Of a stretch of DNA of 64,000 nt, positions 1 to 64,000 are shown in pieces. The DNA is from Candidatus Sumerlaeota bacterium (lineage in GTDB: Bacteria; Sumerlaeota; Sumerlaeia; Sumerlaeales; Sumerlaeaceae), in contig JAAZBM010000001.1 in NCBI GenBank assembly GCA_012513815.1, forward strand, positions 1-64,000, read 5' to 3'. Below the pieces are notes generated by a model. That model saw only the letters and a list, made by a program, of their open reading frames with translations. It ran no database searches and was not told the DNA's origin. The position numbers and the translations under genes were made by a program. How positions within the stretch are numbered: the first letter of the stretch is position 1; every line of letters begins with the position of its first letter.

Positions 1-742
1 CCAAATCCAGCAACTCATCCGCGGACAATTCGGGCGCGTTCACAATGACTTCGCTCAAACCGTAAAACGCCGCGATTGCGGGCAAATCGGCGATGGATCC
101 AAGGACAACCTTGCCGGCAAAAGATTTCTCCGTTGCCGCGTCGTTGTTCAGCCGAATAAAGCCTTCGATGCTGAGATTCAGATACGCGTGGCTCTCCACG
201 CTCGCCACTAAATCCGCCCCCAAATCGTGCAATCCGATGATGGCGACTTTGGGCGGTATCACGATTCCGCGATGACGTAAGAAACCCAACAGACGGTCGG
301 TGATGAAGCGCATCACGCCAATGCAAAACACAGACCCCAAGAAGGCGAACAGATAAACATAACGTGAGAATTCGAGGTTGCGTGTGAAGAAATGAACTAC
401 CACAAAGGTGAGTGTCGCCTTGAAGCAAGCACGAGTAATGTTGCGCATGATGTTGCGGTTGAACGCGCGTCCCAGAAAGTCGTAGCACTTGCCGCGCGCA
501 AGCCAGAACAGCCACACGGGCACCGCAATGGCAAACAACTCAACGTAATGTTTCGGGGTATAGTTGCCCGAGAGTTCAATGACGCCTGTGCCAAAGCGCA
601 TGAAGTACGCCGCGCACACGCCAAGCGTCATACCGATGAGGTCCGAAAGCACGAACCAAAGCAAAATCAGACGGGGCGACGTTGATTGTTGCGCGACTTT
701 ATTCTCGATGCAAAACTCTTTGTTTATATCTACAGGAGCCAT
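1..742 (-). CDS. Undecaprenyl-phosphate sugar phosphotransferase, N-terminal part (truncated by window edge)
   Basis: The reading frame stays open from an ATG at 742 to the left edge (247 codons seen). It starts MAPVDINKEF and has hydrophobic segments (LILLWFVLSDLIGMTLGVC, FAIAVPVWLFWL, FVVVHFF, VYLFAFLGSVFCIGVM). These are followed by a soluble stretch beginning PKVAIIGLHDLGADLV. Several membrane helices followed by a Rossmann-like CoA-binding fold is the N-terminal architecture of the WcaJ/WbaP-type enzymes, which move a sugar-1-phosphate onto undecaprenyl phosphate to start exopolysaccharide or O-antigen synthesis at the inner membrane. The catalytic C-terminal domain lies outside the window, so the exact reaction cannot be judged. 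The start has no clear Shine-Dalgarno. A plain polysaccharide-synthesis membrane protein is the alternative. Confidence 0.7.
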   Translation of the reverse strand, partial: MAPVDINKEFCIENKVAQQSTSPRLILLWFVLSDLIGMTLGVCAAYFMRFGTGVIELSGNYTPKHYVELFAIAVPVWLFWLARGKCYDFLGRAFNRNIMRNITRACFKATLTFVVVHFFTRNLEFSRYVYLFAFLGSVFCIGVMRFITDRLLGFLRHRGIVIPPKVAIIGLHDLGADLVASVESHAYLNLSIEGFIRLNNDAATEKSFAGKVVLGSIADLPAIAAFYGLSEVIVNAPELSADELLDL

Positions 743-802
743 ATGGTATTAAACTAAAAACGGTCGCTGACTTTATGTCAAAAAAAGTATCTCAGCCGCC
801 GA

Positions 803-1252
803 CTATTTGCCATCGGGACCAAGTTTGATGTCAAACAGCGCGACGATTCCTTCCGCGTGAGCGAGCGTGATATCTTCCGTTGTTCCGTCATCTTTCTTGC
901 GCTGCGTATGGATGCGCACCAGACACGTCGCGGTGCGACGGGTGCGATTATCCTCGACTGCCTCGGCAATAATAAGGTCGCCAAGCTTGCCGGTTTTGTA
1001 ATAGGTGATGGAGCAGTGCATCGACACGCCACGCCCCACATCGGTGCAAGCGGCAGCAGCCAGCGCAAAATCTGCCAGTGTGAACAACACGCCGCCCTGA
1101 ACATTGTTCATGCCGTTGACGTGATGTTTCTCGATGAGGACTTCCGCGCGGGCATAACCCTCGCGCTTCTCTGTAATGCGAATTCCATTGCGACGGCAAA
1201 ACATATCGTTGTCGTTGAAATGACGAATCACTAAATCTTCCATTTTTTCCAT
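803..1252 (-). CDS. PaaI-type hotdog thioesterase
   Basis: This is a 149-residue protein starting MEKMEDLVIRHF. The frame is open further upstream, but GGAGA lies about 12 nt before this ATG and the upstream translation looks non-coding. The segment VNGMNNVQGGVLFTLADFA matches the core of the hotdog fold (N-x-x-G-x-x-HGG-type loop, here NNVQGG, then the long central helix). Members hydrolyse acyl-CoA thioesters as soluble oligomers. The substrate is unknown; the family includes phenylacetyl-CoA and DHNA-CoA thioesterases. It is transcribed divergently from the MFS gene at 1372, with about 120 bp between them. Confidence 0.8.
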   Translation of the reverse strand: MEKMEDLVIRHFNDNDMFCRRNGIRITEKREGYARAEVLIEKHHVNGMNNVQGGVLFTLADFALAAAACTDVGRGVSMHCSITYYKTGKLGDLIIAEAVEDNRTRRTATCLVRIHTQRKKDDGTTEDITLAHAEGIVALFDIKLGPDGK

Positions 1253-1303
1253 AGCTATCAACTGTCTCCAATTAGTGATAATACAAAAACTTTTATTCTG
1301 TAC

Positions 1304-1332
1304 TTGACTTGCAACAATAAAATGCGTTAAGA
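1304..1332 (+). promoter_or_regulatory. Sigma-70-like promoter for the MFS gene
   Basis: TTGACT (1304-1309), a 17-bp spacer and TTAAGA (1327-1332) lie 40 bp before the ATG at 1372. The -35 is good and the -10 is weak. Confidence 0.45.
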
Positions 1333-1371
1333 TGATAAACAGATTAAGTTTTTGCAAAGAAGGTTTCTCAT

Positions 1372-3678
1372 ATGTCTGACAACAGTTCGCAGACCAAAAT
1401 GGTTGCGGAATCGTCCTCCAAAAAAGAACGCAATCCCTGGTCATGGGTCCCCTCACTTTACTTTGCCGAAGGTATTCCCTATGTGCTTGTGATGACCGTT
1501 TCGGTTGCCATGTACAAGAAATTAGGTGTCAGCAACCGCGACATCGCTCTTTTCACCAGTCTGCTCTACTTGCCGTGGGTCATCAAGCCCCTGTGGAGCC
1601 CCTTGGTGGACTTGTATTGGACCAAGCGCAACTGGTCGACTTGGTTGCAGTTGCTGATGGGAATCTTCTTCCTTGTCATGGCCTTCACCCTGAACACGCC
1701 GGTGTGGTGGCTCGGCTCGCTTGGCGTCTTCACCATCATCGCCTTTGCCAGCGCGACACACGACATCGCCGCCGACGGGTTTTATATGCTCGGACTCAGT
1801 CCGCACCATCAGACATTCTTCACCGGTATTCGCTCGACCTTCTACCGTTTCGCTATGATTTTCGGTATGGGCTTCCTGCCTGCGTTGGCGGGTTATGTCG
1901 AAACACATACCGGACCGACTCCCGTGCCGATTGATGTACACGCCGCAGGCGAGGTTCAACAGATTCGCGAGATTGCCAAAGTCGCCGACCCGTTTGTGAT
2001 TCTGGATCCGGCCGAGACACTGCGCATGGACGCCGGCACCACCGCCGCCGTCGGTCTTCGCCTCACCAACAAGCCTGACAAACCCGAGACAATTGTTTCG
2101 GTCGCGGTCAATCCGTCCAAGTGGTACAACACGTTTTTCCCCATTGGCAACGAGCGCCTTGTGACGATGGAAGGCGGTGACCGTCTTGTTTTCACCCCCG
2201 AGAACTGGGATCAACCACAGGATGTCGTTATCAAGGTCAACGAGAAACTCAACCAACCTGTTCAGGCGGTTTTCCTTGCCAAGTCCGGCAACATCCCCAT
2301 GAGCTGGATGAGCTGCTTTGTCCTCTGTGGTATTCTTTTTGTTTGCATCGCGCTGTATCATATGTTCGTCCTGCCCAAGCCGTCCATCGATCATCCGATG
2401 CTGCATGAGGGCGAGAAACCCGCGCCCTTCCTGCGTGCCGCCGGTGGGTTGGCACTCTCCATCCTCGTGCCCATCTTCGCGTGCATAGGCATGTTCTACG
2501 GTGTGGCCGAATTCCTTGCGGTGTGCTTCCCCGTCACGATGTCCGGCATTCTTGGCGTGAGCGCCGGTGGTGATGCCGACGCCCTCAAGACCGCTCTCTC
2601 GGCCGCGCTAGCCGCGAACACGGGCAAGATGTTCGTCATCAAGGCCATTGGCGGAGCCATTGGATTGGCGCTCATTTGGTTTGTTACGTACTTCTTCTCC
2701 GGCCGCAACAACTCGCACGAAAAAGGGATCGGCTTCATGCAGGCGTCCGCCGGTCAAAAGGTCTGGTCAGTGGTGATGATTGCGTGGGTTTTCTGGCTTC
2801 TGCTTCATGGCGGCCACTCCATGGTGCGCTCGTTGGCTGCCGCCGACACCACCATCCCCGCCGACGTCTTCACCTTTGGCGCGGACTTCCTTATCATTGT
2901 GACGATGATTCTGCTCATGACCGCCAAGCCCGTCGGCAACCTCATGCTCAGTGCCTTGCATGGCGCCGCGCGTTTGTCCGGGATGGCCTTCGACGATGTC
3001 TTCATCTCATTCTTCCAGAAGCCCGGTATCCTGCGCATGATTGCGTTGCTGCTACTCTATCGTCTGGGCGAATCCATGCTCATCAAACTGAGCGGTCCCT
3101 TCCTGATTGGACCCCGTGACGAAGGCGCGCTCGGTCTGACCTTGTCGCAATATGGCGCGGCGTATGGCACCCTTGGCGTCCTCTGCCTGCTCATCGGCGG
3201 CATAACGGGCGGCTTCATCGCCTCCAAGTACGGACTCAAGAAATGCATTTGGTGGATGTTCCTGACCATCAACCTTAACCACTTGCTTTATGTTTTCCTA
3301 GCCTACGCCCGTCCGACCGACTTCACCACAGTGCTGTTGTGCGTTGGTGGCGAGCAGCTCGGATACGGTATCGGCTTCACCGCCTACATGATTTACATGC
3401 TCTACATCGCGGGCGAGAGCGAAAACAAAACTTCGCACTTCGCCATTTGTACGGGCTTCATGGCGCTCGGCATGATGCTTCCCGGCATGATAAGTGGCGC
3501 GATCTACGACCTGTGCAAAAGCCCGGCCGTGCTCGACCTGATGCCTGCCGGTATGGCTGCCGCCTCGGCCGGTTATCCGCTTTTCTTCGTCTGCGTTGTT
3601 GCCATGATTATCCCCGGCGCAATCGCGTTGTGCTTCGCGCCAATCGACCCCGAGTTTGGCAAAAAGACAAGCAAATAA
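1372..3678 (+). CDS. AmpG/PAT-like MFS transporter with inserted soluble domain
   Basis: This 768-residue inner-membrane protein is far longer than usual MFS carriers (400-450). The N-terminus (PSLYFAEGIPYVLVMTVSVA, then KLGVSNRDIALFTSLLYLPW) matches the AmpG/PAT branch, which imports muropeptides, acetyl-CoA or similar compounds. After about five or six helices comes a soluble block at roughly residues 180-310. It contains LTNKPDKPETIVSVAVNP and LVFTPENWDQPQDVVIKV, a pattern typical of extracellular beta-sandwich repeats. Helices then resume to residue 760. Another long loop near residues 390-430 is alanine-rich. The ATG follows GAAGG by about 10 nt. The substrate is unknown, and a hairpin terminator follows. 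Confidence 0.75.
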   Translation: MSDNSSQTKMVAESSSKKERNPWSWVPSLYFAEGIPYVLVMTVSVAMYKKLGVSNRDIALFTSLLYLPWVIKPLWSPLVDLYWTKRNWSTWLQLLMGIFFLVMAFTLNTPVWWLGSLGVFTIIAFASATHDIAADGFYMLGLSPHHQTFFTGIRSTFYRFAMIFGMGFLPALAGYVETHTGPTPVPIDVHAAGEVQQIREIAKVADPFVILDPAETLRMDAGTTAAVGLRLTNKPDKPETIVSVAVNPSKWYNTFFPIGNERLVTMEGGDRLVFTPENWDQPQDVVIKVNEKLNQPVQAVFLAKSGNIPMSWMSCFVLCGILFVCIALYHMFVLPKPSIDHPMLHEGEKPAPFLRAAGGLALSILVPIFACIGMFYGVAEFLAVCFPVTMSGILGVSAGGDADALKTALSAALAANTGKMFVIKAIGGAIGLALIWFVTYFFSGRNNSHEKGIGFMQASAGQKVWSVVMIAWVFWLLLHGGHSMVRSLAAADTTIPADVFTFGADFLIIVTMILLMTAKPVGNLMLSALHGAARLSGMAFDDVFISFFQKPGILRMIALLLLYRLGESMLIKLSGPFLIGPRDEGALGLTLSQYGAAYGTLGVLCLLIGGITGGFIASKYGLKKCIWWMFLTINLNHLLYVFLAYARPTDFTTVLLCVGGEQLGYGIGFTAYMIYMLYIAGESENKTSHFAICTGFMALGMMLPGMISGAIYDLCKSPAVLDLMPAGMAAASAGYPLFFVCVVAMIIPGAIALCFAPIDPEFGKKTSK

Positions 3679-3722
3679 TAGCATCGCTCGCGTTTTCGTA
3701 AACGCGACGCGATAATAAAAAA

Positions 3723-3761
3723 TGAGCGGCGACTTCGGATGATGTTCCGGAGCGCCGCTCA
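3723..3761. terminator. Bidirectional hairpin terminator
   Basis: TGAGCGGCG (3723-3731) pairs with CGCCGCTCA (3753-3761), and an inner CTTCGGA/TCCGGAG arm extends the stem. It sits between the convergent MFS and chagasin-like genes. A-rich and T-rich flanks suit both strands. Confidence 0.7.
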
Positions 3762-3785
3762 CATTTTGTGGGCAAAATGCCAAAA

Positions 3786-4211
3786 CTACTTTTCTTCGCT
3801 GACGGACAAATCTTCCGCAACTTTCAAGCGCAAAGTCTTCGTCGTGATGGGTTCCGTCGTTTTCTCCCACGGCCGCGCGTAAGCGAAATTCAAATCCACC
3901 GCCCCGGGTTTTACACCGACAAACGTAAACTCGAACACCCCGGGCGCACCGCACAATACTCTTGAATTATCAGTAAGATAGCGATTCTTCGTTTCCCGAA
4001 CAATGCCTTCCTCGGCCATCTTGTACGACCAAATATACCCGGTCGTGGCGTTTCCATCAAATCGAGCGACAAACTCCTTTGCTGTTGACACTGTCAGTGT
4101 TGTTGTCGTTTCATTTGCCGATGGCGTCTCCCCTCCGTTTTGTGCCGACGGCGACGGAGCGCACCCCGTCATTAGCCCGGCGGCTGCCAAACAAATCATA
4201 GCTCTGAACAT
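3786..4211 (-). CDS. Chagasin-type (I42) protease-inhibitor lipoprotein
   Basis: This is a 141-residue protein. The ATG at 4211 is preceded by AGGAGG at ideal spacing, so the upstream extension is rejected. The signal peptide MFRAMICLAAAGLMTGC ends in a lipobox (MTGC), predicting a lipidated envelope protein. The mature part shows the three chagasin loops in order: GNATTGYIW (for NPTTGYxW), GAPGVFEF (for GxGGxxxF), and YARPWE (for xxRPW). I42 inhibitors block papain-like cysteine peptidases by inserting these loops into the active-site cleft. The target here is unknown. It is convergent with the MFS gene and transcribed alone. Confidence 0.8.
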   Translation of the reverse strand: MFRAMICLAAAGLMTGCAPSPSAQNGGETPSANETTTTLTVSTAKEFVARFDGNATTGYIWSYKMAEEGIVRETKNRYLTDNSRVLCGAPGVFEFTFVGVKPGAVDLNFAYARPWEKTTEPITTKTLRLKVAEDLSVSEEK

Positions 4212-4382
4212 AATCGTACCTCCTATGAATTTGCAATAATATACCCGTCTCCATTTTTGGCAAATGATAAAAAGTAGTAAAAAATGATAAATTCGCCGAT
4301 TCATGCGTATAGTTTTAAGCCAGACGCTTTTGCACCGGTCTTATAACAGGCGTAAAGGTTCGGACGATTTTGTCATCCGCGT

Positions 4383-4401
4383 GTCAGTGTGCCGCACTGA
4401 C
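4383..4401 (+). other. Small hairpin in the malic enzyme leader
   Basis: GTCAGTG (4383-4389) pairs with CACTGAC (4395-4401) about 40 bp before the malic enzyme ATG. No T-run follows, so it is not a terminator. It could affect translation or be chance. Confidence 0.3.
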
Positions 4402-4439
4402 CTGTCGCGATGATTGATTTTTAAGGATAAGAGAATACC

Positions 4440-5723
4440 ATGTCTCCCGATTATAACAAATTAGCATTGAAGTATCACAGCGAACCGGTCCCGGGTAAAA
4501 TCTCGGTGATCCCGACGAAACCCGCCGTCACACAGATGGATCTTGCCTTGGCATACACTCCGGGTGTCGCGGCTCCCTGCCTCGAGATTCAGAAAAACCC
4601 CGAAGATGCCTACAAATACACTAGCCGTGGCAACCTCGTCGCGGTCATCACCAACGGCACCGCCGTTCTCGGACTTGGCAACATTGGCGCGCTGGCGGGC
4701 AAACCCGTTATGGAAGGCAAATCCCTTCTCTTCAAACGCTTCGCCGATGTCGACGCCGTCGATATCGAACTCAACACGGAGAACATCGAAGACATCATCC
4801 GCACCGTTAAGCTTATGGAACCCACTTTTGGTGGCGTGAATCTTGAAGACATCAAGGCGCCCGAGTGCTTCGAAATCGAGCAGCGCCTTATCGAGATGTG
4901 CGACATTCCCATCTTCCACGACGACCAGCATGGCACCGCCATCATCAGCGCGGCCGGGTTGCTCAACGCCTGCGAGCTTTCGGGACGTAAAGATTTGAGC
5001 AAAGTCCGCGTTGTCATCAGTGGCGCCGGTGCCGCGGCCATCAGCTGCGCGCGTCTCTACTGCCGCTTCGGCATCAAACGCGAAAATATCATCATGTGCG
5101 ACAGCAAGGGTGTCATCAGCACCAAGCGCACCGACATCAACGAACAGAAGCGCGGTTTCGCTGTCGAAACAGACTGCAAAACGCTTGCCGAAGCCATGGT
5201 CGGAGCTGACATTTTCCTCGGCTTGTCCAAGGGCAACACGGTCTCCAAAGACATGGTCAAGACAATGGCGCCAAACCCTGTTATTTTCGCGATGGCCAAC
5301 CCCATCCCCGAAATCAGCTACGAGGACGCCAAGTCCGCTCGCCCCGATGCCTATATGGCAACCGGCCGCAGCGACTATCCCAACCAGATTAATAACGTGC
5401 TCGGATTCCCGTTCATCTTCCGTGGCGCTCTCGATGTGCGCGCAAGCCGCATCACCGAGGAAATGAAGGAGGCCGCCGCTCGCGCTCTAGCCGCCCTCGC
5501 CCACGAGCCTGTCCCCGCTGACGTACTCGCCGCGTACAACATCGACAGCCTCGAGTTCGGCATGGACTACCTCATTCCCAAGCCATTCGACAAGCGCGTC
5601 CTGCTTTGGGAAGCACCCGCCGTGGCACAGGCCGCAATGATTTGCGGTGTCGCCCGCAAGGTCGTCGATATGGACGAGTACAAAAAAGAACTTGAAAAAC
5701 GCCTTAAGGCAATGAACGAATAA
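4440..5723 (+). CDS. Malic enzyme (oxaloacetate-decarboxylating malate dehydrogenase)
   Basis: This 427-residue protein converts malate to pyruvate, CO2 and NAD(P)H. Signature stretches include [12 protein letters not shown], the conserved [11 protein letters not shown], and [19 protein letters not shown], which carries the metal-binding aspartates. The nucleotide-binding loop is [17 protein letters not shown], followed by a second conserved block, MANPIPEI. The length matches the short bacterial form that lacks the phosphotransacetylase-like domain found in the 750-residue MaeB type. AAGGAT lies about 12 nt before the ATG. It is a single-gene unit with a hairpin terminator after it. Cofactor preference cannot be read with confidence. 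Confidence 0.93.
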
Positions 5724-5751
5724 TTACGAGTCGTTCTCTCGAAATTGAAAA

Positions 5752-5783
5752 GCGGCGTGTCCCTGTCAGTGGGGGCACGCCGC
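5752..5783. terminator. Bidirectional hairpin terminator
   Basis: GCGGCGTG (5752-5759) pairs with CACGCCGC (5776-5783), and an inner TCCC/GGGG arm extends it. It lies between the convergent malic enzyme and M20 genes and is followed by AATTTGTTTGT. Confidence 0.7.
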
Positions 5784-5805
5784 AATTTGTTTGTCGCGGG
5801 ATGAG

Positions 5806-6963
5806 CTATTCCGCCAACAGCCGTTTGAGACCTGTCAGCGCCAGCGTCTTGATGGTGCGCAACATCTGTTCTTCCGCGAACGGCGTCAATGTGCATTCGC
5901 CAAACTCAACACTGTGACCCGCCATCGCTGTCGTCGGCGAAATGCGGATATTCACATGCAAGCACGGGAACTCGTAGCTCAAATTGCCAATGTCAACCGA
6001 ACCATGCGGCACCGGATGATCCATCGGCGGCTCGCCGCCGAGTTCTGACCACAATTCCTGATACCAACCCGCCAACTGCTTGTCAGCGCATAAATCATAG
6101 TACGCGTTTGGATCCTCGGTCACCTTGACCTTGCAACCCGTCGCCAGTGCGGCGGCATTGGCGCAATTGATGAGTTTCTCCTGCACCATAAACATCTCGT
6201 CCTTCGTCGCTCCACGCACTGAGAAGTGGGCGCGAGTATAATCCGGAACCATGTTAGCCCGCTCGCCACCATTGAGAATCACACCCGGGCAGCGTGTCGA
6301 CAGTGGCAACTGTTTCTTCATCGCGTCAACCATCACAAACAACTGAATTATCGCGTCCAAAGCGTTCACGCCATTCCACGGGCACGAGGCGGCATGGGAG
6401 GATTTGCCAAAAAACTCAATGTCCGGCGTTGTGCAGGCAAGGGTCTTGTAATCGAATTCCGTGTACAAACCCGGATGCATCATCAGCGCGGCATCCACCC
6501 CCTTGAACGCGCCCTCGTGCAGCATCGTGATTTTGCCGCCAAACGTTTCTTCTGCCGGAGTGCCGATGTTGCTCACCTTGCCGCGGCCAACCTGCGGCAA
6601 CACGGACGCTAATGCCCGAGCCGTAAAAACACCAACGGTGCCAATCATGTTGTGGCCGCATCCGTGACCAACGCCCGGCAACGCGTCGTACTCGGACAAA
6701 AACGCGATATGCGGGCCGGGGGCGCCACTGTCGCGGGTACATTGATACGCCGTCGGCAAGGAGCCGATGCCCTCAATCACTGTGTCCGTCAAACCGCCCT
6801 CGCGCGCTTGCGAAACAAGCCACTTGGCGGATTCGACTTCCTCGCCACTCAACTCGGGATGGTCAAACAAATGATGCAAACTCGTGACGATTGCGTCACG
6901 ATGATTGTCAACGTACTCTTCGATTGCGCCGCGCAATTGCGCAAACTTGTCATTAGCTGTCAT
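5806..6963 (-). CDS. M20-family amidohydrolase (aminobenzoyl-glutamate / N-acyl-amino-acid hydrolase type)
   Basis: This is a 385-residue cytosolic metallo-hydrolase. The start MTANDKF at 6963 is chosen because GAGGTAA lies 8 nt upstream. Motifs in order are YDALPGVGHGCGHN (metal ligands), GTPAEETFGGK (catalytic Glu pair), MMHPG, FFGKSSHAASCPWNGVNALD (dimerisation-domain histidine) and AGHSVEF (last ligand). The spacing and the GHGCGHN form fit the AbgB/HipO-like branch, which cleaves N-acylated amino acids or p-aminobenzoyl-glutamate. The exact substrate is not determinable. It is transcribed alone and convergent with the malic enzyme gene. Confidence 0.88.
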   Translation of the reverse strand: MTANDKFAQLRGAIEEYVDNHRDAIVTSLHHLFDHPELSGEEVESAKWLVSQAREGGLTDTVIEGIGSLPTAYQCTRDSGAPGPHIAFLSEYDALPGVGHGCGHNMIGTVGVFTARALASVLPQVGRGKVSNIGTPAEETFGGKITMLHEGAFKGVDAALMMHPGLYTEFDYKTLACTTPDIEFFGKSSHAASCPWNGVNALDAIIQLFVMVDAMKKQLPLSTRCPGVILNGGERANMVPDYTRAHFSVRGATKDEMFMVQEKLINCANAAALATGCKVKVTEDPNAYYDLCADKQLAGWYQELWSELGGEPPMDHPVPHGSVDIGNLSYEFPCLHVNIRISPTTAMAGHSVEFGECTLTPFAEEQMLRTIKTLALTGLKRLLAE

Positions 6964-7031
6964 GATAATTTTACCTCTATCCTTAAAAAACAAAATACAA
7001 TCTCACACGTGCAACACACAAAAATAGTTCT

Positions 7032-7727
7032 TTATCCCTGTGTGTTCTTCTTGCACTGTTCGCGAGCAATCTTCAGGCTGATATCTGCCTTCGCGTCACG
7101 GCCAATCCATCGCGCCGTCTTGTCGCGCGAGGCAATCAACTCGTTCGTCAACTCCATGCACTGCGGGCGAACACCCACGCGCCGCTTGGCGATGTCGCGC
7201 AACGCCCAGTTCACCGCTTTGCGAACAAAATTGCGCTCGTCCTGCGAATACTCACGAATCAAATCCAGATAAGGCAAGAAGTCCTCGTCCGGCATCTTTT
7301 TGGCATGACACGCCAGCGAACAAATCAGGACAAACCCCGCGCGACGGGTGAACTCACTCTCACATCGGCACCAACGTGCCGCGCGTTCGGGCGTTCCGTC
7401 GCAACGATAAATATAATTGTTGCATGCTTGGTCGCAAACATCCCATGAATCAAAATCCGCAACCCAATGTTCGAGCAAAGCGTCATTGCCCTCGGCCGGG
7501 TCGGCAATCAGCGGCGCGAGAATCCGCGCCTCGTGGTATCCGGTTTCCCACAGAGCAACCGCAAGAGCATGATTCTTGCCAATTTCCTTGGCCTTGGCGC
7601 GCAGCACCGGCATCGAGATGCCCAACAGTCCCTTCGAGGCGATGCCGTAGCGGGCCATCCCCGCCGCGTTTGTCGCGTTCGCGCAGCTACGCATCCACGA
7701 CACAAGTTCTTTCAGGTTCTTATCCAT
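7032..7727 (-). CDS. AlkD-like DNA alkylation repair protein
   Basis: This is a 231-residue all-helical protein starting MDKNLKELVSWM at 7727; the longer frame upstream is probably non-coding. HEAT-like features of the AlkD family are present: a short helix pair with GISMPVLRAKAKEIG, WETGYHEARILAPLIADP, then HWVADFDSWDVCDQACNN. The last segment carries the W/D pair that contacts the damaged base. ERNFVRKAVNWALRDIAKR follows. AlkD enzymes excise N3- and N7-alkylpurines without base flipping. No clear Shine-Dalgarno precedes the start. It is divergent from rpmE. Confidence 0.85.
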   Translation of the reverse strand: MDKNLKELVSWMRSCANATNAAGMARYGIASKGLLGISMPVLRAKAKEIGKNHALAVALWETGYHEARILAPLIADPAEGNDALLEHWVADFDSWDVCDQACNNYIYRCDGTPERAARWCRCESEFTRRAGFVLICSLACHAKKMPDEDFLPYLDLIREYSQDERNFVRKAVNWALRDIAKRRVGVRPQCMELTNELIASRDKTARWIGRDAKADISLKIAREQCKKNTQG

Positions 7728-7761
7728 AAGAGCATATAATACAAATGAAGATTGGTGAGAT

Positions 7762-7820
7762 TGCCCACCCGATAAAAACTTGGGCATATTTTGTGAATAC
7801 CTGTCGAAGGACTCTGTAAA
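7762..7820 (+). promoter_or_regulatory. Likely rpmE promoter region with inverted repeat
   Basis: TTGTGA (7791-7796), an 18-bp spacer and TGTAAA (7815-7820) form a possible promoter. Just upstream is an inverted repeat, TGCCCA...TGGGCA (about 7762-7786), which could be an operator. Both calls are tentative. Confidence 0.3.
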
Positions 7821-7909
7821 ATGACACTTGCAACATTCGCGCCGTACAAATTGCGTAGGCTTATCTGCCTCGTAGTGACGCCGGCGACTATCAAAATGGA
7901 GAAACAAAT

Positions 7910-8131
7910 ATGAAAAAAGGCATTCATCCAAAGCATGTTATGGCGACAGTCACCTGTGCTTGTGGCAATACATTCAAGGTAGGTTCAGTCAAGTCGGAAT
8001 ACAAAGTCGAAATTTGCTCAGCATGCCACCCCTACTTCACAGGACAGCAACGCTTTGTCGACACCGCCGGACGTATTGATAAGTTCCGTCAGCGTTATGC
8101 CAAAAACGAAGAGAAAAAAGCCGACAAGTAA
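7910..8131 (+). CDS. rpmE: 50S ribosomal protein L31 (zinc-binding form)
   Basis: This 73-residue protein has the full L31 pattern: MKKGIHPKH at the start, the cysteines of TCACGNTF and [11 protein letters not shown] making the CxC...CxxC zinc site, [13 protein letters not shown], and a basic tail. The cysteines mark it as the C+ form that stores zinc. GGAGAAAC precedes the ATG at good spacing. It is monocistronic with a perfect hairpin terminator. Confidence 0.97.
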
Positions 8132-8160
8132 TAGCTCTTTTTAATAGAATAAAGCATTAT

Positions 8161-8199
8161 CCTCCGAGACACATAAACACGGGTCTCGGAGGATTTTTT
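8161..8199 (+). terminator. rpmE intrinsic terminator
   Basis: CCTCCGAGAC (8161-8170) pairs perfectly with GTCTCGGAGG (8183-8192), followed by ATTTTTT. Confidence 0.9.
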
Positions 8200-8297
8200 A
8201 GTTGTTATGGGATAAAGAGACAAGACAGACAAGCCTCAATAATATATAAGGTAATCACGGCGTAAAGGAAAAAAATGATTTTTTTTGAAAAAAAAGC

Positions 8298-8327
8298 TTG
8301 CATAATCGGCGCCGTTTGTGCTATAAC
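8298..8327 (+). promoter_or_regulatory. Promoter for the 1,617-residue secreted protein
   Basis: TTGCAT (8298-8303), an 18-bp spacer and TATAAC (8322-8327) follow an A/T-tract resembling an UP element. The implied leader is about 300 nt. Confidence 0.5.
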
Positions 8328-8404
8328 ATCTTTAATAGGTAACAAAAGGGTACAATTATCGCAAGACTATTGTATCAAATTGTGCTTAGTTTTTGGGTCG
8401 TGTT

Positions 8405-8514
8405 GCTTGGGACATCACAACACAAAAACATAGTTAAGACGCCACGCTAAGAGGATGCTTGGGACATCTGATTTGCACGGCAAACGCTGATTCTGACTGA
8501 GGATGCTTGGGACA
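8405..8514 (+). repeat. Three direct repeats GCTTGGGACA in the leader
   Basis: GCTTGGGACA occurs at 8405-8414, 8457-8466 and 8505-8514. Copies 2 and 3 share the longer GAGGATGCTTGGGACA. Start-to-start spacing is 52 and 48 bp. They lie in the 445-bp gap between the rpmE terminator and the ATG at 8637, which holds no ORF. Confidence 0.8.
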
Positions 8515-8636
8515 CCAAGGACAGAAAAAGCAAAAGGGTCTGAGGCATGTGATTGCCGTGGAAATCCACGCGCAAGACTTGCCAATGACACATATAATGA
8601 AGAGTTATTATAACCAAAAGGAGAACAATTGAGAAA

Positions 8637-11600
8637 ATGTTCAGAAGTTATAAATCTATTTTAGCCTTGGGAGCTGCTGTTGCTCTCGCTGGTTCCGCCA
8701 GCGCGACAGCGACCGAATGGGCTGATTTGCAGACGACAGATTTGAGCGCCGCTGGCGTTCGTATGCTCGCCGCGAATCAGGCTCTCTATGTTGCCAGTAG
8801 CGGCAATAAGAATATTGCCAAATACGCTATTGGTGCTGATGGCAATGTTGATGGGACAACATTCACTGTCTCTTATACAGCAACTGCCAAAATGGGTAAT
8901 GGTTGGCAAGGTACCGCCATTTCCAAAGACGGCGCTGCCCTATATATGGCAGCTGATGGTGCTTCGATCAGCGATGCTGACCCCGCCATTATCGTGAAGC
9001 TGAATGCCGCTGATGGTTCTGTGGACGAATCGTTCGCAATCGACGGTACAATGAACAATGTCGGTCGTCGTGGGGCGCTTGCGTCCTTGAGCGATGGTCG
9101 TCTTTTGACATTCGGTCTCGGTCACGCTGCCGCGCCTGAATATGTTCCTTTCTATAACATCGTCAGCGCAGACGGTATGACAAGCAGCGCTGCTGTTTAC
9201 TTCGACCAGAATTGCGCCAACGGTGGTAGCTATGTGCTCGATGATGGAACAACCGTTGCCGGTACAATTCGTAGCGCTGCTACCAAGTTTGGTGCCGACG
9301 CTGCAAGTGACAAGGTTTTCTTCGTCAAGGGTGGCACCGTTCTTGAGATGACAGCAACTGACGGCGACTGGTCCTCGACCCCCACCGTCAAGATGTTCTT
9401 TGATAAAGAACTGGGTACATTGCCCTGGCAAGTCAACACACAGATTACTTATGACGCAGTCTCCGACATGCTCTATTTTGCAGTGCCCGGCAAGCTCTAC
9501 AGCATCAACGCTTCAGATGCTGCCGATTACTCACTTCTTGCCATCGGTGGCTCGCAGTACACTGTGGCTCAGACATGGATTGGTGGCAAGACCTTCGCCT
9601 ATGTCAATGGTGCTAACGTCTTTCAAATGAACGCCTATGCCGAAAAAGCTAAAGGCTCCGTCAAGGCAACCTTCACCGGTGTAACTGAAGGCGCATGGAA
9701 ACTCAATGAGGCTGGCGCATGGAACGCAAGTGGCGACCAAATCGACAACCTCTATATTGGTTCCTATGATGTTATCTTTAAAGATGTTGAAGGCTACTTC
9801 ACACCCGCGACACAGACCGTGACCGTCGAAGCCGGTGCAGTCGCCGAAGCCGCCGGTGAGTATGTTAAAGTCAGCGACCTTAAAGTGACCCTGACCGGTC
9901 CCGCCGCTGGCGCACAGTGGAGCATCGACAAAGGCGCAACATGGAACGAGAGTGGCGCGACCGTTTCCAACCTTACGGCTGGCAAACAGACCATCACGTT
10001 CAAAGCCGTTGAAGGTTGGGCCATACCCGCCGACTTCGAACAAGTGACGCTCGAAACCGGTAGCACCACCGAAAAAACATATGCTTACACCGAGAAACCT
10101 GCGGCAGCCGCTTATCAGTGGACAAAGGCCGGTTCATACGACCTTAGCGATTTGACGACAACCGCCGCGGCAATCAGCCGTATGACAACCGATAATGACG
10201 GTAACCTATACTTCAACCTTGGTATAGCCAAATTCGTCTTCCGTGTTGCCGCAGCCGAAGCGACCGCCCCCACCACAGGTACAGTCTTGGCAACCGGCAC
10301 AGCCGGTACCTATGGCTTCCTTGGTATGGACTTCTTCCCCAATGGTGGCGTTGCTTTCGAAAACAACAAGGATATGTTCAAATACAATAATGATGGCACC
10401 CTTGCTGAAGAATGGGGTACCACGGGTACATTCACCTTTTCCGAAGGTCGTCAGGCAATTGCTTGCTATGCTGATGGTACAATCCTTGGCATCCCCGCAG
10501 CCGGTGGCACCTATGCGTTGAGAGTCGCTGCAGATGGTAAGACCGCTGACACAAAAGTCACAGGTTCCGGACCCACCACGTGGAGCAACCGTGACGCTTG
10601 CGGTCGTGGCAATGGTACAATCTATGTTTGCAACGGCTACAAACGCATCGATAAGGTTGTTGTCGTGGATAACGCCATTTACTCCTCAGTGAATGGTTTC
10701 GTTCCCGCGAAGAGCACAGCCTACAATGGTGGTGTTTTCTATGACGCTCTTTACAACGATGTCAACCTTGCCGTTGGCGACGAAGGTAAAGTTTACATCA
10801 GCGATGCCGATACTGGTGCGCTGAAACAAACAATCGTTATTAGTGGCGCACCTTCCGATACAGCTGTTGCTAACGAAACACTTTTTGTCTGCAAGACCAA
10901 CAGAACCGTTGACTATTTCGTCAAGGGCACAAAGTTCACTGTTAACCTGGTTTGCGCCGACGAAGTTAATGCTCCTCAGTTCAGCATTGACGGTGGAGCA
11001 ACTTGGAAAAATTCCGGTGAATTCTTTATCCTTGATCCTGACAGCACAACCGTCACGGTTTCCTTCAAACCGGTTCCCGGTTGGAATACACCTGCCTCGC
11101 AAGACGTCGCAGTTAACGAAGAAGTTGCTGATGTCGCTCTCACAGCTGAATATTGGCAGCCGACCGTCACAGCGACCGCTACCGAAGGTGGTACAATCAC
11201 CCCCGCTGGTGATATCACCACAACAGTTGGCGAAAGCTTGACCTTCACAATGGCAGCTGACGATTTCTACAACTACACAAGCCTTGAAGTTGATGGCGCC
11301 CCGGTTCTTCCGAACCCCGAAACCTTCACCTTCGAGAACCTGACAGAAGACCACACAATCAACGCAGTCTTCACGCGTCAGGTTGCCGGTTCGCTCACCG
11401 TGAACCTTGATCCTGCCACAAGCACATCTTGGAGCATTGACGGTACGAATTGGAACGCCAGTGGCGCAACCCTTGAGGCACTTCCCGCCGGTAACTATGT
11501 CATTAACTTCAGATCACTTTCCGGTTACAGAGCACCCTCTGCAATCGCGCTGACAATGACTGAAGGCGTGTCAGTTACAAAGAGCGCCGCCTATACACCG

Positions 11601-13490
11601 GTTGCTGGTTTTGTTGACTGGATGAAGTACAAAGACGTCGTTGTTGCGCCTGAGTCAATTTCTCAATCTCAGGCATATCGCACCAACTGGAGTCGTCTTG
11701 ATTTCGATAAAGCCCATAATGTCTATATTGGTGGTTATGGTGCCTTCGGTGATGCCCCCTATGGTATGGGTAGCGGTGGTGTTGTTACCTTCCCCTTCAA
11801 CAACGCGACAGTTCCTGCAGCCTCCGACATCAAAGTCGCGGTTCAGAGCTTCTTCGGTCTGTGGCCTGCGGAGTGGACAGCCGGTGGCACAAACGGTATG
11901 ATTGGACTTACTCCGGCAATTGACGGTGGTATGCTCCTTCATCAGGATAGTGGCTACAACTTCTCCTTCAAGACCAAAGAAGATGGAACAACTGACACAG
12001 CATTTGGTACAGATGGTGTCCGTCCGACAACCAACCGTTACGCGTCCGTTGTGACATTCCCCAATGGTGACTTCGGCCTTGTCTCCTTGGTAATTCCTGG
12101 TAACATGACGATTATTGACGGAGTTACAGGCGCAGAAAAAGGCTCTGTTTCTCTTGCAGGCTTCACTCAGCACCTTCGTAGTGCCTGTGCTGCCACAACC
12201 GATACAGTGTTTATCCTTGATAACGCTTACAAGCGCATCATGAAGCTCGTCTTTGATCCTGTGACCTACAATGTCATTCAGGCATCTGAGCTTTGCACAC
12301 CTGTAAATGGTGGTCAACAAGCAGGTATCTACTACATTGCCAAAGACAACACGGTTGTTTATACGACCAATCTTGCCGGTGGTAAATTTATTCAGGTCTT
12401 CGGAGCTGACTCCGGTCAACTCATTCAGACTTTTGCCGGCGACTATTGCGATATCGCTTACACCAACACAGAGAAGGGTGACTTCCTTGTTGGTTGCAGC
12501 TATAGCAACACGACACTCGGTGTGTACAAACGCGCTGTTGCCTTCACAGTCAACATGCCCGGTGCACCTGAAGGCGCTCAGTGGAGCCCCGATGGTGGTA
12601 CAACATGGTTTGCCGCCGGTGCGGGCTTTGCCCCTCAAGCCGCCGACAACACCATCCTCTTTAAGGATGTCGAAGGTTACTTCACACCCGCCTCTGTGGT
12701 CGTTCCTGAAGCCGAACGTGAATACACGCTCGCCGAAGGTACCTATGTCGCGAAGGTCGGTGATATCACAGTCAACCTCGCACCTGAAGGTGCCGCACCT
12801 CTTGGTGGTTGGATGCTCGTCAATAGCGCAATGTCTCCGACAGCCATCTCCTCCTGGAACGCCTCTGGCGCAACAGAAGCTGATGTTCCGTTCGGTCAGT
12901 ACACCGTTACCTTCAAGGATGTTGCTGGCTACCAGAAGCCCGATGATATGGCCGTTGACCTCACAACAACCGAAGGTCTCGTCCTGACCGGTACCTACAG
13001 GCAAGTTGGTACATTGACAGTCGTCATCGACGGTCCTGCGGAAGCCAAGTGGATAGTCAGTGGTATCGATGGTCTCTTCAACAGTGGTCAAACCCTTAAG
13101 CTTGAAGCCGGCGAATACACCGTGTCCTTCACGGAAGTCGCCGATTGGGTAAAACCCGCTGACATGACTGTAACCATCACTGGTAACAACGACTCCAAGA
13201 CACTTGTCGGTGTTTACGACGAGAGCACAGGTTCCATCAGCGTCTCCATCGAACCGGCTGCTGCCGTTTCCGAAGGCGCAAAGTGGAGCGTCGATGGTGG
13301 AGCGACATGGAACGAGTCCGGTGCGACAGTTGCCGACCTCGATCCGGATGAATACACCGTTATCTTCTCTGACCTCGGTATGGTTCGCTGGGCTTCGCCT
13401 GCGCCCATTAAGGTCACCGTCTCGAGCGGACAGACTGCAACAGCAACCGGTACATACTCCCGCTACGCGGAAGTCTGGGAACTCTTCTAA
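8637..13490 (+). CDS. Giant secreted protein with beta-propeller-like blocks and PEGA-like repeats
   Basis: This is a 1,617-residue protein with signal peptide MFRSYKSILALGAAVALAGS ending near SASA. AGGAG is 13 nt upstream. Three blocks rich in G, D and aromatic residues (about 30-335, 490-780 and 1005-1300) read like NHL/quinoprotein-type propeller sheets with lines such as DGNLYFNLGIAKFVF. Between and after them are about eight 70-75-residue units of the form (G)A-x-W-S-x-D-G-G-x-T-W-x-x-SG ... F-K-x-V-x-G-Y/W-x-x-P, resembling PEGA domains. There is also one InlB/bacterial-repeat-like unit with GGTITPAGDITTTVGESL. No catalytic motif or sorting anchor was found, and it ends EVWELF. It is probably exported to the surface; its function is unknown. 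Confidence 0.85.
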   Translation: MFRSYKSILALGAAVALAGSASATATEWADLQTTDLSAAGVRMLAANQALYVASSGNKNIAKYAIGADGNVDGTTFTVSYTATAKMGNGWQGTAISKDGAALYMAADGASISDADPAIIVKLNAADGSVDESFAIDGTMNNVGRRGALASLSDGRLLTFGLGHAAAPEYVPFYNIVSADGMTSSAAVYFDQNCANGGSYVLDDGTTVAGTIRSAATKFGADAASDKVFFVKGGTVLEMTATDGDWSSTPTVKMFFDKELGTLPWQVNTQITYDAVSDMLYFAVPGKLYSINASDAADYSLLAIGGSQYTVAQTWIGGKTFAYVNGANVFQMNAYAEKAKGSVKATFTGVTEGAWKLNEAGAWNASGDQIDNLYIGSYDVIFKDVEGYFTPATQTVTVEAGAVAEAAGEYVKVSDLKVTLTGPAAGAQWSIDKGATWNESGATVSNLTAGKQTITFKAVEGWAIPADFEQVTLETGSTTEKTYAYTEKPAAAAYQWTKAGSYDLSDLTTTAAAISRMTTDNDGNLYFNLGIAKFVFRVAAAEATAPTTGTVLATGTAGTYGFLGMDFFPNGGVAFENNKDMFKYNNDGTLAEEWGTTGTFTFSEGRQAIACYADGTILGIPAAGGTYALRVAADGKTADTKVTGSGPTTWSNRDACGRGNGTIYVCNGYKRIDKVVVVDNAIYSSVNGFVPAKSTAYNGGVFYDALYNDVNLAVGDEGKVYISDADTGALKQTIVISGAPSDTAVANETLFVCKTNRTVDYFVKGTKFTVNLVCADEVNAPQFSIDGGATWKNSGEFFILDPDSTTVTVSFKPVPGWNTPASQDVAVNEEVADVALTAEYWQPTVTATATEGGTITPAGDITTTVGESLTFTMAADDFYNYTSLEVDGAPVLPNPETFTFENLTEDHTINAVFTRQVAGSLTVNLDPATSTSWSIDGTNWNASGATLEALPAGNYVINFRSLSGYRAPSAIALTMTEGVSVTKSAAYTPVAGFVDWMKYKDVVVAPESISQSQAYRTNWSRLDFDKAHNVYIGGYGAFGDAPYGMGSGGVVTFPFNNATVPAASDIKVAVQSFFGLWPAEWTAGGTNGMIGLTPAIDGGMLLHQDSGYNFSFKTKEDGTTDTAFGTDGVRPTTNRYASVVTFPNGDFGLVSLVIPGNMTIIDGVTGAEKGSVSLAGFTQHLRSACAATTDTVFILDNAYKRIMKLVFDPVTYNVIQASELCTPVNGGQQAGIYYIAKDNTVVYTTNLAGGKFIQVFGADSGQLIQTFAGDYCDIAYTNTEKGDFLVGCSYSNTTLGVYKRAVAFTVNMPGAPEGAQWSPDGGTTWFAAGAGFAPQAADNTILFKDVEGYFTPASVVVPEAEREYTLAEGTYVAKVGDITVNLAPEGAAPLGGWMLVNSAMSPTAISSWNASGATEADVPFGQYTVTFKDVAGYQKPDDMAVDLTTTEGLVLTGTYRQVGTLTVVIDGPAEAKWIVSGIDGLFNSGQTLKLEAGEYTVSFTEVADWVKPADMTVTITGNNDSKTLVGVYDESTGSISVSIEPAAAVSEGAKWSVDGGATWNESGATVADLDPDEYTVIFSDLGMVRWASPAPIKVTVSSGQTATATGTYSRYAEVWELF

Positions 13491-13526
13491 ACCGAAGACC
13501 CCATACCCTGCTTAAGCAGTAAGCAA

Positions 13527-13567
13527 TTCTCCCGAGGAGTCGAAAGACTCCCCGGGAGAACGCTTTT
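13527..13567 (+). terminator. Intrinsic terminator of the giant secreted-protein gene
   Basis: TTCTCCCGAGGAGTC (13527-13541) and GACTCCCCGGGAGAA (13546-13560) pair with one mismatch around a GAAA tetraloop, followed by CGCTTTTG. Confidence 0.85.
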
Positions 13568-13614
13568 GTATAGGAAAGTGTGACCGCGAAAAGCGGAATT
13601 AAAACAAACTAAAA

Positions 13615-14214
13615 TCAGGATTCGCCACGGCGAACACCATAAATCCAGAACAAAGAAAATGCCGAAACAATATATTTGATGATGATGTTCACGCCCGTAA
13701 TCTCAATCAAAACCGACAGAGGCATCGTACCCGCAAAGGCGATGAAGACCATTAAAAACGAGTCTATGGGAATCGAGAAGGCATTGCTCACGGCGACGCG
13801 TGCCCACAAATGGCGCTCGCCAAGCCGCCGCCGCACCGCATTGTAGATTTCGGTATCAATCAGTTCCGAGACGCACATTCCGATGGTCGAGCCAAGGACG
13901 ATTCGCGCGCCCGGCAGCAACACATTGCCGAACTCTGTCTGCTCGCCGACCTGCGGGTCCGGGGGGACATTGGACACAATCCAGAACACCACGAACGCCA
14001 ACGTGTTCAGCACCGTCGCCAACAGGATTGTCAGGCGAGCGGCCATTGTGCCCAGTGCGCGGTGAATCAGGTCGCGCATCGTAAATGAGAATGGATACAG
14101 CAACGTGCCTGCGTCCATCGATGCGCCCAGCACCGTAATGATACGCAGACTGCTAATATTCGACAAAATCGTGATTGTCACATACAGGCTCGGCAACATA
14201 ATCGCCGCGCGCAT
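13615..14214 (-). CDS. Queuosine precursor transporter (YhhQ/VUT family)
   Basis: This is a 199-residue integral membrane protein with about six helices. It shows the family pattern: a first helix MLPSLYVTITILSNI, the loop FTMRDLIHRALG (equivalent of the conserved D-L-x-x-x-x-x-G segment), GSTIGMCVSELIDTEIYNAV with the S-E-x-x-D-T signature, then VSNAFSIPIDSFLMVFIAF with the characteristic N/S...D...F residues. Members import 7-cyano-7-deazaguanine or related queuine precursors. The ATG at 14214 is preferred over a TTG at 14226. It lies downstream of menA on the same strand, about 75 bp away. Confidence 0.85.
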   Translation of the reverse strand: MRAAIMLPSLYVTITILSNISSLRIITVLGASMDAGTLLYPFSFTMRDLIHRALGTMAARLTILLATVLNTLAFVVFWIVSNVPPDPQVGEQTEFGNVLLPGARIVLGSTIGMCVSELIDTEIYNAVRRRLGERHLWARVAVSNAFSIPIDSFLMVFIAFAGTMPLSVLIEITGVNIIIKYIVSAFSLFWIYGVRRGES

Positions 14215-14300
14215 TGTGCCGTTCAAGTCACCTAACCATCCTCATCATAATCACAGAAAAATACAATCGTTTTCGGCGGTTCATGCGCCACCGTCGTGAC

Positions 14301-15209
14301 TCAGAGCAAAATTCCGAGAATATACAGAAGGCCGAAGATGCTGTTGGTCTGCGCCACCGCCCGCATCGCAGGCATCATCTCGGCGGGCGTTTGGCCGTCG
14401 CGGCGGAAAGCCCGTGTCGCGTTCCACGCCGGGAGCAGTGCCGCTAAACACAGCAGGCTCCAACCGCCTATAATGCCCGATAGCACCAACCCAATGACGA
14501 ATATATGTGTCGCCACAAAAACGCCTGCAAGGTACCAAACAGCGTGTTTATGCCCCAAAAGAATCACAAGAGTATGCCGTCCGTGCGCTTGGTCGGCCAC
14601 ACGGTCGCGGATGTTGTTTGCGGTCAGTATCTGAGCGATGTGTGCCGCCACGGGCAACGACACCACGATGACGCTCCATGGGACTTTGCCCGACAGCACG
14701 AAGCTCGTAATGGCCGCGATGCCTGTCCCCATCGACAAGCCCGCGATAGGTTCGCCGAACGGCGTTGCCGCGATGGGCAGCGGTCCGCCCGTGTATAGGT
14801 AGCCGATCAGCATGAAGACGCCGCCAACCGGAATCAGCAGCCAGCTAGTTGCGGCGCAAATCCCGATGCCCAGCGTGCCCGCCACTGCGTAGCACAACAG
14901 CGCCAGCGTCAACACAAAGCGCGGCGACGCGCCGTCGCGCACAATTGTGCCTCCGATGCCAACGGACGCCGCCGTGTCCAGTCCGCGGGCGTAGTCATAG
15001 TATTCATTGAACAGGTTTGTGGCGATTTGAATCAGCAGGCTTGCCGCGAGCATTGCCGCGAGTAGCCACGGTCGGCTGCCGAGCGTTCCGGTTCGCGTCC
15101 ACACAAGGGCGACGCCGAGCATGAACGGAATGAATGTCGCGGTCAGTGAATGTGGCCGTAGCAATCGCCACCAGAAATCAGCTTTCCGTTGTGTCATTGC
15201 TGTTGTCAT
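14301..15209 (-). CDS. menA: 1,4-dihydroxy-2-naphthoate polyprenyltransferase
   Basis: This 302-residue UbiA-superfamily membrane enzyme attaches the prenyl tail in menaquinone synthesis. Both aspartate-rich prenyl-diphosphate sites are present: NLFNEYYDYARGLD early, and NNIRDRVADQAHGRHTL in the second half. The opening RPHSLTATFIPFMLG is typical of MenA. Its start overlaps the end of the methyltransferase gene by 32 bp; an in-frame ATG at 15197 is an alternative start. The overlap implies co-transcription. No other menaquinone genes are in the window. Confidence 0.92.
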   Translation of the reverse strand: MTTAMTQRKADFWWRLLRPHSLTATFIPFMLGVALVWTRTGTLGSRPWLLAAMLAASLLIQIATNLFNEYYDYARGLDTAASVGIGGTIVRDGASPRFVLTLALLCYAVAGTLGIGICAATSWLLIPVGGVFMLIGYLYTGGPLPIAATPFGEPIAGLSMGTGIAAITSFVLSGKVPWSVIVVSLPVAAHIAQILTANNIRDRVADQAHGRHTLVILLGHKHAVWYLAGVFVATHIFVIGLVLSGIIGGWSLLCLAALLPAWNATRAFRRDGQTPAEMMPAMRAVAQTNSIFGLLYILGILL

Positions 15210-16113
15210 TGTCCGATTTGCTTTTGTGTGGCGGCGTGGTCTTGATGACCGGGTCGCGGTAAATGTAGGGCAACTTCGCCAGCGCCTCGCTCAGGCCGTT
15301 GCGCAACTCGCGGCGCTCCGTCTGCACCGACACCATGAGCGGACTATCAAGCAGATTGAACTCGAGTACACGGTTTTCGACTTCCGAGACACCGGCGCGG
15401 GTAGGGCGATACGAGACCGACTGACGCCCAAGTTGCGCCGCCACTGTCGCCGTCGTTCCATCGGTGCCGAACGGGTCAAGCACAGTTTCGCCCGCAAACG
15501 AAAACATTCGGATGAGGCGGTCAGGAATCGCGGCGGGCATCTGCGTCAAACTCGTGTGGTGGGATTCGCGCAAATACCAGTGCCCGTTGAAAAACGTCGT
15601 CCACTCCTTGCGCGTCATTCGCGACGCGTCCTTCATCTCCTTCGTGATGGGAGGCGCCTCGCCCGGTTTGCGGAAGACGAGGATGTGCGCGCAGTCAAGT
15701 TTGATGATGCCATTGCGCGGATACGGATACGACCCGGCGATGAACGTTCCCGCCGATGTCCGCTGCGGGGTGAAGCGCTGACAGACGATGCTGCCCATGA
15801 AGTCGAATCCGATTGCCTCGCAAAACCGCACAATCTCTGTGCGCGGCGATACTGCCTTAAACCGTCCGTATTCATTCTGGCGAATGAAGTGGTCGCCGGC
15901 GCATACGCACAGGCGGCAACCCTCGCGCAACACGCGCATGCACGCTGACCACGTCAGATTGAGCGTGTTGACATAGTTCTCATATGTGCCACCGGCGTCA
16001 GCGTCCTCAACAGAGTTCCACATAGGAGGCGCGGTCACGACAAGTTCGATGCTCGCGTCGCAAACTCTATGCATCAGACGGCAGTCACCGATTATTATTC
16101 GATGATTCGTCAT
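15178..16113 (-). CDS. Orphan DNA methyltransferase (beta-class, N4-cytosine/N6-adenine type)
   Basis: This is a 311-residue protein starting MTNHRIIIGDCR at 16113. Motif IV, near the N-terminus, reads VVTAPPMWN, where most relatives have SPPYW. The AdoMet-binding motif I comes late as VLDPFGTDGTTATVAAQLGR (relatives: DPF-x-GSGTT). The order catalytic region then AdoMet region marks the beta class. The C-terminal tail after about residue 285 is charged and low-complexity. No restriction endonuclease lies nearby, so it is an orphan or regulatory enzyme. The Tyr-to-Met change in the catalytic motif could lower activity. It overlaps menA. Confidence 0.8.
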   Translation of the reverse strand: MTNHRIIIGDCRLMHRVCDASIELVVTAPPMWNSVEDADAGGTYENYVNTLNLTWSACMRVLREGCRLCVCAGDHFIRQNEYGRFKAVSPRTEIVRFCEAIGFDFMGSIVCQRFTPQRTSAGTFIAGSYPYPRNGIIKLDCAHILVFRKPGEAPPITKEMKDASRMTRKEWTTFFNGHWYLRESHHTSLTQMPAAIPDRLIRMFSFAGETVLDPFGTDGTTATVAAQLGRQSVSYRPTRAGVSEVENRVLEFNLLDSPLMVSVQTERRELRNGLSEALAKLPYIYRDPVIKTTPPHKSKSDNDNSNDTTES

Positions 16114-16222
16114 ACAGGAATATGCCGTTTTGGTGTGAGGAAATTCACAAACACTTAACGCTCGACAATTGGTTTGTCCGGAAAAATTGTATTTATTTAA
16201 CACGAAATTGAAGTCAAATCAG

Positions 16223-17158
16223 ATGGAACAAAACGAGCAACTCTGTCAGCTAGATGATGCCTGCGCCGCTCGTGAGAAAAACGGCGTTGCCAAGAACTCT
16301 GTGATTGCAGCGGTTGGCCTCACGTTGATGAAAATTATCGTTGGACTTATGACCGGTTCATTGGGTATTTTGGCCGAGGCGGCGCACTCGGCGCTCGACC
16401 TCATGGCCGCGCTCGTCACGTGGTTTGCCGTGCACGCTAGCAGCAAGGCCGCCGACAAAGAACACCCCTATGGGCATGGCAAAATTGAAAACCTTGCTGC
16501 GCTGTTCGAGACCTTCCTACTTCTTATCACGTGCGGTTGGATTATCTACGAGGCTTGCAACCGGATTTTTGGCAAGGGCGAACACGAGATAACGCTCAGC
16601 GTGTGGGCATTTCTTGTTATGTTCATCTCCATCATCGTCGACATCACGCGTTCGCGGATGCTCTATCGCGCGGCCCACAAGCACAACAGCCAAGCGCTCG
16701 AAGCCGACGCCCTCCACTTCTCGACGGATGTCTGGAGTTCCATGGTTGTCCTCTTTGGTCTGTTCATGGTCTGGATTTCCAAGATGGTTCCGAGCCTCGA
16801 TTGGCTGCGCGAGGCCGACTCTGTGGCGGCGCTCTTTGTCGCGCTCATTGTCATCTCCGTCAGCATCCGACTGGGGATGCGTACTGTGGCGGCGCTGCTC
16901 GACTCATCGCCCGAAGGCGTCGAACAAAAGCTTGCCGCTTGCATCGAAGCGATGGACGGCGTTGTCAGTTGCCACCGCATTCGGGTGCGCACCTCCGGCC
17001 CCAAGATGTTCATCGATGCTCACGTCTGTATGCACGGCAGCCTCACGCTCGCCGCCGCGCACGAACTCATGGACAAAATCGAATCGGCGATTCAAAAGGA
17101 CCATCCGCACGCGGATGTCACCATTCACCCCGAACCCAGCGAACATTCCGAAAAGTAA
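16223..17158 (+). CDS. Cation diffusion facilitator (Zn2+/Fe2+ exporter)
   Basis: This is a 311-residue protein starting MEQNEQLCQLDD; the earlier TTG/ATG extension is unlikely. There are six helices with the paired metal site A: HSALD in helix 2 (EAAHSALDLMAALV) and HFSTD in helix 5 (DALHFSTDVWSS). The HPYGHGKIEN loop is typical of the FieF/YiiP group. The C-terminal cytosolic domain (VSCHRIRVRTSGPKMFIDAH) is the ferredoxin-like dimerisation and metal-sensing fold, and the tail is His-rich. It exports divalent metal in exchange for protons. It is divergent from the methyltransferase. Confidence 0.92.
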   Translation: MEQNEQLCQLDDACAAREKNGVAKNSVIAAVGLTLMKIIVGLMTGSLGILAEAAHSALDLMAALVTWFAVHASSKAADKEHPYGHGKIENLAALFETFLLLITCGWIIYEACNRIFGKGEHEITLSVWAFLVMFISIIVDITRSRMLYRAAHKHNSQALEADALHFSTDVWSSMVVLFGLFMVWISKMVPSLDWLREADSVAALFVALIVISVSIRLGMRTVAALLDSSPEGVEQKLAACIEAMDGVVSCHRIRVRTSGPKMFIDAHVCMHGSLTLAAAHELMDKIESAIQKDHPHADVTIHPEPSEHSEK

Positions 17159-17182
17159 AACATCACCGGCGTGGCACGTGGG

Positions 17183-18886
17183 TTATGGCTCGTCCGTGAT
17201 GATGTCCAGTTTCCAATTGCCTTCGTCAATGTTGACTTGTATCTCGCGCAAAATCCGGTTCGAGAGCACTGTCGCGACTGCGCCTTCGCCGGACAATACG
17301 ATGTTGGCTCCGGCCTCGCTGAGTGCCTGTTCGTTACCCATGAATGTCGTGTAGGCGAAGACTTTAATGCGCGGATTGAGTGACCGTGTCGCCTTGACGA
17401 TGTCGCTTGTCGGCGCGGTGGTCGCGGCAATAACGATGGCTTTGGCAGTGTCAATGCCCGCCGTCGTGAGCACGTCGGTGCGTGTGGCGTCGCCATGTAT
17501 GGCATAGAGTCCGTGCACCTTCATCTCCTTGATTTTCTTCACGGTGTCGATATTCATTTCAAGCACAGTGACATGTGCGTCGTTTGCCAACAGCATGGGT
17601 GCGATGGTACGCCCCACGTGGCCATAGCCGACAAGAATAACGCAGTTTTTGCGGTTGCCCATCTCCTTGATTGTCTCCGTCGAGAGCTTCGTCGTCTTGC
17701 CGCTTCCGCCGTGGCGCGACAGATAAACGAGCAACGGGTTGATGGATTTGTAGAGCACCGGATTGAGCATAATCGAAATAATGGCGGTAGCGATGATTGC
17801 GCTGTTGAGCTCCTCGGGCAGCACACCGAGCGCCATGCCGAGCGTCCCGAGCATGAACGTGAATTCGCCGACTTGCGCCAACGCGACGCCGATAGAAATC
17901 GCCATCTTGAGCGGACGTCTGAACATCAATACCACGAGAACCGCAATCGCCGGTTTGACCAGCAAAACAATCGCAATGGTAACCAGTATCAAATGCCAGT
18001 TGACGAGTAGCGACATCGGATTGAACAGCATGCCGACCGACACGAAGAACAACACCGCGAAGGTGTCGCGGATGGGGAGCGCCTCGGATGCCGCGCGAAC
18101 GCCGAAGTTGGACTGGCCAACCACAAGCCCTGCAAGGAAGGCACCAAGCGCCATCGATACGTCGAAAAAGTGCGCTGCGCCAACCGCAATACCTATCGCG
18201 AGTACCAAAACCGCCAACGTGAACAGGTCGCGTGTCCCGGTGCGGGCGACATAGGTCAGTAGGGCGGGCAGCACCTTTTGGCCGATGACCAACACTAACA
18301 ACGACAGCAACACAAGCTTTACCACTGTCGCGCTCAGAATCCAAATGATGTTGCTCCCCGAGGTCTGATTGCCGAAGACCGCCGGCATCAAAACCAGAAT
18401 GACAATAGTGAACAAGTCCTCGACCACAAGCCACCCGACGGCGCAATGTCCCGTCGGCGTGTGCAGGGCTTTGTTGTCGGACAAAACGCGCAAAAGGACA
18501 ACCGTGCTCGCGACCGAAATCGCGATGCCGAATAGTATGCCGTTCGTCAACGAATAGCCCATCAGCCACAACGCCAGCGTCCCCGCGCAGATTGAACCAG
18601 AAATCTGCAGAATCGCGCCGGGAACCGCAATGTTGCGCACCGCGAGCAAGTCTTTGAGATGGAACTGCAACCCCAACCCAAACATCAACAGAATCACGCC
18701 AATCTCGGCTAGCTGCGACGCCAAATCGGGATTGGCGACAAAACCCGGCGAATACGGGCCAACAATAATGCCTGCTAACAAATAACCCACAATCGGCGAG
18801 AACCGCAACTTCTGGGTAATCAGCCCCAGTACCAATGCAATCCCGAGACTGACAATAATCGTCACAATCAAATCAACATTATGCAA
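17183..18886 (-). CDS. Kef/YbaL-type cation:proton antiporter (CPA2) with TrkA-N domain
   Basis: This is a 567-residue protein. Residues 1-390 are membrane-embedded with CPA2 signatures (SPIVGYLLAGIIVGP, GVILLMFGLGLQF, VASTVVLLRVLSD, VGWLVVEDLFTI). Residues 415-560 form a Rossmann RCK/TrkA-N domain with the NAD-binding loop VILVGYGHVGRTIAP and IHGDATRTDVL. The length fits E. coli YbaL/KefC relatives without the TrkA-C extension. It probably exchanges K+ or Na+ for H+ under nucleotide control. The start is a TTG with a distant GGAGC, so the first residues are uncertain. It converges with the CDF gene, with 24 bp between stops. Confidence 0.9.
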   Translation of the reverse strand: MHNVDLIVTIIVSLGIALVLGLITQKLRFSPIVGYLLAGIIVGPYSPGFVANPDLASQLAEIGVILLMFGLGLQFHLKDLLAVRNIAVPGAILQISGSICAGTLALWLMGYSLTNGILFGIAISVASTVVLLRVLSDNKALHTPTGHCAVGWLVVEDLFTIVILVLMPAVFGNQTSGSNIIWILSATVVKLVLLSLLVLVIGQKVLPALLTYVARTGTRDLFTLAVLVLAIGIAVGAAHFFDVSMALGAFLAGLVVGQSNFGVRAASEALPIRDTFAVLFFVSVGMLFNPMSLLVNWHLILVTIAIVLLVKPAIAVLVVLMFRRPLKMAISIGVALAQVGEFTFMLGTLGMALGVLPEELNSAIIATAIISIMLNPVLYKSINPLLVYLSRHGGSGKTTKLSTETIKEMGNRKNCVILVGYGHVGRTIAPMLLANDAHVTVLEMNIDTVKKIKEMKVHGLYAIHGDATRTDVLTTAGIDTAKAIVIAATTAPTSDIVKATRSLNPRIKVFAYTTFMGNEQALSEAGANIVLSGEGAVATVLSNRILREIQVNIDEGNWKLDIITDEP

Positions 18887-18996
18887 AAAAACGAACAGCT
18901 CCGTTCCATATAATAAACTAGTTAAAAATACATTTCACATAAAGAAATGCAACGACAAAAGTGTAAATTGCAAGCGCTGTCACAGAGAAAACAAAA

Positions 18997-19072
18997 TGGA
19001 GCGGGAAACGGGGTTCGAACCCGCGACCCTCAGCTTGGGAAGCTGATGCTCTACCAACTGAGCTATTCCCGC
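18997..19072 (-). tRNA. tRNA-Gly (anticodon CCC)
   Basis: The minus strand reads GCGGGAA (acceptor), TAGCTCAGTTGGTAGAGCA (D arm), then the anticodon stem TCAGC/GCTGA with loop TTCCCAA. The T arm is CGGGTTCGAACCCCG, then TTCCCGC, discriminator T and an encoded CCA. All stems pair. Length is 76 nt. Confidence 0.97.
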
Positions 19073-19165
19073 TCTGTGTTTTTTTGGTAATGTTCTTTTA
19101 CATTGACGCCGCCGAATTGTTCGCTTTCGTCGGGGTCGAAAATCGGTCTCACCCGCTCGCATGTG

Positions 19166-20164
19166 TTACAAATCGACGGTTTGTCCGATGCCTTTTTCTT
19201 TCGCGCGCAGATAGACGCGTTTCGCGGTGACAAGATCGAGCGCTGCCGTGCCAACGGTTTCGAAAACGGAAATCTCCGATTCGCTCTCGCGCCCAGTCAC
19301 GCGTCCCTCGATTAGTTCGCCGAGTTCGCCGGTGACGTTGTCGCGCGTGATGGCGCCACTGGCAAACGGAATCAGGAAGTCACCGCTTTCGTTGAGCGCG
19401 CCGTCGCGTGTGTCCACAAAAATCTTCGTTGCCCGCCGCAGCACCGTCTCGTCAATCTCTTGCATTTGTGGGGTATAGGCTCCCACTGCGTTGACATGCG
19501 CACCGTCCTTGAGCAGTTCGCCGCGGAAAACCGGATGGCGCGATGTCGTGACGGTGGTCACGATGTCCGCCTCGCGCACGGCATCGTCCGGCGATGTCGC
19601 GGCGTGAATGACAGCGCTAAATCCGGTCAGTTGTTTTTGCATCTTCTCGGCAAACGCTTCGGCGCGTTCTTGCGCCACATCGAAGACTCTGACGATTTCC
19701 AATTTTGGGCGCGCGGTGAGCATCGCTTCGAGTTGCGTCTCAGCCTGTCCGCCTGTCCCGAAGATTGCGCCGACGCGTGCGTTGTTGTTCGCGAGCAGTC
19801 GTGTTGCCGTTCCGCTGACGGCGCCCGTGCGCAGTCGCGTGAGACATGTGCCATCCAACAGCGCGCAAGTTTCGCCCGTCATCTCGTCAAGGAGCACCAT
19901 TGTTGCCGGCACGGAGTTGCGCCCTTTGGCGATGTTGTTCGGATAGACGGACACAATCTTGACGCCGAGCGCACCGCTCTTGGCGCAGTAGCCCTGCATA
20001 TACAGCGATTGTCCACTGCCCTCGGGTACGTCGATATTGGTGCGAAGCGGAATCACGCATTTACCGGTAGAGTACTCGGCAAGGGCATCCGCGGCCGCGT
20101 CGATTGCCTCGCTCATGGTGAACACCGAACGAATATCTTTCTCGTTCAACAACAAAATTTTCAT
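19166..20164 (-). CDS. Ornithine cyclodeaminase / mu-crystallin family dehydrogenase
   Basis: This 332-residue protein shows the family hallmarks: the N-terminal substrate domain with PLRTNIDVPEGSGQSLYMQG and GVKIVSVYP, DGTCLTRLRTGAVSGTATRLL, then the NAD(P)-binding loop IFGTGGQAETQLEAM and VNAVGAYTPQMQEID. The family includes ornithine cyclodeaminase, alanine dehydrogenase, ketimine reductases and the SbnB type, so the substrate is open. It starts ATG right at the stop of the upstream TauE gene (TAATG), showing translational coupling and suggesting a role linked to the permease cargo. Confidence 0.88.
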   Translation of the reverse strand: MKILLLNEKDIRSVFTMSEAIDAAADALAEYSTGKCVIPLRTNIDVPEGSGQSLYMQGYCAKSGALGVKIVSVYPNNIAKGRNSVPATMVLLDEMTGETCALLDGTCLTRLRTGAVSGTATRLLANNNARVGAIFGTGGQAETQLEAMLTARPKLEIVRVFDVAQERAEAFAEKMQKQLTGFSAVIHAATSPDDAVREADIVTTVTTSRHPVFRGELLKDGAHVNAVGAYTPQMQEIDETVLRRATKIFVDTRDGALNESGDFLIPFASGAITRDNVTGELGELIEGRVTGRESESEISVFETVGTAALDLVTAKRVYLRAKEKGIGQTVDL

Positions 20165-21129
20165 TACTTCATCCTCGACTTTTCGAATTCATCACGCAAC
20201 GCGGCGCGTTCTTCAGGACTGAATCGCATGGCGGCTGTTGCCATTCCAATATCGCGGCGCTTGCTGCTCTGGCGCGTCTCGATGTACAGTCCCAGTGCCG
20301 CATAAAAGAGACTTACAACAACAAGCCACTGTAAAATCGAAACATCTAAATTTATCACCATGTGCGTCGCAATCCAAACGCCAATCACCCCAAAGGTCGA
20401 CGCCATCAGCGTCACTTTGCGCGAGTAGCGGTCGTGTTGGATGAACTTACTGCCGCTGACGGGAACGGCAAACGCGCTCGAACCCATCATGATGGGGAAC
20501 GCCGCAATCGGGTTCATCCCCATGGCGTACACCGTCGCCATCGTCAGTGTGTACGAGCCGATGCCGATGTTAATCAGCGCCCCATAGAGTAGCGACAGCG
20601 CGCCGAGCAACCACAGCTTCCAACCATCGATTGACATGGCGTCGCCGCCCGATGGCAGTATGCCAACTTTGCCCGCAAGAATGACCAACGCGGCGATGGT
20701 CAGACTGAACACAAGCAGGCGCTTGACGATCCACGGATTCAGGCGCACAACCAGACGCGCTCCAAGGTACGCGCCGATGATTTGCGTAAAGATGCAGACG
20801 AATAATGTGCGGATGTCGACTTGAATGTCGTGCAGATAAATCAGCGCCATCGCACAAACGGGAATCACGCATTGCGTGTTGAGTGTACCGGGCATCTTGA
20901 CGACCGGCACCCATTTGGCTTTGGTGTAGATGACCATGCTGATGGCAAAATCGCTGATGCCGAAACTCGAAAGGAAAAACACAACGCCCGTCGACAAACC
21001 CTGTAACAATGCGGAGCCGGGCTCTTTCATGAAGGTGGAACGATTGCGCCAGAGGTCGCGAACAAAGAAAAACAGGAACACAAGATTGAACAGCAAAATC
21101 ATTACGATGATAAACTGTAATACGCTCAC
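20164..21129 (-). CDS. TauE/SafE-family sulfite/anion exporter
   Basis: This is a 321-residue membrane protein with eight or nine predicted helices. It has the duplicated TauE pattern: GLSTGVVFFLSSFGISDFAI in the first half, and AYLGARLVVRLNPWIVKRL and GALINIGIGSYTLTMATVYA with GMNPIAAFPIMMGSSAFAVP in the second. The family exports sulfite, sulfoacetate or other small organic anions. It starts GTG at 21129 with GGGAG 11 nt upstream. It is coupled by stop/start overlap to the ornithine-cyclodeaminase-like gene, so the pair may handle one metabolite. Confidence 0.85.
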   Translation of the reverse strand: MSVLQFIIVMILLFNLVFLFFFVRDLWRNRSTFMKEPGSALLQGLSTGVVFFLSSFGISDFAISMVIYTKAKWVPVVKMPGTLNTQCVIPVCAMALIYLHDIQVDIRTLFVCIFTQIIGAYLGARLVVRLNPWIVKRLLVFSLTIAALVILAGKVGILPSGGDAMSIDGWKLWLLGALSLLYGALINIGIGSYTLTMATVYAMGMNPIAAFPIMMGSSAFAVPVSGSKFIQHDRYSRKVTLMASTFGVIGVWIATHMVINLDVSILQWLVVVSLFYAALGLYIETRQSSKRRDIGMATAAMRFSPEERAALRDEFEKSRMK

Positions 21130-21309
21130 GCCCGGCGCGCTCCCGTTTCTTATAAGTTCAAATTTCTGCGCACATCACGCGCACGAAATAATATACAGCC
21201 GCACCGATGACAAAAGCACGCAAAAAGCACACGTCACATCGAACGAATATCGCCTCGATTTGCTATATAAGTAAATGAGAAAAATGACGCGAGAAAGGCA
21301 ACAGTTTTG

Positions 21310-22668
21310 ATGACCAATATTTTGTTTTACAGCACGAATGATCCCATGCGCAAAAATGCCGGAATTGATTTTGCGGACGCACTTATGAAGGGGCTTGCTC
21401 CGGACAAGGGGCTGTATCTGATGGACCCGGCCGTGCTGCCTCATATCCCCGCCGACGCGATTGCGGAATTCGGCTCGCTGCCCTATGACGAGATTGCCTA
21501 TCGCGTGCTTTTGCCTTTTGTCGAGGGTCGCGTGGAGAAATCCGCGTTTCGCGCGATTTGCGCCGATGCTTACAATTATCCCGTCCCCCTCGAAAACTAC
21601 GCTCCCGGCCATTCGATTCTTCGTCTCGACTGCGGCCCGACGGCCTCCTTCAAAGATTTCGCGGCGCGTATGATGGGGCGTCTCATTCGCTATTTCCTCG
21701 CCGAGCAAGGTCGCGAGATGGTCATCCTCACGGCGACATCCGGTGACACGGGCGGCGCGGTGGCGTCTGCCTTCCACGGACTTGACAACGTCAAAGTCGT
21801 TGTGCTTTATCCCATCGCCGAAGTCAGCGCCCGCCAGCGCAAGCAGATGACGACCCTCGGCAAAAATGTTTTCGCTGTTGGTGTCGATGGCAAATTCGAC
21901 GACTGTCAGGCGCTTGTCAAGCAGGCGTTTGTTGACCCCGAGTTGTCGTACCTGCCACTGTCGAGTGCCAACTCCATCAACGTTGGCCGTCTGTTGCCGC
22001 AATCCGTTTACTACTTCTACGCCGTTTCCCGTGCCAACCGCAACGGTAAACCCCTTGCCATTTGTGTTCCGAGCGGAAACTTTGGCAACCTGATGGGCGG
22101 TTTACTTGCCAAACACATGGGGCTGTCCGTGGACAAGTTTGTTGTCGCGGTCAACGAGAACGACGAGTTCCCCATCTATCTGCGCACCAACACCTACACG
22201 CCGATTTCGCCGTCGCGCGCTTGTCTGAGCAACGCCATGAACGTCGGACACCCGAGCAACCTCGCGCGTTTGGTGACGCTCTACGGCGGCATCATGGACG
22301 AGAAGGGCAATGTGTCGCGTGAACCTGATCGCGCAAAAATCGCAAACGACCTGATGAGTATCGAAGTGACGGACGCGCAAACACGCGACGCTATCAAGCA
22401 GGCGTATGACGATTATAAGGTGGTCATCGAACCCCACGGCGCGGTCGGATGGCAGGCGCTCAATCTGCTCAAGACGCGCGATGACTACGACACCATTATG
22501 CTCGAAACGGCGCATCCTGCCAAGTTCCCCGAGACAATCATCGAAACCATCGGCGTCAATCCCCCGTTGCCTGACTCTATGGCTCAGCAGGCGGACGCCG
22601 CCGAGACGTCGCATCCATGCAATGGCGACTACGCGGATTTCAAGGCTCTGTTGCGCCGGTTAGTCTAG
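21310..22668 (+). CDS. thrC: Threonine synthase
   Basis: This 452-residue PLP enzyme converts O-phosphohomoserine to threonine. It has YSTND near the start, the PLP-lysine motif GPTASFKDFAARMMGR, TATSGDTGGAVASAF (phosphate-binding), SSANSINVGRLLPQ, and PSGNFGNLMGGLLA. This is the long bacterial form without an N-terminal regulatory domain. ATG 21310 is preferred; a TTG one codon earlier is possible because AAAGG would then lie 8 nt upstream. No thrA or thrB is nearby. The GLUG gene follows after 43 bp. Confidence 0.95.
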   Translation: MTNILFYSTNDPMRKNAGIDFADALMKGLAPDKGLYLMDPAVLPHIPADAIAEFGSLPYDEIAYRVLLPFVEGRVEKSAFRAICADAYNYPVPLENYAPGHSILRLDCGPTASFKDFAARMMGRLIRYFLAEQGREMVILTATSGDTGGAVASAFHGLDNVKVVVLYPIAEVSARQRKQMTTLGKNVFAVGVDGKFDDCQALVKQAFVDPELSYLPLSSANSINVGRLLPQSVYYFYAVSRANRNGKPLAICVPSGNFGNLMGGLLAKHMGLSVDKFVVAVNENDEFPIYLRTNTYTPISPSRACLSNAMNVGHPSNLARLVTLYGGIMDEKGNVSREPDRAKIANDLMSIEVTDAQTRDAIKQAYDDYKVVIEPHGAVGWQALNLLKTRDDYDTIMLETAHPAKFPETIIETIGVNPPLPDSMAQQADAAETSHPCNGDYADFKALLRRLV

Positions 22669-22711
22669 GGAAATCATCATTACACTCACCACACATCGAA
22701 AGGATTTTTGC

Positions 22712-23914
22712 ATGCTCAATAGCGCGAAAACAAAACTTGCCATTTTCTGTTTGGCACTGGTCTGCGCCGACACAGTCGCTCGAGCGCAGGTTGCCGTCGC
22801 CCCCGAAGGTAAAGGCACCGCGGATGACCCGTGCCGCATCACCTCGATGAATAATCTTGTGTGGCTGAGCGATGAGGTCAAGAAGAAGAACCCGACGGAG
22901 GGGAAATTTTACAAACTGATGAATGACATTGATGCCTCCGCAACCGCGAAGTGGAATGGCGGCACAGGCTTTACGCCCATCGGCTACTACAAAAGCCCCG
23001 AGGACACGGTGTCCTTCTGCGGCAACTTCGAGGGCAACGGCAAGACCATCAAAGGTCTGACCATCAATCGTCCCGAACAAGATTTCGTTGGGCTGTTCGG
23101 GTTGACCGGCGGTGACACAAGCCGCGTTGCCAACTTGACCATTGACGGCGGGCTGTTTGTCGCACGGAATTTCTCCGGATGTCTGGTGGGCGAAACCAAC
23201 GGTGGGAGCATCGAGAATTGCGTGGCAACGGCGTCCATCAAAGGCTATGGCAAGGAAATCGGCGGCCTGATTGGCTGTAACCATGGCGGCTGTGTCGTGA
23301 CGAGTTGTTCCGCGACCGGCGCCGTGAGCGGCAATGATGTTGTCGGCGGGCTTGTGGGGCAGAACATCGGGAACTCCCTCGTCACACGCGCCAACGCCTC
23401 GGGAACGATTCACGCCACCGAGGATTGCGCCGGTGGTCTTGTCGGTGACAACGCCGCGCGCGTCAGCCGGAGTAGCGCCTCGGGCAGTGTCACGGGCTTC
23501 ACGTATGTCGGCGGTCTTGTCGGCTACAATCGCCGCGGCAGCAACATCGAAAATAGCTTTGCCACGGGCAACGCCAAAGGCATCAAGCTCATCGAGACTA
23601 TGGTCGGCGGACTTGTCGGCGAAAACTTCGGGACGGTGCGCCAATGCTACGCCACGGGCAAGGTGATTGGCACCTTCCACTTTGGCGGACTGGTCGGCTA
23701 CAACACCGCCAATGTCGGTGGCCTCATCGCGGACAGCTATTGGAACAAAGATACAACAGGTTGCGCGACCTCCGCGGATTCGCCAAAGACTTGCGGCAAA
23801 ACAACAGACGAGATGTCACGCAAAGCGACTTTTGCGGGATGGGATTTCGACAAGATTTGGAGCCTTGCCGAGGGTGATGAGGGCACAACAGTTGCTGCCC
23901 CCCAACTCCGCTGA
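22712..23914 (+). CDS. Secreted GLUG-repeat protein
   Basis: This 400-residue protein has signal peptide MLNSAKTKLAIFCLALVCAD, cleaved near ARAQ. After a start module with NPTEGKFYKLMNDIDA and GFTPIGYY come at least seven GLUG units (VGGLVGQN, AGGLVGDN, VGGLVGYN, VGGLVGEN, FGGLVGYN and variants), which fold as a right-handed beta-helix. A closing module carries DSYWNKDTTGCATSA and TFAGWDFDKIW. The same opening and closing modules occur in the giant protein at 37078. These proteins are exported; binding or adhesive roles are presumed. A Shine-Dalgarno AAAGGA is present, and the gene may be co-transcribed with thrC. Confidence 0.85.
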   Translation: MLNSAKTKLAIFCLALVCADTVARAQVAVAPEGKGTADDPCRITSMNNLVWLSDEVKKKNPTEGKFYKLMNDIDASATAKWNGGTGFTPIGYYKSPEDTVSFCGNFEGNGKTIKGLTINRPEQDFVGLFGLTGGDTSRVANLTIDGGLFVARNFSGCLVGETNGGSIENCVATASIKGYGKEIGGLIGCNHGGCVVTSCSATGAVSGNDVVGGLVGQNIGNSLVTRANASGTIHATEDCAGGLVGDNAARVSRSSASGSVTGFTYVGGLVGYNRRGSNIENSFATGNAKGIKLIETMVGGLVGENFGTVRQCYATGKVIGTFHFGGLVGYNTANVGGLIADSYWNKDTTGCATSADSPKTCGKTTDEMSRKATFAGWDFDKIWSLAEGDEGTTVAAPQLR

Positions 23915-23921
23915 ATCTCCG

Positions 23922-24530
23922 CTATTTCCAGCCGTTAAAATAAGGCAGCGATGCTGCGACCTGCGCGATTTCTTTTTGCGCCGAACGCAATTGCGCCGTC
24001 GTGTTCCAGTTTCCTTCGAGCAGCGCCGCGCGCGGTTCTGCCGGAATCGAAACCTTCCACGATTTACCGTCACCACTGACAGTTTGCTTGTCGATGTCAA
24101 CCGTAAACACCGTCGCGGGTTTGCTCTCCGCCAGTGATTGCATCTCCTGCAAATCCGCTTCGCTTGCGGTCACGCACGGAATGCCCAGCGCGCAGCAATT
24201 GCCAAAGAAAATCTCCGCAAAGCTCTCGGCGACCACAGCGCGGATGCCCTTGTTCCAGTGGGCGATTGCCTGTGGCGCGTGTTCGCGGCTCGACCCGCAA
24301 CCGAAGTTGCGATTGCCAATCAAAATCTGAGCGTCGGCAAACTTCTTGTCGTCAAAGGGATGCGTGCCCTTATGCGATTTGCGGTCATCCGCGAAAGCGT
24401 ATTTGCCCAGACCGTCAAAGGTCACACAACGCATAAACCGCGCCGGAATAATTCTGTCCGTATCGATGTCGTTTCCACGCACCGGCACTGCCTGCGCGCT
24501 GATACTCACTCGCTTCAACTCATTGCTCAT
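23922..24530 (-). CDS. leuD: 3-isopropylmalate dehydratase small subunit
   Basis: This is a 202-residue subunit. ATG 24530 is chosen because GAGG lies 9 nt upstream, and a second ATG 6 nt earlier is also possible. Family motifs are GNDIDTDRIIPARF, GNRNFGCGSSREHAPQA, ESFAEIFFGNCCALGIPCV. It swivels against LeuC and provides substrate specificity in the isomerisation of 2- to 3-isopropylmalate in leucine synthesis. It lies 29 bp downstream of leuC and is convergent with the GLUG gene. Confidence 0.93.
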   Translation of the reverse strand: MSNELKRVSISAQAVPVRGNDIDTDRIIPARFMRCVTFDGLGKYAFADDRKSHKGTHPFDDKKFADAQILIGNRNFGCGSSREHAPQAIAHWNKGIRAVVAESFAEIFFGNCCALGIPCVTASEADLQEMQSLAESKPATVFTVDIDKQTVSGDGKSWKVSIPAEPRAALLEGNWNTTAQLRSAQKEIAQVAASLPYFNGWK

Positions 24531-24559
24531 AGTCATGATCCTCACACTCGCTTCTTCGC

Positions 24560-26023
24560 TTAATTTCGTTCGCCGCACAAATTGCAATCAAAACAACTAC
24601 AAGCCGTGCGCATGTTGAAGTACTGGCGCGCGTCAACCACGCAACCCGCACACGCCGCTGCCGCCGCCATCACGGGGCTCATCAAAATCGTCCGACCTGT
24701 GGGCGACCCCTGACGTCCCTTGAAGTTGCGGTTGCTTGTGCTCGCACAAATCTGGCGTCCCTCCAACTTGTCCGCGTTCATTGCCAGACACATACTGCAT
24801 CCCGCTTCGCGAACTTCAAATCCGGCTTTACGGAAAATATCCGCGTAACCGAGCGTCGCGATTTGTCGGGCAATTTCCATCGAGCCTGGCACAATCAGCG
24901 CCTTGACGCCCTCGGCAACCTTCAGGAAAGGACGATTGCGAAGCATCTTCGCCACAGCCGCAAAATCACTAAGGCGGCCATTGGTGCATGAACCGATGAA
25001 CACGACGTCAATCTTTGTGCCGCGGATAAACTCACCCGCCTTGACGCCCATGTACTCATAGGCCTCGTTGACGGACGCTTGCTCGTTCGCGGGGAAATCG
25101 TTCACGGACGGAATCGCCTCATTGATACCAATCGTCATCGCCGGTGTAATGCCCCATGTCACCATCGGGACCATCTCCGTCGCGTCAAACACAACTTCGT
25201 CGTCATACTTGGCATCGGCGTCACTGCGCACACTCTGCCAATACTCGACGGCCTTGTCCCATGCGGCGCCCTTCGGGGCATACTCGCGACCCTTGAGATA
25301 CTCGTAAGTCGTCTCGTCCGGCAGCATATAACCCACGCGCGCGCCACCTTCGATTGCCATGTTGCAAACCGTCATGCGCTCGTCCATGCTCATGTCATCA
25401 AAGGTCGAACCGGCAAACTCATACGCATAACCAACACCGCCATTGACGCCCAGTTTGCGGATGATGTGCAGAATCACGTCCTTGGCAAAAACGCCGCGCG
25501 GCAACATGCCGTTACACACAACCCGGCGAACCTTCAGCTTGCTGACGGCCAGTGTCTGTGTCGCCAGAACGTCGCCCACCTGACTTGTGCCAATGCCAAA
25601 CGCGATTGCGCCAAACGCGCCATGCGTTGCCGTATGCGAATCGCCCGCGACAACCGTCATCCCGGGCTGCACCAAACCCTCCTCGGGGCCAACGATGTGA
25701 ATCACGCCTTGGTCTTTGGTGTCGGGGCCAAAAAAGCGAATTCCGAAATCACGCGAGTTCTTCTCGATATGTTGCATCATCTCTTCGGCGTTCGCATCGG
25801 CGTATGGACGACTGCGGTCATCTGTCGGAATGATATGGTCAACAACGGCGAAGTTCCGTTCGGGATATGCGACCTTCAACCCAAGGTCACGCAGCATCCC
25901 AAAAGCCTGCGGTGAGGTCACTTCGTGAATCAGCTGAACTCCAATTAACAGTTGATACTGACCCGAAGGAAGACGACGCACTGTGTGGCGTTCAAATACT
26001 TTTTCGTATAAAGTTTTGCCCAT
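24560..26023 (-). CDS. leuC: 3-isopropylmalate dehydratase large subunit
   Basis: This is a 487-residue aconitase-superfamily protein starting [15 protein letters not shown]. The [4Fe-4S] ligands lie in FIGSCTNGR and in [27 protein letters not shown] is the substrate-binding signature. The Cys-rich extreme C-terminus ([13 protein letters not shown]) exceeds the usual family end and is odd. The homologous homoaconitase activity cannot be excluded, but pairing with a LeuD of this length favours leucine synthesis. Neither leuA nor leuB is in the window. A palindrome overlaps the predicted transcription start. Confidence 0.93.
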
Positions 26024-26052
26024 AATCAATAACGACTCTTTTCCTAAATTCT

Positions 26053-26071
26053 GTCTAGCTAGACTATTATA
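26053..26071 (-). promoter_or_regulatory. leuC -10 box and palindromic operator candidate
   Basis: On the minus strand TATAAT (26071-26066) is followed at once by the perfect 12-bp palindrome GTCTAGCTAGAC (26064-26053), which would straddle the start of transcription. No good -35 at 17 bp is visible, which fits an activated or repressed promoter. Confidence 0.45.
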
Positions 26072-26221
26072 ATACACCCGGGGGCGGCTTTATCATGCAA
26101 CCAATCTCCGCTGACAAAAGAAGCCATTCGCAGCGCACGCAAAACAGTTTTTCGCTTTTTCTGTATCTTGTTTCAGAGGGGACACTTGCCAGTCGTGTGT
26201 ATCCCGGAAGGAGCGATTGCC

Positions 26222-27406
26222 GTGCGAATATCTCACTTGAGTTTGTATAACTGGAAAAACTTTGATTCGGTTGATTTGTCCTTGCAAGACCGTGTTTTTG
26301 TTGTCGGCCCCAACGCCTGCGGCAAATCCAACCTCTTTGATGCCGTACGATTCCTGCATGATTTGGTTGTTCCCGGCGGCGGTCTGCTGCCTGCGCTGTT
26401 CATTCGCGGCGGCATGGCGCACATCTTGCCTTTCAACATGTCCCCCGAGAAAATGCAAAAAGCCTCGGTACGCATTACTGTCAAGGTCAAGGAGTCGGCG
26501 AATACCTACTGGGAGTATGATCTTGCGTTTCGCATCAAATCGCCCACGGAACATATTCCCGTCGTGGCCAGCGAGGTGGTGCGTTATACCAACGATGGCG
26601 TGACGGAAGTGCTACTCGAACGTCCGACGGATGAGGACAAAAACGACCTTGTCCGGCTGACGCAAACGGCCATGGAACAATCTTCCTGCAACAGCAAGTT
26701 CCGGCCGCTCTCGGCGTTTTTCTATTCCATTCGTGGATCGCGGATGTCCATAGCGGGCGTCTACGAAAGCATCCAACAGACATTCGAGAATTTTGGGTCT
26801 GCCGAGCACCGCCCCATCGGCATCGACCTCATTGCATCCATGGCCATTCTGCCGCCGGAGGAGCGCAAACACCGGCTTGCGCGGCTGACCGAGACGATGC
26901 AGCGGCTGATTCCGGATTTGGAATGTATCGAATGGCATCCTTCCGTCGGGCGACGCACCTGTTTGCGGTTGCGTCAGCGCAAATGGCCGGAATCCAAATT
27001 CGCTGATGAAACAAAACTTTCTGATGGAACACTGCGGCTGATGGCGTTCTTCTGGTACGTCAGTCAAAAAGGCGGTTTGCTGCTGTTGGAAGAACCCGAG
27101 ATTTCCATGCCGCAAGCGGTTCTGACTGTCATGGTGCCTTATGCCTACGAAGCGCAACAGCATGAGGGCGGCGGGCAGTTGCTCATCTCGACGCACAGCC
27201 CCGTACTGCTGCAGGACTACGGCATTGCTGCCGAAGAAGTCATCATCGTCAATCCCGACGAGAACGGCAATTCCCATGCGACGCTGGCCGCGGACATCCC
27301 CGAAATCGCCGATGTCATGCAAGTCAGCATGAGCGCTTCCGAGGCTATTTTCCCGCTCATTGACAACCCGGCAAGCGCAATCGACCTACTTCGAACAAGG
27401 CTCTGA
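26222..27406 (+). CDS. SMC/ABC-type AAA ATPase (COG4637-like), first gene of a two-gene system
   Basis: This is a 394-residue protein. The GTG at 26222 is chosen because GGAAGGAG lies 8 nt upstream. It opens RISHLSLYNWKNFDSVDLSL, the typical RecF/OLD-like start, then Walker A GPNACGKSNLFDAVRFL. A split insertion follows, then the signature-like KLSDGTLRLMAFF, Walker B GGLLLLEEPEISMP and the H-loop LLISTHSPVLLQDY. This is the toroid-type ATPase used by OLD, PARIS and related defence or repair modules. It is separated from the next gene by 3 bp, so the two products are probably made together and interact. No strong promoter was identified. Confidence 0.85.
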   Translation: MRISHLSLYNWKNFDSVDLSLQDRVFVVGPNACGKSNLFDAVRFLHDLVVPGGGLLPALFIRGGMAHILPFNMSPEKMQKASVRITVKVKESANTYWEYDLAFRIKSPTEHIPVVASEVVRYTNDGVTEVLLERPTDEDKNDLVRLTQTAMEQSSCNSKFRPLSAFFYSIRGSRMSIAGVYESIQQTFENFGSAEHRPIGIDLIASMAILPPEERKHRLARLTETMQRLIPDLECIEWHPSVGRRTCLRLRQRKWPESKFADETKLSDGTLRLMAFFWYVSQKGGLLLLEEPEISMPQAVLTVMVPYAYEAQQHEGGGQLLISTHSPVLLQDYGIAAEEVIIVNPDENGNSHATLAADIPEIADVMQVSMSASEAIFPLIDNPASAIDLLRTRL

Positions 27407-27409
27407 GTT

Positions 27410-28702
27410 ATGCCGGAAAACACGCCTGCGACAATGACGGGTCCCATCGACCCGGCAAAAATTAAGCGGAAAATCTCTTTCCTCTGGGGCGAGGGACTCA
27501 CTGATTTGGTGCTTGGCAAGACCATGCTGCAGAAACTCGGCGTCCTGTCGCCGCAGGCTCGCACCGGCCACACAGGCGGATGCGACGCGTTTTGGAAGCT
27601 CTCACCCGTTATGAATCGGCTAGCGCAGTCGGGGCATCTTGTGCTCGGACTGACGGATCTCGACGACTGGGCCTCGCCGAACGAATTACTCGATAGCCAT
27701 TTTCCCCAAGGCATCAACTCCAACTTTCTGCTGCGTGTGCCGATTGTCATGCTCGAGAGCTGGGCATTGGCGGACATCAAGGGGATGGCGCAATATCTTC
27801 AGGTGGACGAAGCGCTTTTGCCACGGGACGCGCAAACAATCCGCATGCCCAAGGTGACCATCGTTGAGTTGGCACGGCAGTCCGCAAATCAGCGCATCGC
27901 GACGGACATTGCCCCGCCGCTCGCAAGCCGTGCACGGGTCGGGCGTGGATACACGACGCACCTCCTGCGGTTCACGGAGACAGTTTGGGACCCGTGGCGC
28001 GCGATGCAAAACAACGAGAGTTTGCGCCAAGCCATCGACGCCATTACAACGGCGTGTACAACGGATGCGCCGGCGCCAGCGAGTATCGACAAGTTTACCG
28101 AAGCTGTCTTTGAAAAAGACCCTCCTACCTTGACAGAAACGGACCGAGAGGATGAGCTGAAGACGCCGCGCAAAATGCCGAAGTTCGATTACGATATCCC
28201 CGGCGACACGTGGTTTGTGACTCTGTTTCTCGCCGATGCGATTCCCCTTGAGTATCTGAAGAAGATGCAACAGGAGTTGCTCGAATGGATGAAGAAACAC
28301 GAGGGCACGGAGCTTACGGCAGCGCTGCGGCAACAGCGCAACGAACTCTTCCCGCAACGCATCGAAAACTTCCTCGACAAAGGCGAAGGCTCTTGCCTCT
28401 TCAACGATACACGACTGGCGCGAGCGGCTCAAGAATCGCTCGAACATTACAACGGACGGCGCTATAATCTCGGGCGTTATGCCATCATGCCGAACCACAT
28501 TCACGCCGTGCTTACGCTGCCACCGGACGAGAATATCACGCGAGTCATCAGAACCATCAAACATTCGTCGGGGGATTTGCTCAACAAACTGACAGGGCTG
28601 TCATCGGGAACGCCGGTGTGGCACCAACACACATTGACGCAACAGGTGCGCAATGTCACGGAACTTGCAAAGGCCAATCAGGTTATCTTTCTTAGCCAGT
28701 AA
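27410..28702 (+). CDS. TOPRIM-like protein fused to a tyrosine-less RAYT (HUH) domain
   Basis: This 430-residue protein has two parts. Residues 20-215 resemble a TOPRIM nuclease: FLWGEGLTD (E28), LGLTDLDDWASP (D83, D85) and VMLESWALAD (E116) give the E...DxD...E arrangement of the partners of OLD-like ATPases. A linker of about 40 residues follows. Residues 258-430 match REP-associated tyrosine transposases: WFVTLFLADAIPLEYL, LFNDTRLARAAQESLEHYNG, YAIMPNHIHAVLTLPP (HUH H363, H365), then VWHQHTLTQQVRN. The expected catalytic tyrosine after that helix is absent and the protein stops at residue 430. Fusion of these two families is unusual. The domain may act as a DNA-hairpin reader. Confidence 0.75.
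   Translation: MPENTPATMTGPIDPAKIKRKISFLWGEGLTDLVLGKTMLQKLGVLSPQARTGHTGGCDAFWKLSPVMNRLAQSGHLVLGLTDLDDWASPNELLDSHFPQGINSNFLLRVPIVMLESWALADIKGMAQYLQVDEALLPRDAQTIRMPKVTIVELARQSANQRIATDIAPPLASRARVGRGYTTHLLRFTETVWDPWRAMQNNESLRQAIDAITTACTTDAPAPASIDKFTEAVFEKDPPTLTETDREDELKTPRKMPKFDYDIPGDTWFVTLFLADAIPLEYLKKMQQELLEWMKKHEGTELTAALRQQRNELFPQRIENFLDKGEGSCLFNDTRLARAAQESLEHYNGRRYNLGRYAIMPNHIHAVLTLPPDENITRVIRTIKHSSGDLLNKLTGLSSGTPVWHQHTLTQQVRNVTELAKANQVIFLSQ
28181..28702 (+). other. RAYT-derived segment within the fusion gene
   Basis: This is the part of the preceding gene that encodes the RAYT-like domain. It is in frame with no stop or separate start in between, and begins near the codon for residue 258. 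It may be a captured domesticated transposase domain. I see no flanking REP-type palindromes beside it. Confidence 0.6.
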
Positions 28703-28705
28703 AAA

Positions 28706-30127
28706 TCAGTGTTTGCCGTAGATGCTCTCATACGAAGTGTAGCAATTCTTGCCCATGCCCTTCGAATGATACAGCGCCTTGTTGGCGCGGTGAATACTCT
28801 GGGCAAACGTCAGTTCATCGCCGCTGTTGACGATGCAACTGCCGATGCTCACCGTGATATTATCCTTAACATGTCCGACGATTTTGTTGTTGAAGTTCAG
28901 CGTCGGGACTTCCCTGAGAATGCGGCATGCCAGAGCGTCTAATGTTGACGACGATGTGTTTGGCATTATAAACACAAACTCCGCGCCACAGAGACGACCC
29001 ACCAAACCTTCTTTTTCGGGGACAAGAGTCGCCAGATACTCCGCAAGAATGACAAGCACACGGTCGCCAATCATGTGGCTGTGGTTGTCGTTGAAACTCT
29101 TGAACGAATCAATGTCAATCGTCAGAATCCCGATGTTATTCGTTCCCTTTTTCAGTTCGGCTTCGAGGTACTCCGTGATTGTCGCGCGGTTCGGGATGCG
29201 TGTCAGGTAATCCATCCGGCTCAGCATCGCCCGTTCGCGGTTGCGGTGTAGGAGTTGCCTGTACATCTTGTTGAGGACGCGCGCGAAATGGTACATCTCG
29301 CGAGACCCGGAAGGAGTGAGCTGAATGTTTGCTGTCCCATCAAGCTTGTTGAGGACGCGCAAATAGCGCAAAACGGGCATCAATATCAAGAACATGAAGG
29401 AGATAAACCCGAGCAATAGCAGTATCAACATAATGAATTGCGTATAGCCCATGATGCGCATGCCCCGTTGGAATTCATTGAGTTTGGCCAGGGACGATTC
29501 GGTGAAATCCTTGTTGATTCCGTAATTGAAATCATCGACTTGCGCAATAATCTGTTGCTTCTGGCGGTTGTATTCCTCGCCGAACGCGTACTCAATCGCT
29601 TTGCGAATCTTCTCTGCGGGCGTCAGGGCGGCGTCTGTCGGCATCAACTGAACCGACGCCACTTCCTTGGGCATCTCCGAGATCGGCATCCCAACACCCT
29701 CAGCGGTCATGCGCATCGCCCAACGTTCGCCATTGATTAAGCTATCTGATTCATTCTTGGCGGCGATGGCGGCGGCCCGTTCCTGCGGGTTGATATTCAA
29801 CTCCAACAACTCGCGAAGAGAGACATCGCGAGTTCGAGTGACGTTGACTTCCTCCCAGTACTGGTCCATGTGTGAACGCTTCTGCGTCGATACATACTGC
29901 CACATCTGGGTCGTCAGCAAATCCGATGCCTTCATGAAATTGTGGATAATTTCAAGACAGCTCTTGCGTGTTCTCTCCAACTCCACAACATTCGCCAAAG
30001 AATTGTTGACATGCAACATACGAACCAACGACAGGCCAACCAACGAGATCGCCAACACAAGGATGAACACGTATGGCGTATAAATACTTATGTGATATTT
30101 GGATTTACGGTTTGACAAAACGCTCAC
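28706..30127 (-). CDS. Membrane GGDEF protein with degenerate active site
   Basis: This is about 473 residues if translation starts at GTG 30127; the frame extends to a TTG at 30193. Helix 1 is YVFILVLAISLVGLSLV, followed by a helical extracytoplasmic domain of roughly 220 residues. A second helix (FIMLILLLLGFISFMFLILM), a HAMP-like connector and a GGDEF domain (DYLTRIPNRATI, ILTIDIDSFKSFNDNHSH) follow. The signature loop reads RLCGAEFVF in place of R-x-GGDEF-x. The first metal Asp is kept, but the GG and D of the loop are changed, so cyclase activity is doubtful. It may bind GTP or c-di-GMP or act as a scaffold. It is convergent with the RAYT fusion gene, with 3 bp between stops. Confidence 0.8.
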   Translation of the reverse strand: MSVLSNRKSKYHISIYTPYVFILVLAISLVGLSLVRMLHVNNSLANVVELERTRKSCLEIIHNFMKASDLLTTQMWQYVSTQKRSHMDQYWEEVNVTRTRDVSLRELLELNINPQERAAAIAAKNESDSLINGERWAMRMTAEGVGMPISEMPKEVASVQLMPTDAALTPAEKIRKAIEYAFGEEYNRQKQQIIAQVDDFNYGINKDFTESSLAKLNEFQRGMRIMGYTQFIMLILLLLGFISFMFLILMPVLRYLRVLNKLDGTANIQLTPSGSREMYHFARVLNKMYRQLLHRNRERAMLSRMDYLTRIPNRATITEYLEAELKKGTNNIGILTIDIDSFKSFNDNHSHMIGDRVLVILAEYLATLVPEKEGLVGRLCGAEFVFIMPNTSSSTLDALACRILREVPTLNFNNKIVGHVKDNITVSIGSCIVNSGDELTFAQSIHRANKALYHSKGMGKNCYTSYESIYGKH

Positions 30128-30137
30128 CTGTAATAGT

Positions 30138-30166
30138 AGTATAAAACACTGCACAATCAATTTCAA
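30138..30166 (-). promoter_or_regulatory. Promoter for the degenerate GGDEF gene
   Basis: Minus strand: TTGAAA (30166-30161), 17-bp spacer, TATACT (30143-30138). Transcription would start only a few bases before GTG 30127, implying a near-leaderless message and arguing against the upstream TTG start. Confidence 0.55.
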
Positions 30167-30232
30167 GCATTTTATTATCCCATAAATTGTCAATCGCTAT
30201 TCTACCTCGATTATTGTATTTATCCCTTTGGA

Positions 30233-33103
30233 ATGAAAACCAGCAAGAATCAAATCAATCCCTCTGGCTATATTGTCGCCCGTGGCGTTTGCGAACACAA
30301 CCTCCATAGTGTTAATGTCGAAATCCCGCGCGACAAACTTACTGTTATCACGGGCGTCAGTGGATGCGGCAAATCGTCCCTTGCCTTTGATACGATTTAT
30401 GCCGAGGGGCAGCGTCGCTATCTCGAATCACTTTCGTCCTATGCCCGTCAGTTTGTCGACAAACTTCGCAAGCCAAAACTCGAATACATCGACGGACTTT
30501 CACCGGCCATTTCCATTGAACAAAAAACGAATTCCAACAATCCGCGCTCGACCGTTGGAACAGTCACCGAGATTTACGACTATTTGCGCATTCTCTTTTC
30601 CACCATCGGGACGCCGCACTGCCCGCAATGCGGCAAGCCCATCGAACGCACCGGCCCCGAACACATCACACAACTCATTATGCAATGGGAGCCGGGAACC
30701 AAATTTATTGTCTCCGCTCCGGTGGCGAAAGGCCGCAAGGGCGAATATCGCGAAGTCTTCGAGGATGCTCGCCGCCAAGGTTTTGTACGGGCGCGCGTCG
30801 ATGGCAAAGTGTACGACCTTAATTCACTGACGAAACTCCGCAAGAACATCAAGCATGATATTTCCATCGTCATTGATCGCCTCATCGTGCAGCCCGGCAT
30901 CGAGGAGAGATTGGCAACCGCCATTGATATGGCTCTCTCGCGGGCTGATGGCCTTGTCGAAATCGAAACCGTTCCCGACGGAAAAATCCGACTGTTCAGC
31001 ATTCATTTTTCGTGCCCCGATTGCAACATCGGACTCGAAGAACTCAGCCACCGTGTCTTCTCGTTCAACTCGCCGCAGGGCTGGTGTCCGCGTTGCGAGG
31101 GACTTGGCACTCTGACCGAAGTCGATGAGGACAACCTTCTCCCGGACAAATCGCTTTCGATTGCGGGCGGTGTGCTCACGCAATGGACGAAGCTCCTGCC
31201 CGATGGCGAGGGCGCCGATATTAGGCTGAGCAAATGGGAACTCTACACGCTGGACGGAATGGCGAAGAAACTCAAGTTCAGCCTGAAAACACCATGGCAA
31301 GATCTCCCCGAGAAAATCCGCGACATCGTTCTCAACGGCAGTTCCGAGGGCTTTCCGTGCAAGGTTTCCTCTGCGGACGGAGAACAGACATGGACGCTCA
31401 GCTTCAAGTGGGAAGGTCTCATCCAGATTGTTCGTAATCACCTCGACGACAGCAACGCGCAGGCACTCGAACAACTTTTGCGAGACATTCCATGCCCGAA
31501 ATGCGGCGGGCAAAAACTCAAACCCGCGCCGCGAGGGGTCAGGCTCGCCGGTCTGAACATCAGTGAATTCTGCCAGATGGATATCACACGCGAACGGCAG
31601 TTTCTTGCGAATCTTGAGCTTACGCACCGCCAACATTTGCTTGGCGATATCGTACTGCATGAAATCATGGACAGGCTCCAATTTCTCGATGATGTCGGTC
31701 TGCACTATCTTACGCTCGACCGCCGAACTGGCACGCTTAGCGGCGGCGAGGCACAGCGTACACGGCTCGCGACGCAAATCGGGTCACAACTCACCGGTGT
31801 GCTCTATGTTCTCGACGAGCCAAGCATCGGGCTTCATTGGCGCGACAACAACAGGCTCATCGAAACGCTCAAGAATCTCCGCGACCTCGGCAACACTGTT
31901 ATCGTTGTCGAACACGACGAGACCACTATTCGCTCGGCGGATTATGTTCTTGACCTCGGTCCGGGTCCCGGGCGACTCGGGGGCAAAGTCGTCGCGGCCG
32001 GTCCGCCCAAAGAATTAACGCACTTCAAGCAATCGCTCACGGGGGATTATCTCGCCGGACGAAAAGTGATTCCTGTCCCCGAGCAGCGCCGAAAACCCGA
32101 CAAAGACAAAATGATTTCGATTATCGGTGCGACGGAACATAACCTCAAAAACATCAATGTTGATTTTCCTCTTGGGTTGCTGATTGCCGTCACCGGCGTC
32201 AGTGGCAGCGGCAAAAGCACACTTATCAACAACATTCTCCACAAGGTGCTGTCGAACAAAACCGTCCGAACGCACTACAGGCCCGGAGCCTATAAGAAGA
32301 TTGTCGGCGCGGAACTTATCGACAAGGTCATCTGCGTTGACCAGTCGCCCATCGGCCGCACACCACGCTCCAACCCTGCCACCTACACGGGCGTATTCTC
32401 GCCCATCCGCGACCTCTTCGCGCAATTGCCCGAGAGCAAAGCGCGGGGGTACAAGCCCGGACGCTTCAGCTTCAACGTTCGCGGGGGCCGATGCGAGCAT
32501 TGCAAAGGCGACGGTCTTGTCTGCGTCGAGATGCAGTTCTTGCCGGATGTCTACGTTGAGTGTGAATTCTGCGGCGGAAACCGATACAACCGCGAAACGC
32601 TCGAAGTCGAGTATCACGGGAAGAACATCGCACAGGTGTTGCAAATGACTGTCGAGGAAGCACGCGAACTGTTCGCGGCTGTTCCGTCCATCGCGCAGAA
32701 ACTCCAGACGCTGTGCGATGTTGGGCTTGGATACATCAGCCTCGGGCAGAGCAGCACAACCATCAGCGGTGGCGAGGCGCAGCGTGTCAAGCTTGCAACC
32801 GAACTCAGCCGCAGGTCAACGGGCAAGACAGTTTATCTGCTCGACGAACCAACAACAGGCCTGCACTTCCATGATGTCGCGAAACTGCTCGAAGTCCTCG
32901 AAAGACTTGTTGACCTTGGCAACACCGTCATCATCATCGAACACAACCTCGACATTATCAGGTCCGCCGACTGGGTGATTGACCTTGGCCCCGAGGGCGG
33001 CGCGGACGGTGGATATATCGTTGGACAGGGAACGCCCGAACAGATTGCAAACATTAAGGGAAATCTTACGGGGCAGTGCCTCAAGGCGCTGCTGAAAAAA
33101 TAA
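30233..33103 (+). CDS. uvrA: UvrABC excinuclease subunit A
   Basis: This 956-residue protein is the damage-recognising ATPase of nucleotide excision repair. Both ABC modules are intact: Walker [18 protein letters not shown] with signature [13 protein letters not shown] and Walker [13 protein letters not shown]; and [17 protein letters not shown] with [13 protein letters not shown] and [12 protein letters not shown]. Zinc modules are CPQCGKP, CPDC/CPRC, CPKC and [33 protein letters not shown] is the invariant N-terminal stretch. Length is normal for the family. The start has only a weak Shine-Dalgarno. A hairpin terminator follows immediately. No LexA-like box was recognised upstream. Confidence 0.97.
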
Positions 33104-33134
33104 AAAACGTCATTCTGTCCCAAAACGTTTTTTT
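33102..33134 (+). terminator. uvrA terminator
   Basis: AAAAAACGT (33102-33110) pairs with ACGTTTTTT (33125-33133). The stem is A/U-rich and runs straight into a T-run. Confidence 0.65.
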
Positions 33135-33303
33135 CGGCCATTTCGTATGACAACATAATCTCGCGATTCAGCTACCTATATATGCGGTATCATTTCCGCT
33201 AAAAGGATCGCGGGAACTTTCCTTTCCTTTGTGTTTCCGCGGTCCCCTCCTTTTTTTATAAAGTGTCATGAATAACAAAACGGACAGGGTATATATTAAC
33301 AAC

Positions 33304-33780
33304 GTATGTTGAGATGTTTAACTCATAATACCTCCTTTTTTTAGAACTCCGCCGGTTGACCACACATCCGGCGGTTGTTTTTTTTATCAGCATCTGACTT
33401 GATGCTAATGAACACAGCGAGTGCGAACGGTATAATACCAGATTTGGTAAGTTTTTGCAGAAAAAAGTCAAAATGTAGTGAATAGATATTTTTCTGGCTG
33501 TAATATAGATGCGTATGTTGAGATGTTAAGCTCATAATACCTCCTTTTTTTATAAATGCCGCCGGTTGACCACACATCCGGCGGTTCCTTTTTTTAGGAG
33601 AAAGTCCAAAACGAACGCCAAATACAAGATTTGGTAAGTTTTGCAGGAAAAAAGTCAAAATATAGCGAATAAAAATTTTTTGGGTAGTACTTTACTTCGT
33701 ATTCTTGAGATGTTTAACTCATAATACCTCCTTTTTTGAAACGCCGCCGGTTGCCCACACAGCCGGCGGTTCCTTTTTTT
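33304..33780. repeat. Triplicated intergenic hairpin/Shine-Dalgarno repeat
   Basis: Three copies lie at 33304-33385, 33513-33595 and 33699-33780 (209 and 186 bp apart). Each reads on the plus strand: TTGAGATGTT, TCATAATACCTCCTTTTTT, then CCGCCGG-12 nt loop-CCGGCGG and a T-run. Hairpins are at 33349-33374, 33559-33584 and 33744-33769. A second conserved block (AGATTTGGTAAG ... AAAGTCAAAAT) lies at 33440-33494 and 33628-33681. On the minus strand each copy gives hairpin, A-run, AGGAGG, TATT, ATG. A partial extra match (CCTCCTTTTTTTATAAA) occurs at about 33245-33261. The 670-bp gap between uvrA and the HD-GYP gene holds no other convincing gene. Confidence 0.85.
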
Positions 33781-35059
33781 AGGAGTCTTTCTTGGGCATA
33801 CCGGTGAGCAGCGCATACTCCGAATAGATGGTATCATAGAGTTGCTGCACACGCGCGTTCTCCGTTTTCACCGCTGTCTTGATAGTGTCGTAGTATCTGA
33901 GCATCGTGTTGACTGCCAGTTGATCCAGCTGTTTCGTGTCCCGCATTTTGCGCAGGATGAAATTGATTTTTTCGTCTTCGAAGATTTCCTTGTACGAGCG
34001 CTTGCCCATGAGCGCGCTCACGATGTCTGCCACAGCGACAATCCGCTCGCACAGCGTCATATCAGTTCCGCGCAGTCCATTCGGATACCCGCTTCCATCC
34101 AGCTTCTCGTGGTGGCGAGTCGCGATTTTGAAAATCGTATCGTCCACAATGCCCGACAAAATATCCTCGGTCACCGTTACATGCTTGCGCATCACGGCCA
34201 TCTCCATATCCGTCAGAGTCCCGGGTTTCTCAAGGATGGATAGCGGAATCGACACCTTGCCGAGGTCATGCAGAAACGCCCCTGTCGTCAGCTCGAACAG
34301 TTGTTGTTCCGGCAAATACAAACAGCGGCCAATCGCCGCGCTGATGCCTGTCGTCTGCACCGTGTGTGTCGTTGTGTATATACTGCGGAAATCAATCACG
34401 AATACAATCAGGTAGAGATAGCGCAAAATCTCGCTACGTGTCAGCTTCAGTTTGTTGAAGCCTTCCCTGATGAGAGGCATGAAACGCTCTTTGTCCAACA
34501 TGTCCGTCATGGCGCCGTCGGTGTTTCTGGAAATAAACAACTCCACCAAATCCGGCGCAAATACATTGCCCGCATGCGAACGAATGACAGCATTCAAATC
34601 CGGCACCTTGCCCGATAGATGCAGTATATCAATTCGGTCGGCAAGAAAAATCAGTTGCGCGTAATGTTTGTAATCACAGTCAATCTTCAACAGCTCCTTA
34701 TAGGGAGTGTGATGATACAGAATCGCCTCGGCGGCGTGGGCGAGCGGCGTGATGTGGCGCAACAAAAGATACCCGTAGACAGCGTGATTGAATGCCGTTT
34801 CCGTCTCGAACTGCACCATGTTATCAATCTCTTCGGTCTTGTACGCACCAACATCATGAAGAGTCGTGAGAATAAACAGCTTGTGCAAATCGAACTCTTT
34901 TTCGACGGGAGTGTCCTTGATGATTGAGTAAGCCAAAAACGCCACACGTTCGCCGTGAGACACCAGACGGGTGTCGATGCGCGCGAGCACACGCCGAATC
35001 ACTTGCACCGCACGGATGCTGTCAAGTAGCAGAAAGTCTTTCTGTTGCGGTCGAAACAT
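33779..35059 (-). CDS. Tandem HD / HD-GYP domain protein
   Basis: This 426-residue protein has no membrane segment. The first HD-like domain has H35, H68-D69 (TLHDVGAYK), H92, HH116-117 and D141. The second, from about residue 220, is a full HD-GYP domain: GAFLHDLGKVSIP, then RHHEKLDGSGYPNGL, and ADIVSALMGKRSYKE. HD-GYP proteins hydrolyse cyclic-di-GMP through a bi- or trinuclear metal site, and the motif residues look intact. Its stop codon falls at the edge of the intergenic repeat array. It is divergent from the GGDEF gene at 35311, which suggests opposing activities on the same messenger. The start has no clear Shine-Dalgarno. Confidence 0.88.
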   Translation of the reverse strand: MFRPQQKDFLLLDSIRAVQVIRRVLARIDTRLVSHGERVAFLAYSIIKDTPVEKEFDLHKLFILTTLHDVGAYKTEEIDNMVQFETETAFNHAVYGYLLLRHITPLAHAAEAILYHHTPYKELLKIDCDYKHYAQLIFLADRIDILHLSGKVPDLNAVIRSHAGNVFAPDLVELFISRNTDGAMTDMLDKERFMPLIREGFNKLKLTRSEILRYLYLIVFVIDFRSIYTTTHTVQTTGISAAIGRCLYLPEQQLFELTTGAFLHDLGKVSIPLSILEKPGTLTDMEMAVMRKHVTVTEDILSGIVDDTIFKIATRHHEKLDGSGYPNGLRGTDMTLCERIVAVADIVSALMGKRSYKEIFEDEKINFILRKMRDTKQLDQLAVNTMLRYYDTIKTAVKTENARVQQLYDTIYSEYALLTGMPKKDS

Positions 35060-35189
35060 TAGTTCGGGGAAAAGAGTTAACGCTGCTCTCTATCGTCATT
35101 TTATTAATTCCAAAAGCTATAACAATCAAAGCACACAATAAACACCAGTCACGCAAAATGATATTAGAAATAAAACAAACTCGGGCAAC

Positions 35190-35300
35190 TGAGGCGACTG
35201 AATGACTAAGGCTAATAAGGCCAATAGGCCCAATATAAAATTAAACAGCTTTTAGTCCTACCTAATCTCAACTCTTAACTCTCAACTCTGTCTGAAGCAT
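35190..35300 (+). repeat. Short degenerate repeats in the HD-GYP/GGDEF intergenic region
   Basis: AGGCTAATAAGGCCAATAGGCCCAAT-like iterations are followed by CAACTCT/TAACTCT/CAACTCT. A related string (GGGCAACTAAGCAGCC on the minus strand) occurs near 49660-49675. They look like decayed simple repeats; no coding function is seen. Confidence 0.4.
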
Positions 35301-35310
35301 TTTCACGGGT

Positions 35311-36759
35311 ATGGGGTGTATGTCTATGCAGTTTGCAGGTGGAGCAGTGAGAGGGTTTAAGAGCCATAAATCAGAATTAGAGGACGAAGTTTCTTTGGTC
35401 GCGAACAGCAAGCGTGTACGCTCTGTGTTTGTGATTGTGCTGTGTTCGTGTCTGTTTGTTTTCCTGAGCCTTGTCGCGATTGGCGAGTGTCGCCGTCAGT
35501 CCGCGGAGCGTCTGCGGATGGCCGATTTGGCGCTCATCAAGAGTAGCAAAATCAACGAGACGATTATCAGTTTGCTCTACAAGGCCGAGTCACTGATGAC
35601 GCTGGTCATTCAGAGTGATGGCGAGGTCAAGAACTTCGAGCGTATTGCCAAACAACTCGTCGACCATCCTTCTATTCGTAATGTTTTGCTTGCTCCGGGT
35701 GGCATTGTCAAGTACGCATATCCGCTCAAGACAAATGAGAAGCTCATCGGGTTTGATATGTTTTCTGATATGCCCGGCAATCTCGAGGCTCGGCAAGCGC
35801 GCGACACAGGCCGTCTGACGCTGGGCGGGCCGTTTCAGTCTGTGCAGAGTGGCGAGATTATCGTCGGACGTCTTCCGGTGTATATTAACGATACAACCGG
35901 CACTCGCACGCTTTGGGGACTGGTCTCGGTGACGTTGGATTATCCCGCCGTTCTCAAGGATGTCAATCTGGACGATATGACGTTGGCGGGCTATGTCTGT
36001 GAGATTTGGCGCGAGAATCCTGACACCGTAACACGCCAGATTATCTTGTCGTCGACGGGCGAAGAACGCAAGAATATGGCTGTCGAACACTCGTTCTCGA
36101 TTATGAATGCCAATTGGAATATTGGGATTGCTCCAATCACGCCGTGGTTCGCTCGCGCCGACCTGTACAAGAGTCTGTTGATTTCGCTGCTACTTTCGTT
36201 GCTGCTTGCCAGCTTGAGCCGCGATTATGAGCGTATGAAGCAGATGAAGAAAACACTGGAAATGTTGGCGATGAATGACTCGCTCACGCAACTGGCGAAT
36301 CGCCGTTGCCTGATGCTCGAATTCCAACAGCAAATCAAACGATGCAAAGCGGCCAAAACGACTTTCGCCGTGATGGGGTTTGATATTCGGCGCTTCAAGC
36401 AAATCAACGATATCTATGGTCATGCCGCCGGCGATGCGGTGCTTGTCGAGATTGGCAAACGCCTGAGCAAATTCGCCGGTAAGAACAATCTGGTCGCGCG
36501 TATCAGTGGCGACGAGTTCATGATTATTCTCCGCGACATCGACGGAATCGATTTGCTCGGAAAACAGGATGCCGCCGAGAAGGAAATCACGCAGCCGATA
36601 GCCGTCACGGACTACAATAAAATCGAGGTTTCTGTTTGTTCCGGCGTTGCCGTCTATCCTGCTGATGGGCACACCGTCGAGAACCTGATGCTGTTTGTCG
36701 AGCACTCGATTTACAGCGAGAAATACAAGGAAGAAATCAGCAAACGGGAAATGTTGTAA
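35311..36759 (+). CDS. Membrane sensor diguanylate cyclase (GGDEF)
   Basis: This is a 482-residue protein. Helix 1 (VFVIVLCSCLFVFLSLVAIG) is followed by a periplasmic sensor of about 220 residues with CHASE-like features (IRNVLLAPGGIVKYAYP, GPFQSVQSGEIIVGRLPVY). A second helix (SLLISLLLSLLLASLS) leads to a GGDEF domain: NDSLTQLANRR, GFDIRRFKQINDIYGHAAGD, and the signature ARISGDEFMII. SGDEF is an accepted active variant and the metal-binding aspartates are kept, so it should make c-di-GMP. No RxxD inhibitory site is evident. ATG 35311 or 35320 may be the start. It is divergent from the HD-GYP gene. Confidence 0.87.
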   Translation: MGCMSMQFAGGAVRGFKSHKSELEDEVSLVANSKRVRSVFVIVLCSCLFVFLSLVAIGECRRQSAERLRMADLALIKSSKINETIISLLYKAESLMTLVIQSDGEVKNFERIAKQLVDHPSIRNVLLAPGGIVKYAYPLKTNEKLIGFDMFSDMPGNLEARQARDTGRLTLGGPFQSVQSGEIIVGRLPVYINDTTGTRTLWGLVSVTLDYPAVLKDVNLDDMTLAGYVCEIWRENPDTVTRQIILSSTGEERKNMAVEHSFSIMNANWNIGIAPITPWFARADLYKSLLISLLLSLLLASLSRDYERMKQMKKTLEMLAMNDSLTQLANRRCLMLEFQQQIKRCKAAKTTFAVMGFDIRRFKQINDIYGHAAGDAVLVEIGKRLSKFAGKNNLVARISGDEFMIILRDIDGIDLLGKQDAAEKEITQPIAVTDYNKIEVSVCSGVAVYPADGHTVENLMLFVEHSIYSEKYKEEISKREML

Positions 36760-36857
36760 CCGTCGCACCTGACTGGATTTCCGCGTAAAACAAAGCGGGA
36801 CAATCAGGTTTCCCCAATCATCCTACAGAATCTTGCGAAGCGTTTTTTGCCTCGCTA

Positions 36858-36977
36858 TTATTCTTTCTTCGGCAAGTCGAAAACGAATTTGTCCTTGACG
36901 CCTTTGAATTCGCCATCGGGTTTGAAGGCCATCATCTCGCCGATGACTTTGTTACCCTTAACAGTGAACAGCACGTA
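36858..36977 (-). pseudogene. C-terminal gene remnant
   Basis: Thirty-nine sense codons read YVLFTVKGNKVIGEMMAF ... VFDLPKKE then a stop, with a stop codon directly before the first codon and no start. The composition is protein-like. It appears to be the tail of a lost gene in the otherwise empty 318-bp gap between the GGDEF gene and the giant GLUG gene. Confidence 0.35.
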
Positions 36978-37006
36978 TTAGGGGCGAATTCACGCGGAGA
37001 TATTGC

Positions 37007-37042
37007 GCAAAAAAGCGGACAGCTCTTGCGAACTGTCCGCTT
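37007..37042 (-). terminator. Terminator of the giant GLUG gene
   Basis: On the minus strand AAGCGGACAG (37042-37033) pairs perfectly with CTGTCCGCTT (37022-37013), followed by TTTT. Confidence 0.85.
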
Positions 37043-37077
37043 GATTTGTTACGTGGTTATGCGACTACGGCGAAGCG

Positions 37078-40000
37078 CTACTTTGCCACAGTGCTGTAAT
37101 CGTAGTTGTCCGTCTCATCCGTTTCGGCGATGACGTCCGTGCTGTCCGCGAGAACGCCGAGGACCTGTCCGGGCTTGATGCTACCCGACAAGGAAATTCC
37201 GCGGGCTTCCTGCGGTTGGAGACCGATGCAATAGTCGCCACCCTGCAAGCTCTTGTCGCGATAGAACACGCCGGTCTTGGCCTGCATGGTGCCGACAAAT
37301 GCCTCGATCCAGAATGGGCCGGTCGCGGCGGTGCCAACATTGCGGATGGTACCGGTAACGGTTATTTTTGAGCCATCTTGCTCGAAGAACGGTCCTTCGT
37401 ACCAGACGAGATTCTGTGTGCCGGTCTTGACGGCGGGTGTCTTGAGCGAAACCTGTGTCGACGTAAACGCCATGCGGTTGTCGAGTGGTGTCATATCGCC
37501 GGGGTTGTCGGGCGCGCCATCGCGGTTGACCATCGCCACCAACGAATACAGACCGTCGCCAATCGGATTGATTTGTTTCGAGAGTGTGTATGTCTTCGTC
37601 TGTCCGATTGCCGGAGCGGTAATCTTTTCGCTCCATGTCAGGGTCACACCCGGAACGACGCTTGCGCCGCCGTCTTGCGAGGCGAACAGCTCAAGATAAA
37701 CCGGAGCGGACGGCATGACGGTTCCTTTGTTCAGAACGGTCACGGCGTAAGTCAGCTTCGAGTTGGGCGCTACCTGTGCGGGGACCTTCTGCTGGCTAGA
37801 GATCTGAACGTTGACCACAGCTAAATCGATTCCGTTGCTCTTGCCCGGAGGCAGTAGCGAGGGAACATAATACAGCTCGTAGTTGTTCGTCTTGTCGCTC
37901 TCGGAGACGATATTCGTGCTGTCAACCATCACGACTAGCGCCTTGTTCTTTGCGCCACCCGAGACGGAACCCGTCAGCGAGAAATACTGAGGGGCGTTTA
38001 CCGGCAGCGTATCAACCTTGTGCCCGGCGCCAATGGTACCCTGAATCATCACAGTGCCTTCGGCGGTCAGTGTGCCATAGAAAACCTCAATCCATGCGCC
38101 CGGCTTACCCATGGCTTCGGTGCCCTTGTTGAAGACACGACCGGTCACCGTGAGGTTGTTCGGGTTCGTCGGGTCGAAGGTCCATGCGATTTTGTCCATC
38201 GCGAGGTCGATGCTCTTGATGTTTGTGTTATGAACCGCCAGACGCTTGCCGGGGATAATCGCCCAGTTGTTAGCGTAATTCTCTTCGGCAATCGCGCCCG
38301 AGAGATTGCCACGGTTCACGCTGCCGATAAGCGTATAAACGCCATCGGGCAACGGATTCAGCGTCAGAGTATCCGGAGCGAATGTTTCCGACAAACTGCT
38401 CATTCCGGTCATGACACGATAAGAACTGGTTGCTGTGGCACCCGTCCGAACTTGGTCAAAACCGCCGGTCTTGCTTGGGAAAACCTCGCACCAGAACGAG
38501 TCGGTGAACGGATTGGTGGTGGAGGCTGTCCACGAAAAATCAACCTTGTCGCCCGGGGTTAGAGCCTTGGCTACGCCCGCCGAGAAATCAGCGTCATCCA
38601 AAATGATGTCAAAGGCACTTGTCGTATAGTAACCTGTCGCCGCTGTCGTTGTGTCAGCGGTGATGAGAACTTGCTGATCGGATGGAGTCGTCCAACCCGA
38701 AACTTCCGCGAACGAAACTGTGTGATAACCCAAGGTCAAGTTCGCGGCGATTGTGTCGCTCTTGCGCCAGATACCACCATCAACGCGCCACATCGCGCCG
38801 TCAGTAACAGCCTCGGCCGGTGTCAGGGAAACTTGCAGAGAACCGCGGAAGTCACCGCCGGATTGCTGCCAGTTCAACAACACATTGCCTGCGCCGCAAG
38901 CTTCGTCGCAGCTCGTAACCGCGATATAATACGTCTGGTTGGCCGACGCGAAAAACTCTACCTGACTGCGGACATGGTCACTCGCGCTGTCGTCATCCTG
39001 AGCAATCGTTGCAAGATTGCTAACGATGGAGCCTTGATAGACGCCGATGCGGGTGTCAAAATCACTGCCGAGCGTATTGAAGATAACTTTGCCGCCTGCC
39101 GGAGCCGTCCACTTCCACCACACCGAGCAGGTGCCGTTGACAGGTTCGCCCTGTTCGAGCCGTGCGCCGACGTTTGTTCCTGCCGCGCTACCGGATAGCC
39201 CTTGGACTGTGATGGCATCGGCGAAATTGTCATTGTCGGGCGCATTATGTTGTGAGATATATTCGGCCGTGATTGGTTCAACGGTCATGCCGTTGGGAAC
39301 GAACAACTCGATTGCAGCGGGGGCAATCCAGTTGTTGACTGTCTTGAACTGAATTGTGTGCGTCGTATCATAAACCAGGTTTCCGATGGTTGCGCCGCTT
39401 GGCTGCCATGCTTCCGCATTCACACGCCACATGGCACCTGCGGAAATCGCGCCTGCCGGTACGATGAAGACTTGTTGCGAGAAACGCTGATTCCGAATGT
39501 AATACGCGTTGCCCCAGAAGTCTTTTCCGGCCAAAATCGAAATCTGTTGCGTCGGCGGGGTTATCCACCCTGTCAAGTTCTGGAAAATAATCTGATACGT
39601 GCCCACGGACAGCTTCAGAACTTCGCCGTCGTTATGCCAAGTTTTGCCACCGTCAAGAGACCATTGCGCTCCCTCGGGCGGAGCATATTGAGTATGATTA
39701 TCATCCGCGGCCGTTTGGTCATCCGAGAACAGCGAAACATGGAGATTTCCGGATGATTCGACCATGGGAACATAAGCGGCTTCGGTTTCCTTTGTTTTGC
39801 CGAGATCAGGAACCAGTACTGCCATGGACGCGGGCTTTGTCCAGTCTTGGATATCCTTGAAGACAACAGCGTACATTCCGCCGGTGAGACCTTGAATTGT
39901 CTCGCCACTGTAGTACCATGTAAGTCCGTTATCGATACTCCATGCGGCGCCATCTTGGTTTGCCTCGTCAGGAGTAATCGTCATCTTCAGACCATTGTTG

Positions 40001-42090
40001 CCTGCGGTGCTGACATAAGTTCCCACACCTGTGACCATCTTGCCACGCTGTACGACCGTCAAAATCGGATCCGGAGTTGTATAGCCCTCGATGCCATCTT
40101 TGAAAATGACAGGATAGGGCCCCATCGTCAAGCCGGTGATGACGTCGCCACTGTTGTGCCAAGTAGCGCCCCTGTCAATTGACCACATCGCCCCTTTGTC
40201 CGAAGCGTCTGTCGGACGAATAATAACCTGCAAGTCGCCTTTTCCCATCTCTTGCGTATAAACGCCTGTGACTGTTTCCGTTTTATCAACATCGATTGTC
40301 ACGGTTTGAGTGATAGGCGTGAAGTAGCCTTCGACATCCTTGAACTGAATTGTGTGCGGACCAACAGGAAGTTCGTATGTGTCGTCCGAATCCATCCATT
40401 CGCCACCGTCGACGCGCCACTTGGCGCCAATGGCGATAGCCATGTTGGGCTGAAGGACAACCTTGAGTGTCCCGGAGTACAGCCCTTCGCGGAAATAGGG
40501 GTATGTTTCATTTGCGCTGACGTCCCAGATGTCGACGAAATCCCAACCGGCATAGGTCGACATTTGCTTCATTTCTGCGGTTGTTTTGGCATAGTCGGGA
40601 GTGGTGCCCGCGGAGGTCGCGACACCCGTTGCTTCTTTGTCCCAATAGCTGTCTTGGACGGTGCCTGTGGACACTGCCACAAGCCCACCACGTGTGGTGG
40701 CGGTCACCTGTCCCGCTGCATAACACTTGACCACGCCGGCCGAGACGATTTCGCCCGCAAAGCCTGCGCTAAGCGACACGCTCGAAACATCACCCAAGGC
40801 ATAGCAGTTCTCAACGGTGCCCATCTCAAGCACTGCCGCAAAACCGCCAGCATTACTCGTTGCCTCGACATTACCGTTCGCGCCACTGAGGCTAATGCCG
40901 CCATTGCTGATGCCTACGAAACCACCGATGTCGTTGACACCAACAACCGGCGCGAAAACTTCTGTCGTCATGACGTAGCCACTGTTCATACCAATCGCGC
41001 CACCGGTGACGCTTGTGCCGATGATTGACGAGGTCGCGTTAACCATGCTCGAATTGATGATACCCTTGTTCTCACCAAGCAACCCACCGGTATTCTCCTT
41101 GCCGACGACTTCGGCATTATTGGAAACCATCGTGTTCATGATATAACCGCTTGTGTTGTTGATACCTGCGATGGCGCCTGTGTCGAACGCCCCGTGTACC
41201 GTATTCTGGGCATAATAGCAATTGCTTATAACACCATCGTTCATACCCACAAGACCACCGACATGCGTCGCGCTCACGGCATCAATTTCCGCAATCGAAT
41301 GGCTACCGACGATGTTGGAATCGGGCGAGTTGTAGCCCACAAGACCACCAATCATGGTCGTGTCTTCGATCGCGCTTGACCGTGCCGCGCCTGTGGAGTA
41401 GCTCTGGCTGATGATTGAAGTATCGTTCCATCCAACAAGACCGCCAACATAGTTGTTACCATCAACCTTAGAGGTCGAAAAACAGTTGTTCATCTCCGTC
41501 TTGTATTCGTAACCGACTAAGCCGCCGACAAAATCATGACCGGCGACATCTGCCGATGTCCAGCAATTCACAAAAGTGCTTTGATTGTTATAACCAATAA
41601 GAGTTCCAACGTAATGGCTACCAATCACGTTGCCGTTTACGACACCAAAGTCTTTGACCTCGGCGCCAAGCGTGTAACCAAACAGGCCAACATAGTCTGT
41701 ATCGGCGCGCTCAATCGACAATCCTGTCATCTTGTAGCTGCTACCGATGAAGTGACCCATGAACGGATTCTCGGCGGTTCCGATGGGCGTAAAACCTTCC
41801 ATCGTGCCGGTTGTCGTTCCCTCATCATTCCACTGACCGGTGCTACTTGCATTGATATCATTCTTTACCTTGTAATAGACATTACGCGTGGCGTTGCCGT
41901 CGACATTACAAACCTCGGACAGCCAAGCAAAATGACCAATCTCGGTGAACTGATAAGGATTATCCTCAGAACCATCACCGACCGTCGGGGCGATCGCATA
42001 TTGCGCGTAACCCATGGTCGCGCAGCCGACCAACCCGACCATATAAGCGATGCGCGCTCCAATGCCGGTGCCAAGAAGATATTGTTTCAT
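37078..42090 (-). CDS. Giant secreted GLUG / PEGA-like / PPC / CARDB protein
   Basis: This 1,670-residue protein starts at ATG 42090, with CAGGAGAG just upstream. The signal peptide MKQYLLGTGIGARIAYMVGL ends near YAQ. Domains in order: a start module shared with the 22712 protein; about ten GLUG units (VGGLVGYE, VGGLVGWN, VGGLVGMN, TGGLLGEN and others) to about residue 490; and five PEGA-like units with GAKWRVDGGEW, GAMWSIDRGATW, GAAWSIDNGLTW, GAQWSLDGGKTW and GAMWRVNAEAW. A PPC-like domain follows (VWWKWTAPAGGKVIFNTLGS ... DFDTRIGVY), then one more PEGA-like unit, then three or four CARDB/adhesion Ig-like modules (VTGRVFNKGTEA, VSESDKTNNYEL, VIAETDETDNYDY). No enzyme motif or membrane anchor was found. 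The architecture suggests a surface binding or matrix protein. Confidence 0.87.
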   Translation of the reverse strand: MKQYLLGTGIGARIAYMVGLVGCATMGYAQYAIAPTVGDGSEDNPYQFTEIGHFAWLSEVCNVDGNATRNVYYKVKNDINASSTGQWNDEGTTTGTMEGFTPIGTAENPFMGHFIGSSYKMTGLSIERADTDYVGLFGYTLGAEVKDFGVVNGNVIGSHYVGTLIGYNNQSTFVNCWTSADVAGHDFVGGLVGYEYKTEMNNCFSTSKVDGNNYVGGLVGWNDTSIISQSYSTGAARSSAIEDTTMIGGLVGYNSPDSNIVGSHSIAEIDAVSATHVGGLVGMNDGVISNCYYAQNTVHGAFDTGAIAGINNTSGYIMNTMVSNNAEVVGKENTGGLLGENKGIINSSMVNATSSIIGTSVTGGAIGMNSGYVMTTEVFAPVVGVNDIGGFVGISNGGISLSGANGNVEATSNAGGFAAVLEMGTVENCYALGDVSSVSLSAGFAGEIVSAGVVKCYAAGQVTATTRGGLVAVSTGTVQDSYWDKEATGVATSAGTTPDYAKTTAEMKQMSTYAGWDFVDIWDVSANETYPYFREGLYSGTLKVVLQPNMAIAIGAKWRVDGGEWMDSDDTYELPVGPHTIQFKDVEGYFTPITQTVTIDVDKTETVTGVYTQEMGKGDLQVIIRPTDASDKGAMWSIDRGATWHNSGDVITGLTMGPYPVIFKDGIEGYTTPDPILTVVQRGKMVTGVGTYVSTAGNNGLKMTITPDEANQDGAAWSIDNGLTWYYSGETIQGLTGGMYAVVFKDIQDWTKPASMAVLVPDLGKTKETEAAYVPMVESSGNLHVSLFSDDQTAADDNHTQYAPPEGAQWSLDGGKTWHNDGEVLKLSVGTYQIIFQNLTGWITPPTQQISILAGKDFWGNAYYIRNQRFSQQVFIVPAGAISAGAMWRVNAEAWQPSGATIGNLVYDTTHTIQFKTVNNWIAPAAIELFVPNGMTVEPITAEYISQHNAPDNDNFADAITVQGLSGSAAGTNVGARLEQGEPVNGTCSVWWKWTAPAGGKVIFNTLGSDFDTRIGVYQGSIVSNLATIAQDDDSASDHVRSQVEFFASANQTYYIAVTSCDEACGAGNVLLNWQQSGGDFRGSLQVSLTPAEAVTDGAMWRVDGGIWRKSDTIAANLTLGYHTVSFAEVSGWTTPSDQQVLITADTTTAATGYYTTSAFDIILDDADFSAGVAKALTPGDKVDFSWTASTTNPFTDSFWCEVFPSKTGGFDQVRTGATATSSYRVMTGMSSLSETFAPDTLTLNPLPDGVYTLIGSVNRGNLSGAIAEENYANNWAIIPGKRLAVHNTNIKSIDLAMDKIAWTFDPTNPNNLTVTGRVFNKGTEAMGKPGAWIEVFYGTLTAEGTVMIQGTIGAGHKVDTLPVNAPQYFSLTGSVSGGAKNKALVVMVDSTNIVSESDKTNNYELYYVPSLLPPGKSNGIDLAVVNVQISSQQKVPAQVAPNSKLTYAVTVLNKGTVMPSAPVYLELFASQDGGASVVPGVTLTWSEKITAPAIGQTKTYTLSKQINPIGDGLYSLVAMVNRDGAPDNPGDMTPLDNRMAFTSTQVSLKTPAVKTGTQNLVWYEGPFFEQDGSKITVTGTIRNVGTAATGPFWIEAFVGTMQAKTGVFYRDKSLQGGDYCIGLQPQEARGISLSGSIKPGQVLGVLADSTDVIAETDETDNYDYSTVAK

Positions 42091-42325
42091 AGAACTCTCC
42101 TGCTTTTCTCCTGAGAAAACCACAGTCTCAGATATTGTTTTTTTATTTTTCTTCTCTACTCAAAATAGTAAAGCAATGCACAAAAACAACACACAACAAA
42201 AGCGCAACAACAAGTGTTAAGTTTTTGAGCATACTTGCCTAATAATAATATATTAGCAGTTGGGCCGTTTTCATACAACTAAAAAAACACAAAAAACAAA
42301 AAAACATCGTTTTTGGCAAAGTACA

Positions 42326-44395
42326 TTAGGGCAAGCCAATCGTCTCTTCTTGCTTGAGCAGCTCAACACGATTCTGCAAGGCCTGAGCGCGTGCCTGATA
42401 TTTTTCCTTGTTCCAACGGGCAAACTCCGCCGCGTGATTCGCCTGAACACTCGCCTGATACAGATTCCCCTGCTTCTCCAGCAACCGAGAAAGGGTGTCG
42501 CGGTGGTCGGCTGAATTCGGATACAGAGCCACGGCCTCCAACGCATGAGCCATGCCCGCCCCAAAATCATTTTTCATCATATACAATTCGGCCAACTGAC
42601 CGTGCATTGCCGCACTGTCCGGTTGCTCCTCAACAGCGCTATGCATCGCGTTCAGGCTTGCGTCAATGTCTTTTTCACGCAAACAAATATCACTCAGCAG
42701 GGCGTAATAACTGCCATCGCGCACAAACCATGGCTTCTTGAAATCCTTGTCATACAACTCGCGAGCCTGTTGCGTGTGTCCATACCGCAACTCATCGCGA
42801 ATCCAATCCTTCTTGTACTCATACGTCGCAAGACTATTAACGAGATAAAACAAGCCCGCAAGAATCACAATCAGCACCACATGCATTCCCCACGCAAAGG
42901 GCGATGTCCGCCGCTCTTCCATAATCTCGACTTTATCCGTATCCGGCATACTCCGAATCAACATGCCAACCATCATACAAAACATCGCGTTGATAGAAAT
43001 GTTGACCGCGCTGATTGACCAGAGGGAGTCGAATATAAACAACAGTAGAAGAATCATGATGGAGAACCACGGTGAAGGTCGCGGCAAACCAACGATGCAA
43101 ACACGGATAATAATCAGCAAAAGGAACAGTAGGAAGAGTGTGTTGCCCACGACGCCAATCTCGCAAAACTGATGAAGTGGCAAATTGTGAAGATACTTTG
43201 TTTCGTTGGCATCGACGGGGCGCAAGCTCCCATACTCGCGCTCGACAATCCCAAAACCGCCGCCATACCAAAAATGATGCATCCAGATCTTCTCGCCAAT
43301 CGACAAGTAGTTCATGCGTTCGCGAATTGTGCTCACACGCGTAAACAAACCCGCATCCGGATTCTCAGTTTTGTCGATGACCTGTTGCGACGACACCGGC
43401 GGAACAAAAACCGAATCCAAAACTTTTTGTGTCGCAAAACCAATGCTAATCGCCAAAACAGTGTAAATGAATAGCACCAGTATCTGACGATACTGCGGCT
43501 TGATGACCTGATACTGATGACGCCCCGTCAACATATCAAGCTTGATGAAGGTGCTCTGCGGATACAACAACGCAAGATAAAAGCAAATCAGCGCCAGCCC
43601 AAGCGCTACCATCGCTCCACGTGAACCCGTCAGCGGTAACGCTATGCAGCATAACAACAAACAAAACATCGCCGCAAAACGCAACGGTGCGCGATGAACG
43701 CGACGCATCAATTCCAACGATGACACAATGCTGATTGCCAGCAATGTGCCAAGAATATTTGGGTCGCCGAGTGTCGACGCGATACGCCGCAATCGTAGGT
43801 GATGAATGATTCCCTCTTGAATCGCGTCAAGCGGAACACCGGGCTGCAACTCAGCCATATAGCGCATCAACATATTATCGTAAAGCCAACAGTACTGCAC
43901 GATTCCATGCAGTGAGCAAGCCATGCCCGTCATACTAATTCCGATTAGAACTAGCGTCGGAACCTTGTCGCCAAATCGATGACTCAACTGTCCAATGTTT
44001 GACCCCGCATACAAAAACAACCACCCGGTGATGACCGGAATCGCACGGCTGATGCCCATCCCATGCATCCCGCCCAAATACCAAGCGAACAAACTCCACA
44101 TAATGTAAATGACAATCAGAAAGCCCAACGCCGTATTGATGACTCGCACGGATGGACGACTGCTCGGCGTCGGAGCAAAATCCGAAAACATCAGCAACCC
44201 GCTCATTAAGAGTAAAAAAGGAATGGCATACAGATAGCTTGGCAAAGGCCATACAACAAGCACCATCCAGGCAACAAAAGCCGTTATCGCCCCGCAAATC
44301 GATACTTTCTCGCGAAGCGTAAATCGTGAATCAAACTGTGACAAGCCAGCACTCTCAGCCACAAACGGAGGAACGGCTCGAATGAGGTCGAACAT
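42326..44395 (-). CDS. O-antigen ligase / Wzy-type polymerase with C-terminal TPRs
   Basis: This is a 689-residue protein with ten to twelve helices between residues 30 and 470. It has a large extracytoplasmic loop near 350-420 and the Wzy_C core, with LPLTGSRGAMVALGLALICF as the usual conserved G-S-R-G/T segment. After the last helix (HVVLIVILAGLFYLVNSLA), residues 540-680 form tetratricopeptide-like helices (ALLSDICLREKDIDASLNAM, AAMHGQLAELYMMKNDFGAG). WaaL/Wzy proteins join or polymerise lipid-linked glycans in the periplasm. The TPR tail is common in PVC-type and Planctomycete members. No glycan gene cluster surrounds it. Confidence 0.8.
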   Translation of the reverse strand: MFDLIRAVPPFVAESAGLSQFDSRFTLREKVSICGAITAFVAWMVLVVWPLPSYLYAIPFLLLMSGLLMFSDFAPTPSSRPSVRVINTALGFLIVIYIMWSLFAWYLGGMHGMGISRAIPVITGWLFLYAGSNIGQLSHRFGDKVPTLVLIGISMTGMACSLHGIVQYCWLYDNMLMRYMAELQPGVPLDAIQEGIIHHLRLRRIASTLGDPNILGTLLAISIVSSLELMRRVHRAPLRFAAMFCLLLCCIALPLTGSRGAMVALGLALICFYLALLYPQSTFIKLDMLTGRHQYQVIKPQYRQILVLFIYTVLAISIGFATQKVLDSVFVPPVSSQQVIDKTENPDAGLFTRVSTIRERMNYLSIGEKIWMHHFWYGGGFGIVEREYGSLRPVDANETKYLHNLPLHQFCEIGVVGNTLFLLFLLLIIIRVCIVGLPRPSPWFSIMILLLLFIFDSLWSISAVNISINAMFCMMVGMLIRSMPDTDKVEIMEERRTSPFAWGMHVVLIVILAGLFYLVNSLATYEYKKDWIRDELRYGHTQQARELYDKDFKKPWFVRDGSYYALLSDICLREKDIDASLNAMHSAVEEQPDSAAMHGQLAELYMMKNDFGAGMAHALEAVALYPNSADHRDTLSRLLEKQGNLYQASVQANHAAEFARWNKEKYQARAQALQNRVELLKQEETIGLP

Positions 44396-44522
44396 CTTTT
44401 CTCGATTCGGTATTGTCTTTATCAGGTTTAACTAAAAAAATCAAGAGAAAACATTTGCAACTCCTTTATGGTACTTCTTTTTGTATTTCAACTTTATAGA
44501 CCCGACAAACCAGAACCCAACA

Positions 44523-45500
44523 GTGATTAAGCTCATCATACATAGGCTCTTGCAGGCAATACCGCTCCTCATCGCGATATCGCTCGTCACGTTCTTCCTA
44601 CTGTTTCACAGCCCCGGAGACTTCCTCGCCTCGCTCGCGTTCGACCCCAAAATCAGTAAAGAATTTCTCGAGGCGGAAAGAGCGCGACTCGGCCTCGACC
44701 AGCCATGGTATATCGTGTGGTTCCACTGGATTACCGGCGTCATCACGGCCGGAGACTTCGGGCACTCGTTCTCGTACCGCATGCCCGTCGCGTCGCTCAT
44801 CGGCGCAAGACTCTACAACACCTTCCTGCTTGCCCTTTGCTCATCGGTCATTGCTTGGTTCATCGGTGTGCCGTTCGGGATGATTGCCGCAATGAAACAG
44901 GACAAATGGCCTGACAGAATCGCCAGCGCCATCGCGTTCCTTGGGTTGTCCATCCCCGCCGTCCTACTCGCGCTGTTCGCCGTCTATTTCGCCGCAATCA
45001 CCGGGTGGTTCCCGACGGGCGGAATGACTGACCCGCACCATTACGCGATGACCGGAGTCTGGCAAAAGATGCTCGACATCATCCACCACCTCATCATGCC
45101 GTCGATTGTTCTCGGCGTCGGAGGCCTCGCGATATACACCAGACAGATGCGGTCGAACTTGCTCGAAACTCTCCGCTCGGACTACATGAGAACCGCCATG
45201 GCCAAGGGACTCAGCTATGGGAGCGCCGTGCGCGGACACGCTCTCCGTAACGCCATCAACCCAATGATTACACTCTTTGGGTTCGCGTTCAGCGAACTAC
45301 TCAGCGGCGCGTTCCTTGTCGAAAATGTCATGGACTGGCCGGGGTTGGGCAGAACGACCATCGAAGCCTATACCTCTAAAGATATGTTCGTCGTCGCGAC
45401 AAGCGTTCTGCTCGCCGCCGCAATGCTTATCATCGGCAATCTCATCGCGGATATTCTCCTTGGAATCAATGACCCACGGATAAGGCAGAACGGTGCATGA
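44523..45500 (+). CDS. Peptide/nickel-type ABC permease, DppB/OppB-like
   Basis: This is a 325-residue protein if started at GTG 44523 (VIKLIIHRLLQAIPLLIAIS, the usual DppB beginning). An in-frame TTG lies at 44481 and neither has a good Shine-Dalgarno. Six helices are seen, with DQPWYIVWFHWITGVITAGDFGHSF and the EAA loop YMRTAMAKGLSYGSAVRGHALRN that contacts the ATPase. ENVMDWPGLG is family-typical. It overlaps the next permease gene by 4 bp (ATGA). No binding protein or ATPase gene is adjacent. Confidence 0.9.
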   Translation: MIKLIIHRLLQAIPLLIAISLVTFFLLFHSPGDFLASLAFDPKISKEFLEAERARLGLDQPWYIVWFHWITGVITAGDFGHSFSYRMPVASLIGARLYNTFLLALCSSVIAWFIGVPFGMIAAMKQDKWPDRIASAIAFLGLSIPAVLLALFAVYFAAITGWFPTGGMTDPHHYAMTGVWQKMLDIIHHLIMPSIVLGVGGLAIYTRQMRSNLLETLRSDYMRTAMAKGLSYGSAVRGHALRNAINPMITLFGFAFSELLSGAFLVENVMDWPGLGRTTIEAYTSKDMFVVATSVLLAAAMLIIGNLIADILLGINDPRIRQNGA

Positions 45501-46639
45501 AAAAGCCTGAACCCGATATGAACGAAAATGTCCATGGAATGTCTCCCGCCGCGTTGGCGTGGAGAAGATTCCGACACAACAAGACGGCACTCACCGGAGC
45601 CATTATTCTCATTGTGATGTATGTCGCCGTGATTTTTGGCAGTTTTCTCTCGCCATGCGACCCCACTATGAGAGACTACAAACACGCGAATCTTCCGCCG
45701 ACAATCCCGCATTTCTTCGATGAGAATGGAACCTTCCATGTGCGCCCATTTATCTATGGTGTCAAGCTCACCGACCCACTCCGGTTCACATACAGCATCG
45801 ACCATACGCAGAAGTATCCGATCAAGTTTTTCGCCAAAGGATGGCAGTACAAACTGTGGTGGGTCATTCCTGCCGAGCGGCATCTCATCTCGGTTGACAG
45901 CCCCGGAAGAATCGCGCTGCTCGGGACGGACAGCGTGGGCAAGGACATCTTTGCCCGTGTGCTCGAAGGCGGCAAAATCTCAATGTCCATCGGACTGCTC
46001 GGAATCTCAATCAGTCTGATTCTCGGAATGTTCATCGGCGCGCTTGCCGGATACTATGGAGGATGGATAGACCTCATCCTCATGAGACTTGTCGAATTTC
46101 TGCTCGCGATTCCCGGGCTTTATCTCATCATCGCGCTGCGTGCGTACTTCCAGACCGAAAGCATCTTCGGAATCGGCGGGAAAAACATGGGCTCGGGACA
46201 AATGTACCTTATCATTGTCGTTATTCTCGCGTTCATCGGATGGGCCGGACAAGCCCGCGTCATCAGAGGAATGGTTCTCTCGATTAAGCGGCAAGACTTC
46301 ATTCTGGCCGAACTTGCGCTCGGCGCTTCCGCATGGAGAATCATTACCAAACACATTCTGCCAAACACCATGAGCTATGTCATCGTGTCCGCGACAATCG
46401 CTGTTCCCGGATACATTCTCGGCGAAGTGTCACTAAGCTATCTCGGTGTCGGCATCCAAGATCCTCAAGTCAGTTGGGGCATCATGCTCGAACAGGCGCA
46501 AAGCGCCGCCGCCATCAAAAACACGCCATGGCTGCTGTTCGCGCCGGCCGCGGCGATATTCCTTACGGTGTTTTCTTTCAACTTCCTCGGGGACGGACTT
46601 CGTGATGCGCTCGACCCAAGGCATGTCAGCGGACGCTAA
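45497..46639 (+). CDS. Peptide/nickel-type ABC permease, DppC/OppC-like
   Basis: This 380-residue protein is longer than DppC (about 300) because of a periplasmic insertion at about residues 55-135 after the first helix. The N-terminal block AALAWRRFRHNKTALTGAI is the usual OppC start, LLGTDSVGKDIFARVLEGGKIS is the conserved entry to the membrane domain, and ILAELALGASAWRIITKHILPN is the EAA loop. It pairs with the preceding permease, probably as the heterodimeric channel of an oligopeptide importer of the YejBE/OppBC kind. The missing partners must be encoded elsewhere. Confidence 0.9.
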   Translation: MKKPEPDMNENVHGMSPAALAWRRFRHNKTALTGAIILIVMYVAVIFGSFLSPCDPTMRDYKHANLPPTIPHFFDENGTFHVRPFIYGVKLTDPLRFTYSIDHTQKYPIKFFAKGWQYKLWWVIPAERHLISVDSPGRIALLGTDSVGKDIFARVLEGGKISMSIGLLGISISLILGMFIGALAGYYGGWIDLILMRLVEFLLAIPGLYLIIALRAYFQTESIFGIGGKNMGSGQMYLIIVVILAFIGWAGQARVIRGMVLSIKRQDFILAELALGASAWRIITKHILPNTMSYVIVSATIAVPGYILGEVSLSYLGVGIQDPQVSWGIMLEQAQSAAAIKNTPWLLFAPAAAIFLTVFSFNFLGDGLRDALDPRHVSGR

Positions 46640-46926
46640 CGGACGATCCGAGCGCCACGCCCATCCTTGAAGGTTCCGGTCAATAACTGGAAGATATCAA
46701 ACGCCCACAAGAAAAACAACAGACCGCCGCCCGCGATGAACTTCACGATTGTGTTGTTTGGGATGAAAGTCGCCAGTCCGGTATGAACACTACCGGCAAA
46801 ACACGACAGAATCAAAAACACCATTCCATACAGAATGCTGCCTGTCACAAAGCGGTGAACGCCTAAAGGCCCCAAAAAGATGCACAAGACCAAAGTCACA
46901 AACCAACGAGTAAAACCTCGCGCCAT
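46636..46926 (-). CDS. TM2-domain membrane protein
   Basis: This is a 96-residue protein. WFVTLVLCIFLGPLGVHRFV followed by a G-S-I-L-Y-G turn and a second long hydrophobic segment ending WAFDIFQLLTG is the TM2 pattern (two helices joined by a short turn, with a G-x-H-R-F entry and a final D). Function is unknown. It is convergent with the DppC gene, and the two stops overlap by 4 bp. Confidence 0.85.
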   Translation of the reverse strand: MARGFTRWFVTLVLCIFLGPLGVHRFVTGSILYGMVFLILSCFAGSVHTGLATFIPNNTIVKFIAGGGLLFFLWAFDIFQLLTGTFKDGRGARIVR

Positions 46927-47056
46927 TCCAAAAACCTCTCTCTCATGTTATTGCAAAAATAAACAACAACATCAACATTATCATTCCCTTAAAAATGTCC
47001 TCCGGTAGTCCACAAAAGAAAAAAGAAACAATATCTTTTTAGTACGCATTTTTTTC

Positions 47057-47085
47057 TTGACAAAATGCAAAAACAATTATATGTT
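47057..47085 (+). promoter_or_regulatory. Promoter of the first pilin-like gene
   Basis: TTGACA (47057-47062), 17-bp spacer, TATGTT (47080-47085), preceded by TTTTTTTC. The implied leader is about 75 nt. Confidence 0.65.
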
Positions 47086-47165
47086 CTATTTAAAGCGAAT
47101 TAATACTAAGGTTCGCCCCTAGTAAATAATACTTTTATATCTCTATGAATGCAAGAGGAATCATC

Positions 47166-47807
47166 ATGAAAAGAGCATTTACACTTATTGAGTTGCTGAT
47201 AGTCGTCGCGATTATCGCAATCTTGGCTGCCATCGCAGTCCCGAACTTCCTTGAAGCGCAAGTCCGCTCAAAGGTCAGTCGTGCCAAATCTGATATCCGT
47301 TCGTTGGCAACCGCAATCGAAGCCTATCGAGTTGACTTCAACCGTGAGCCGTCACCCGGATATCCCGGAACCTCATGGAAAACAACGCAGGTCAACGGCG
47401 AATACCCATTTGCCGCAAGTGTTGAAAACCGCGCGTACTCTCTGCCCTGCACCATCACCACGCCCGTAGCATACATCACCGCTGTTCCTGTCGACGCGTT
47501 TGGCGGCGAGACCGCAAACGATGACTTGTACAAGTCGATGGGCGATGTCTATCCGCTCTACTATTGGTACTTCACCAAGAGAGTGTTCGGACTTTACAAC
47601 TACACATGGCAGGTCTCCGCGAATATTCGTAGCACAGATTACACACAACGCCTCAACGATGGTAGCGCATCATGGGTTATCCTGAGTAAAGGACCGGACA
47701 AGTACTGGGCAAAGATAGACGCTCGCGAAGTCGACGCTCCGCAAGCTTTTCAGTATGACTCCTCGAATGGAACTGTCTCCGTCGGAAACATCTTCCGCTG
47801 CGATTAA
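47166..47807 (+). CDS. Type II secretion/type IV pilin-like protein (paralogue 1)
   Basis: This is a 213-residue protein. ATG 47166 gives MKRAFTLIELLIVVAIIAIL, a class III prepilin leader with a very short positive segment, cleavage before F and Glu at mature position 5; AGAGGAA precedes it. The helix continues VPNFLEAQVRSKVSRAKSDI. The globular part is aromatic, with YPLYYWYFTKRVFG, and ends ASWVILSKGPDKYWAKIDAR ... GNIFRCD. It should be processed by PilD-like peptidase and assembled in a pseudopilus or retained in the inner membrane. The first 55 residues are nearly identical to those of the next gene. Confidence 0.88.
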   Translation: MKRAFTLIELLIVVAIIAILAAIAVPNFLEAQVRSKVSRAKSDIRSLATAIEAYRVDFNREPSPGYPGTSWKTTQVNGEYPFAASVENRAYSLPCTITTPVAYITAVPVDAFGGETANDDLYKSMGDVYPLYYWYFTKRVFGLYNYTWQVSANIRSTDYTQRLNDGSASWVILSKGPDKYWAKIDAREVDAPQAFQYDSSNGTVSVGNIFRCD

Positions 47808-47835
47808 TTTTTGACCGTCAAATAGAATTAGGAAA

Positions 47836-47877
47836 AGTGTTCCCCGTAATAAAATTACACGGGGAACACTTTTTTTC
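47836..47877 (+). terminator. Terminator of pilin-like gene 1
   Basis: AGTGTTCCCCGT (47836-47847) pairs perfectly with ACGGGGAACACT (47859-47870), then TTTTTT. The T-run abuts the next promoter. Confidence 0.92.
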
Positions 47878-47907
47878 TTGACAATTGACCATCAAATCTG
47901 CTACAAT
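47878..47907 (+). promoter_or_regulatory. Promoter of pilin-like gene 2
   Basis: TTGACA (47878-47883), 18-bp spacer, TACAAT (47902-47907), starting one base after the terminator T-run. The leader is about 100 nt. Confidence 0.65.
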
Positions 47908-48011
47908 GTAAATGAAATTGCACTGTCGTTTTTCAAGCGCTTGAATAAAAGCGTCAAAAACACATTGTTATAAGTGAAAATTATTATTACTCTTCAGAAG
48001 AGGTAAACATT

Positions 48012-48665
48012 ATGAAGCACGCTTTTACACTCATTGAGTTGCTCATTGTAGTCGCGATTATTGCCATTCTGGCTGCAATCGCTGTTCCAAACTTCCTTGA
48101 AGCGCAAGTCCGCTCAAAGGTTAGCCGTGCGAAGTCAGATATTCGTTCGCTGGCAACCGCAATCGAAGCCTATCGAGTTGACTTCAACAAAGTTCCACTC
48201 GTCGGCGCCCCAACATGGGCACTCACCACCCAAGGTAACGGCCAGTATCTTTACGCGCAAGGCGTTGAAAACAGAAGTTTCGACTTGCCTGTGACAATCA
48301 CCACACCCGTCGCCTACGTCACCGCTGTTCCCATTGATGCTTTCGGTGGCGACATCGCGAGCGATGACCTTTACGGCAGCATGGGAGACTACGCGCACTA
48401 CTACTGGTACTTCACCAAAGACTGGTTCAACAACGCCGGCTATGCCAACAACTGGAGAGTCTCGAACTCGATTCAGTCTTGCGACGCCAAAACCGTCAAA
48501 GCAGCCACTGACCCCATTGGTTCGGCGTCATGGGTTATCCTGAGCAAAGGTCCCGATAAGTACTGGGCCAAGGTCAACGCGAACGAAGTCGACTGTCCGC
48601 AAATGTGGCAATATGATTCGACAAACGGAACCATATCCATCGGCAACATCATGCGCTGCGACTAA
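48012..48665 (+). CDS. Pilin-like protein (paralogue 2)
   Basis: This 217-residue protein has the same leader and stalk as the gene at 47166 (MKHAFTLIELLIVVAIIAIL ... VPNFLEAQVRSKV) and the same C-terminal frame (ASWVILSKGPDKYWAKVNAN ... GNIMRCD). The middle differs (VPLVGAPTWALTTQGNGQYL, HYYWYFTKDWFNNAG). This is a tandem duplication with divergence of the exposed part. AGAGGTAA precedes the ATG. Its own promoter and terminator make it an independent unit. Confidence 0.88.
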   Translation: MKHAFTLIELLIVVAIIAILAAIAVPNFLEAQVRSKVSRAKSDIRSLATAIEAYRVDFNKVPLVGAPTWALTTQGNGQYLYAQGVENRSFDLPVTITTPVAYVTAVPIDAFGGDIASDDLYGSMGDYAHYYWYFTKDWFNNAGYANNWRVSNSIQSCDAKTVKAATDPIGSASWVILSKGPDKYWAKVNANEVDCPQMWQYDSTNGTISIGNIMRCD

Positions 48666-48710
48666 ACAATTTGGCAGTCGGTGTTATTCCCCTTTCAACC
48701 GTCTGTATCG

Positions 48711-48752
48711 CAGGATTTCATCACACCCACCTGTTTTGGAATCCTGTTTTTT
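48711..48752 (+). terminator. Terminator of pilin-like gene 2
   Basis: CAGGATT (48711-48717) pairs with AATCCTG (48740-48746), followed by TTTTTT. Confidence 0.75.
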
Positions 48753-48781
48753 ATTTGCAAGAAAAATTTATAATTATACGC

Positions 48782-48811
48782 TTGAAATGAACAAAACTAC
48801 GTGCGTATAAT
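48782..48811 (+). promoter_or_regulatory. Orphan promoter with consensus -10
   Basis: TTGAAA (48782-48787), 18-bp spacer, TATAAT (48806-48811). No ORF follows on this strand; the candidate RNA at 48818 does. Confidence 0.6.
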
Positions 48812-48817
48812 AAATTT

Positions 48818-48908
48818 AGAATGTAACCGACCTTCTTTCATCCCTTTCTTGTGTAAGGTCGTTTCGGGTAGGTCACTTTCCCCATGGTGACCTGCCCACT
48901 TTATTTTC
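48818..48908 (+). ncRNA. Candidate small RNA with two hairpins
   Basis: Hairpin 1 is CGACCTT (48828-48834) with AAGGTCG (48855-48861) around a pyrimidine-rich loop (CTTTCATCCCTTTCTT). Hairpin 2 is GGGTAGGTCAC (48866-48876) with GTGACCTGCCC (48887-48897), one G-U, followed by ACTTTATTTTCCTT. It lies between a terminator and a convergent gene end, with its own promoter. It is unassigned to any known RNA family; expression is inference. Confidence 0.45.
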
Positions 48909-48932
48909 CTTGCCCAACAGTGCGAGCCCCGA

Positions 48933-49529
48933 TTACTCAATGAGAATCTCCGATGCCGTCAACTCCAAACAAAAACCACAACCATGCACAAGCGAAATTA
49001 TTCCATCATTCTCATCGTCACGGGCGCAACCAAACGACTGATTCAGCGCCATCCGATGCGCTTGCAATTGCTTGTGACTCATCCCGACGCCACCCACATC
49101 CGACAACCAAATGCCGCTCATGTCGTCATACGAAACAACCTGCCCCGGATAACGCGCAAGCAAACATAACAACCGCCACGCGCACCGCCCGAGCGTCACC
49201 GGACGACCATCGAACAGAACACGCCCCGGATGACTTCGCCATAAACGCAAGCGAATGACGCCCGTTGCCGATGTGTCGCTCGGTGTCGACGTTGGCGGAG
49301 TGGTCGGCGCTTGGGGTGGTGATGCCGCAACAGTTGACGCAGAATTTTGTTGACGCATATAGGAATCTAGCGTCGTCACTAATCGACCAATTGCCGCGAG
49401 CCACAGCTCGTGGGGATCCGGCGGCGTTGTGGATATTGCGGGTGCAGTGGAGGCAGTTGGGCACTGCGATTGCGGCTGACTCTGACAACCGGTTGTCCCC
49501 TTGAGGAGTGCTTGTTTTTTCTGTTTCAT
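48933..49529 (-). CDS. Stand-alone winged-helix transcriptional regulator (OmpR/PhoB-type effector domain)
   Basis: This is a 198-residue protein, starting at ATG 49529 with AGAGGTA 9 nt upstream. Residues 1-90 are low-complexity and rich in Q, S, P and T (TTPPTSTPSDTSATG). Residues 95-190 form a Trans_reg_C winged helix: VLFDGRPVTLGRCAWRLLCL, then YPGQVVSYDDMSGIWL, the recognition region KQLQAHRMALNQSFG, and the wing IISLVHGCGFCLEL. There is no receiver domain, so it is not a standard response regulator. A palindrome lies directly upstream, suggesting autoregulation. Confidence 0.78.
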   Translation of the reverse strand: MKQKKQALLKGTTGCQSQPQSQCPTASTAPAISTTPPDPHELWLAAIGRLVTTLDSYMRQQNSASTVAASPPQAPTTPPTSTPSDTSATGVIRLRLWRSHPGRVLFDGRPVTLGRCAWRLLCLLARYPGQVVSYDDMSGIWLSDVGGVGMSHKQLQAHRMALNQSFGCARDDENDGIISLVHGCGFCLELTASEILIE

Positions 49530-49550
49530 GATAATATACCTCTTTTGAAA

Positions 49551-49568
49551 ATAGAACCAATGTTCTAT
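49551..49568. promoter_or_regulatory. Palindromic operator candidate upstream of the winged-helix gene
   Basis: ATAGAAC (49551-49557), CAAT, GTTCTAT (49562-49568) is a perfect 7-bp inverted repeat 22 bp before the ATG. A second hairpin-forming repeat CGGGCA-ATGA-TGCCCG lies at 49597-49612. Confidence 0.45.
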
Positions 49569-49712
49569 AAAATACACGATGCAAAATTTTCATCGCCGGG
49601 CAATGATGCCCGAACGGACATGATTGCAAAAAAATGTGATTTTTGGTGGCTGGCTGCTTAGTTGCCCTAGTTAGCCTAATAACGTTTTTTTTCGCCAAAC
49701 GCAAAATAAACC

Positions 49713-49741
49713 TTGTATTTTTGAGGGGATTTGTATATAAT
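49713..49741 (+). promoter_or_regulatory. Promoter of the secreted two-domain protein
   Basis: TTGTAT (49713-49718), 17-bp spacer, TATAAT (49736-49741). The leader is about 75 nt. Confidence 0.6.
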
Positions 49742-49819
49742 ATGATAAAAGCACAGGAAAGTGGATTATTACTTATCCAGTTGTTTTAATAAATTCTCTA
49801 AGGATAAAGGAGATTATAA

Positions 49820-51115
49820 ATGAACAAAGTTTTATTAAGTGCGGCTGCGTTCGCACTTGTTGCAGGTTTTGCAAGCGCGGATATCGTTCTTGACGACTAC
49901 AACACCGTTGAACCCTATGATGGCGATGCCGCTATATGGGCAAGTCCTGCGATTACAGATCATGCCGTGATTACGCAGGAAGCGAATGGCTTTAGTGGCA
50001 ATTGCCTTAAGTGCGTTTATTCTTACAATGGCGCTGCCGTTACCGGTTCGGGCTACCATGATTGGCGGCACGTGACCAAGACTTTTGAAGAACCCCTGAA
50101 CCTCAACAATGTTTCCGGGTTCTCTCTGAAGATGAAAGTCGAAAACCCGACATCATACATGCGCATTATGTGGGATCTTGAAGATATCGCCGGTGGCGTT
50201 ATGCGTATTTATGAATCAGACGCCAACCTTAATTTCACAGCCGGTGAATGGCGCAATGTTCTTTTGCCTCTTTGCCAGGCATCGAAAGACATTCCGCAAG
50301 TGTCCACGTATCCTCAGGGACTCCATCCCAGCCAGTGGCTTTCCAGTGGTCGCCCGATTAACCTCGCGCAGATCAAAAAGGTCAGCTTCCATATGGCCGA
50401 CCTTGACCCCGTTACCGTTGATGGTACTGTGACATTCTATCTCGATGATTTTGTAGCCATCGAAGACCCAACCGGTTTGAACGAGACAACCTTGTGGGAT
50501 GCCGAAGATTTCGCTGACACAGCGGCTGTTAACACGATGCTTACCAAGCTTCACGCTACACAGACAGACCTTGCGTTGGGCACAGCTTCTGACGGAAGCA
50601 AATGTGTCGACTGTCACTTTACCTATGTTCGTTGGGGTGGCTTTGGTGTCAAACTCGCTGCTGACTTGACAACTCCCCTCGACCTGAGTGGTGCTGCCTA
50701 TATCAAGGCTGTTTTCGAGACAGATCCCGCCATCGATGCTGATACATCATCACGTGGCTATCCGATGCTCTTTGATACACCCGGTGTGGTTCAACCCGCG
50801 TCACGTGCCATCCCATACTATGCCAATACAACACTCAATGCAGGCGGCAAAGAGAGCTGCACATTTGTGCCTTTCAACAACCCCGCAGGTATTGGTTGGG
50901 GGTCGCAGTATACTTATACATGGTGTAGCGCCTGGGCTGCGGATGCGGCTGGTAAAATTGACCTGACCAATATTTGCAACATTCTTCTTCAGTTCGATAC
51001 AAACATGGCTGCTGACTTCCCGACTGTGACACACAAACTCAAGAGAGTCGTCATTGGCGACACCGCCAATACACCCGGTGGACCCGCGTCGGTTAACGAC
51101 TGGTCGTTGATGTAA
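49820..51115 (+). CDS. Secreted protein with tandem carbohydrate-binding-like domains
   Basis: This is a 431-residue protein. AAAGGAG precedes the ATG, and signal peptide MNKVLLSAAAFALVAGFASA is cleaved before DIVLDDYN. Two beta-rich halves (about 22-215 and 222-415) repeat the pattern W-D-x-E-D/N ... LxL.NxS/GF.LKMK..NP ... FYLDDFVAIE. This resembles jelly-roll carbohydrate-binding modules (family 11-like or endoglucanase-associated). No catalytic residues were recognised and no anchor is present. Function unknown; glycan binding is an inference. Confidence 0.7.
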   Translation: MNKVLLSAAAFALVAGFASADIVLDDYNTVEPYDGDAAIWASPAITDHAVITQEANGFSGNCLKCVYSYNGAAVTGSGYHDWRHVTKTFEEPLNLNNVSGFSLKMKVENPTSYMRIMWDLEDIAGGVMRIYESDANLNFTAGEWRNVLLPLCQASKDIPQVSTYPQGLHPSQWLSSGRPINLAQIKKVSFHMADLDPVTVDGTVTFYLDDFVAIEDPTGLNETTLWDAEDFADTAAVNTMLTKLHATQTDLALGTASDGSKCVDCHFTYVRWGGFGVKLAADLTTPLDLSGAAYIKAVFETDPAIDADTSSRGYPMLFDTPGVVQPASRAIPYYANTTLNAGGKESCTFVPFNNPAGIGWGSQYTYTWCSAWAADAAGKIDLTNICNILLQFDTNMAADFPTVTHKLKRVVIGDTANTPGGPASVNDWSLM

Positions 51116-51183
51116 TCTGCTGAGTCAAACAGATTCGTCATCATCCGCGAGGCATGATGATATCTGCACAAATTCGAGCGGCG

Positions 51184-51219
51184 CCCGATTCTCACACGAG
51201 AGTCGGGTGTCTGCTTTTG
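51184..51219 (+). terminator. Terminator of the secreted two-domain protein gene
   Basis: CCCGATTCTC (51184-51193) pairs with GAGAGTCGGG (51198-51207), with one G-U, around ACAC. A weak T-run (CTTTTG) follows. Confidence 0.65.
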
Positions 51220-51294
51220 TATTGCGCTCACTTTCGCATAGATTAAGGGCGATGCGGTAACTAATATAAAACCTGACTTGAAGAAGGAATTCGG

Positions 51295-52227
51295 ATGGAC
51301 GACAAAAAACTAATCTGGATTTACCCCGGACAGGGGTCTCAATTTGTAGGAATGGGACGCGACCTGGCAGAGAATTCGCCCAAGGCAAAAGCGCTATTCG
51401 AGAAAGCCAACAAAATCATGGGGTTTGATTTGACCTCAATCATATTCGATGGTCCCGAAGAATCACTCAAACGTACACTTTATACCCAACCCGCCATTCT
51501 TGTTATATGCATGGCACTACATCAGCTCCTGACCGGAACCAAAGCTGTTCCGCCTGCGATTGCTGTTGCCGGACATAGCCTTGGCGAGTACACGGCGCTT
51601 TGGGCGGCCGGAGTCCTCGACACCGAGACCGTTCTACGGCTCGTCAAACGCCGCGCCGAACTCATGGATGCCGCGGCTCAATCCAGCAAAGGCAAGATGG
51701 CCGCTATCATGGGATTGACCGATGAGAAACTCTCCGACCTCGTGGCGACATGCGGTGGCAAGGTCATTCTCGCTAATTACAATGCTCCGAAACAAACCGT
51801 TATCTCGGGCGAGGCGGCAGCCGTCGAGGAAGCCGTTGAGAAGTGCAAAGAAGCCGGTGCCAAACGAGCCGTTGTGCTCCAAGTCTCCGGTGGATTCCAC
51901 TCGCCCCTCATGGAAGGGCCTGCGCAGGAACTGGGCAAACTCATCGACGAAGCCCAATTCTCGCCGGCACAAATGCCGGTCATTACGAACTGTGACGCGA
52001 CCCCGCACACAGATCCCGAGGAGCTGCGTGCGAACCTCCGCAAGCAAATGATGTCAAGCGTCCTGTGGACCAAAATGGTCGCCCGTGGCGCCGAAGAATA
52101 CAAACCGGACGCTTTCGTCGAGATTGGTCCCGGCTCGGTTCTCGCCGGACTGATTCGCCGAATCAATCCAGAAATTCCATGCTCGAATATCGCGACATGG
52201 AATGACATTCTCACGTTGCGCAGATAA
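51295..52227 (+). CDS. fabD: Malonyl-CoA:ACP transacylase
   Basis: This 310-residue cytosolic enzyme loads malonyl groups onto ACP for fatty-acid synthesis. IYPGQGSQFVGMG is the N-terminal glycine loop, AGHSLGEYTALW holds the nucleophile Ser and RRAELMDAA the active-site Arg. FHSPLM holds the catalytic His, and EIGPGSVLAGLI completes the fold. Length is standard. GAAGGA precedes the ATG. It stands apart from other fab genes; the next gene starts 27 bp downstream and may be co-transcribed. Confidence 0.96.
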   Translation: MDDKKLIWIYPGQGSQFVGMGRDLAENSPKAKALFEKANKIMGFDLTSIIFDGPEESLKRTLYTQPAILVICMALHQLLTGTKAVPPAIAVAGHSLGEYTALWAAGVLDTETVLRLVKRRAELMDAAAQSSKGKMAAIMGLTDEKLSDLVATCGGKVILANYNAPKQTVISGEAAAVEEAVEKCKEAGAKRAVVLQVSGGFHSPLMEGPAQELGKLIDEAQFSPAQMPVITNCDATPHTDPEELRANLRKQMMSSVLWTKMVARGAEEYKPDAFVEIGPGSVLAGLIRRINPEIPCSNIATWNDILTLRR

Positions 52228-52254
52228 TCGCGCACGTTCAAGAACACGCAACAA

Positions 52255-52995
52255 ATGAACGGGTATCGCAATCTACATGTATTCGCGCTCGCAATGGCGG
52301 CCGCAGCAGTCACGCTGATTGCCGCCACTGCGTGTGACGGAGCAAAACATGACAACGACGAGGGTCAGTCATGGAGCGCCGGCAAAAGTCTCCTGCAGTT
52401 TACCATGGGGCCCGCGCCCAAAAACATTCTCGTTAATGGTAGCTTTGACGCTAATAACGACCGCGCGACAACTGTCCCCACCGGGTGGAGCACGAACCTT
52501 AGCGATAGTGATACCACGGTTGCCGCTCACGCTTTTGAGATTCTGCCCGAAGGTGGAATGAATAATGAATCGTGCCTGAGAATCGCGCCTTGCAGTATTG
52601 AGCTTTCTCAGAAGATTAAGCCTGCGTCAATCGACAAACTTCGCGGGGGCGTCGCATGCGTCTCGTTTTACATGAAAACTGACGACGCGACAACGACAGG
52701 AAATGAATCGCGCGTTGATGCCTTTGTTATCGTCAAAGCCACAGACACGACCACCATCTGGAATGCGGCGATGACTGTGGCGCCCGACGGCAGCGCCGAA
52801 ATGGCCGATGATACGGGCGCAATCGCTCCTCGCATCTGGACAAAATACGAAACGAATTTTCCTGTAAGCTCCGATGTTACAGACATTACGATCAGCTTTA
52901 GTGCGGAAAATCCGCAGACTTCCGAGACATCGTCCGTGCTTATTGACGATGTACAAGTCTTTCGCACCGACAAATCTGCTTCTTCTGTAGAATAG
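52255..52995 (+). CDS. Exported protein with single CBM-like domain, possible lipoprotein
   Basis: This is a 246-residue protein. The signal segment LHVFALAMAAAAVTLIAATA is followed by C-D, so lipidation at that Cys is possible although the -3 residue is Ala rather than Leu. The body begins KNILVNGSFDANNDRATTVP and ends SSVLIDDVQVFR, the opening and closing strands typical of CBM4/9-like or galactose-binding beta-sandwiches. Catalytic motifs are absent. It lies immediately after fabD with only 27 bp between them; no functional link is evident. Confidence 0.65.
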   Translation: MNGYRNLHVFALAMAAAAVTLIAATACDGAKHDNDEGQSWSAGKSLLQFTMGPAPKNILVNGSFDANNDRATTVPTGWSTNLSDSDTTVAAHAFEILPEGGMNNESCLRIAPCSIELSQKIKPASIDKLRGGVACVSFYMKTDDATTTGNESRVDAFVIVKATDTTTIWNAAMTVAPDGSAEMADDTGAIAPRIWTKYETNFPVSSDVTDITISFSAENPQTSETSSVLIDDVQVFRTDKSASSVE

Positions 52996-53055
52996 CGTTT
53001 AGTCCTACAATTCAAGATAAAAGCAATAACTGATTTATGGTTTTCTGTAAAATGT

Positions 53056-53098
53056 AAGTAATTACTTTTGTTTATGTTAATTTATGGTAAACCATAAA
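53056..53098. promoter_or_regulatory. Two palindromes in the gap before the relic HTH gene
   Basis: AAGTAATTACTT (53056-53067) is a perfect 12-bp palindrome. TTTATGGT-AA-ACCATAAA (53081-53098) is a perfect 8-bp inverted repeat. They lie in the AT-rich part of the 463-bp gap 52996-53458 and could be operators of the nearby repressor. Confidence 0.35.
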
Positions 53099-53143
53099 AT
53101 ATTGAAGAAAATACCCTGACCCTGACGATAGAACAGATGCCGT

Positions 53144-53334
53144 TTAGTCGAGCGTTTTGTCGCTATCAGATTCTTTCACAATTGCCTTGACAGCCGCTCC
53201 AGGCTTGATATAGGCATCATAGCGAATGTGTAAATAATCATACAAAGTCCGATAGGGGATGCCGGACAGCCTCGAAATCGAGGTAAGCTTTCGGGCCTTG
53301 AGGGCGCTCTGAATATTCTCCTAAGTTGTCTCAT
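53144..53334 (-). pseudogene. Frameshifted short helix-turn-helix protein
   Basis: The main frame (53320 down to 53144) reads ENIQSALKARKLTSISRLSG then IPYRTLYDYLHIRYDAYIKP and ends SDSDKTLD. This is an HTH with a classic S-R-L-S-G-I-P-Y-R-T-L recognition region. It has no start and is preceded by an in-frame TAG. In the adjacent frame ATG (53334) begins MRQL, and a single-base change near 53321 would join the two into one short HTH protein. Read as a broken gene; an ATT start in the main frame is the alternative. Confidence 0.55.
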
Positions 53335-53458
53335 TTTCTTTATATCAGTAGTAATGTCATAACATAAAGTAAAATATTAAACATAATTCTCAAGATAAAT
53401 AGCAATATGAATATTTTCTCGAATAAGTGTACTTTTCAATACGAGGTAACAATTAATT

Positions 53459-54106
53459 ATGACTTACAAAGACAACTCACAACATTGGTTTGTCAAGATG
53501 TTGAATGATTACGGCGCGAGGACAAATTACCGCCATGGTTGGAAATCTGCAATATCGAAAAAAGCAAACATTCAGCCGGCGAGAATTTCGGACTGGCTTG
53601 TCAGTCGTTCGTTGCCTGATATCAAAATGGCAGAAGCTGTTATATCTGCACTTGGTGGCGACATAACTCGCGGTTTGCCTGGCTATACACCGCCTGCGGC
53701 AGTGACGGAAGTCGTCGGCATTGTCGAAGCAAGCACGGGCACAGTCTCGATTGATAAAGAACTCAGTTCGGCATCACCACAGGATCCGATTTGGCACAAC
53801 TCCAGATGGCAACCAAGCGGGAAAGCGGAGCAGGTTTATCTGAGAATCAGTGGGACGCAAATGGCGCCTGAATTCCCCGAGAACGGATATCTGGTTTGCG
53901 CTCGTTGGTCATCGAGCGAAGGTCCTACATCCGGCCAACCCGTCATTGCAAAAGTTGGTGATAAGTATGTGTTGCGCAAATGGTCGCAGTCGGCGGATGG
54001 AGATCCGGTGCTGTTGCCCATCGTCGAGACGCATTTGCCTGTTGTATCACTCAAGGGCGTCATCGAACCGTATATGATTATTCTGGGAGTTTTGCGTCCG
54101 CTGTAG
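53459..54106 (+). CDS. CI/LexA-like repressor with altered cleavage serine
   Basis: This is a 215-residue protein; GAGGTAA lies 10 nt before the ATG. Residues 10-70 form an HTH (GWKSAISKKANIQPARISDW). Residues 105-213 match the S24 peptidase fold of CI/LexA repressors, but the catalytic segment reads SGTQMAPEFPENGYLV where relatives have G-D-S-M-x-P, so the nucleophile Ser is Gln. The general-base region VGDKYVLRKW keeps a Lys. Self-cleavage should be lost and regulation must differ from SOS-type inactivation. It is divergent from the broken HTH gene, as in a phage cI/cro switch. Confidence 0.75.
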   Translation: MTYKDNSQHWFVKMLNDYGARTNYRHGWKSAISKKANIQPARISDWLVSRSLPDIKMAEAVISALGGDITRGLPGYTPPAAVTEVVGIVEASTGTVSIDKELSSASPQDPIWHNSRWQPSGKAEQVYLRISGTQMAPEFPENGYLVCARWSSSEGPTSGQPVIAKVGDKYVLRKWSQSADGDPVLLPIVETHLPVVSLKGVIEPYMIILGVLRPL

Positions 54107-54124
54107 TATTTGCGTTGGGCGTTG

Positions 54125-55021
54125 CTATTTTCCCATATAGCGGAAGTGCCATGGTTCTCCGCGAACCGTATTGACAAATCCGTATTTTCTGGCGTTACGC
54201 TTCATCCATTTGCCCGAGGCGCATGCGCCATAGCTATTGCTCGTGACATGGCGTTCATTATCCGTCACATCGACAGTTGTGCCGAGATGATGTTCGCTAC
54301 GTCCGGGGTTGCCAACCCGCCCGCCTCCGCGTTTGAGACGACGTTGGTGATTCGCGTCACGATATCCACTATAAACCAGCACCTGAATGCCTGATTTGGC
54401 GGCCGCTTGTGACATCTTGACATAGGCTTCGGCGGCCTCGCGGCGAAGCCACGTGGGCTGTTTCGCGTAGCAATACTGCCGAGGAATCAGCACAAGATCT
54501 GTCGGAGTATAATCGATAAGTTTTCCACGATAAGGGTCTTCCTTACCGTAAGGCAAATTCCCCATGCGGCCAAATCCTTTGCCTTTGACGAACACAGGCA
54601 GCGCCGCCTTGCTCGAACGTGTGGAGTAATCCGTATTGACTTTGGTGCTCACGCTGCCGCCATTGGGCCAGAGCCACGTTCCCTCCGCCGAACCGGTTTT
54701 CCGGCCACGCGAGAGCAGCCCGCGCAATCCGCCAGACTGTGGGGTTGTGTCGATGGGCGGTGGGGGAGTCATACTTTCGCGCGGCGGGAGAAGGTCGTCT
54801 ATCGTGAACGACTCGAAATCGAAATCCGACATGCGCGCCGGTTGGTCGTAAAAGTTGTAATCGGACAACGCGAGGTATTCGCTCGACGATTTTGATTTGG
54901 ATGTAGTCGGCGCGCCGATGGTCGTGGATGAGGGAACACTTAACATGAACAACAACCACGCGACGGAAAACAACTCACTGATAAGAGTCGGACTTTGCCG
55001 GAGAACACACAACTTTTTCAT
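54125..55021 (-). CDS. D-alanyl-D-alanine carboxypeptidase / VanY-type M15 peptidase
   Basis: This is a 298-residue protein, start MKKLCVLRQSP at 55021 (a longer start at 55066 is possible). It has a signal or anchor helix (FSVAWLLFMLSV), then a long Pro/Ser-rich linker to about residue 110. The M15B domain is at about residues 170-298: LVYSGYRDANHQRRL, the zinc-binding SEHHLGTTVDVTD (S-x-H-x-x-G-x-x-x-D) and EPWHFRYMG at the end. It trims the terminal D-Ala of peptidoglycan stems in the periplasm. It is convergent with the repressor gene, 18 bp apart. Confidence 0.87.
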   Translation of the reverse strand: MKKLCVLRQSPTLISELFSVAWLLFMLSVPSSTTIGAPTTSKSKSSSEYLALSDYNFYDQPARMSDFDFESFTIDDLLPPRESMTPPPPIDTTPQSGGLRGLLSRGRKTGSAEGTWLWPNGGSVSTKVNTDYSTRSSKAALPVFVKGKGFGRMGNLPYGKEDPYRGKLIDYTPTDLVLIPRQYCYAKQPTWLRREAAEAYVKMSQAAAKSGIQVLVYSGYRDANHQRRLKRGGGRVGNPGRSEHHLGTTVDVTDNERHVTSNSYGACASGKWMKRNARKYGFVNTVRGEPWHFRYMGK

Positions 55022-55115
55022 TGCTAATATAAAAAAACGGCATTGGATTTTATTTTCCCATTTCAAACATCATTTTCAGCGGCTTCTGTAATAGATACTA
55101 AAAGTTCAGGGAGTG

Positions 55116-56339
55116 ATGAACACCGTGACCGTAACGAAAAAAAATACCAAAACCAAATCTTCTTATACTGTCAATCAAGTTTTGCGAGTTGTCCATCACC
55201 TGTGTCCACCTGCGCTTGCGTTTGATTGGGACAATGTCGGGTTGCTGATTGGGAATCCGGACGCTCCTGTGCAACGGATGTTGGTTGCGCTTGAAGCGGA
55301 CGACCGTACTATCGCACTGGCCGCAAAGAAAAAATGCGAGTTGTTGCTCACGCATCATCCTCTGGTATTTCGTCCACTGAAGTCTTTGCGTTCGGACGAC
55401 CCTGTCGCGCGGCGTCTCATTGCGCTCCACGATAACGGCATCGCGCTCATCGCCTCGCACACAAACTTTGATTGCTCGCAATGCAGTATGAATCACTACA
55501 TCGCGTCGTCGCTGAAGATAAACAATCTCATTCCGCTTGAGGCGCGGTTGCCATTCCGCGACACTGCGAGCGAACAGTCCTTTTACAAATTTGTTGTCTA
55601 CGTTCCCGGCGATTATAGCGACGTGATTCTCGATGCGATTCATCGTGGTGGTGGCGGCACGATGGGCGCCTATAGTCATGTGTCCTTTGCCGCGAAAGGC
55701 ACCGGAACGTTCCAACCCGAAGCGGGTGCCCGGCCGTTCATCGGCAAGAAAGGCACTCTCGAAAAGGTTTGTGAGGATCGTGTCGAGTCGCTTGTCGCGG
55801 CGGAGAATCTTGCCGCTGTCGTTGACGAAGTCAAACGCGTTCATCCCTATGAGGCCGTTGCGTGGGACATCTACAAACTCGCCATCTCGCCTGCCAACGA
55901 GTTTGTTTTGACCGGCGCCACGGGCACAGGTCTGGGGCTTGTTGGCAATCTGCCCGCGGCGACAACGCTTGCCGAGCTTGGCGCGTCCGTCGCGCGTCTT
56001 TGCGACGCGACCTATCCACCGATGATTTCCGGCAACACCGCCAAGCGTGTGCGCAAAATCGCGGTCATGGGTGGTAGTGGTGGCTCGATGCTTGGGCATG
56101 TGTTGGCGCGACATCCGGATGTTTTCGTGACGGGAGAATTCGGGTATCACGAGACATTGGCCGCCGCCGATCGTGGTATCGCGGTCATCGCGTTGGGACA
56201 CGCCAACAGCGAGCGCCTTTTCTCGACGGCCATGTGTCAAGCCCTGATGAGCGCAGACGCGAATCTCGGGGGCAAAAACGCCGCCGTTCAAATCATTTCG
56301 GATACCGGTTGCGCCGACCCATTTATGCCGCTTCGCTAA
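55116..56339 (+). CDS. NIF3/YqfO-type dinuclear metal-centre protein
   Basis: This 407-residue protein is the long NIF3 form. FDWDNVGLLIG is the entry motif. Metal ligands appear as LLTHHPLVF, SHTNFDC and, near the end, ALGHANSERL. In between (about 150-260) is the PII/CutA-like insertion (FYKFVVYVPGDYSDVILDAI ... RVHPYEAVAWDIYKL) found in YqfO. Homologues are called GTP cyclohydrolase type 2, but that activity is not established in general. ATG 55116 sits 2 bp after AGGGAG, so a downstream GTG at 55125 is possible. The membrane fusion gene follows 18 bp later. Confidence 0.9.
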   Translation: MNTVTVTKKNTKTKSSYTVNQVLRVVHHLCPPALAFDWDNVGLLIGNPDAPVQRMLVALEADDRTIALAAKKKCELLLTHHPLVFRPLKSLRSDDPVARRLIALHDNGIALIASHTNFDCSQCSMNHYIASSLKINNLIPLEARLPFRDTASEQSFYKFVVYVPGDYSDVILDAIHRGGGGTMGAYSHVSFAAKGTGTFQPEAGARPFIGKKGTLEKVCEDRVESLVAAENLAAVVDEVKRVHPYEAVAWDIYKLAISPANEFVLTGATGTGLGLVGNLPAATTLAELGASVARLCDATYPPMISGNTAKRVRKIAVMGGSGGSMLGHVLARHPDVFVTGEFGYHETLAAADRGIAVIALGHANSERLFSTAMCQALMSADANLGGKNAAVQIISDTGCADPFMPLR

Positions 56340-56357
56340 CTCTAACTCGTTACTGAT

Positions 56358-57830
56358 ATGTCAACCGAAAACGAACTTCGTCTCCCCTCCGCGACACCCA
56401 AAGGCAAAGGTCCATTCGTCTTTGCGTTCATCATGATTATACTCGCCATTCCCTTGCTTGTGGCGGGCTACATCGTTTTCGTGGTGGACATGATTCACTA
56501 TGGCATCACGCCGCTCCTCATCCTGATGGTCGTTCTCTACTTTTACTACTATCGCAAATACGCCACCGTGATTGACACCCCGACCTCGAAGGTGCGCGGC
56601 GTTTTCATTGGACGCGTCGAGTTGCAGGGTACCACACGGTGCGACGAACCGACGACGGGATATCTCAGTCACGAAAGTTGTGTCTGGACACGATACATTG
56701 TCGAAGAGCATTATTGGCGTGTCGTCTCGAACGGCAAGAAAACCCGCGTCCAAACAGGATGGGAACAGATTGATGAACATTGTCGGTATGTCTGGTTTGG
56801 TCTTGAGGATGACACCGGAACCATACAGGTTGACCCCGATCAAGCCAATGTCACCGGAGAGATTCTTTTCAAGAAAACAGTGACTTGTGAGGATGAACTC
56901 TACTGGGGGATGTGTAAGAAAAGCGAGATTAGCGGCAGCACAGGCAAACGGCGCTTCACGGAGACAACCATTCGCGTCGATGCTCCGGCTTATCTCTTTG
57001 GGTACGCGACAATCGCTGACGACAGCACTACCCCGTACATCGCGTGGAACAAGACACTGCCGATGTATGAGATTCATTACGGAACGGAAAAAGACGCTAT
57101 CTCGACTTTCGGTAGCGGCCAGTGGGGCGCAGTTGCGGGCATCGTTTTCATCTTCTGTTATGCCATCTACAAAATCTACTTCGGCGATGAATCCGATGGC
57201 CCTGCGGGAACAATGACGACCCTGAGCGTGGTTGCCGTCTTTACGCTTTTGCTTTATCTGGCGGCGTGGTTCTGGATCAACTACAATAGACTTATCAGTA
57301 TGCGGCAGCGTGTGCACGAGGGCTTCGCTCATCTCGAAGTGCAGTATCAGCGCCGCGCCGACTTGATTCCCAATCTTGTCGAAGCTGTCAAAGGATACCG
57401 CGATTATGAGGCCGTGACGCAACAGAGCATTGCCGCGCTCCGCTCGCTCGCGATGCAGCGGCACGCGCAGACAACTGTGGACAAAAACGAAAGCGAACGG
57501 CAAATTCTTCTCTTGTGTGAGGCATACCCCGACCTCAAGGCTAACCGGAATTTCCTGAATCTGCAACAGCAGCTTGCGGACACGGAAACCCGCATCGCGC
57601 TTGCGTCGGAATACTATAACGATTTCGCGACAAACAGCAATGCCCGCTTGTTGCAGTTCCCCATATGCTTAGTGGCAAAGATGACACTGCTCACCAAATT
57701 TCCGCTCATCACGTTGGCTCACAATGCGCAAGAGCGCGCCGTTCCGTCCGTTGCGATAGTAGCGGAATCAGGCGATGCCGTCACGCCGCCGTCCTCGCCG
57801 AATGATGACGACAGTAGCAACAACGCATAA
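56358..57830 (+). CDS. GIDE-like and LemA domain fusion membrane protein
   Basis: This is a 490-residue protein. Two helices (FVFAFIMIILAIPLLVAGYI and ITPLLILMVVLYFYYY) are followed by a GIDE/MUL1-type domain (about 80-270). It starts SKVRGVFIGRVELQG, with SCVWTRYIVEEHYWR, FGLEDDTGTIQVDP and YLFGYATI. Two more helices then lead into a LemA domain: FWINYNRLISMRQRVHEGFA, YQRRADLIPNLVEAVKGY, and LQQQLADTETRIALASEYYN. The usual LemA ending is replaced by a Ser/Asp-rich tail. GIDE domains bind or modify partners in organelle ligases; in bacteria the role is unknown. Probably co-transcribed with the NIF3 gene. Confidence 0.8.
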   Translation: MSTENELRLPSATPKGKGPFVFAFIMIILAIPLLVAGYIVFVVDMIHYGITPLLILMVVLYFYYYRKYATVIDTPTSKVRGVFIGRVELQGTTRCDEPTTGYLSHESCVWTRYIVEEHYWRVVSNGKKTRVQTGWEQIDEHCRYVWFGLEDDTGTIQVDPDQANVTGEILFKKTVTCEDELYWGMCKKSEISGSTGKRRFTETTIRVDAPAYLFGYATIADDSTTPYIAWNKTLPMYEIHYGTEKDAISTFGSGQWGAVAGIVFIFCYAIYKIYFGDESDGPAGTMTTLSVVAVFTLLLYLAAWFWINYNRLISMRQRVHEGFAHLEVQYQRRADLIPNLVEAVKGYRDYEAVTQQSIAALRSLAMQRHAQTTVDKNESERQILLLCEAYPDLKANRNFLNLQQQLADTETRIALASEYYNDFATNSNARLLQFPICLVAKMTLLTKFPLITLAHNAQERAVPSVAIVAESGDAVTPPSSPNDDDSSNNA

Positions 57831-57863
57831 AAAGTGGGAGTGTGTAAGCGCCGGTCGGGCGAC

Positions 57864-59210
57864 TTACTTTGCGCGCGCGGCCTTGTTGGCCTCAACTTCG
57901 TTCAACTTTTGAGTCGCCTTATCCACGGCGATTTTCAGGGCGTCAGCCGGAGCGGTACCCTTCGAAATGGTCGTGTCCACCATGTCGGTGATGTTGGTGC
58001 GAATGCCTTCCCACACAGCGATACTCGGCTCGATTTTACCATGGTTCGCGAACACCTGTTCCGCGGCAATCTTATAAGACGGATTCTTGTCCATGTATGC
58101 TTTGACATTCGGGTCTTCCATCATCGAATAGCGGATAGGCATATAACCGGTGTTTGTGGCCCAGTAGACGGAACTTTCGCGGCTCGTGAGGAACTTGACC
58201 AACTTCCATGACGCTTCGATTTCCTCGGGCGATTTGTTATTGAAAATTCCGAGATTCGTTCCCTGCATCAGTTGTTTGCCTTCCGTTCCGGCCTTGCCGG
58301 GGACGGGCGCGACGGCCCAGCGGAAGCGCGTCCCGATTTGCTTGTCGAGGAACGGCAATCCGGCGCTCGAATAGATGTAGCATGCAATCTGTTTGTTCGC
58401 GAGCGGTGTGGTCATGTAGGACGAATCCGCGTAGATGTACTTGTCCGGATGTTGCAAATCATAGAGAGTCTGCAAAATATCTTTGGCGAGTGGCGAGTCA
58501 AACGCAATCGTTTTGCTGTCGGAGGTCAAGAAGTCGCCGCCGCTCGCGAAATAGAATGTCGTGAAGACTTCGCCGCCGAGCATCGCGCCGAAACCATAGG
58601 TCTTGGTGCGGCTACCCTCGCGCACGGTACACTTCTTGACACAGTCGACAAACTCCTCGAGAGTCTTCGGCGCTTCCTTATATCCTGCGGCGTCGAACAT
58701 ATCCGCATTGTAGAACATCAGATACATGCTCTTGTTGAAGGGCATCGTGTACCATTTGCCATCAAAGGTGTTCGAGTCCCGATAAACCTGAACAAAATCG
58801 TTTTGTTCCTCGGCGGAGAGTCCGTCTTCCTTATCGAAAAAAGACGAGACCGGCGCGAGATAACCCTTCTCGACATAGTCAGACGTCCAGTTTTCGTAGA
58901 CAGTCGACACGGCGGGATTGTTCGCGGGCGTCGCGGCAAGGGAACTGCTAAGCTTCTGAGACAATTGCATGGGATTCCCTTGGAAAATCGGCGTGACCAT
59001 GATGTTGGGGTTCGCCTGCTCGAAGCGCTTGCACAGCTCTGTAATGGCCGCATCCTGCGCCGCCGTAAAGTAATGCCACAATTGAAGATGAATCTTGCCG
59101 TCAGTGGGCTTTTCTGCCTCGGGCGACTTGTTGCCGTTACCGCATCCCACAAATAATAAAGCAGCCACAACGCTTGCGGCAAACACGAAACCAAAACGTT
59201 TGCGAATCAT
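57864..59210 (-). CDS. Sugar ABC transporter substrate-binding lipoprotein (family 1)
   Basis: This is a 448-residue protein. Signal peptide MIRKRFGFVFAASVVAALLF ends in lipobox VGC. The mature start IHLQLWHYFTAAQDAAITEL and FEQANPNIMVTPIF are standard for UgpB/MalE-like proteins. Later blocks are GKWYTMPFNKSMYLMFYNAD (ligand cleft), FRWAVAPVPGK and WKLVKFLTSRESSVYWA. It captures a sugar or glycerol-phosphodiester ligand in the periplasm; no permease or ATPase gene is adjacent. It shares a divergent regulatory region, with paired operator copies, with the pilin-like gene at 59489. Confidence 0.9.
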   Translation of the reverse strand: MIRKRFGFVFAASVVAALLFVGCGNGNKSPEAEKPTDGKIHLQLWHYFTAAQDAAITELCKRFEQANPNIMVTPIFQGNPMQLSQKLSSSLAATPANNPAVSTVYENWTSDYVEKGYLAPVSSFFDKEDGLSAEEQNDFVQVYRDSNTFDGKWYTMPFNKSMYLMFYNADMFDAAGYKEAPKTLEEFVDCVKKCTVREGSRTKTYGFGAMLGGEVFTTFYFASGGDFLTSDSKTIAFDSPLAKDILQTLYDLQHPDKYIYADSSYMTTPLANKQIACYIYSSAGLPFLDKQIGTRFRWAVAPVPGKAGTEGKQLMQGTNLGIFNNKSPEEIEASWKLVKFLTSRESSVYWATNTGYMPIRYSMMEDPNVKAYMDKNPSYKIAAEQVFANHGKIEPSIAVWEGIRTNITDMVDTTISKGTAPADALKIAVDKATQKLNEVEANKAARAK

Positions 59211-59314
59211 GATTTTTCCTTAGTCACGATTTTGTAAATATTACAGAATACTTACCTTGCGCAATTCATAACATTAGGATGTCCGTGCATTGGACACGAA
59301 ATTGCCATTGTAAA

Positions 59315-59452
59315 CAATGCTAAGGAAAACGTTTTCATTTTGAATGGGCAAATAGAGCGCATATTTTGCTAAAAATCATCATTTTGCAAATTAGTTCTTG
59401 ACAAATACAGCGAAAAGTGTTATACCTAAAGCAATGTTAAGGAAAACGTTTT
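59315..59452. promoter_or_regulatory. Paired operator copies (CAATGnTAAGGAAAACGTTTT) in a divergent control region
   Basis: CAATGCTAAGGAAAACGTTTT (59315-59335 approx.) and CAATGTTAAGGAAAACGTTTT (59432-59452) differ at one base and are 117 bp apart. The core GAAAACGTTTTC is a palindrome with central CG, as in LacI-family operators. The second copy covers the predicted start of transcription of the pilin-like gene. Confidence 0.7.
59398..59426 (+). promoter_or_regulatory. Promoter of pilin-like gene 3
   Basis: TTGACA (59398-59403), 17-bp spacer, TATACC (59421-59426). Predicted start near 59432, inside the second operator copy. Confidence 0.7.
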
Positions 59453-59488
59453 AACAGTTTTCATCATTATAACAAAAGAAGCCGAAAG

Positions 59489-60073
59489 ATGAAACAAGCA
59501 TTTACTCTGATTGAGTTGCTCATCGTCGTGGCAATCATTGCCATCCTTGCGGCAATTGCTGTGCCGAATTTCCTTGAGGCACAAACACGCGCGAAGAACT
59601 CCGCAGCACGCGCGGATATGCGTTCGCTTGCGACCGCTATCGAATCGTATTTTGTTGACCACAACAAATACGCATGGTGCATTGGAGGAGGACATAATCC
59701 TCAGACGGGCGTGCCGACTGTCTACTATGGCGTCCCATCGCCCGAGCTGACAACGCCCATCGCCTATTGTTCCTCTATCCCGATGGACAGATGGGGCGGC
59801 GACACGACAAACTTTGTCGGACCCAACTTCATGCATGTGACCAAAACATACCAGACTTCCTTTGGATACGGATGGTTTGGCGAAGAGAAATTCTTTAATG
59901 GAAAAATGGAAGGACGTCCCACTTTTGAATGGTGCCTTCAGTCCATGGGTCCCGACCGCTCACTCTGGAAAACCCATTTTCAAGGTCACTGGGAATATGA
60001 AGATATTCTCAGCCAGTACGACGCGACCAATGGTACCATTAGCCTTGGCAACATCTGGCGCGTTGGCCCCTAA
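59489..60073 (+). CDS. Pilin-like protein (third paralogue)
   Basis: This is a 194-residue protein. MKQAFTLIELLIVVAIIAIL and VPNFLEAQTRAKN match the two genes at 47-48 kb, but the globular part is different (YAWCIGGGHNPQTGVPTVYY, PMDRWGGDTTNFVG). It ends with the common frame SMGPDRSLWKTH ... YDATNGTISLGNIWRVGP. It is processed as a class III prepilin and probably secretion-linked. Predicted control is by the repressor acting on the paired operators. A secreted glycosidase-like gene follows 88 bp downstream, so the product may belong to a glycan-induced secretion set (inference). Confidence 0.87.
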   Translation: MKQAFTLIELLIVVAIIAILAAIAVPNFLEAQTRAKNSAARADMRSLATAIESYFVDHNKYAWCIGGGHNPQTGVPTVYYGVPSPELTTPIAYCSSIPMDRWGGDTTNFVGPNFMHVTKTYQTSFGYGWFGEEKFFNGKMEGRPTFEWCLQSMGPDRSLWKTHFQGHWEYEDILSQYDATNGTISLGNIWRVGP

Positions 60074-60161
60074 TGCTTTGATTTCGTAACACAAGACTCC
60101 CCCTCAATCCCTATTCATCCCCAAAACATATTCACCCCTGACGAAAGGCTGGTATAACACA

Positions 60162-62633
60162 ATGCGTTTATCAACGATAGCGAGACTGAGCACATTTATA
60201 GCATTGCTTTGCGCTCCAACAATCTCGTCGGCACGATTTGCCGAGAATTATGCCATCACACGTGAGGTCAAAGCCAAACCTTTCTTTGATATTGGCACCC
60301 GCTCGGCCTTTGGCCGCAGCATCCCGGAGCGGCTCACGGACGGACGGACAACCGGCGACCCGCTGAAGACGGATCTCGCCGTCGGCTGGAAAGTCACGCC
60401 GAGCAACAAGGAACCCTATGAGGCGGTCATTGACCTTGGGTCTGTGCGCAAGGACATCGAGGCCATCGAACTCGATTGCATCACCGATCCCCAGAAAGGA
60501 TTGCTTGCGCCCGATTCGATTAAAGTCGAAGGAAGCACCGATGCGCAAAACTATCAGCTCTGGGGAAATCTGACTCCCGAGGCGCGTCCGGCGCCTGCGG
60601 TTGTTCGCTGGAGACTCCAACTGCCCAAAGATGGCCAAGCCGCACGGCTCGTGAAGTTGACGTTGAATTGCAAATCCAACGCGGGCGTGGGCGAGAAGTG
60701 TCTCCTGACCGAAGCGCGTGTTTTGCGTGCGGACATCCCCAATGACCTCGCCGGTTATTTCTATCAAATCAGTTTTCGCCAACACTGGACAAGCGAACGC
60801 TTAGCCAAAGAAATGGATTGGCTGCGCGACATCGGAGCGGACACGCTGATGCTGTGCTCGGGTGTGACCAGCACAACGGCGTTTTACCCGATGAGCGAAG
60901 GCGTCCTGCCGGATGTCAAACCCTACAAGGACCAGCCCAGTGGCAATCCGTTTGAGAAGATTCTCACGGCGGCTGACGAGCGCAAAATGAACAATATGTT
61001 CATGCTGTGCAACGAGGACAGCGCGTATTTCCAAGTGACGAAACCCGAATTCTTCAAGAATCTGAGCGAGAGAACTTGCAAAGTTTTTGATGATATGTAC
61101 GCGCAATACAAGAAGCATCCCAGCCTCGCGGGCGTTTATGTGGGCATCGAGTTTTGGTATCCCGCCCCAATGTCCCTGATGAAAACGTGGGTGTCGCAAT
61201 GTCTCGACCCGATGACAAAGCACATCACTGAAGTCGAGCCAAAATACAAGTGTGTCGCGGCTCCTTTTGCCGGTGTTGAATCACGGCACAACGCGAAGGA
61301 ATTTGAGGAAAACTGGGATTATATGTTCGCGAATACCCCGCAGCTGAAGATGTTCCAGTGGCAGGACGGTATCGGCGCGAACGAGGGCGACGAGATGAGC
61401 ACCGGTGGCCGCACGTTCGCGTATATGCAGGAAATGTGGACGATGCTCAAGAGATGCACAGACAAGTATAACCGTGAATTATGGGTCGACGCGGAGTTCT
61501 TTGACAAAGTCGGTGGCCCCTATCCGCCACACTTCAGCCGTGTTCGCGACCAGCTCGCGTCAGCCGCGCCATTCTGCGACGGCGCTGTCGGTTTTGAATG
61601 GGCCTATCTATCGCCCGGCGCAAGCGTGAGTGCCGCCGGTGAATTCTACCAGAACTACATGCGCTGGCATATGGGCAAACCGTGGCTCGAAAACATCGCG
61701 TGGAAGTGCCCGTACACTACCAGTGAATCTTGCGAAGAGAAGACTGAAGCGAAGGGCATTGTCAAAAAGCTCACCGACAATGATCGTGACGGACTGCACG
61801 AAGGCCGGAGATATGTCTATTGGGAGAATGTCACCAAACCGTTGGAAGTGACCATCGATTTGCAACATCAGAGAACGGGCATCGAAGGTTTCGCGGCGGC
61901 TCTCCGCACCGAAAAGGGCAACGGCATGGTCGACGAATCAATCGAGGTGTCGGTCTCCAAGGATAACAGCCAATGGACAACCGTCGGCGTACTCAAACCC
62001 AACTCGACCGACGATAACGAAATGAATGTCCATCAGCTCTTTGACCTCGAACCGGTGACCGCGAGATATGTCCGGTTTGAACTCACTCCCTCAAAGGAAC
62101 AACTGGCGCAGGCCGGAAAAGATAAAGCCCGCATCGCGCTTTGCGAACTCGGCGTTTTCAGCACGGTCAATGATATCGTAAGCCTGAACAAACCATATCT
62201 TCTCGTTCCGGCGCCTGCCGACAAATTCCCTGACGAAACAGGAAAAATGACGAACGGCGACAACACGACTCTGTGGTATGGCCAGTGCGGATACTATGAC
62301 CAGAAGACCCCCGTCACCGTTACGATTGATTTGACTGACGGGCAGGACGCAAGCATCGAACTCAACAGACTGCAGACAATGGTGCTGCGCAACGAGAAGC
62401 ATGGAACGGTTTTGCCGTCGGCGGTGCGTGTCGAGCTGAGCAATGATGGCAAAACATGGAGCGCGCCCATTCCGCTTGAGATGGTGGATTATGGCGATCG
62501 CCAAAACGTGTCGTTCGAGAAGACGCTCGACACGAAACACACCGCGACAAAGGCGAAGTTCACGTTTGAGCCTCCCACGGAAAAAGGATGGATGCTCATC
62601 AGCGAAACGCGAGTCATGAACCTGAGCGAGTAA
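60162..62633 (+). CDS. Secreted DUF4434-like glycosidase with flanking F5/8-type domains
   Basis: This is an 823-residue protein with signal peptide MRLSTIARLSTFIALLCAPT, cleaved after SSA. Residues 30-200 form a discoidin/F5-8-like domain (YEAVIDLGSVRKDIEAIELD, DSIKVEGSTDAQNYQLW). Residues 205-520 resemble the DUF4434 TIM barrel: GYFYQISFRQHWTSERLAKE, DTLMLCSGV, SLAGVYVGIEFWYPAP, FQWQDGIGANEG, ELWVDAEFF. Two more F5/8-like domains end the protein (VTIDLQHQRTGIEGFAAALR; VTIDLTDGQDASIELNRLQ). Candidate catalytic acids are the Glu of YVGIEFW and the Asp/Glu of WVDAEFF. It probably degrades an external glycan. It may share regulation with the pilin-like gene upstream. Confidence 0.72.
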   Translation: MRLSTIARLSTFIALLCAPTISSARFAENYAITREVKAKPFFDIGTRSAFGRSIPERLTDGRTTGDPLKTDLAVGWKVTPSNKEPYEAVIDLGSVRKDIEAIELDCITDPQKGLLAPDSIKVEGSTDAQNYQLWGNLTPEARPAPAVVRWRLQLPKDGQAARLVKLTLNCKSNAGVGEKCLLTEARVLRADIPNDLAGYFYQISFRQHWTSERLAKEMDWLRDIGADTLMLCSGVTSTTAFYPMSEGVLPDVKPYKDQPSGNPFEKILTAADERKMNNMFMLCNEDSAYFQVTKPEFFKNLSERTCKVFDDMYAQYKKHPSLAGVYVGIEFWYPAPMSLMKTWVSQCLDPMTKHITEVEPKYKCVAAPFAGVESRHNAKEFEENWDYMFANTPQLKMFQWQDGIGANEGDEMSTGGRTFAYMQEMWTMLKRCTDKYNRELWVDAEFFDKVGGPYPPHFSRVRDQLASAAPFCDGAVGFEWAYLSPGASVSAAGEFYQNYMRWHMGKPWLENIAWKCPYTTSESCEEKTEAKGIVKKLTDNDRDGLHEGRRYVYWENVTKPLEVTIDLQHQRTGIEGFAAALRTEKGNGMVDESIEVSVSKDNSQWTTVGVLKPNSTDDNEMNVHQLFDLEPVTARYVRFELTPSKEQLAQAGKDKARIALCELGVFSTVNDIVSLNKPYLLVPAPADKFPDETGKMTNGDNTTLWYGQCGYYDQKTPVTVTIDLTDGQDASIELNRLQTMVLRNEKHGTVLPSAVRVELSNDGKTWSAPIPLEMVDYGDRQNVSFEKTLDTKHTATKAKFTFEPPTEKGWMLISETRVMNLSE

Positions 62634-62663
62634 CCGGCTTCATCGGACGAACCCAAGAAAATG

Positions 62664-62706
62664 AGAGCCCCCTCACAGCGCCAAACACTGCGAGGGGGCT
62701 CTTTTG
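62664..62706 (+). terminator. Terminator after the DUF4434-like gene
   Basis: AGAGCCCCCTC (62664-62674) pairs perfectly with GAGGGGGCTCT (62692-62702), followed by TTTTG. It separates convergent genes. Confidence 0.85.
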
Positions 62707-62725
62707 TATTCGTGCTGTGCCGCCG

Positions 62726-64000
62726 CTATTTGTTGTTCACTTTGCGGATTAGGGCGGCCGAGTCGCTGACGAGTTTCGCGATGCTCTGCTGATGGAAACT
62801 CACCAGTCCCAGCGTCACCTTGTCGCCCAGAGGTTTGACCCACTCTTCGGGCAGCTTCGACGCTCCGAGCAGGACGCCCAGAACGGAGCCGCATGTGGCG
62901 CCATTGCAATCTGTGTCGAAGCCGGGCTGAACGGCCATGCAAATCGTCTGCCCAAAGTCGCCGGCGCCCCATAACAGGGACGACGCGACAATTTCGGCGT
63001 TGGCGATGACGTGGCACCAGTGGTGCTTGAAGGTGTCATCCCAGCGTTCGCGGAAATCGCTCATGAACGCCTCGTGGGTCATGCCGCTGTCGTACATCTT
63101 GACGACCCGCGACAATGCGGCGTGGAGCCTGCTGCGCGTGGGAACATAGGCCAACCCGCCGATGATGACCGACCGCACATCTTTCTCAATTGCGGCTATG
63201 GCCAGCATCGCCGCCACCCACATCTCGCCGTAAATGCCATTCTTGTAATGCGAAACACACGCATCCCGCCATGCCCACCGCGCGGCCTGCTCGGGATTGC
63301 CCGGCGATGCCCATCCGAAGAAGTCCGCGCGAATCTGCGCGCCAATCCACTCGCGGTAAGGATTGCGATACAGGGCACTCGTCGGAGGTTCCATGTCCAG
63401 CAGGAAATTGCGTTGCGCCACGCGTTCCGCCGTGAACGTATGCCACGCCGGAAGTTCGTTCTGCCACGCGAACGCAACATGAACCGGCGTGAAATCACTG
63501 CCGCCGTGTTCGAGGACAAGTTTGCCGATGAACGAATAGTTCACATCGTCGTCCTCCGGCATCCCGTCCACCGTGTCAATCCACCAGAACCGCCGTTCCA
63601 TCTTATACTTTTCGCGCACATCCGCGTCCACGCTTTCGAAGGGGAGATAGCGGCGTAGGGGCCAGTTATCGGTCGCCCGCAGCATCCCCTCCAGACGGTC
63701 ACTCATCCACCCCTCGACAGGTTTACCGAGCAAGCATCCGGCCATCCGACCAAGCCATGCGCCCCGTGCCAAATCCTCGACTTGCGCGTAATCATAGGCG
63801 ACGGCGGTCTTGTAGCCCTCGCACTCCGCCAGAATGCCCTCGACGTCGGACGGTTCGGAGTACTCATAATCCGCACGGAACGGAAGCGAAATCACGGTAT
63901 CCAAAAGCTCGCCAATACGCTTTTGGTCCGCGCGTCCGGACACATCCCCTTGAGCGATAAGTCGCTCAAATTCGGCGACGACGGCTTCGGGCAATTCGCG
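62726..64000 (-). CDS. ADP-ribosylglycohydrolase-family protein (5' end beyond window)
   Basis: The frame is open to the right edge (at least 424 codons), so the true start is outside; the TTG at 63994 is only the first in-window start. RGAWLGRMAGCLLGKPVEGW begins the family domain, EDDDVNYSFIG holds the first metal aspartates and FDTDCNGATCGSVLGVLLGA the second set. ARH-type enzymes remove ADP-ribose from proteins or small molecules using two Mg2+; several bacterial members act on other N- or O-glycosides, and the secreted glycosidase next door leaves that open. The segment before about residue 75 is unassigned. Confidence 0.82.
   Translation of the reverse strand, partial: RELPEAVVAEFERLIAQGDVSGRADQKRIGELLDTVISLPFRADYEYSEPSDVEGILAECEGYKTAVAYDYAQVEDLARGAWLGRMAGCLLGKPVEGWMSDRLEGMLRATDNWPLRRYLPFESVDADVREKYKMERRFWWIDTVDGMPEDDDVNYSFIGKLVLEHGGSDFTPVHVAFAWQNELPAWHTFTAERVAQRNFLLDMEPPTSALYRNPYREWIGAQIRADFFGWASPGNPEQAARWAWRDACVSHYKNGIYGEMWVAAMLAIAAIEKDVRSVIIGGLAYVPTRSRLHAALSRVVKMYDSGMTHEAFMSDFRERWDDTFKHHWCHVIANAEIVASSLLWGAGDFGQTICMAVQPGFDTDCNGATCGSVLGVLLGASKLPEEWVKPLGDKVTLGLVSFHQQSIAKLVSDSAALIRKVNNK

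Follow-up and report, generated by a model that had tools for sequence, protein, structure and literature searches.

The 1,617-residue protein gene at 8637-13490 of the window (the whole stretch of 64,000 nucleotides of DNA that was analysed) is preceded by a predicted 5' untranslated leader of about 300 nt (8334-8636, forward strand), which has an unusual folding energy, contains three exact copies of an 11-base word, lies behind a promoter block that recurs at a paralogous gene and lacks relatives in the genomes searched. Our tentative interpretation is a structured 5' untranslated leader specific to this lineage and serving a large surface protein, with repeats that derive from local duplication and play at most a secondary part. 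As no relative was found, it is most likely a private mRNA leader and not a new control system of general reach; the leader is an orphan, and the repeat within it is real. If the leader stabilises or tunes its mRNA, it adds one more structured leader on a surface-protein gene, and if the threefold word is a binding site, it would indicate that surface proteins have a so far unrecognised regulator that binds RNA or DNA.

Predicted promoter and predicted folding of the leader

Upstream of the leader lies a small gene (7910-8131), which from its sequence we take to encode ribosomal protein L31. It is followed by a terminator-like hairpin (8159-8200, forward strand) with 12-bp arms (8159-8170 and 8183-8194) that are 100% complementary and a subsequent TTTTTT; the terminator scan did not list this hairpin because its 12-nt loop exceeds the limits of the scan. 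Further downstream, an A/T-rich block with a predicted promoter (8268-8327, forward strand) contains TTGCAT (8298-8303) and TATAAC (8322-8327) separated by 18 bp, with a TG before the second hexamer (TGC-TATAAC). The pair was not listed by the consensus scan and matches 8 of the 12 consensus bases by our own count. Judged by these bases, a promoter at 8298-8327 is plausible, and transcription from it would be expected to start near 8334.

The nearest paralog, whose open frame on contig C3 spans 5,523 codons, has the block too. The local alignment score of the two blocks was 43, against 20.8 +/- 3.4 for shuffled sequences (0 of 300 as high), and the alignable part consists of AAAAAAATGATTTT, an A-run and CTTG(A)CA. 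Past the promoter block the two leaders share nothing, the local score of 16 being equalled by 250 of 300 shuffles. A search with the pattern ATGATTTT-TTGNNA-GCTATA matched only the C3 paralog and carries little weight, since the pattern is too strict even for the window's own promoter, which escaped it through a larger spacing or different bases. The shared block, together with the terminator-like hairpin upstream, supports the proposal of the first-pass annotation that a long leader stands here behind a promoter of its own.

Folding predictions gave -88.4 kcal/mol for 8334-8660 (z -3.55; none of 100 shuffles reached this value) and -81.5 for 8334-8620, where none of 200 shuffles was as low (z -3.98; z -5.26 with 60 other shuffles). 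Among 150 random windows of the leader's length taken from the 64 kb, 149 fold less well than the leader, the single window below it scoring -6.4, and when the words were kept fixed and the rest was shuffled, 2 of 400 controls folded as well. Strong folding is not unique to the leader, as two of ten upstream regions of other surface genes reached z -3.8 and -4.3 (the others ranged from -2.4 to 0.3); these two regions may hold terminators. Nor is a structured leader a rule in this family, since the leader of the C3 paralog, behind the same type of promoter, folds no better than its shuffles (z -0.2, and -1.1 for a longer stretch).

The strongest-folding sub-regions, 8334-8380 (z -4.43) and 8540-8620 (z -4.35), contain no repeat copy, and those around copies 1 and 2 fold unremarkably (z -0.53 for 8380-8440 and -0.12 for 8440-8500); the repeats are thus not the source of the unusual energy. 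The first sub-region holds a predicted hairpin (8349-8376, forward strand) with an 8-bp stem, a 2x2 internal loop and a GCAA tetraloop, ahead of which about 15 nt, counted from the predicted start, are single-stranded. Two further hairpins are predicted at 8540-8612 (forward strand), between copy 3 and the ribosome-binding site. The leader RNA would accordingly present a chain of hairpins that begins near its 5' end and is followed by an A-rich ribosome-binding site (GGAG and the ATG start, 8620-8639, forward strand), and its most likely work would be to shield the long mRNA from decay initiated at the 5' end. In E. coli and B. subtilis, protection of mRNA by leaders and hairpins at the 5' end is established (PMC3997798). 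The stabilising leaders of ompA in E. coli and of aprE and ermC in Bacillus resemble the present one in a hairpin near the 5' end, which is predicted here, and those of ompA and aprE also in an open ribosome-binding site ahead of a gene for a secreted or surface protein (PMC3997798). The leader studied here, a putative stabilising one, differs from them in its length of about 300 nt, its several hairpins and its threefold internal word, and has no sequence relation to them.

The threefold word and the search for relatives

The decamer that had been described as occurring three times at intervals of 48-52 bp is indeed present in three forward-strand copies of GCTTGGGACA (8405-8414, 8457-8466 and 8505-8514), with start-to-start distances of 52 and then 48 bp. 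A T precedes every copy, so the shared word is 11 bases long (TGCTTGGGACA, forward strand, 8404-8414, 8456-8466 and 8504-8514 for copies 1, 2 and 3). Copies 2 and 3 have the 16 bases GAGGATGCTTGGGACA in common (8451-8466 and 8499-8514), as had been noted before, and copies 1 and 2 the 13 bases TGCTTGGGACATC. This sharing beyond the word runs in different directions for the two pairs, which fits partial duplications, and the three copies would most likely have been born of short local duplication within the leader. The flanks between the copies have diverged past recognition, while the 11-mer is exact in all three; selection on the word could have kept it so, which leaves room for a binding role.

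Triples of 9-, 10- or 11-mers within 160 bp were absent from 1.92 Mb of shuffled window (block-wise dinucleotide shuffles), and among 5000 shuffles of the leader, one contained a 9-mer of any kind in three copies. Real sequence of the same genome, sampled over 195,788 bases that comprise the window and seven further stretches picked for their surface genes, carries a 10-mer triple at five other merged places; such triples therefore occur elsewhere in real DNA, although they were unseen in shuffles. At three of the five the spacings are multiples of 3 (57/57, 78/81 and 78/81); of these, the two tested both lie inside open frames, one of 171 codons and one of 410. The remaining two are short-spaced and fall in frames of 57 and 42 codons. 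The threefold cluster is well beyond the random model, but this genome is not poor in local repeats as such.

The 98 other genomes searched gave only short scattered matches and no related leader. At E <= 1 the leader matched in 55 of 99 genomes (own included), elsewhere in pieces of at most about 42 nt, and the best outside match (39 nt, E 2.1e-4, query 309-345) covers the A-rich region by the start codon, not the repeats. Two copies of the word at 30-60 bp are absent from 38 other genomes of the class. In public collections, where the window's own and very near genomes may be missing, the word pair was found in 9 genome and 3 viral stretches; inspection of their 150-nt flanks by eye suggests that these are unrelated, being mostly perfect tandem repeats or coding DNA, and we rejected them as relatives. 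With regard to a multi-copy mobile or repeat element, the genome assembly (1,882,275 bases in 17 contigs, 66% complete) contains no second copy of the leader. Searches of Rfam 15 returned no match for the leader region 8200-8700 up to E = 5, and over the window one tRNA and nothing else at the gathering threshold. The earlier statement that no known riboswitch is recognisable is thereby supported, and a known riboswitch or RNA family was rejected on the absent match. Literature searches found nothing on this leader, and those papers listed for the decamer (10 of 100) are unrelated by title.

That every search left leader and words unique to this genome would also be expected if the repeats were a functionless product of recent local duplication and the leader folded well by chance. 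Such an origin is conceivable, if rather doubtful: it agrees with copies that have no common structure and with a spacing out of helical phase, but neutral origin would not favour an exact 11-mer amid diverged flanks, and the folding energy of the leader is unusual.

Possible roles of the word in RNA and DNA

The first-pass annotation had suggested that the repeats might be duplicated RNA structures. The unusually good folding of the leader agrees with this; the copies, however, stand in three different contexts. Copy 1 is partly open amid competing folds, copy 2 places CTTGGGA in a predicted 7-nt loop on a 5-bp stem, and copy 3 is mostly paired, its CTTGG being predicted to pair with CCAAG and GACA to form the loop. 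An anticodon-like 7-nt loop on a 5-bp stem is not predicted in each copy, as the closing-pair probability of the CUUGGGA loop is 0.17 in copy 1, 0.98 in copy 2 and 0.06 in copy 3. The summed loop probability lies above that of all 400 controls in which the words were fixed and the rest was shuffled, mostly through copy 2; copy 2 was found in such a loop above 0.4 in 24 of the 400.

The anticodon loop of the genome's tRNA-Pro(UGG) reads TTTGGGA from its sequence, and the predicted copy 2 loop differs from it in the first base and also in the stems; the resemblance of the copy 2 arm to an anticodon arm is a lead only. The loop and its summed probability would suit three RNA sites for a trans-acting factor (an RNA-binding protein or a small RNA), possibly with CUUGGGA as a mimic of the tRNA-Pro(UGG) anticodon loop. 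We consider this unlikely, given that the loop is firm in copy 2 only, that its first base and its stems depart from the tRNA, that the gene is no synthetase and that the leader has no tRNA match. Moreover, neither CsrA (PF02599) nor Hfq (PF17209) gave a match at E <= 0.1 in the genome, a weak negative at 66% completeness. A remnant of tRNA-Pro was rejected on the same missing tRNA match, and the two tRNA-Pro genes detected in the genome differ. In E. coli, the leader mRNA at the thrS operator imitates the anticodon arm of a tRNA. Copy 2 is alike in its 5-bp stem and 7-nt tRNA-Pro(UGG)-like loop, whereas here the gene encodes no synthetase, one of the three copies folds in this way and the loop is not identical. 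With leaders bound by CsrA the present one shares several GGA words, one of them in a predicted hairpin loop; the words presumably fit the CsrA consensus poorly. The earlier proposal that a protein binds the DNA or RNA gained no support beyond the repeat itself.

An exact repeated word in intergenic DNA directly past a promoter could likewise form a DNA operator with three transcription-factor sites, which we hold to be quite improbable. The sites would lie some 70-180 bp past the expected start, TGCTTGGGACA is not palindromic and has no exact copy elsewhere outside open frames in the 66% complete genome, and the distances of 52 and 48 bp correspond to 4.95 and 4.57 helical turns, so the sites are not on one face. 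The regular spacing reported for the repeats consequently holds only roughly, the copies being out of helical phase. The decamer occurs seven times in the genome, against two occurrences of the reversed control, and the 12-mer ATGCTTGGGACA with one mismatch allowed gave 15 matches against 4 for its control. The four exact copies of the decamer outside the leader are each single and located within open frames of at least 140 codons. Its presence upstream of other surface genes, which had been put forward as a check, did not materialise: upstream of 11 other surface-type genes no match to the word was better than 3 mismatches, the best having 3 or 4, the same as in shuffles. Since every other exact copy stands alone within an open frame and the 11 upstream regions lack the word, a regulon is unsupported, and use of the word as a motif across the genome is not supported. 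A random spread of the decamer had been named as an argument against a role; it applies to a regulon, for which the four single copies in open frames count, and not to the local cluster.

A new class of cis-regulatory RNA, in which three UGCUUGGGACA words in changing structures would be read in turn by a factor (perhaps one of tRNA-Pro-like loops) that sets the output of the surface protein, and in which copy 3 would switch from a buried to a loop state and back, is a long shot. Control of main-ORF translation by three upstream small ORFs is the least credible, for although start-Leu-Gly-Thr is read at all three copies (MLGT...; starts at 8403, 8455 and 8503) and every frame ends ahead of the main start, copy 1 has a TTG start and no ATG, the codon scores (-0.20, 0.04 and -0.27) are, taken together, nearer to out-of-frame (-0.42 +/- 0.21) than to in-frame values (0.24 +/- 0.11), and GAGG directly abuts the ATG with zero SD spacing, so that translated small ORFs with spaced ribosome-binding sites were rejected.

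The surface protein gene and its neighbours

The open frame for the 1,617-residue protein downstream of the repeats (8637-13490, forward strand) begins at 8637, in accordance with the first reading, and encodes an N-terminal signal-like sequence. The gap between GGAG and ATG is 13 nt, longer than usual, and the frame is open further upstream. The product would be a large and probably abundant surface protein. It has no Pfam match over the curated cut-off, and no full-length homologue was found in the class (39 genomes, own included); matches at E <= 1e-10 occurred in 5 of the 39, own included, and outside the own genome they cover only C-terminal stretches.

Several other large ORFs of the genome contain repeats of the 1,617-residue protein as well. 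Very large secreted-looking ORFs of 1,400 to 5,500 codons are numerous in this genome (e.g. 37078-42123 of the window, reverse strand, and L092-L098), linked with the 1,617-residue protein by short repeats of the W-S-x-D-G-G-x-T-W type, and few such large ORFs are seen among the remaining 38 genomes of the class. Starts and upstream stretches that are nearly identical recur on contigs C8 and C12 (the L097 start MRFSFIYAFVMM at two places, and the L093 start MRFSFIYAFVILF), which suggests recent gene duplication. A few genes downstream of the leader and its gene, a DNA methylase of the N6_N4_Mtase family (E 2.4e-22) is encoded at 15178-16203 on the reverse strand.

Follow-up and report, generated by a model that had tools for sequence, protein, structure and literature searches.

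A HEC-01 candidate anti-phage gene pair carrying an in-frame, truncated RAYT domain on its TOPRIM protein

Hma-embedded candidates (HEC) are candidate defence systems, several of which have tested anti-phage activity (PMC12111858, PMC12988326). Among them, HEC-04 (IbfA) is an ABC ATPase fused to a TOPRIM domain and has anti-phage activity (PMC12111858). HEC-01 is catalogued in PADLOC as a candidate anti-phage family of two proteins, HEC-01A and HEC-01B, the second typically a single-domain protein of ~200 aa, and no study of HEC-01 function was found in the open-access literature searched. The combination of an ATPase with a TOPRIM domain also characterizes the class 2 OLD nucleases, and a similar ATPase plus nuclease logic is found in PARIS (AriA/AriB) and Gabija (GajA/GajB). 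The established role of RAYTs (TnpA-REP) is binding of REP hairpins. In-frame REPs inside genes are known (De Nocera 2013, PMC3733652), REPs inside RAYT genes preserve the reading frame, and unexpectedly long RAYT proteins have been left out as presumed fusions or misannotations (both PMC6006769). Here we describe a locus in a 64,000-nt stretch of a Candidatus Sumerlaeota genome (the window), at which a HEC-01 pair and a RAYT domain meet in one reading frame. Gene 1 and gene 2 lie on the same strand in the order A, B, with 3 bp between the stop of the former and the start of the latter, and the locus has the following features.

26222..27406, + strand: gene 1, HEC-01A, OLD/RecF-type ABC ATPase, 394 aa, GTG start (PADLOC PDLC04180, AAA_21/AAA_15, motif positions)
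26306-26329, + strand: Walker A GPNACGKS, residues 29-36 of gene 1
27017-27031, + strand: signature LSDGT, from residue 266 of gene 1
27077-27100, + strand: Walker B LLLLEEPE, from residue 286 of gene 1
27188-27199, + strand: H-loop STHS, from residue 323 of gene 1
27410-28702, + strand: gene 2, fused ORF of 430 aa including HEC-01B, linker and RAYT (ORF list)
27410..28063, + strand: HEC-01B domain, TOPRIM-like, residues 1-218 of gene 2 (PADLOC PDLC04194, conservation, fold model)
27491-27493 (E28), 27656-27664 (D83/D85), 27755-27757 (E116) and 27851-27853 (K148), + strand: putative TOPRIM residues of gene 2
28064..28174, + strand: linker from the HEC-01B end to the RAYT core, residues 219-255, without REP-like inverted repeat; homologous HEC-01B proteins end here
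28175..28699, + strand: RAYT/Y1 HUH domain, residues 256-430, with a possible internal ATG at 28175 (Y1_Tnp, NF047646, own profile, alignments, fold search)
28496-28504, + strand: HUH motif H363-I-H365 (alignment)
28682-28684, + strand: V425 at the position of the catalytic Tyr, C-terminal end missing (alignment)
28700..28702, + strand: TAA stop of the fused ORF, separated by 3 bp from the convergent GGDEF gene
28706-30193, - strand: convergent GGDEF gene (ORF list)

Gene 1 matched the HEC-01A profile PDLC04180 with an E-value of 7.7e-89 over residues 1-382, i.e. its full length, and also matched AAA_21/AAA_15 in a domain profile search. Residues 25-214 of gene 2 matched the HEC-01B profile PDLC04194 with an E-value of 7.4e-34. 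By these matches the pair at 26222-28702 is HEC-01 and not a new system. It shares with the PADLOC family both proteins, gene order, tight spacing, and matches over the whole of HEC-01A and the whole HEC-01B domain, and differs from it in the C-terminal RAYT domain of HEC-01B and in lacking Hma genes. The neighbours of the pair are leuD, leuC, a GGDEF gene, and uvrA, with the locus sitting between leuC and the GGDEF/uvrA pair; Hma embedding is the discovery context of the HEC-01 family and not a property of every member. Likewise, a HEC-01B of ~200 aa is typical of HEC-01 but not defining, and the locus, with its HEC-01B of 430 aa, is filed as a HEC-01 variant, since both profiles are matched in full. 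As in class 2 OLD nucleases and HEC-04, an ATPase is combined with TOPRIM, and the best PDB folds for HEC-01B are OLD TOPRIM regions, but the window pair consists of two separate proteins and the TOPRIM similarity is remote. HEC-01A also matches the AriA and GajA profiles weakly (66 and 41 bits, respectively, versus 296 bits on its own profile), whereas the pair lacks a GajB helicase, no helicase ORF being present beside it in the ORF list, and gene 2 has no AriB profile match. Membership in Gabija, PARIS, or OLD was rejected on account of weaker profiles and the wrong architecture; gene 2 matches HEC-01B profiles only. The original prediction, made from the sequence alone, had given the coordinates, strand, 3-bp gap, and in-frame join of the TOPRIM-like and RAYT halves correctly, and had recognized an OLD/RecF-like ATPase, all four motifs of which are located in gene 1, as part of a defence-type ATPase–TOPRIM pair, in agreement with the HEC-01A and HEC-01B matches. 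It knew of no described system with this fusion; the pair is already catalogued, and the RAYT tail alone is new.

Gene 2 had been proposed to carry a TOPRIM-like E28...D83-x-D85...E116 pattern. In an alignment of 54 homologues, E28, D83, E116, and K148 show at least 90% conservation, up to full invariance, and this acidic motif is therefore not due to chance. The two halves of gene 2 were modelled separately with AlphaFold. The model of residues 1-240 (pLDDT 92.5) places E28 directly after strand 1 and D83/D85 directly after the strand formed by residues 77-81. The five best PDB entries in the fold search with this model each represent the TOPRIM-bearing C-terminal part of a class 2 OLD nuclease, with probabilities of 0.90-0.97 but E-values of 0.02-0.06 and TM scores of ~0.4, i.e. 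remote. Assignment of the N-terminal half to the TOPRIM fold class, as predicted for residues 1-230, is thus well supported by motif conservation and model, while any family tie of HEC-01B to OLD would be remote.

A genome scan yielded 80 relatives of HEC-01B from many bacterial phyla and some archaea. These proteins have ~200 aa, and HEC-01A is encoded directly upstream in every case but L107, where the contig starts within HEC-01B. None of the 80 is fused to a RAYT, and neither is any of 19 further homologues recovered from 780 genomes of two phyla (one with Verrucomicrobiaceae, one with Phycisphaerales). The 19 are too short for a RAYT, and those longer frames whose complete sequence was inspected represent an N-terminal extension or a neighbouring gene. 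A 683-aa open frame considered as a long HEC-01B resolved into a HEC-01B of the usual kind (205 aa) and a separate gene after it. Within the class of the window, taken to be Sumerlaeia by record titles, HEC-01B occurs in only two other genomes of 39, one with a plain pair (L022) and one with its start cut by the contig end; a close relative of the window with the same HEC-01B-RAYT fusion was not found, and searches of phage, plasmid, and IMG/VR sequences gave no useful match to pair or fusion. Among family members, gene order around the locus was informative for leuC-leuD only. The generality of the TOPRIM-RAYT fusion, set beforehand as the test of the original prediction, was not borne out: the RAYT part is absent from all ~99 HEC-01B homologues (80 + 19), and on present evidence from these sequences the fusion is therefore lineage-specific and unique so far.

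Residues 256-430 matched Y1_Tnp (E 9e-6) and the REP-associated transposase model NF047646 (E 7e-10, below the cut-off of this model), and scored 211.9 bits against our own RAYT profile, of whose 12 rows the window sequence is one. The fold model of this half matches IS200-type/RAYT structures, including hairpin-bound 4er8 (E 1.7e-5). The tail resembles RAYT/TnpA-REP proteins in its HUH motif, the conserved W and R after HUH, and the Y1 fold, but differs from them in lacking the catalytic Tyr, the C-terminal end, and flanking REPs, and in being fused to another protein. HUH is present in 70 of 70 related RAYTs and YIxNP (or a near form) in 66 of the 70 by pattern. In the window, this catalytic motif, whose tyrosine we take to correspond to Y115 of 4er8, is replaced by VIFLSQ and a stop, with V425 at the position of the tyrosine and the stop five codons later. 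Accordingly, none of the last six conserved columns of the 70-RAYT alignment is kept, versus 23 of the 32 before them. A frameshift hiding the RAYT end was rejected, as the other downstream frames do not encode YIxNP (by eye). Because the catalytic tyrosine and the C-terminal end are absent, the tail is, as far as its residues tell, catalytically dead and cannot work as a RAYT nuclease. The in-frame HUH domain claimed originally is thus real, with its Y1_Tnp/RAYT match and H363/H365 in place, but the RAYT end is missing. A gap of 3 bp separates the stop of the fused gene from the end of the convergent GGDEF gene, which would fit trimming of the tail by a deletion; the junction at 28700-28706 and the loss of the RAYT end may go back to one event.

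In the LPH..FRLADSLP start, the tail also departs from the conserved sequence at several positions (MPK..LFLADAIP). In a tree of 70 RAYTs, the window has an end branch of 2.51 substitutions per site versus a median of 0.54 (~4-5x), so that its exact place in the tree is unsure. The frame is open over 174 codons, GC3 is 0.66, and the tail resembles neighbouring genes in codon usage and codon-position GC. As neutral drift of 0.2 substitutions per site left the frame open in only ~4% of simulated cases, the tail would either have diverged mostly under constraint, be it before or after the fusion, or have been released from it only recently. No inverted repeats of at least 16 nt are present at 28000-28760, so there are no flanking REP hairpins, and the genome of the window (a 66%-complete assembly) contains no second RAYT-like match.

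Some RAYT matches in related genomes fall in ORFs of more than 1000 aa. The related RAYT subgroup was found in frame with 22 other host genes, mostly with host sequence on both sides. Hosts were named by Pfam for most loci and by reading the flanking sequence for L244, L253, and L255.

LeuRS: RAYT inside (L025, L027)
ValRS: RAYT inside (L206, L208)
AlaRS: RAYT inside (L242-L244)
FabZ: RAYT inside (L252, L253, L255, L256)
NadE: RAYT in frame (L207)
PurH: RAYT in frame (L248)
HsdR: RAYT in frame (L024)
PglX-like and Eco57I-like methylases: RAYT in frame (L023, L241, L245, L247)
SNF2 helicase: RAYT in frame (L026)
DinG-type helicase: RAYT in frame (L246)
DUF1156 methylase directly beside a HEC-01 pair: RAYT in frame (L110)
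MoeA: RAYT as N-terminal fusion (L250)

The two genomes with an insert in LeuRS each yielded a single LeuRS gene. In one of them (G032, L025, 5731-9105), a REP-RAYT-REP block of ~250 aa sits cleanly in frame inside the only LeuRS gene found, and the LeuRS of the same-genus genome G026 (L271) represents the empty site, lacking the block while its flanks align, with 679 of 870 positions identical to G032. Inverted REP arms of 41-50 nt surround the RAYT in all three embedded loci tested, and the embedded copies keep HUH and the tyrosine in the 70-RAYT alignment. The fused state requires 12 changes on the 70-RAYT tree, at least six of them forced by well-supported branches, versus 19.5 with shuffled labels, and AlaRS and FabZ copies interleave; fusion therefore arose repeatedly and clusters in some lineages. 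Among 40 genomes of the phylum of the window, the only Y1 transposases encoded within ORFs longer than 350 aa are those of this RAYT subgroup. The window fusion is apparently one more case of this recurrent in-frame joining to host proteins. Genome G166 has related RAYTs in two hosts, FabZ (L252) and AlaRS (L243), which suggests movement between in-frame sites. In L110 (3962-6501), a HEC-01 pair is directly followed by the DUF1156 methylase gene with its in-frame RAYT, and upstream lie a Fic-like gene and a long ORF whose end resembles DUF3883 (by eye), consistent with an Hma-type context. RAYT relatives on two IMG/VR contigs (L257, L258) adjoin an opposite-strand terminase-like gene (by eye), which places the subgroup also in phage-like contigs.

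We consider it probable that the locus is a HEC-01 candidate anti-phage operon with an in-frame captured and then truncated RAYT relic. By analogy to OLD, Gabija, and PARIS, HEC-01A would sense, or assemble on, an infection signal and, with ATP, would allow the TOPRIM nuclease HEC-01B to cleave nucleic acid. A RAYT gene of a subgroup prone to in-frame joining with host coding sequences would have become fused to the 3' end of HEC-01B, and subsequent truncation would have taken away the catalytic tyrosine together with the final portion of the fold and any REP hairpins at its flanks. The tail would now be a dead, fast-evolving relic tolerated by HEC-01B and presumably dispensable, the nuclease function most likely resting on the TOPRIM part alone, although DNA binding may persist. 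Against a relic stands that the tail is not obviously decaying, given its open frame and native codon usage. These same features, together with the HUH motif, the 23 of 32 columns kept before the truncated end, the fold match to hairpin-bound 4er8, and the established role of RAYTs, are compatible with a domesticated sensor, in which the non-catalytic RAYT would bind hairpins or ssDNA and guide the HEC-01 nuclease to structured DNA, e.g. phage replication intermediates. We regard such a sensor as unlikely, with the tail found in none of ~99 homologues, its very long branch, its altered start, and neither REP hairpins at the locus nor a second RAYT in the 66%-complete genome. Domesticated hairpin recognition, as originally proposed, is thus possible but has the intact frame as its only positive sign, set against the missing tyrosine and C-terminal helix and a branch ~4-5x the median; a captured relic is the more probable reading.

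As to the origin of the captured relic, simple loss of the stop codon between adjacent HEC-01B and RAYT genes fits the sequence as well as insertion does. The first residue of the RAYT core, residue 256, is encoded by an in-frame ATG directly behind the 37-aa linker. This, the mobility of RAYTs, and the RAYT-bearing methylase gene next to HEC-01 in L110 would all suit an adjacent RAYT gene that is now reached by read-through and possibly also made from the ATG at 28175. That the locus works in this way is nevertheless quite improbable, as no good ribosome-binding site is visible near 28175 (by eye) and a RAYT without the tyrosine could not act alone. An assembly or binning artefact that joined HEC-01B to a RAYT fragment might be suspected from the singleton nature of the fusion and from the state of the source assembly (66% complete, 17 contigs), but the join is exactly in frame, codon usage and GC are alike on both sides, and the junction lies in the interior of a 93-kb contig, which makes an artefact very unlikely.

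The HEC-01B of the window is a clear case in which to ask whether an ATPase-TOPRIM nuclease is altered by a fused DNA-binding relic. The wider in-frame RAYT pattern matters more than this single fusion, whose chief value is as a pointer to it. As with in-gene REP and RPE palindromes (PMC3733652; Rickettsia RPE), palindromic repeats are tolerated in reading frames, tRNA synthetases included, but in the relatives described here the host protein includes the translation of an entire RAYT gene together with its REP arms. No report of whole RAYTs embedded in frame in housekeeping proteins was found in the open-access literature searched. Tentatively, and with low confidence, we propose that a RAYT subgroup lives as "protein-embedded REPtrons", i.e. 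REP-RAYT-REP units read in host proteins, many of them essential, and that the window would represent a later stage in which mobility and catalysis are lost and a structured-DNA-binding tail is left on a defence nuclease. If RAYT and REP arms can sit in frame in AlaRS, LeuRS, ValRS, FabZ, or NadE and leave the host viable, they would constitute a class of mobile or domesticated elements hidden inside proteins. Embedded RAYTs would then be shielded from deletion by an essential host gene, in an intein-like manner although apparently without splicing, which would bear on the long persistence of REP/RAYT elements and on the origin of new protein domains.
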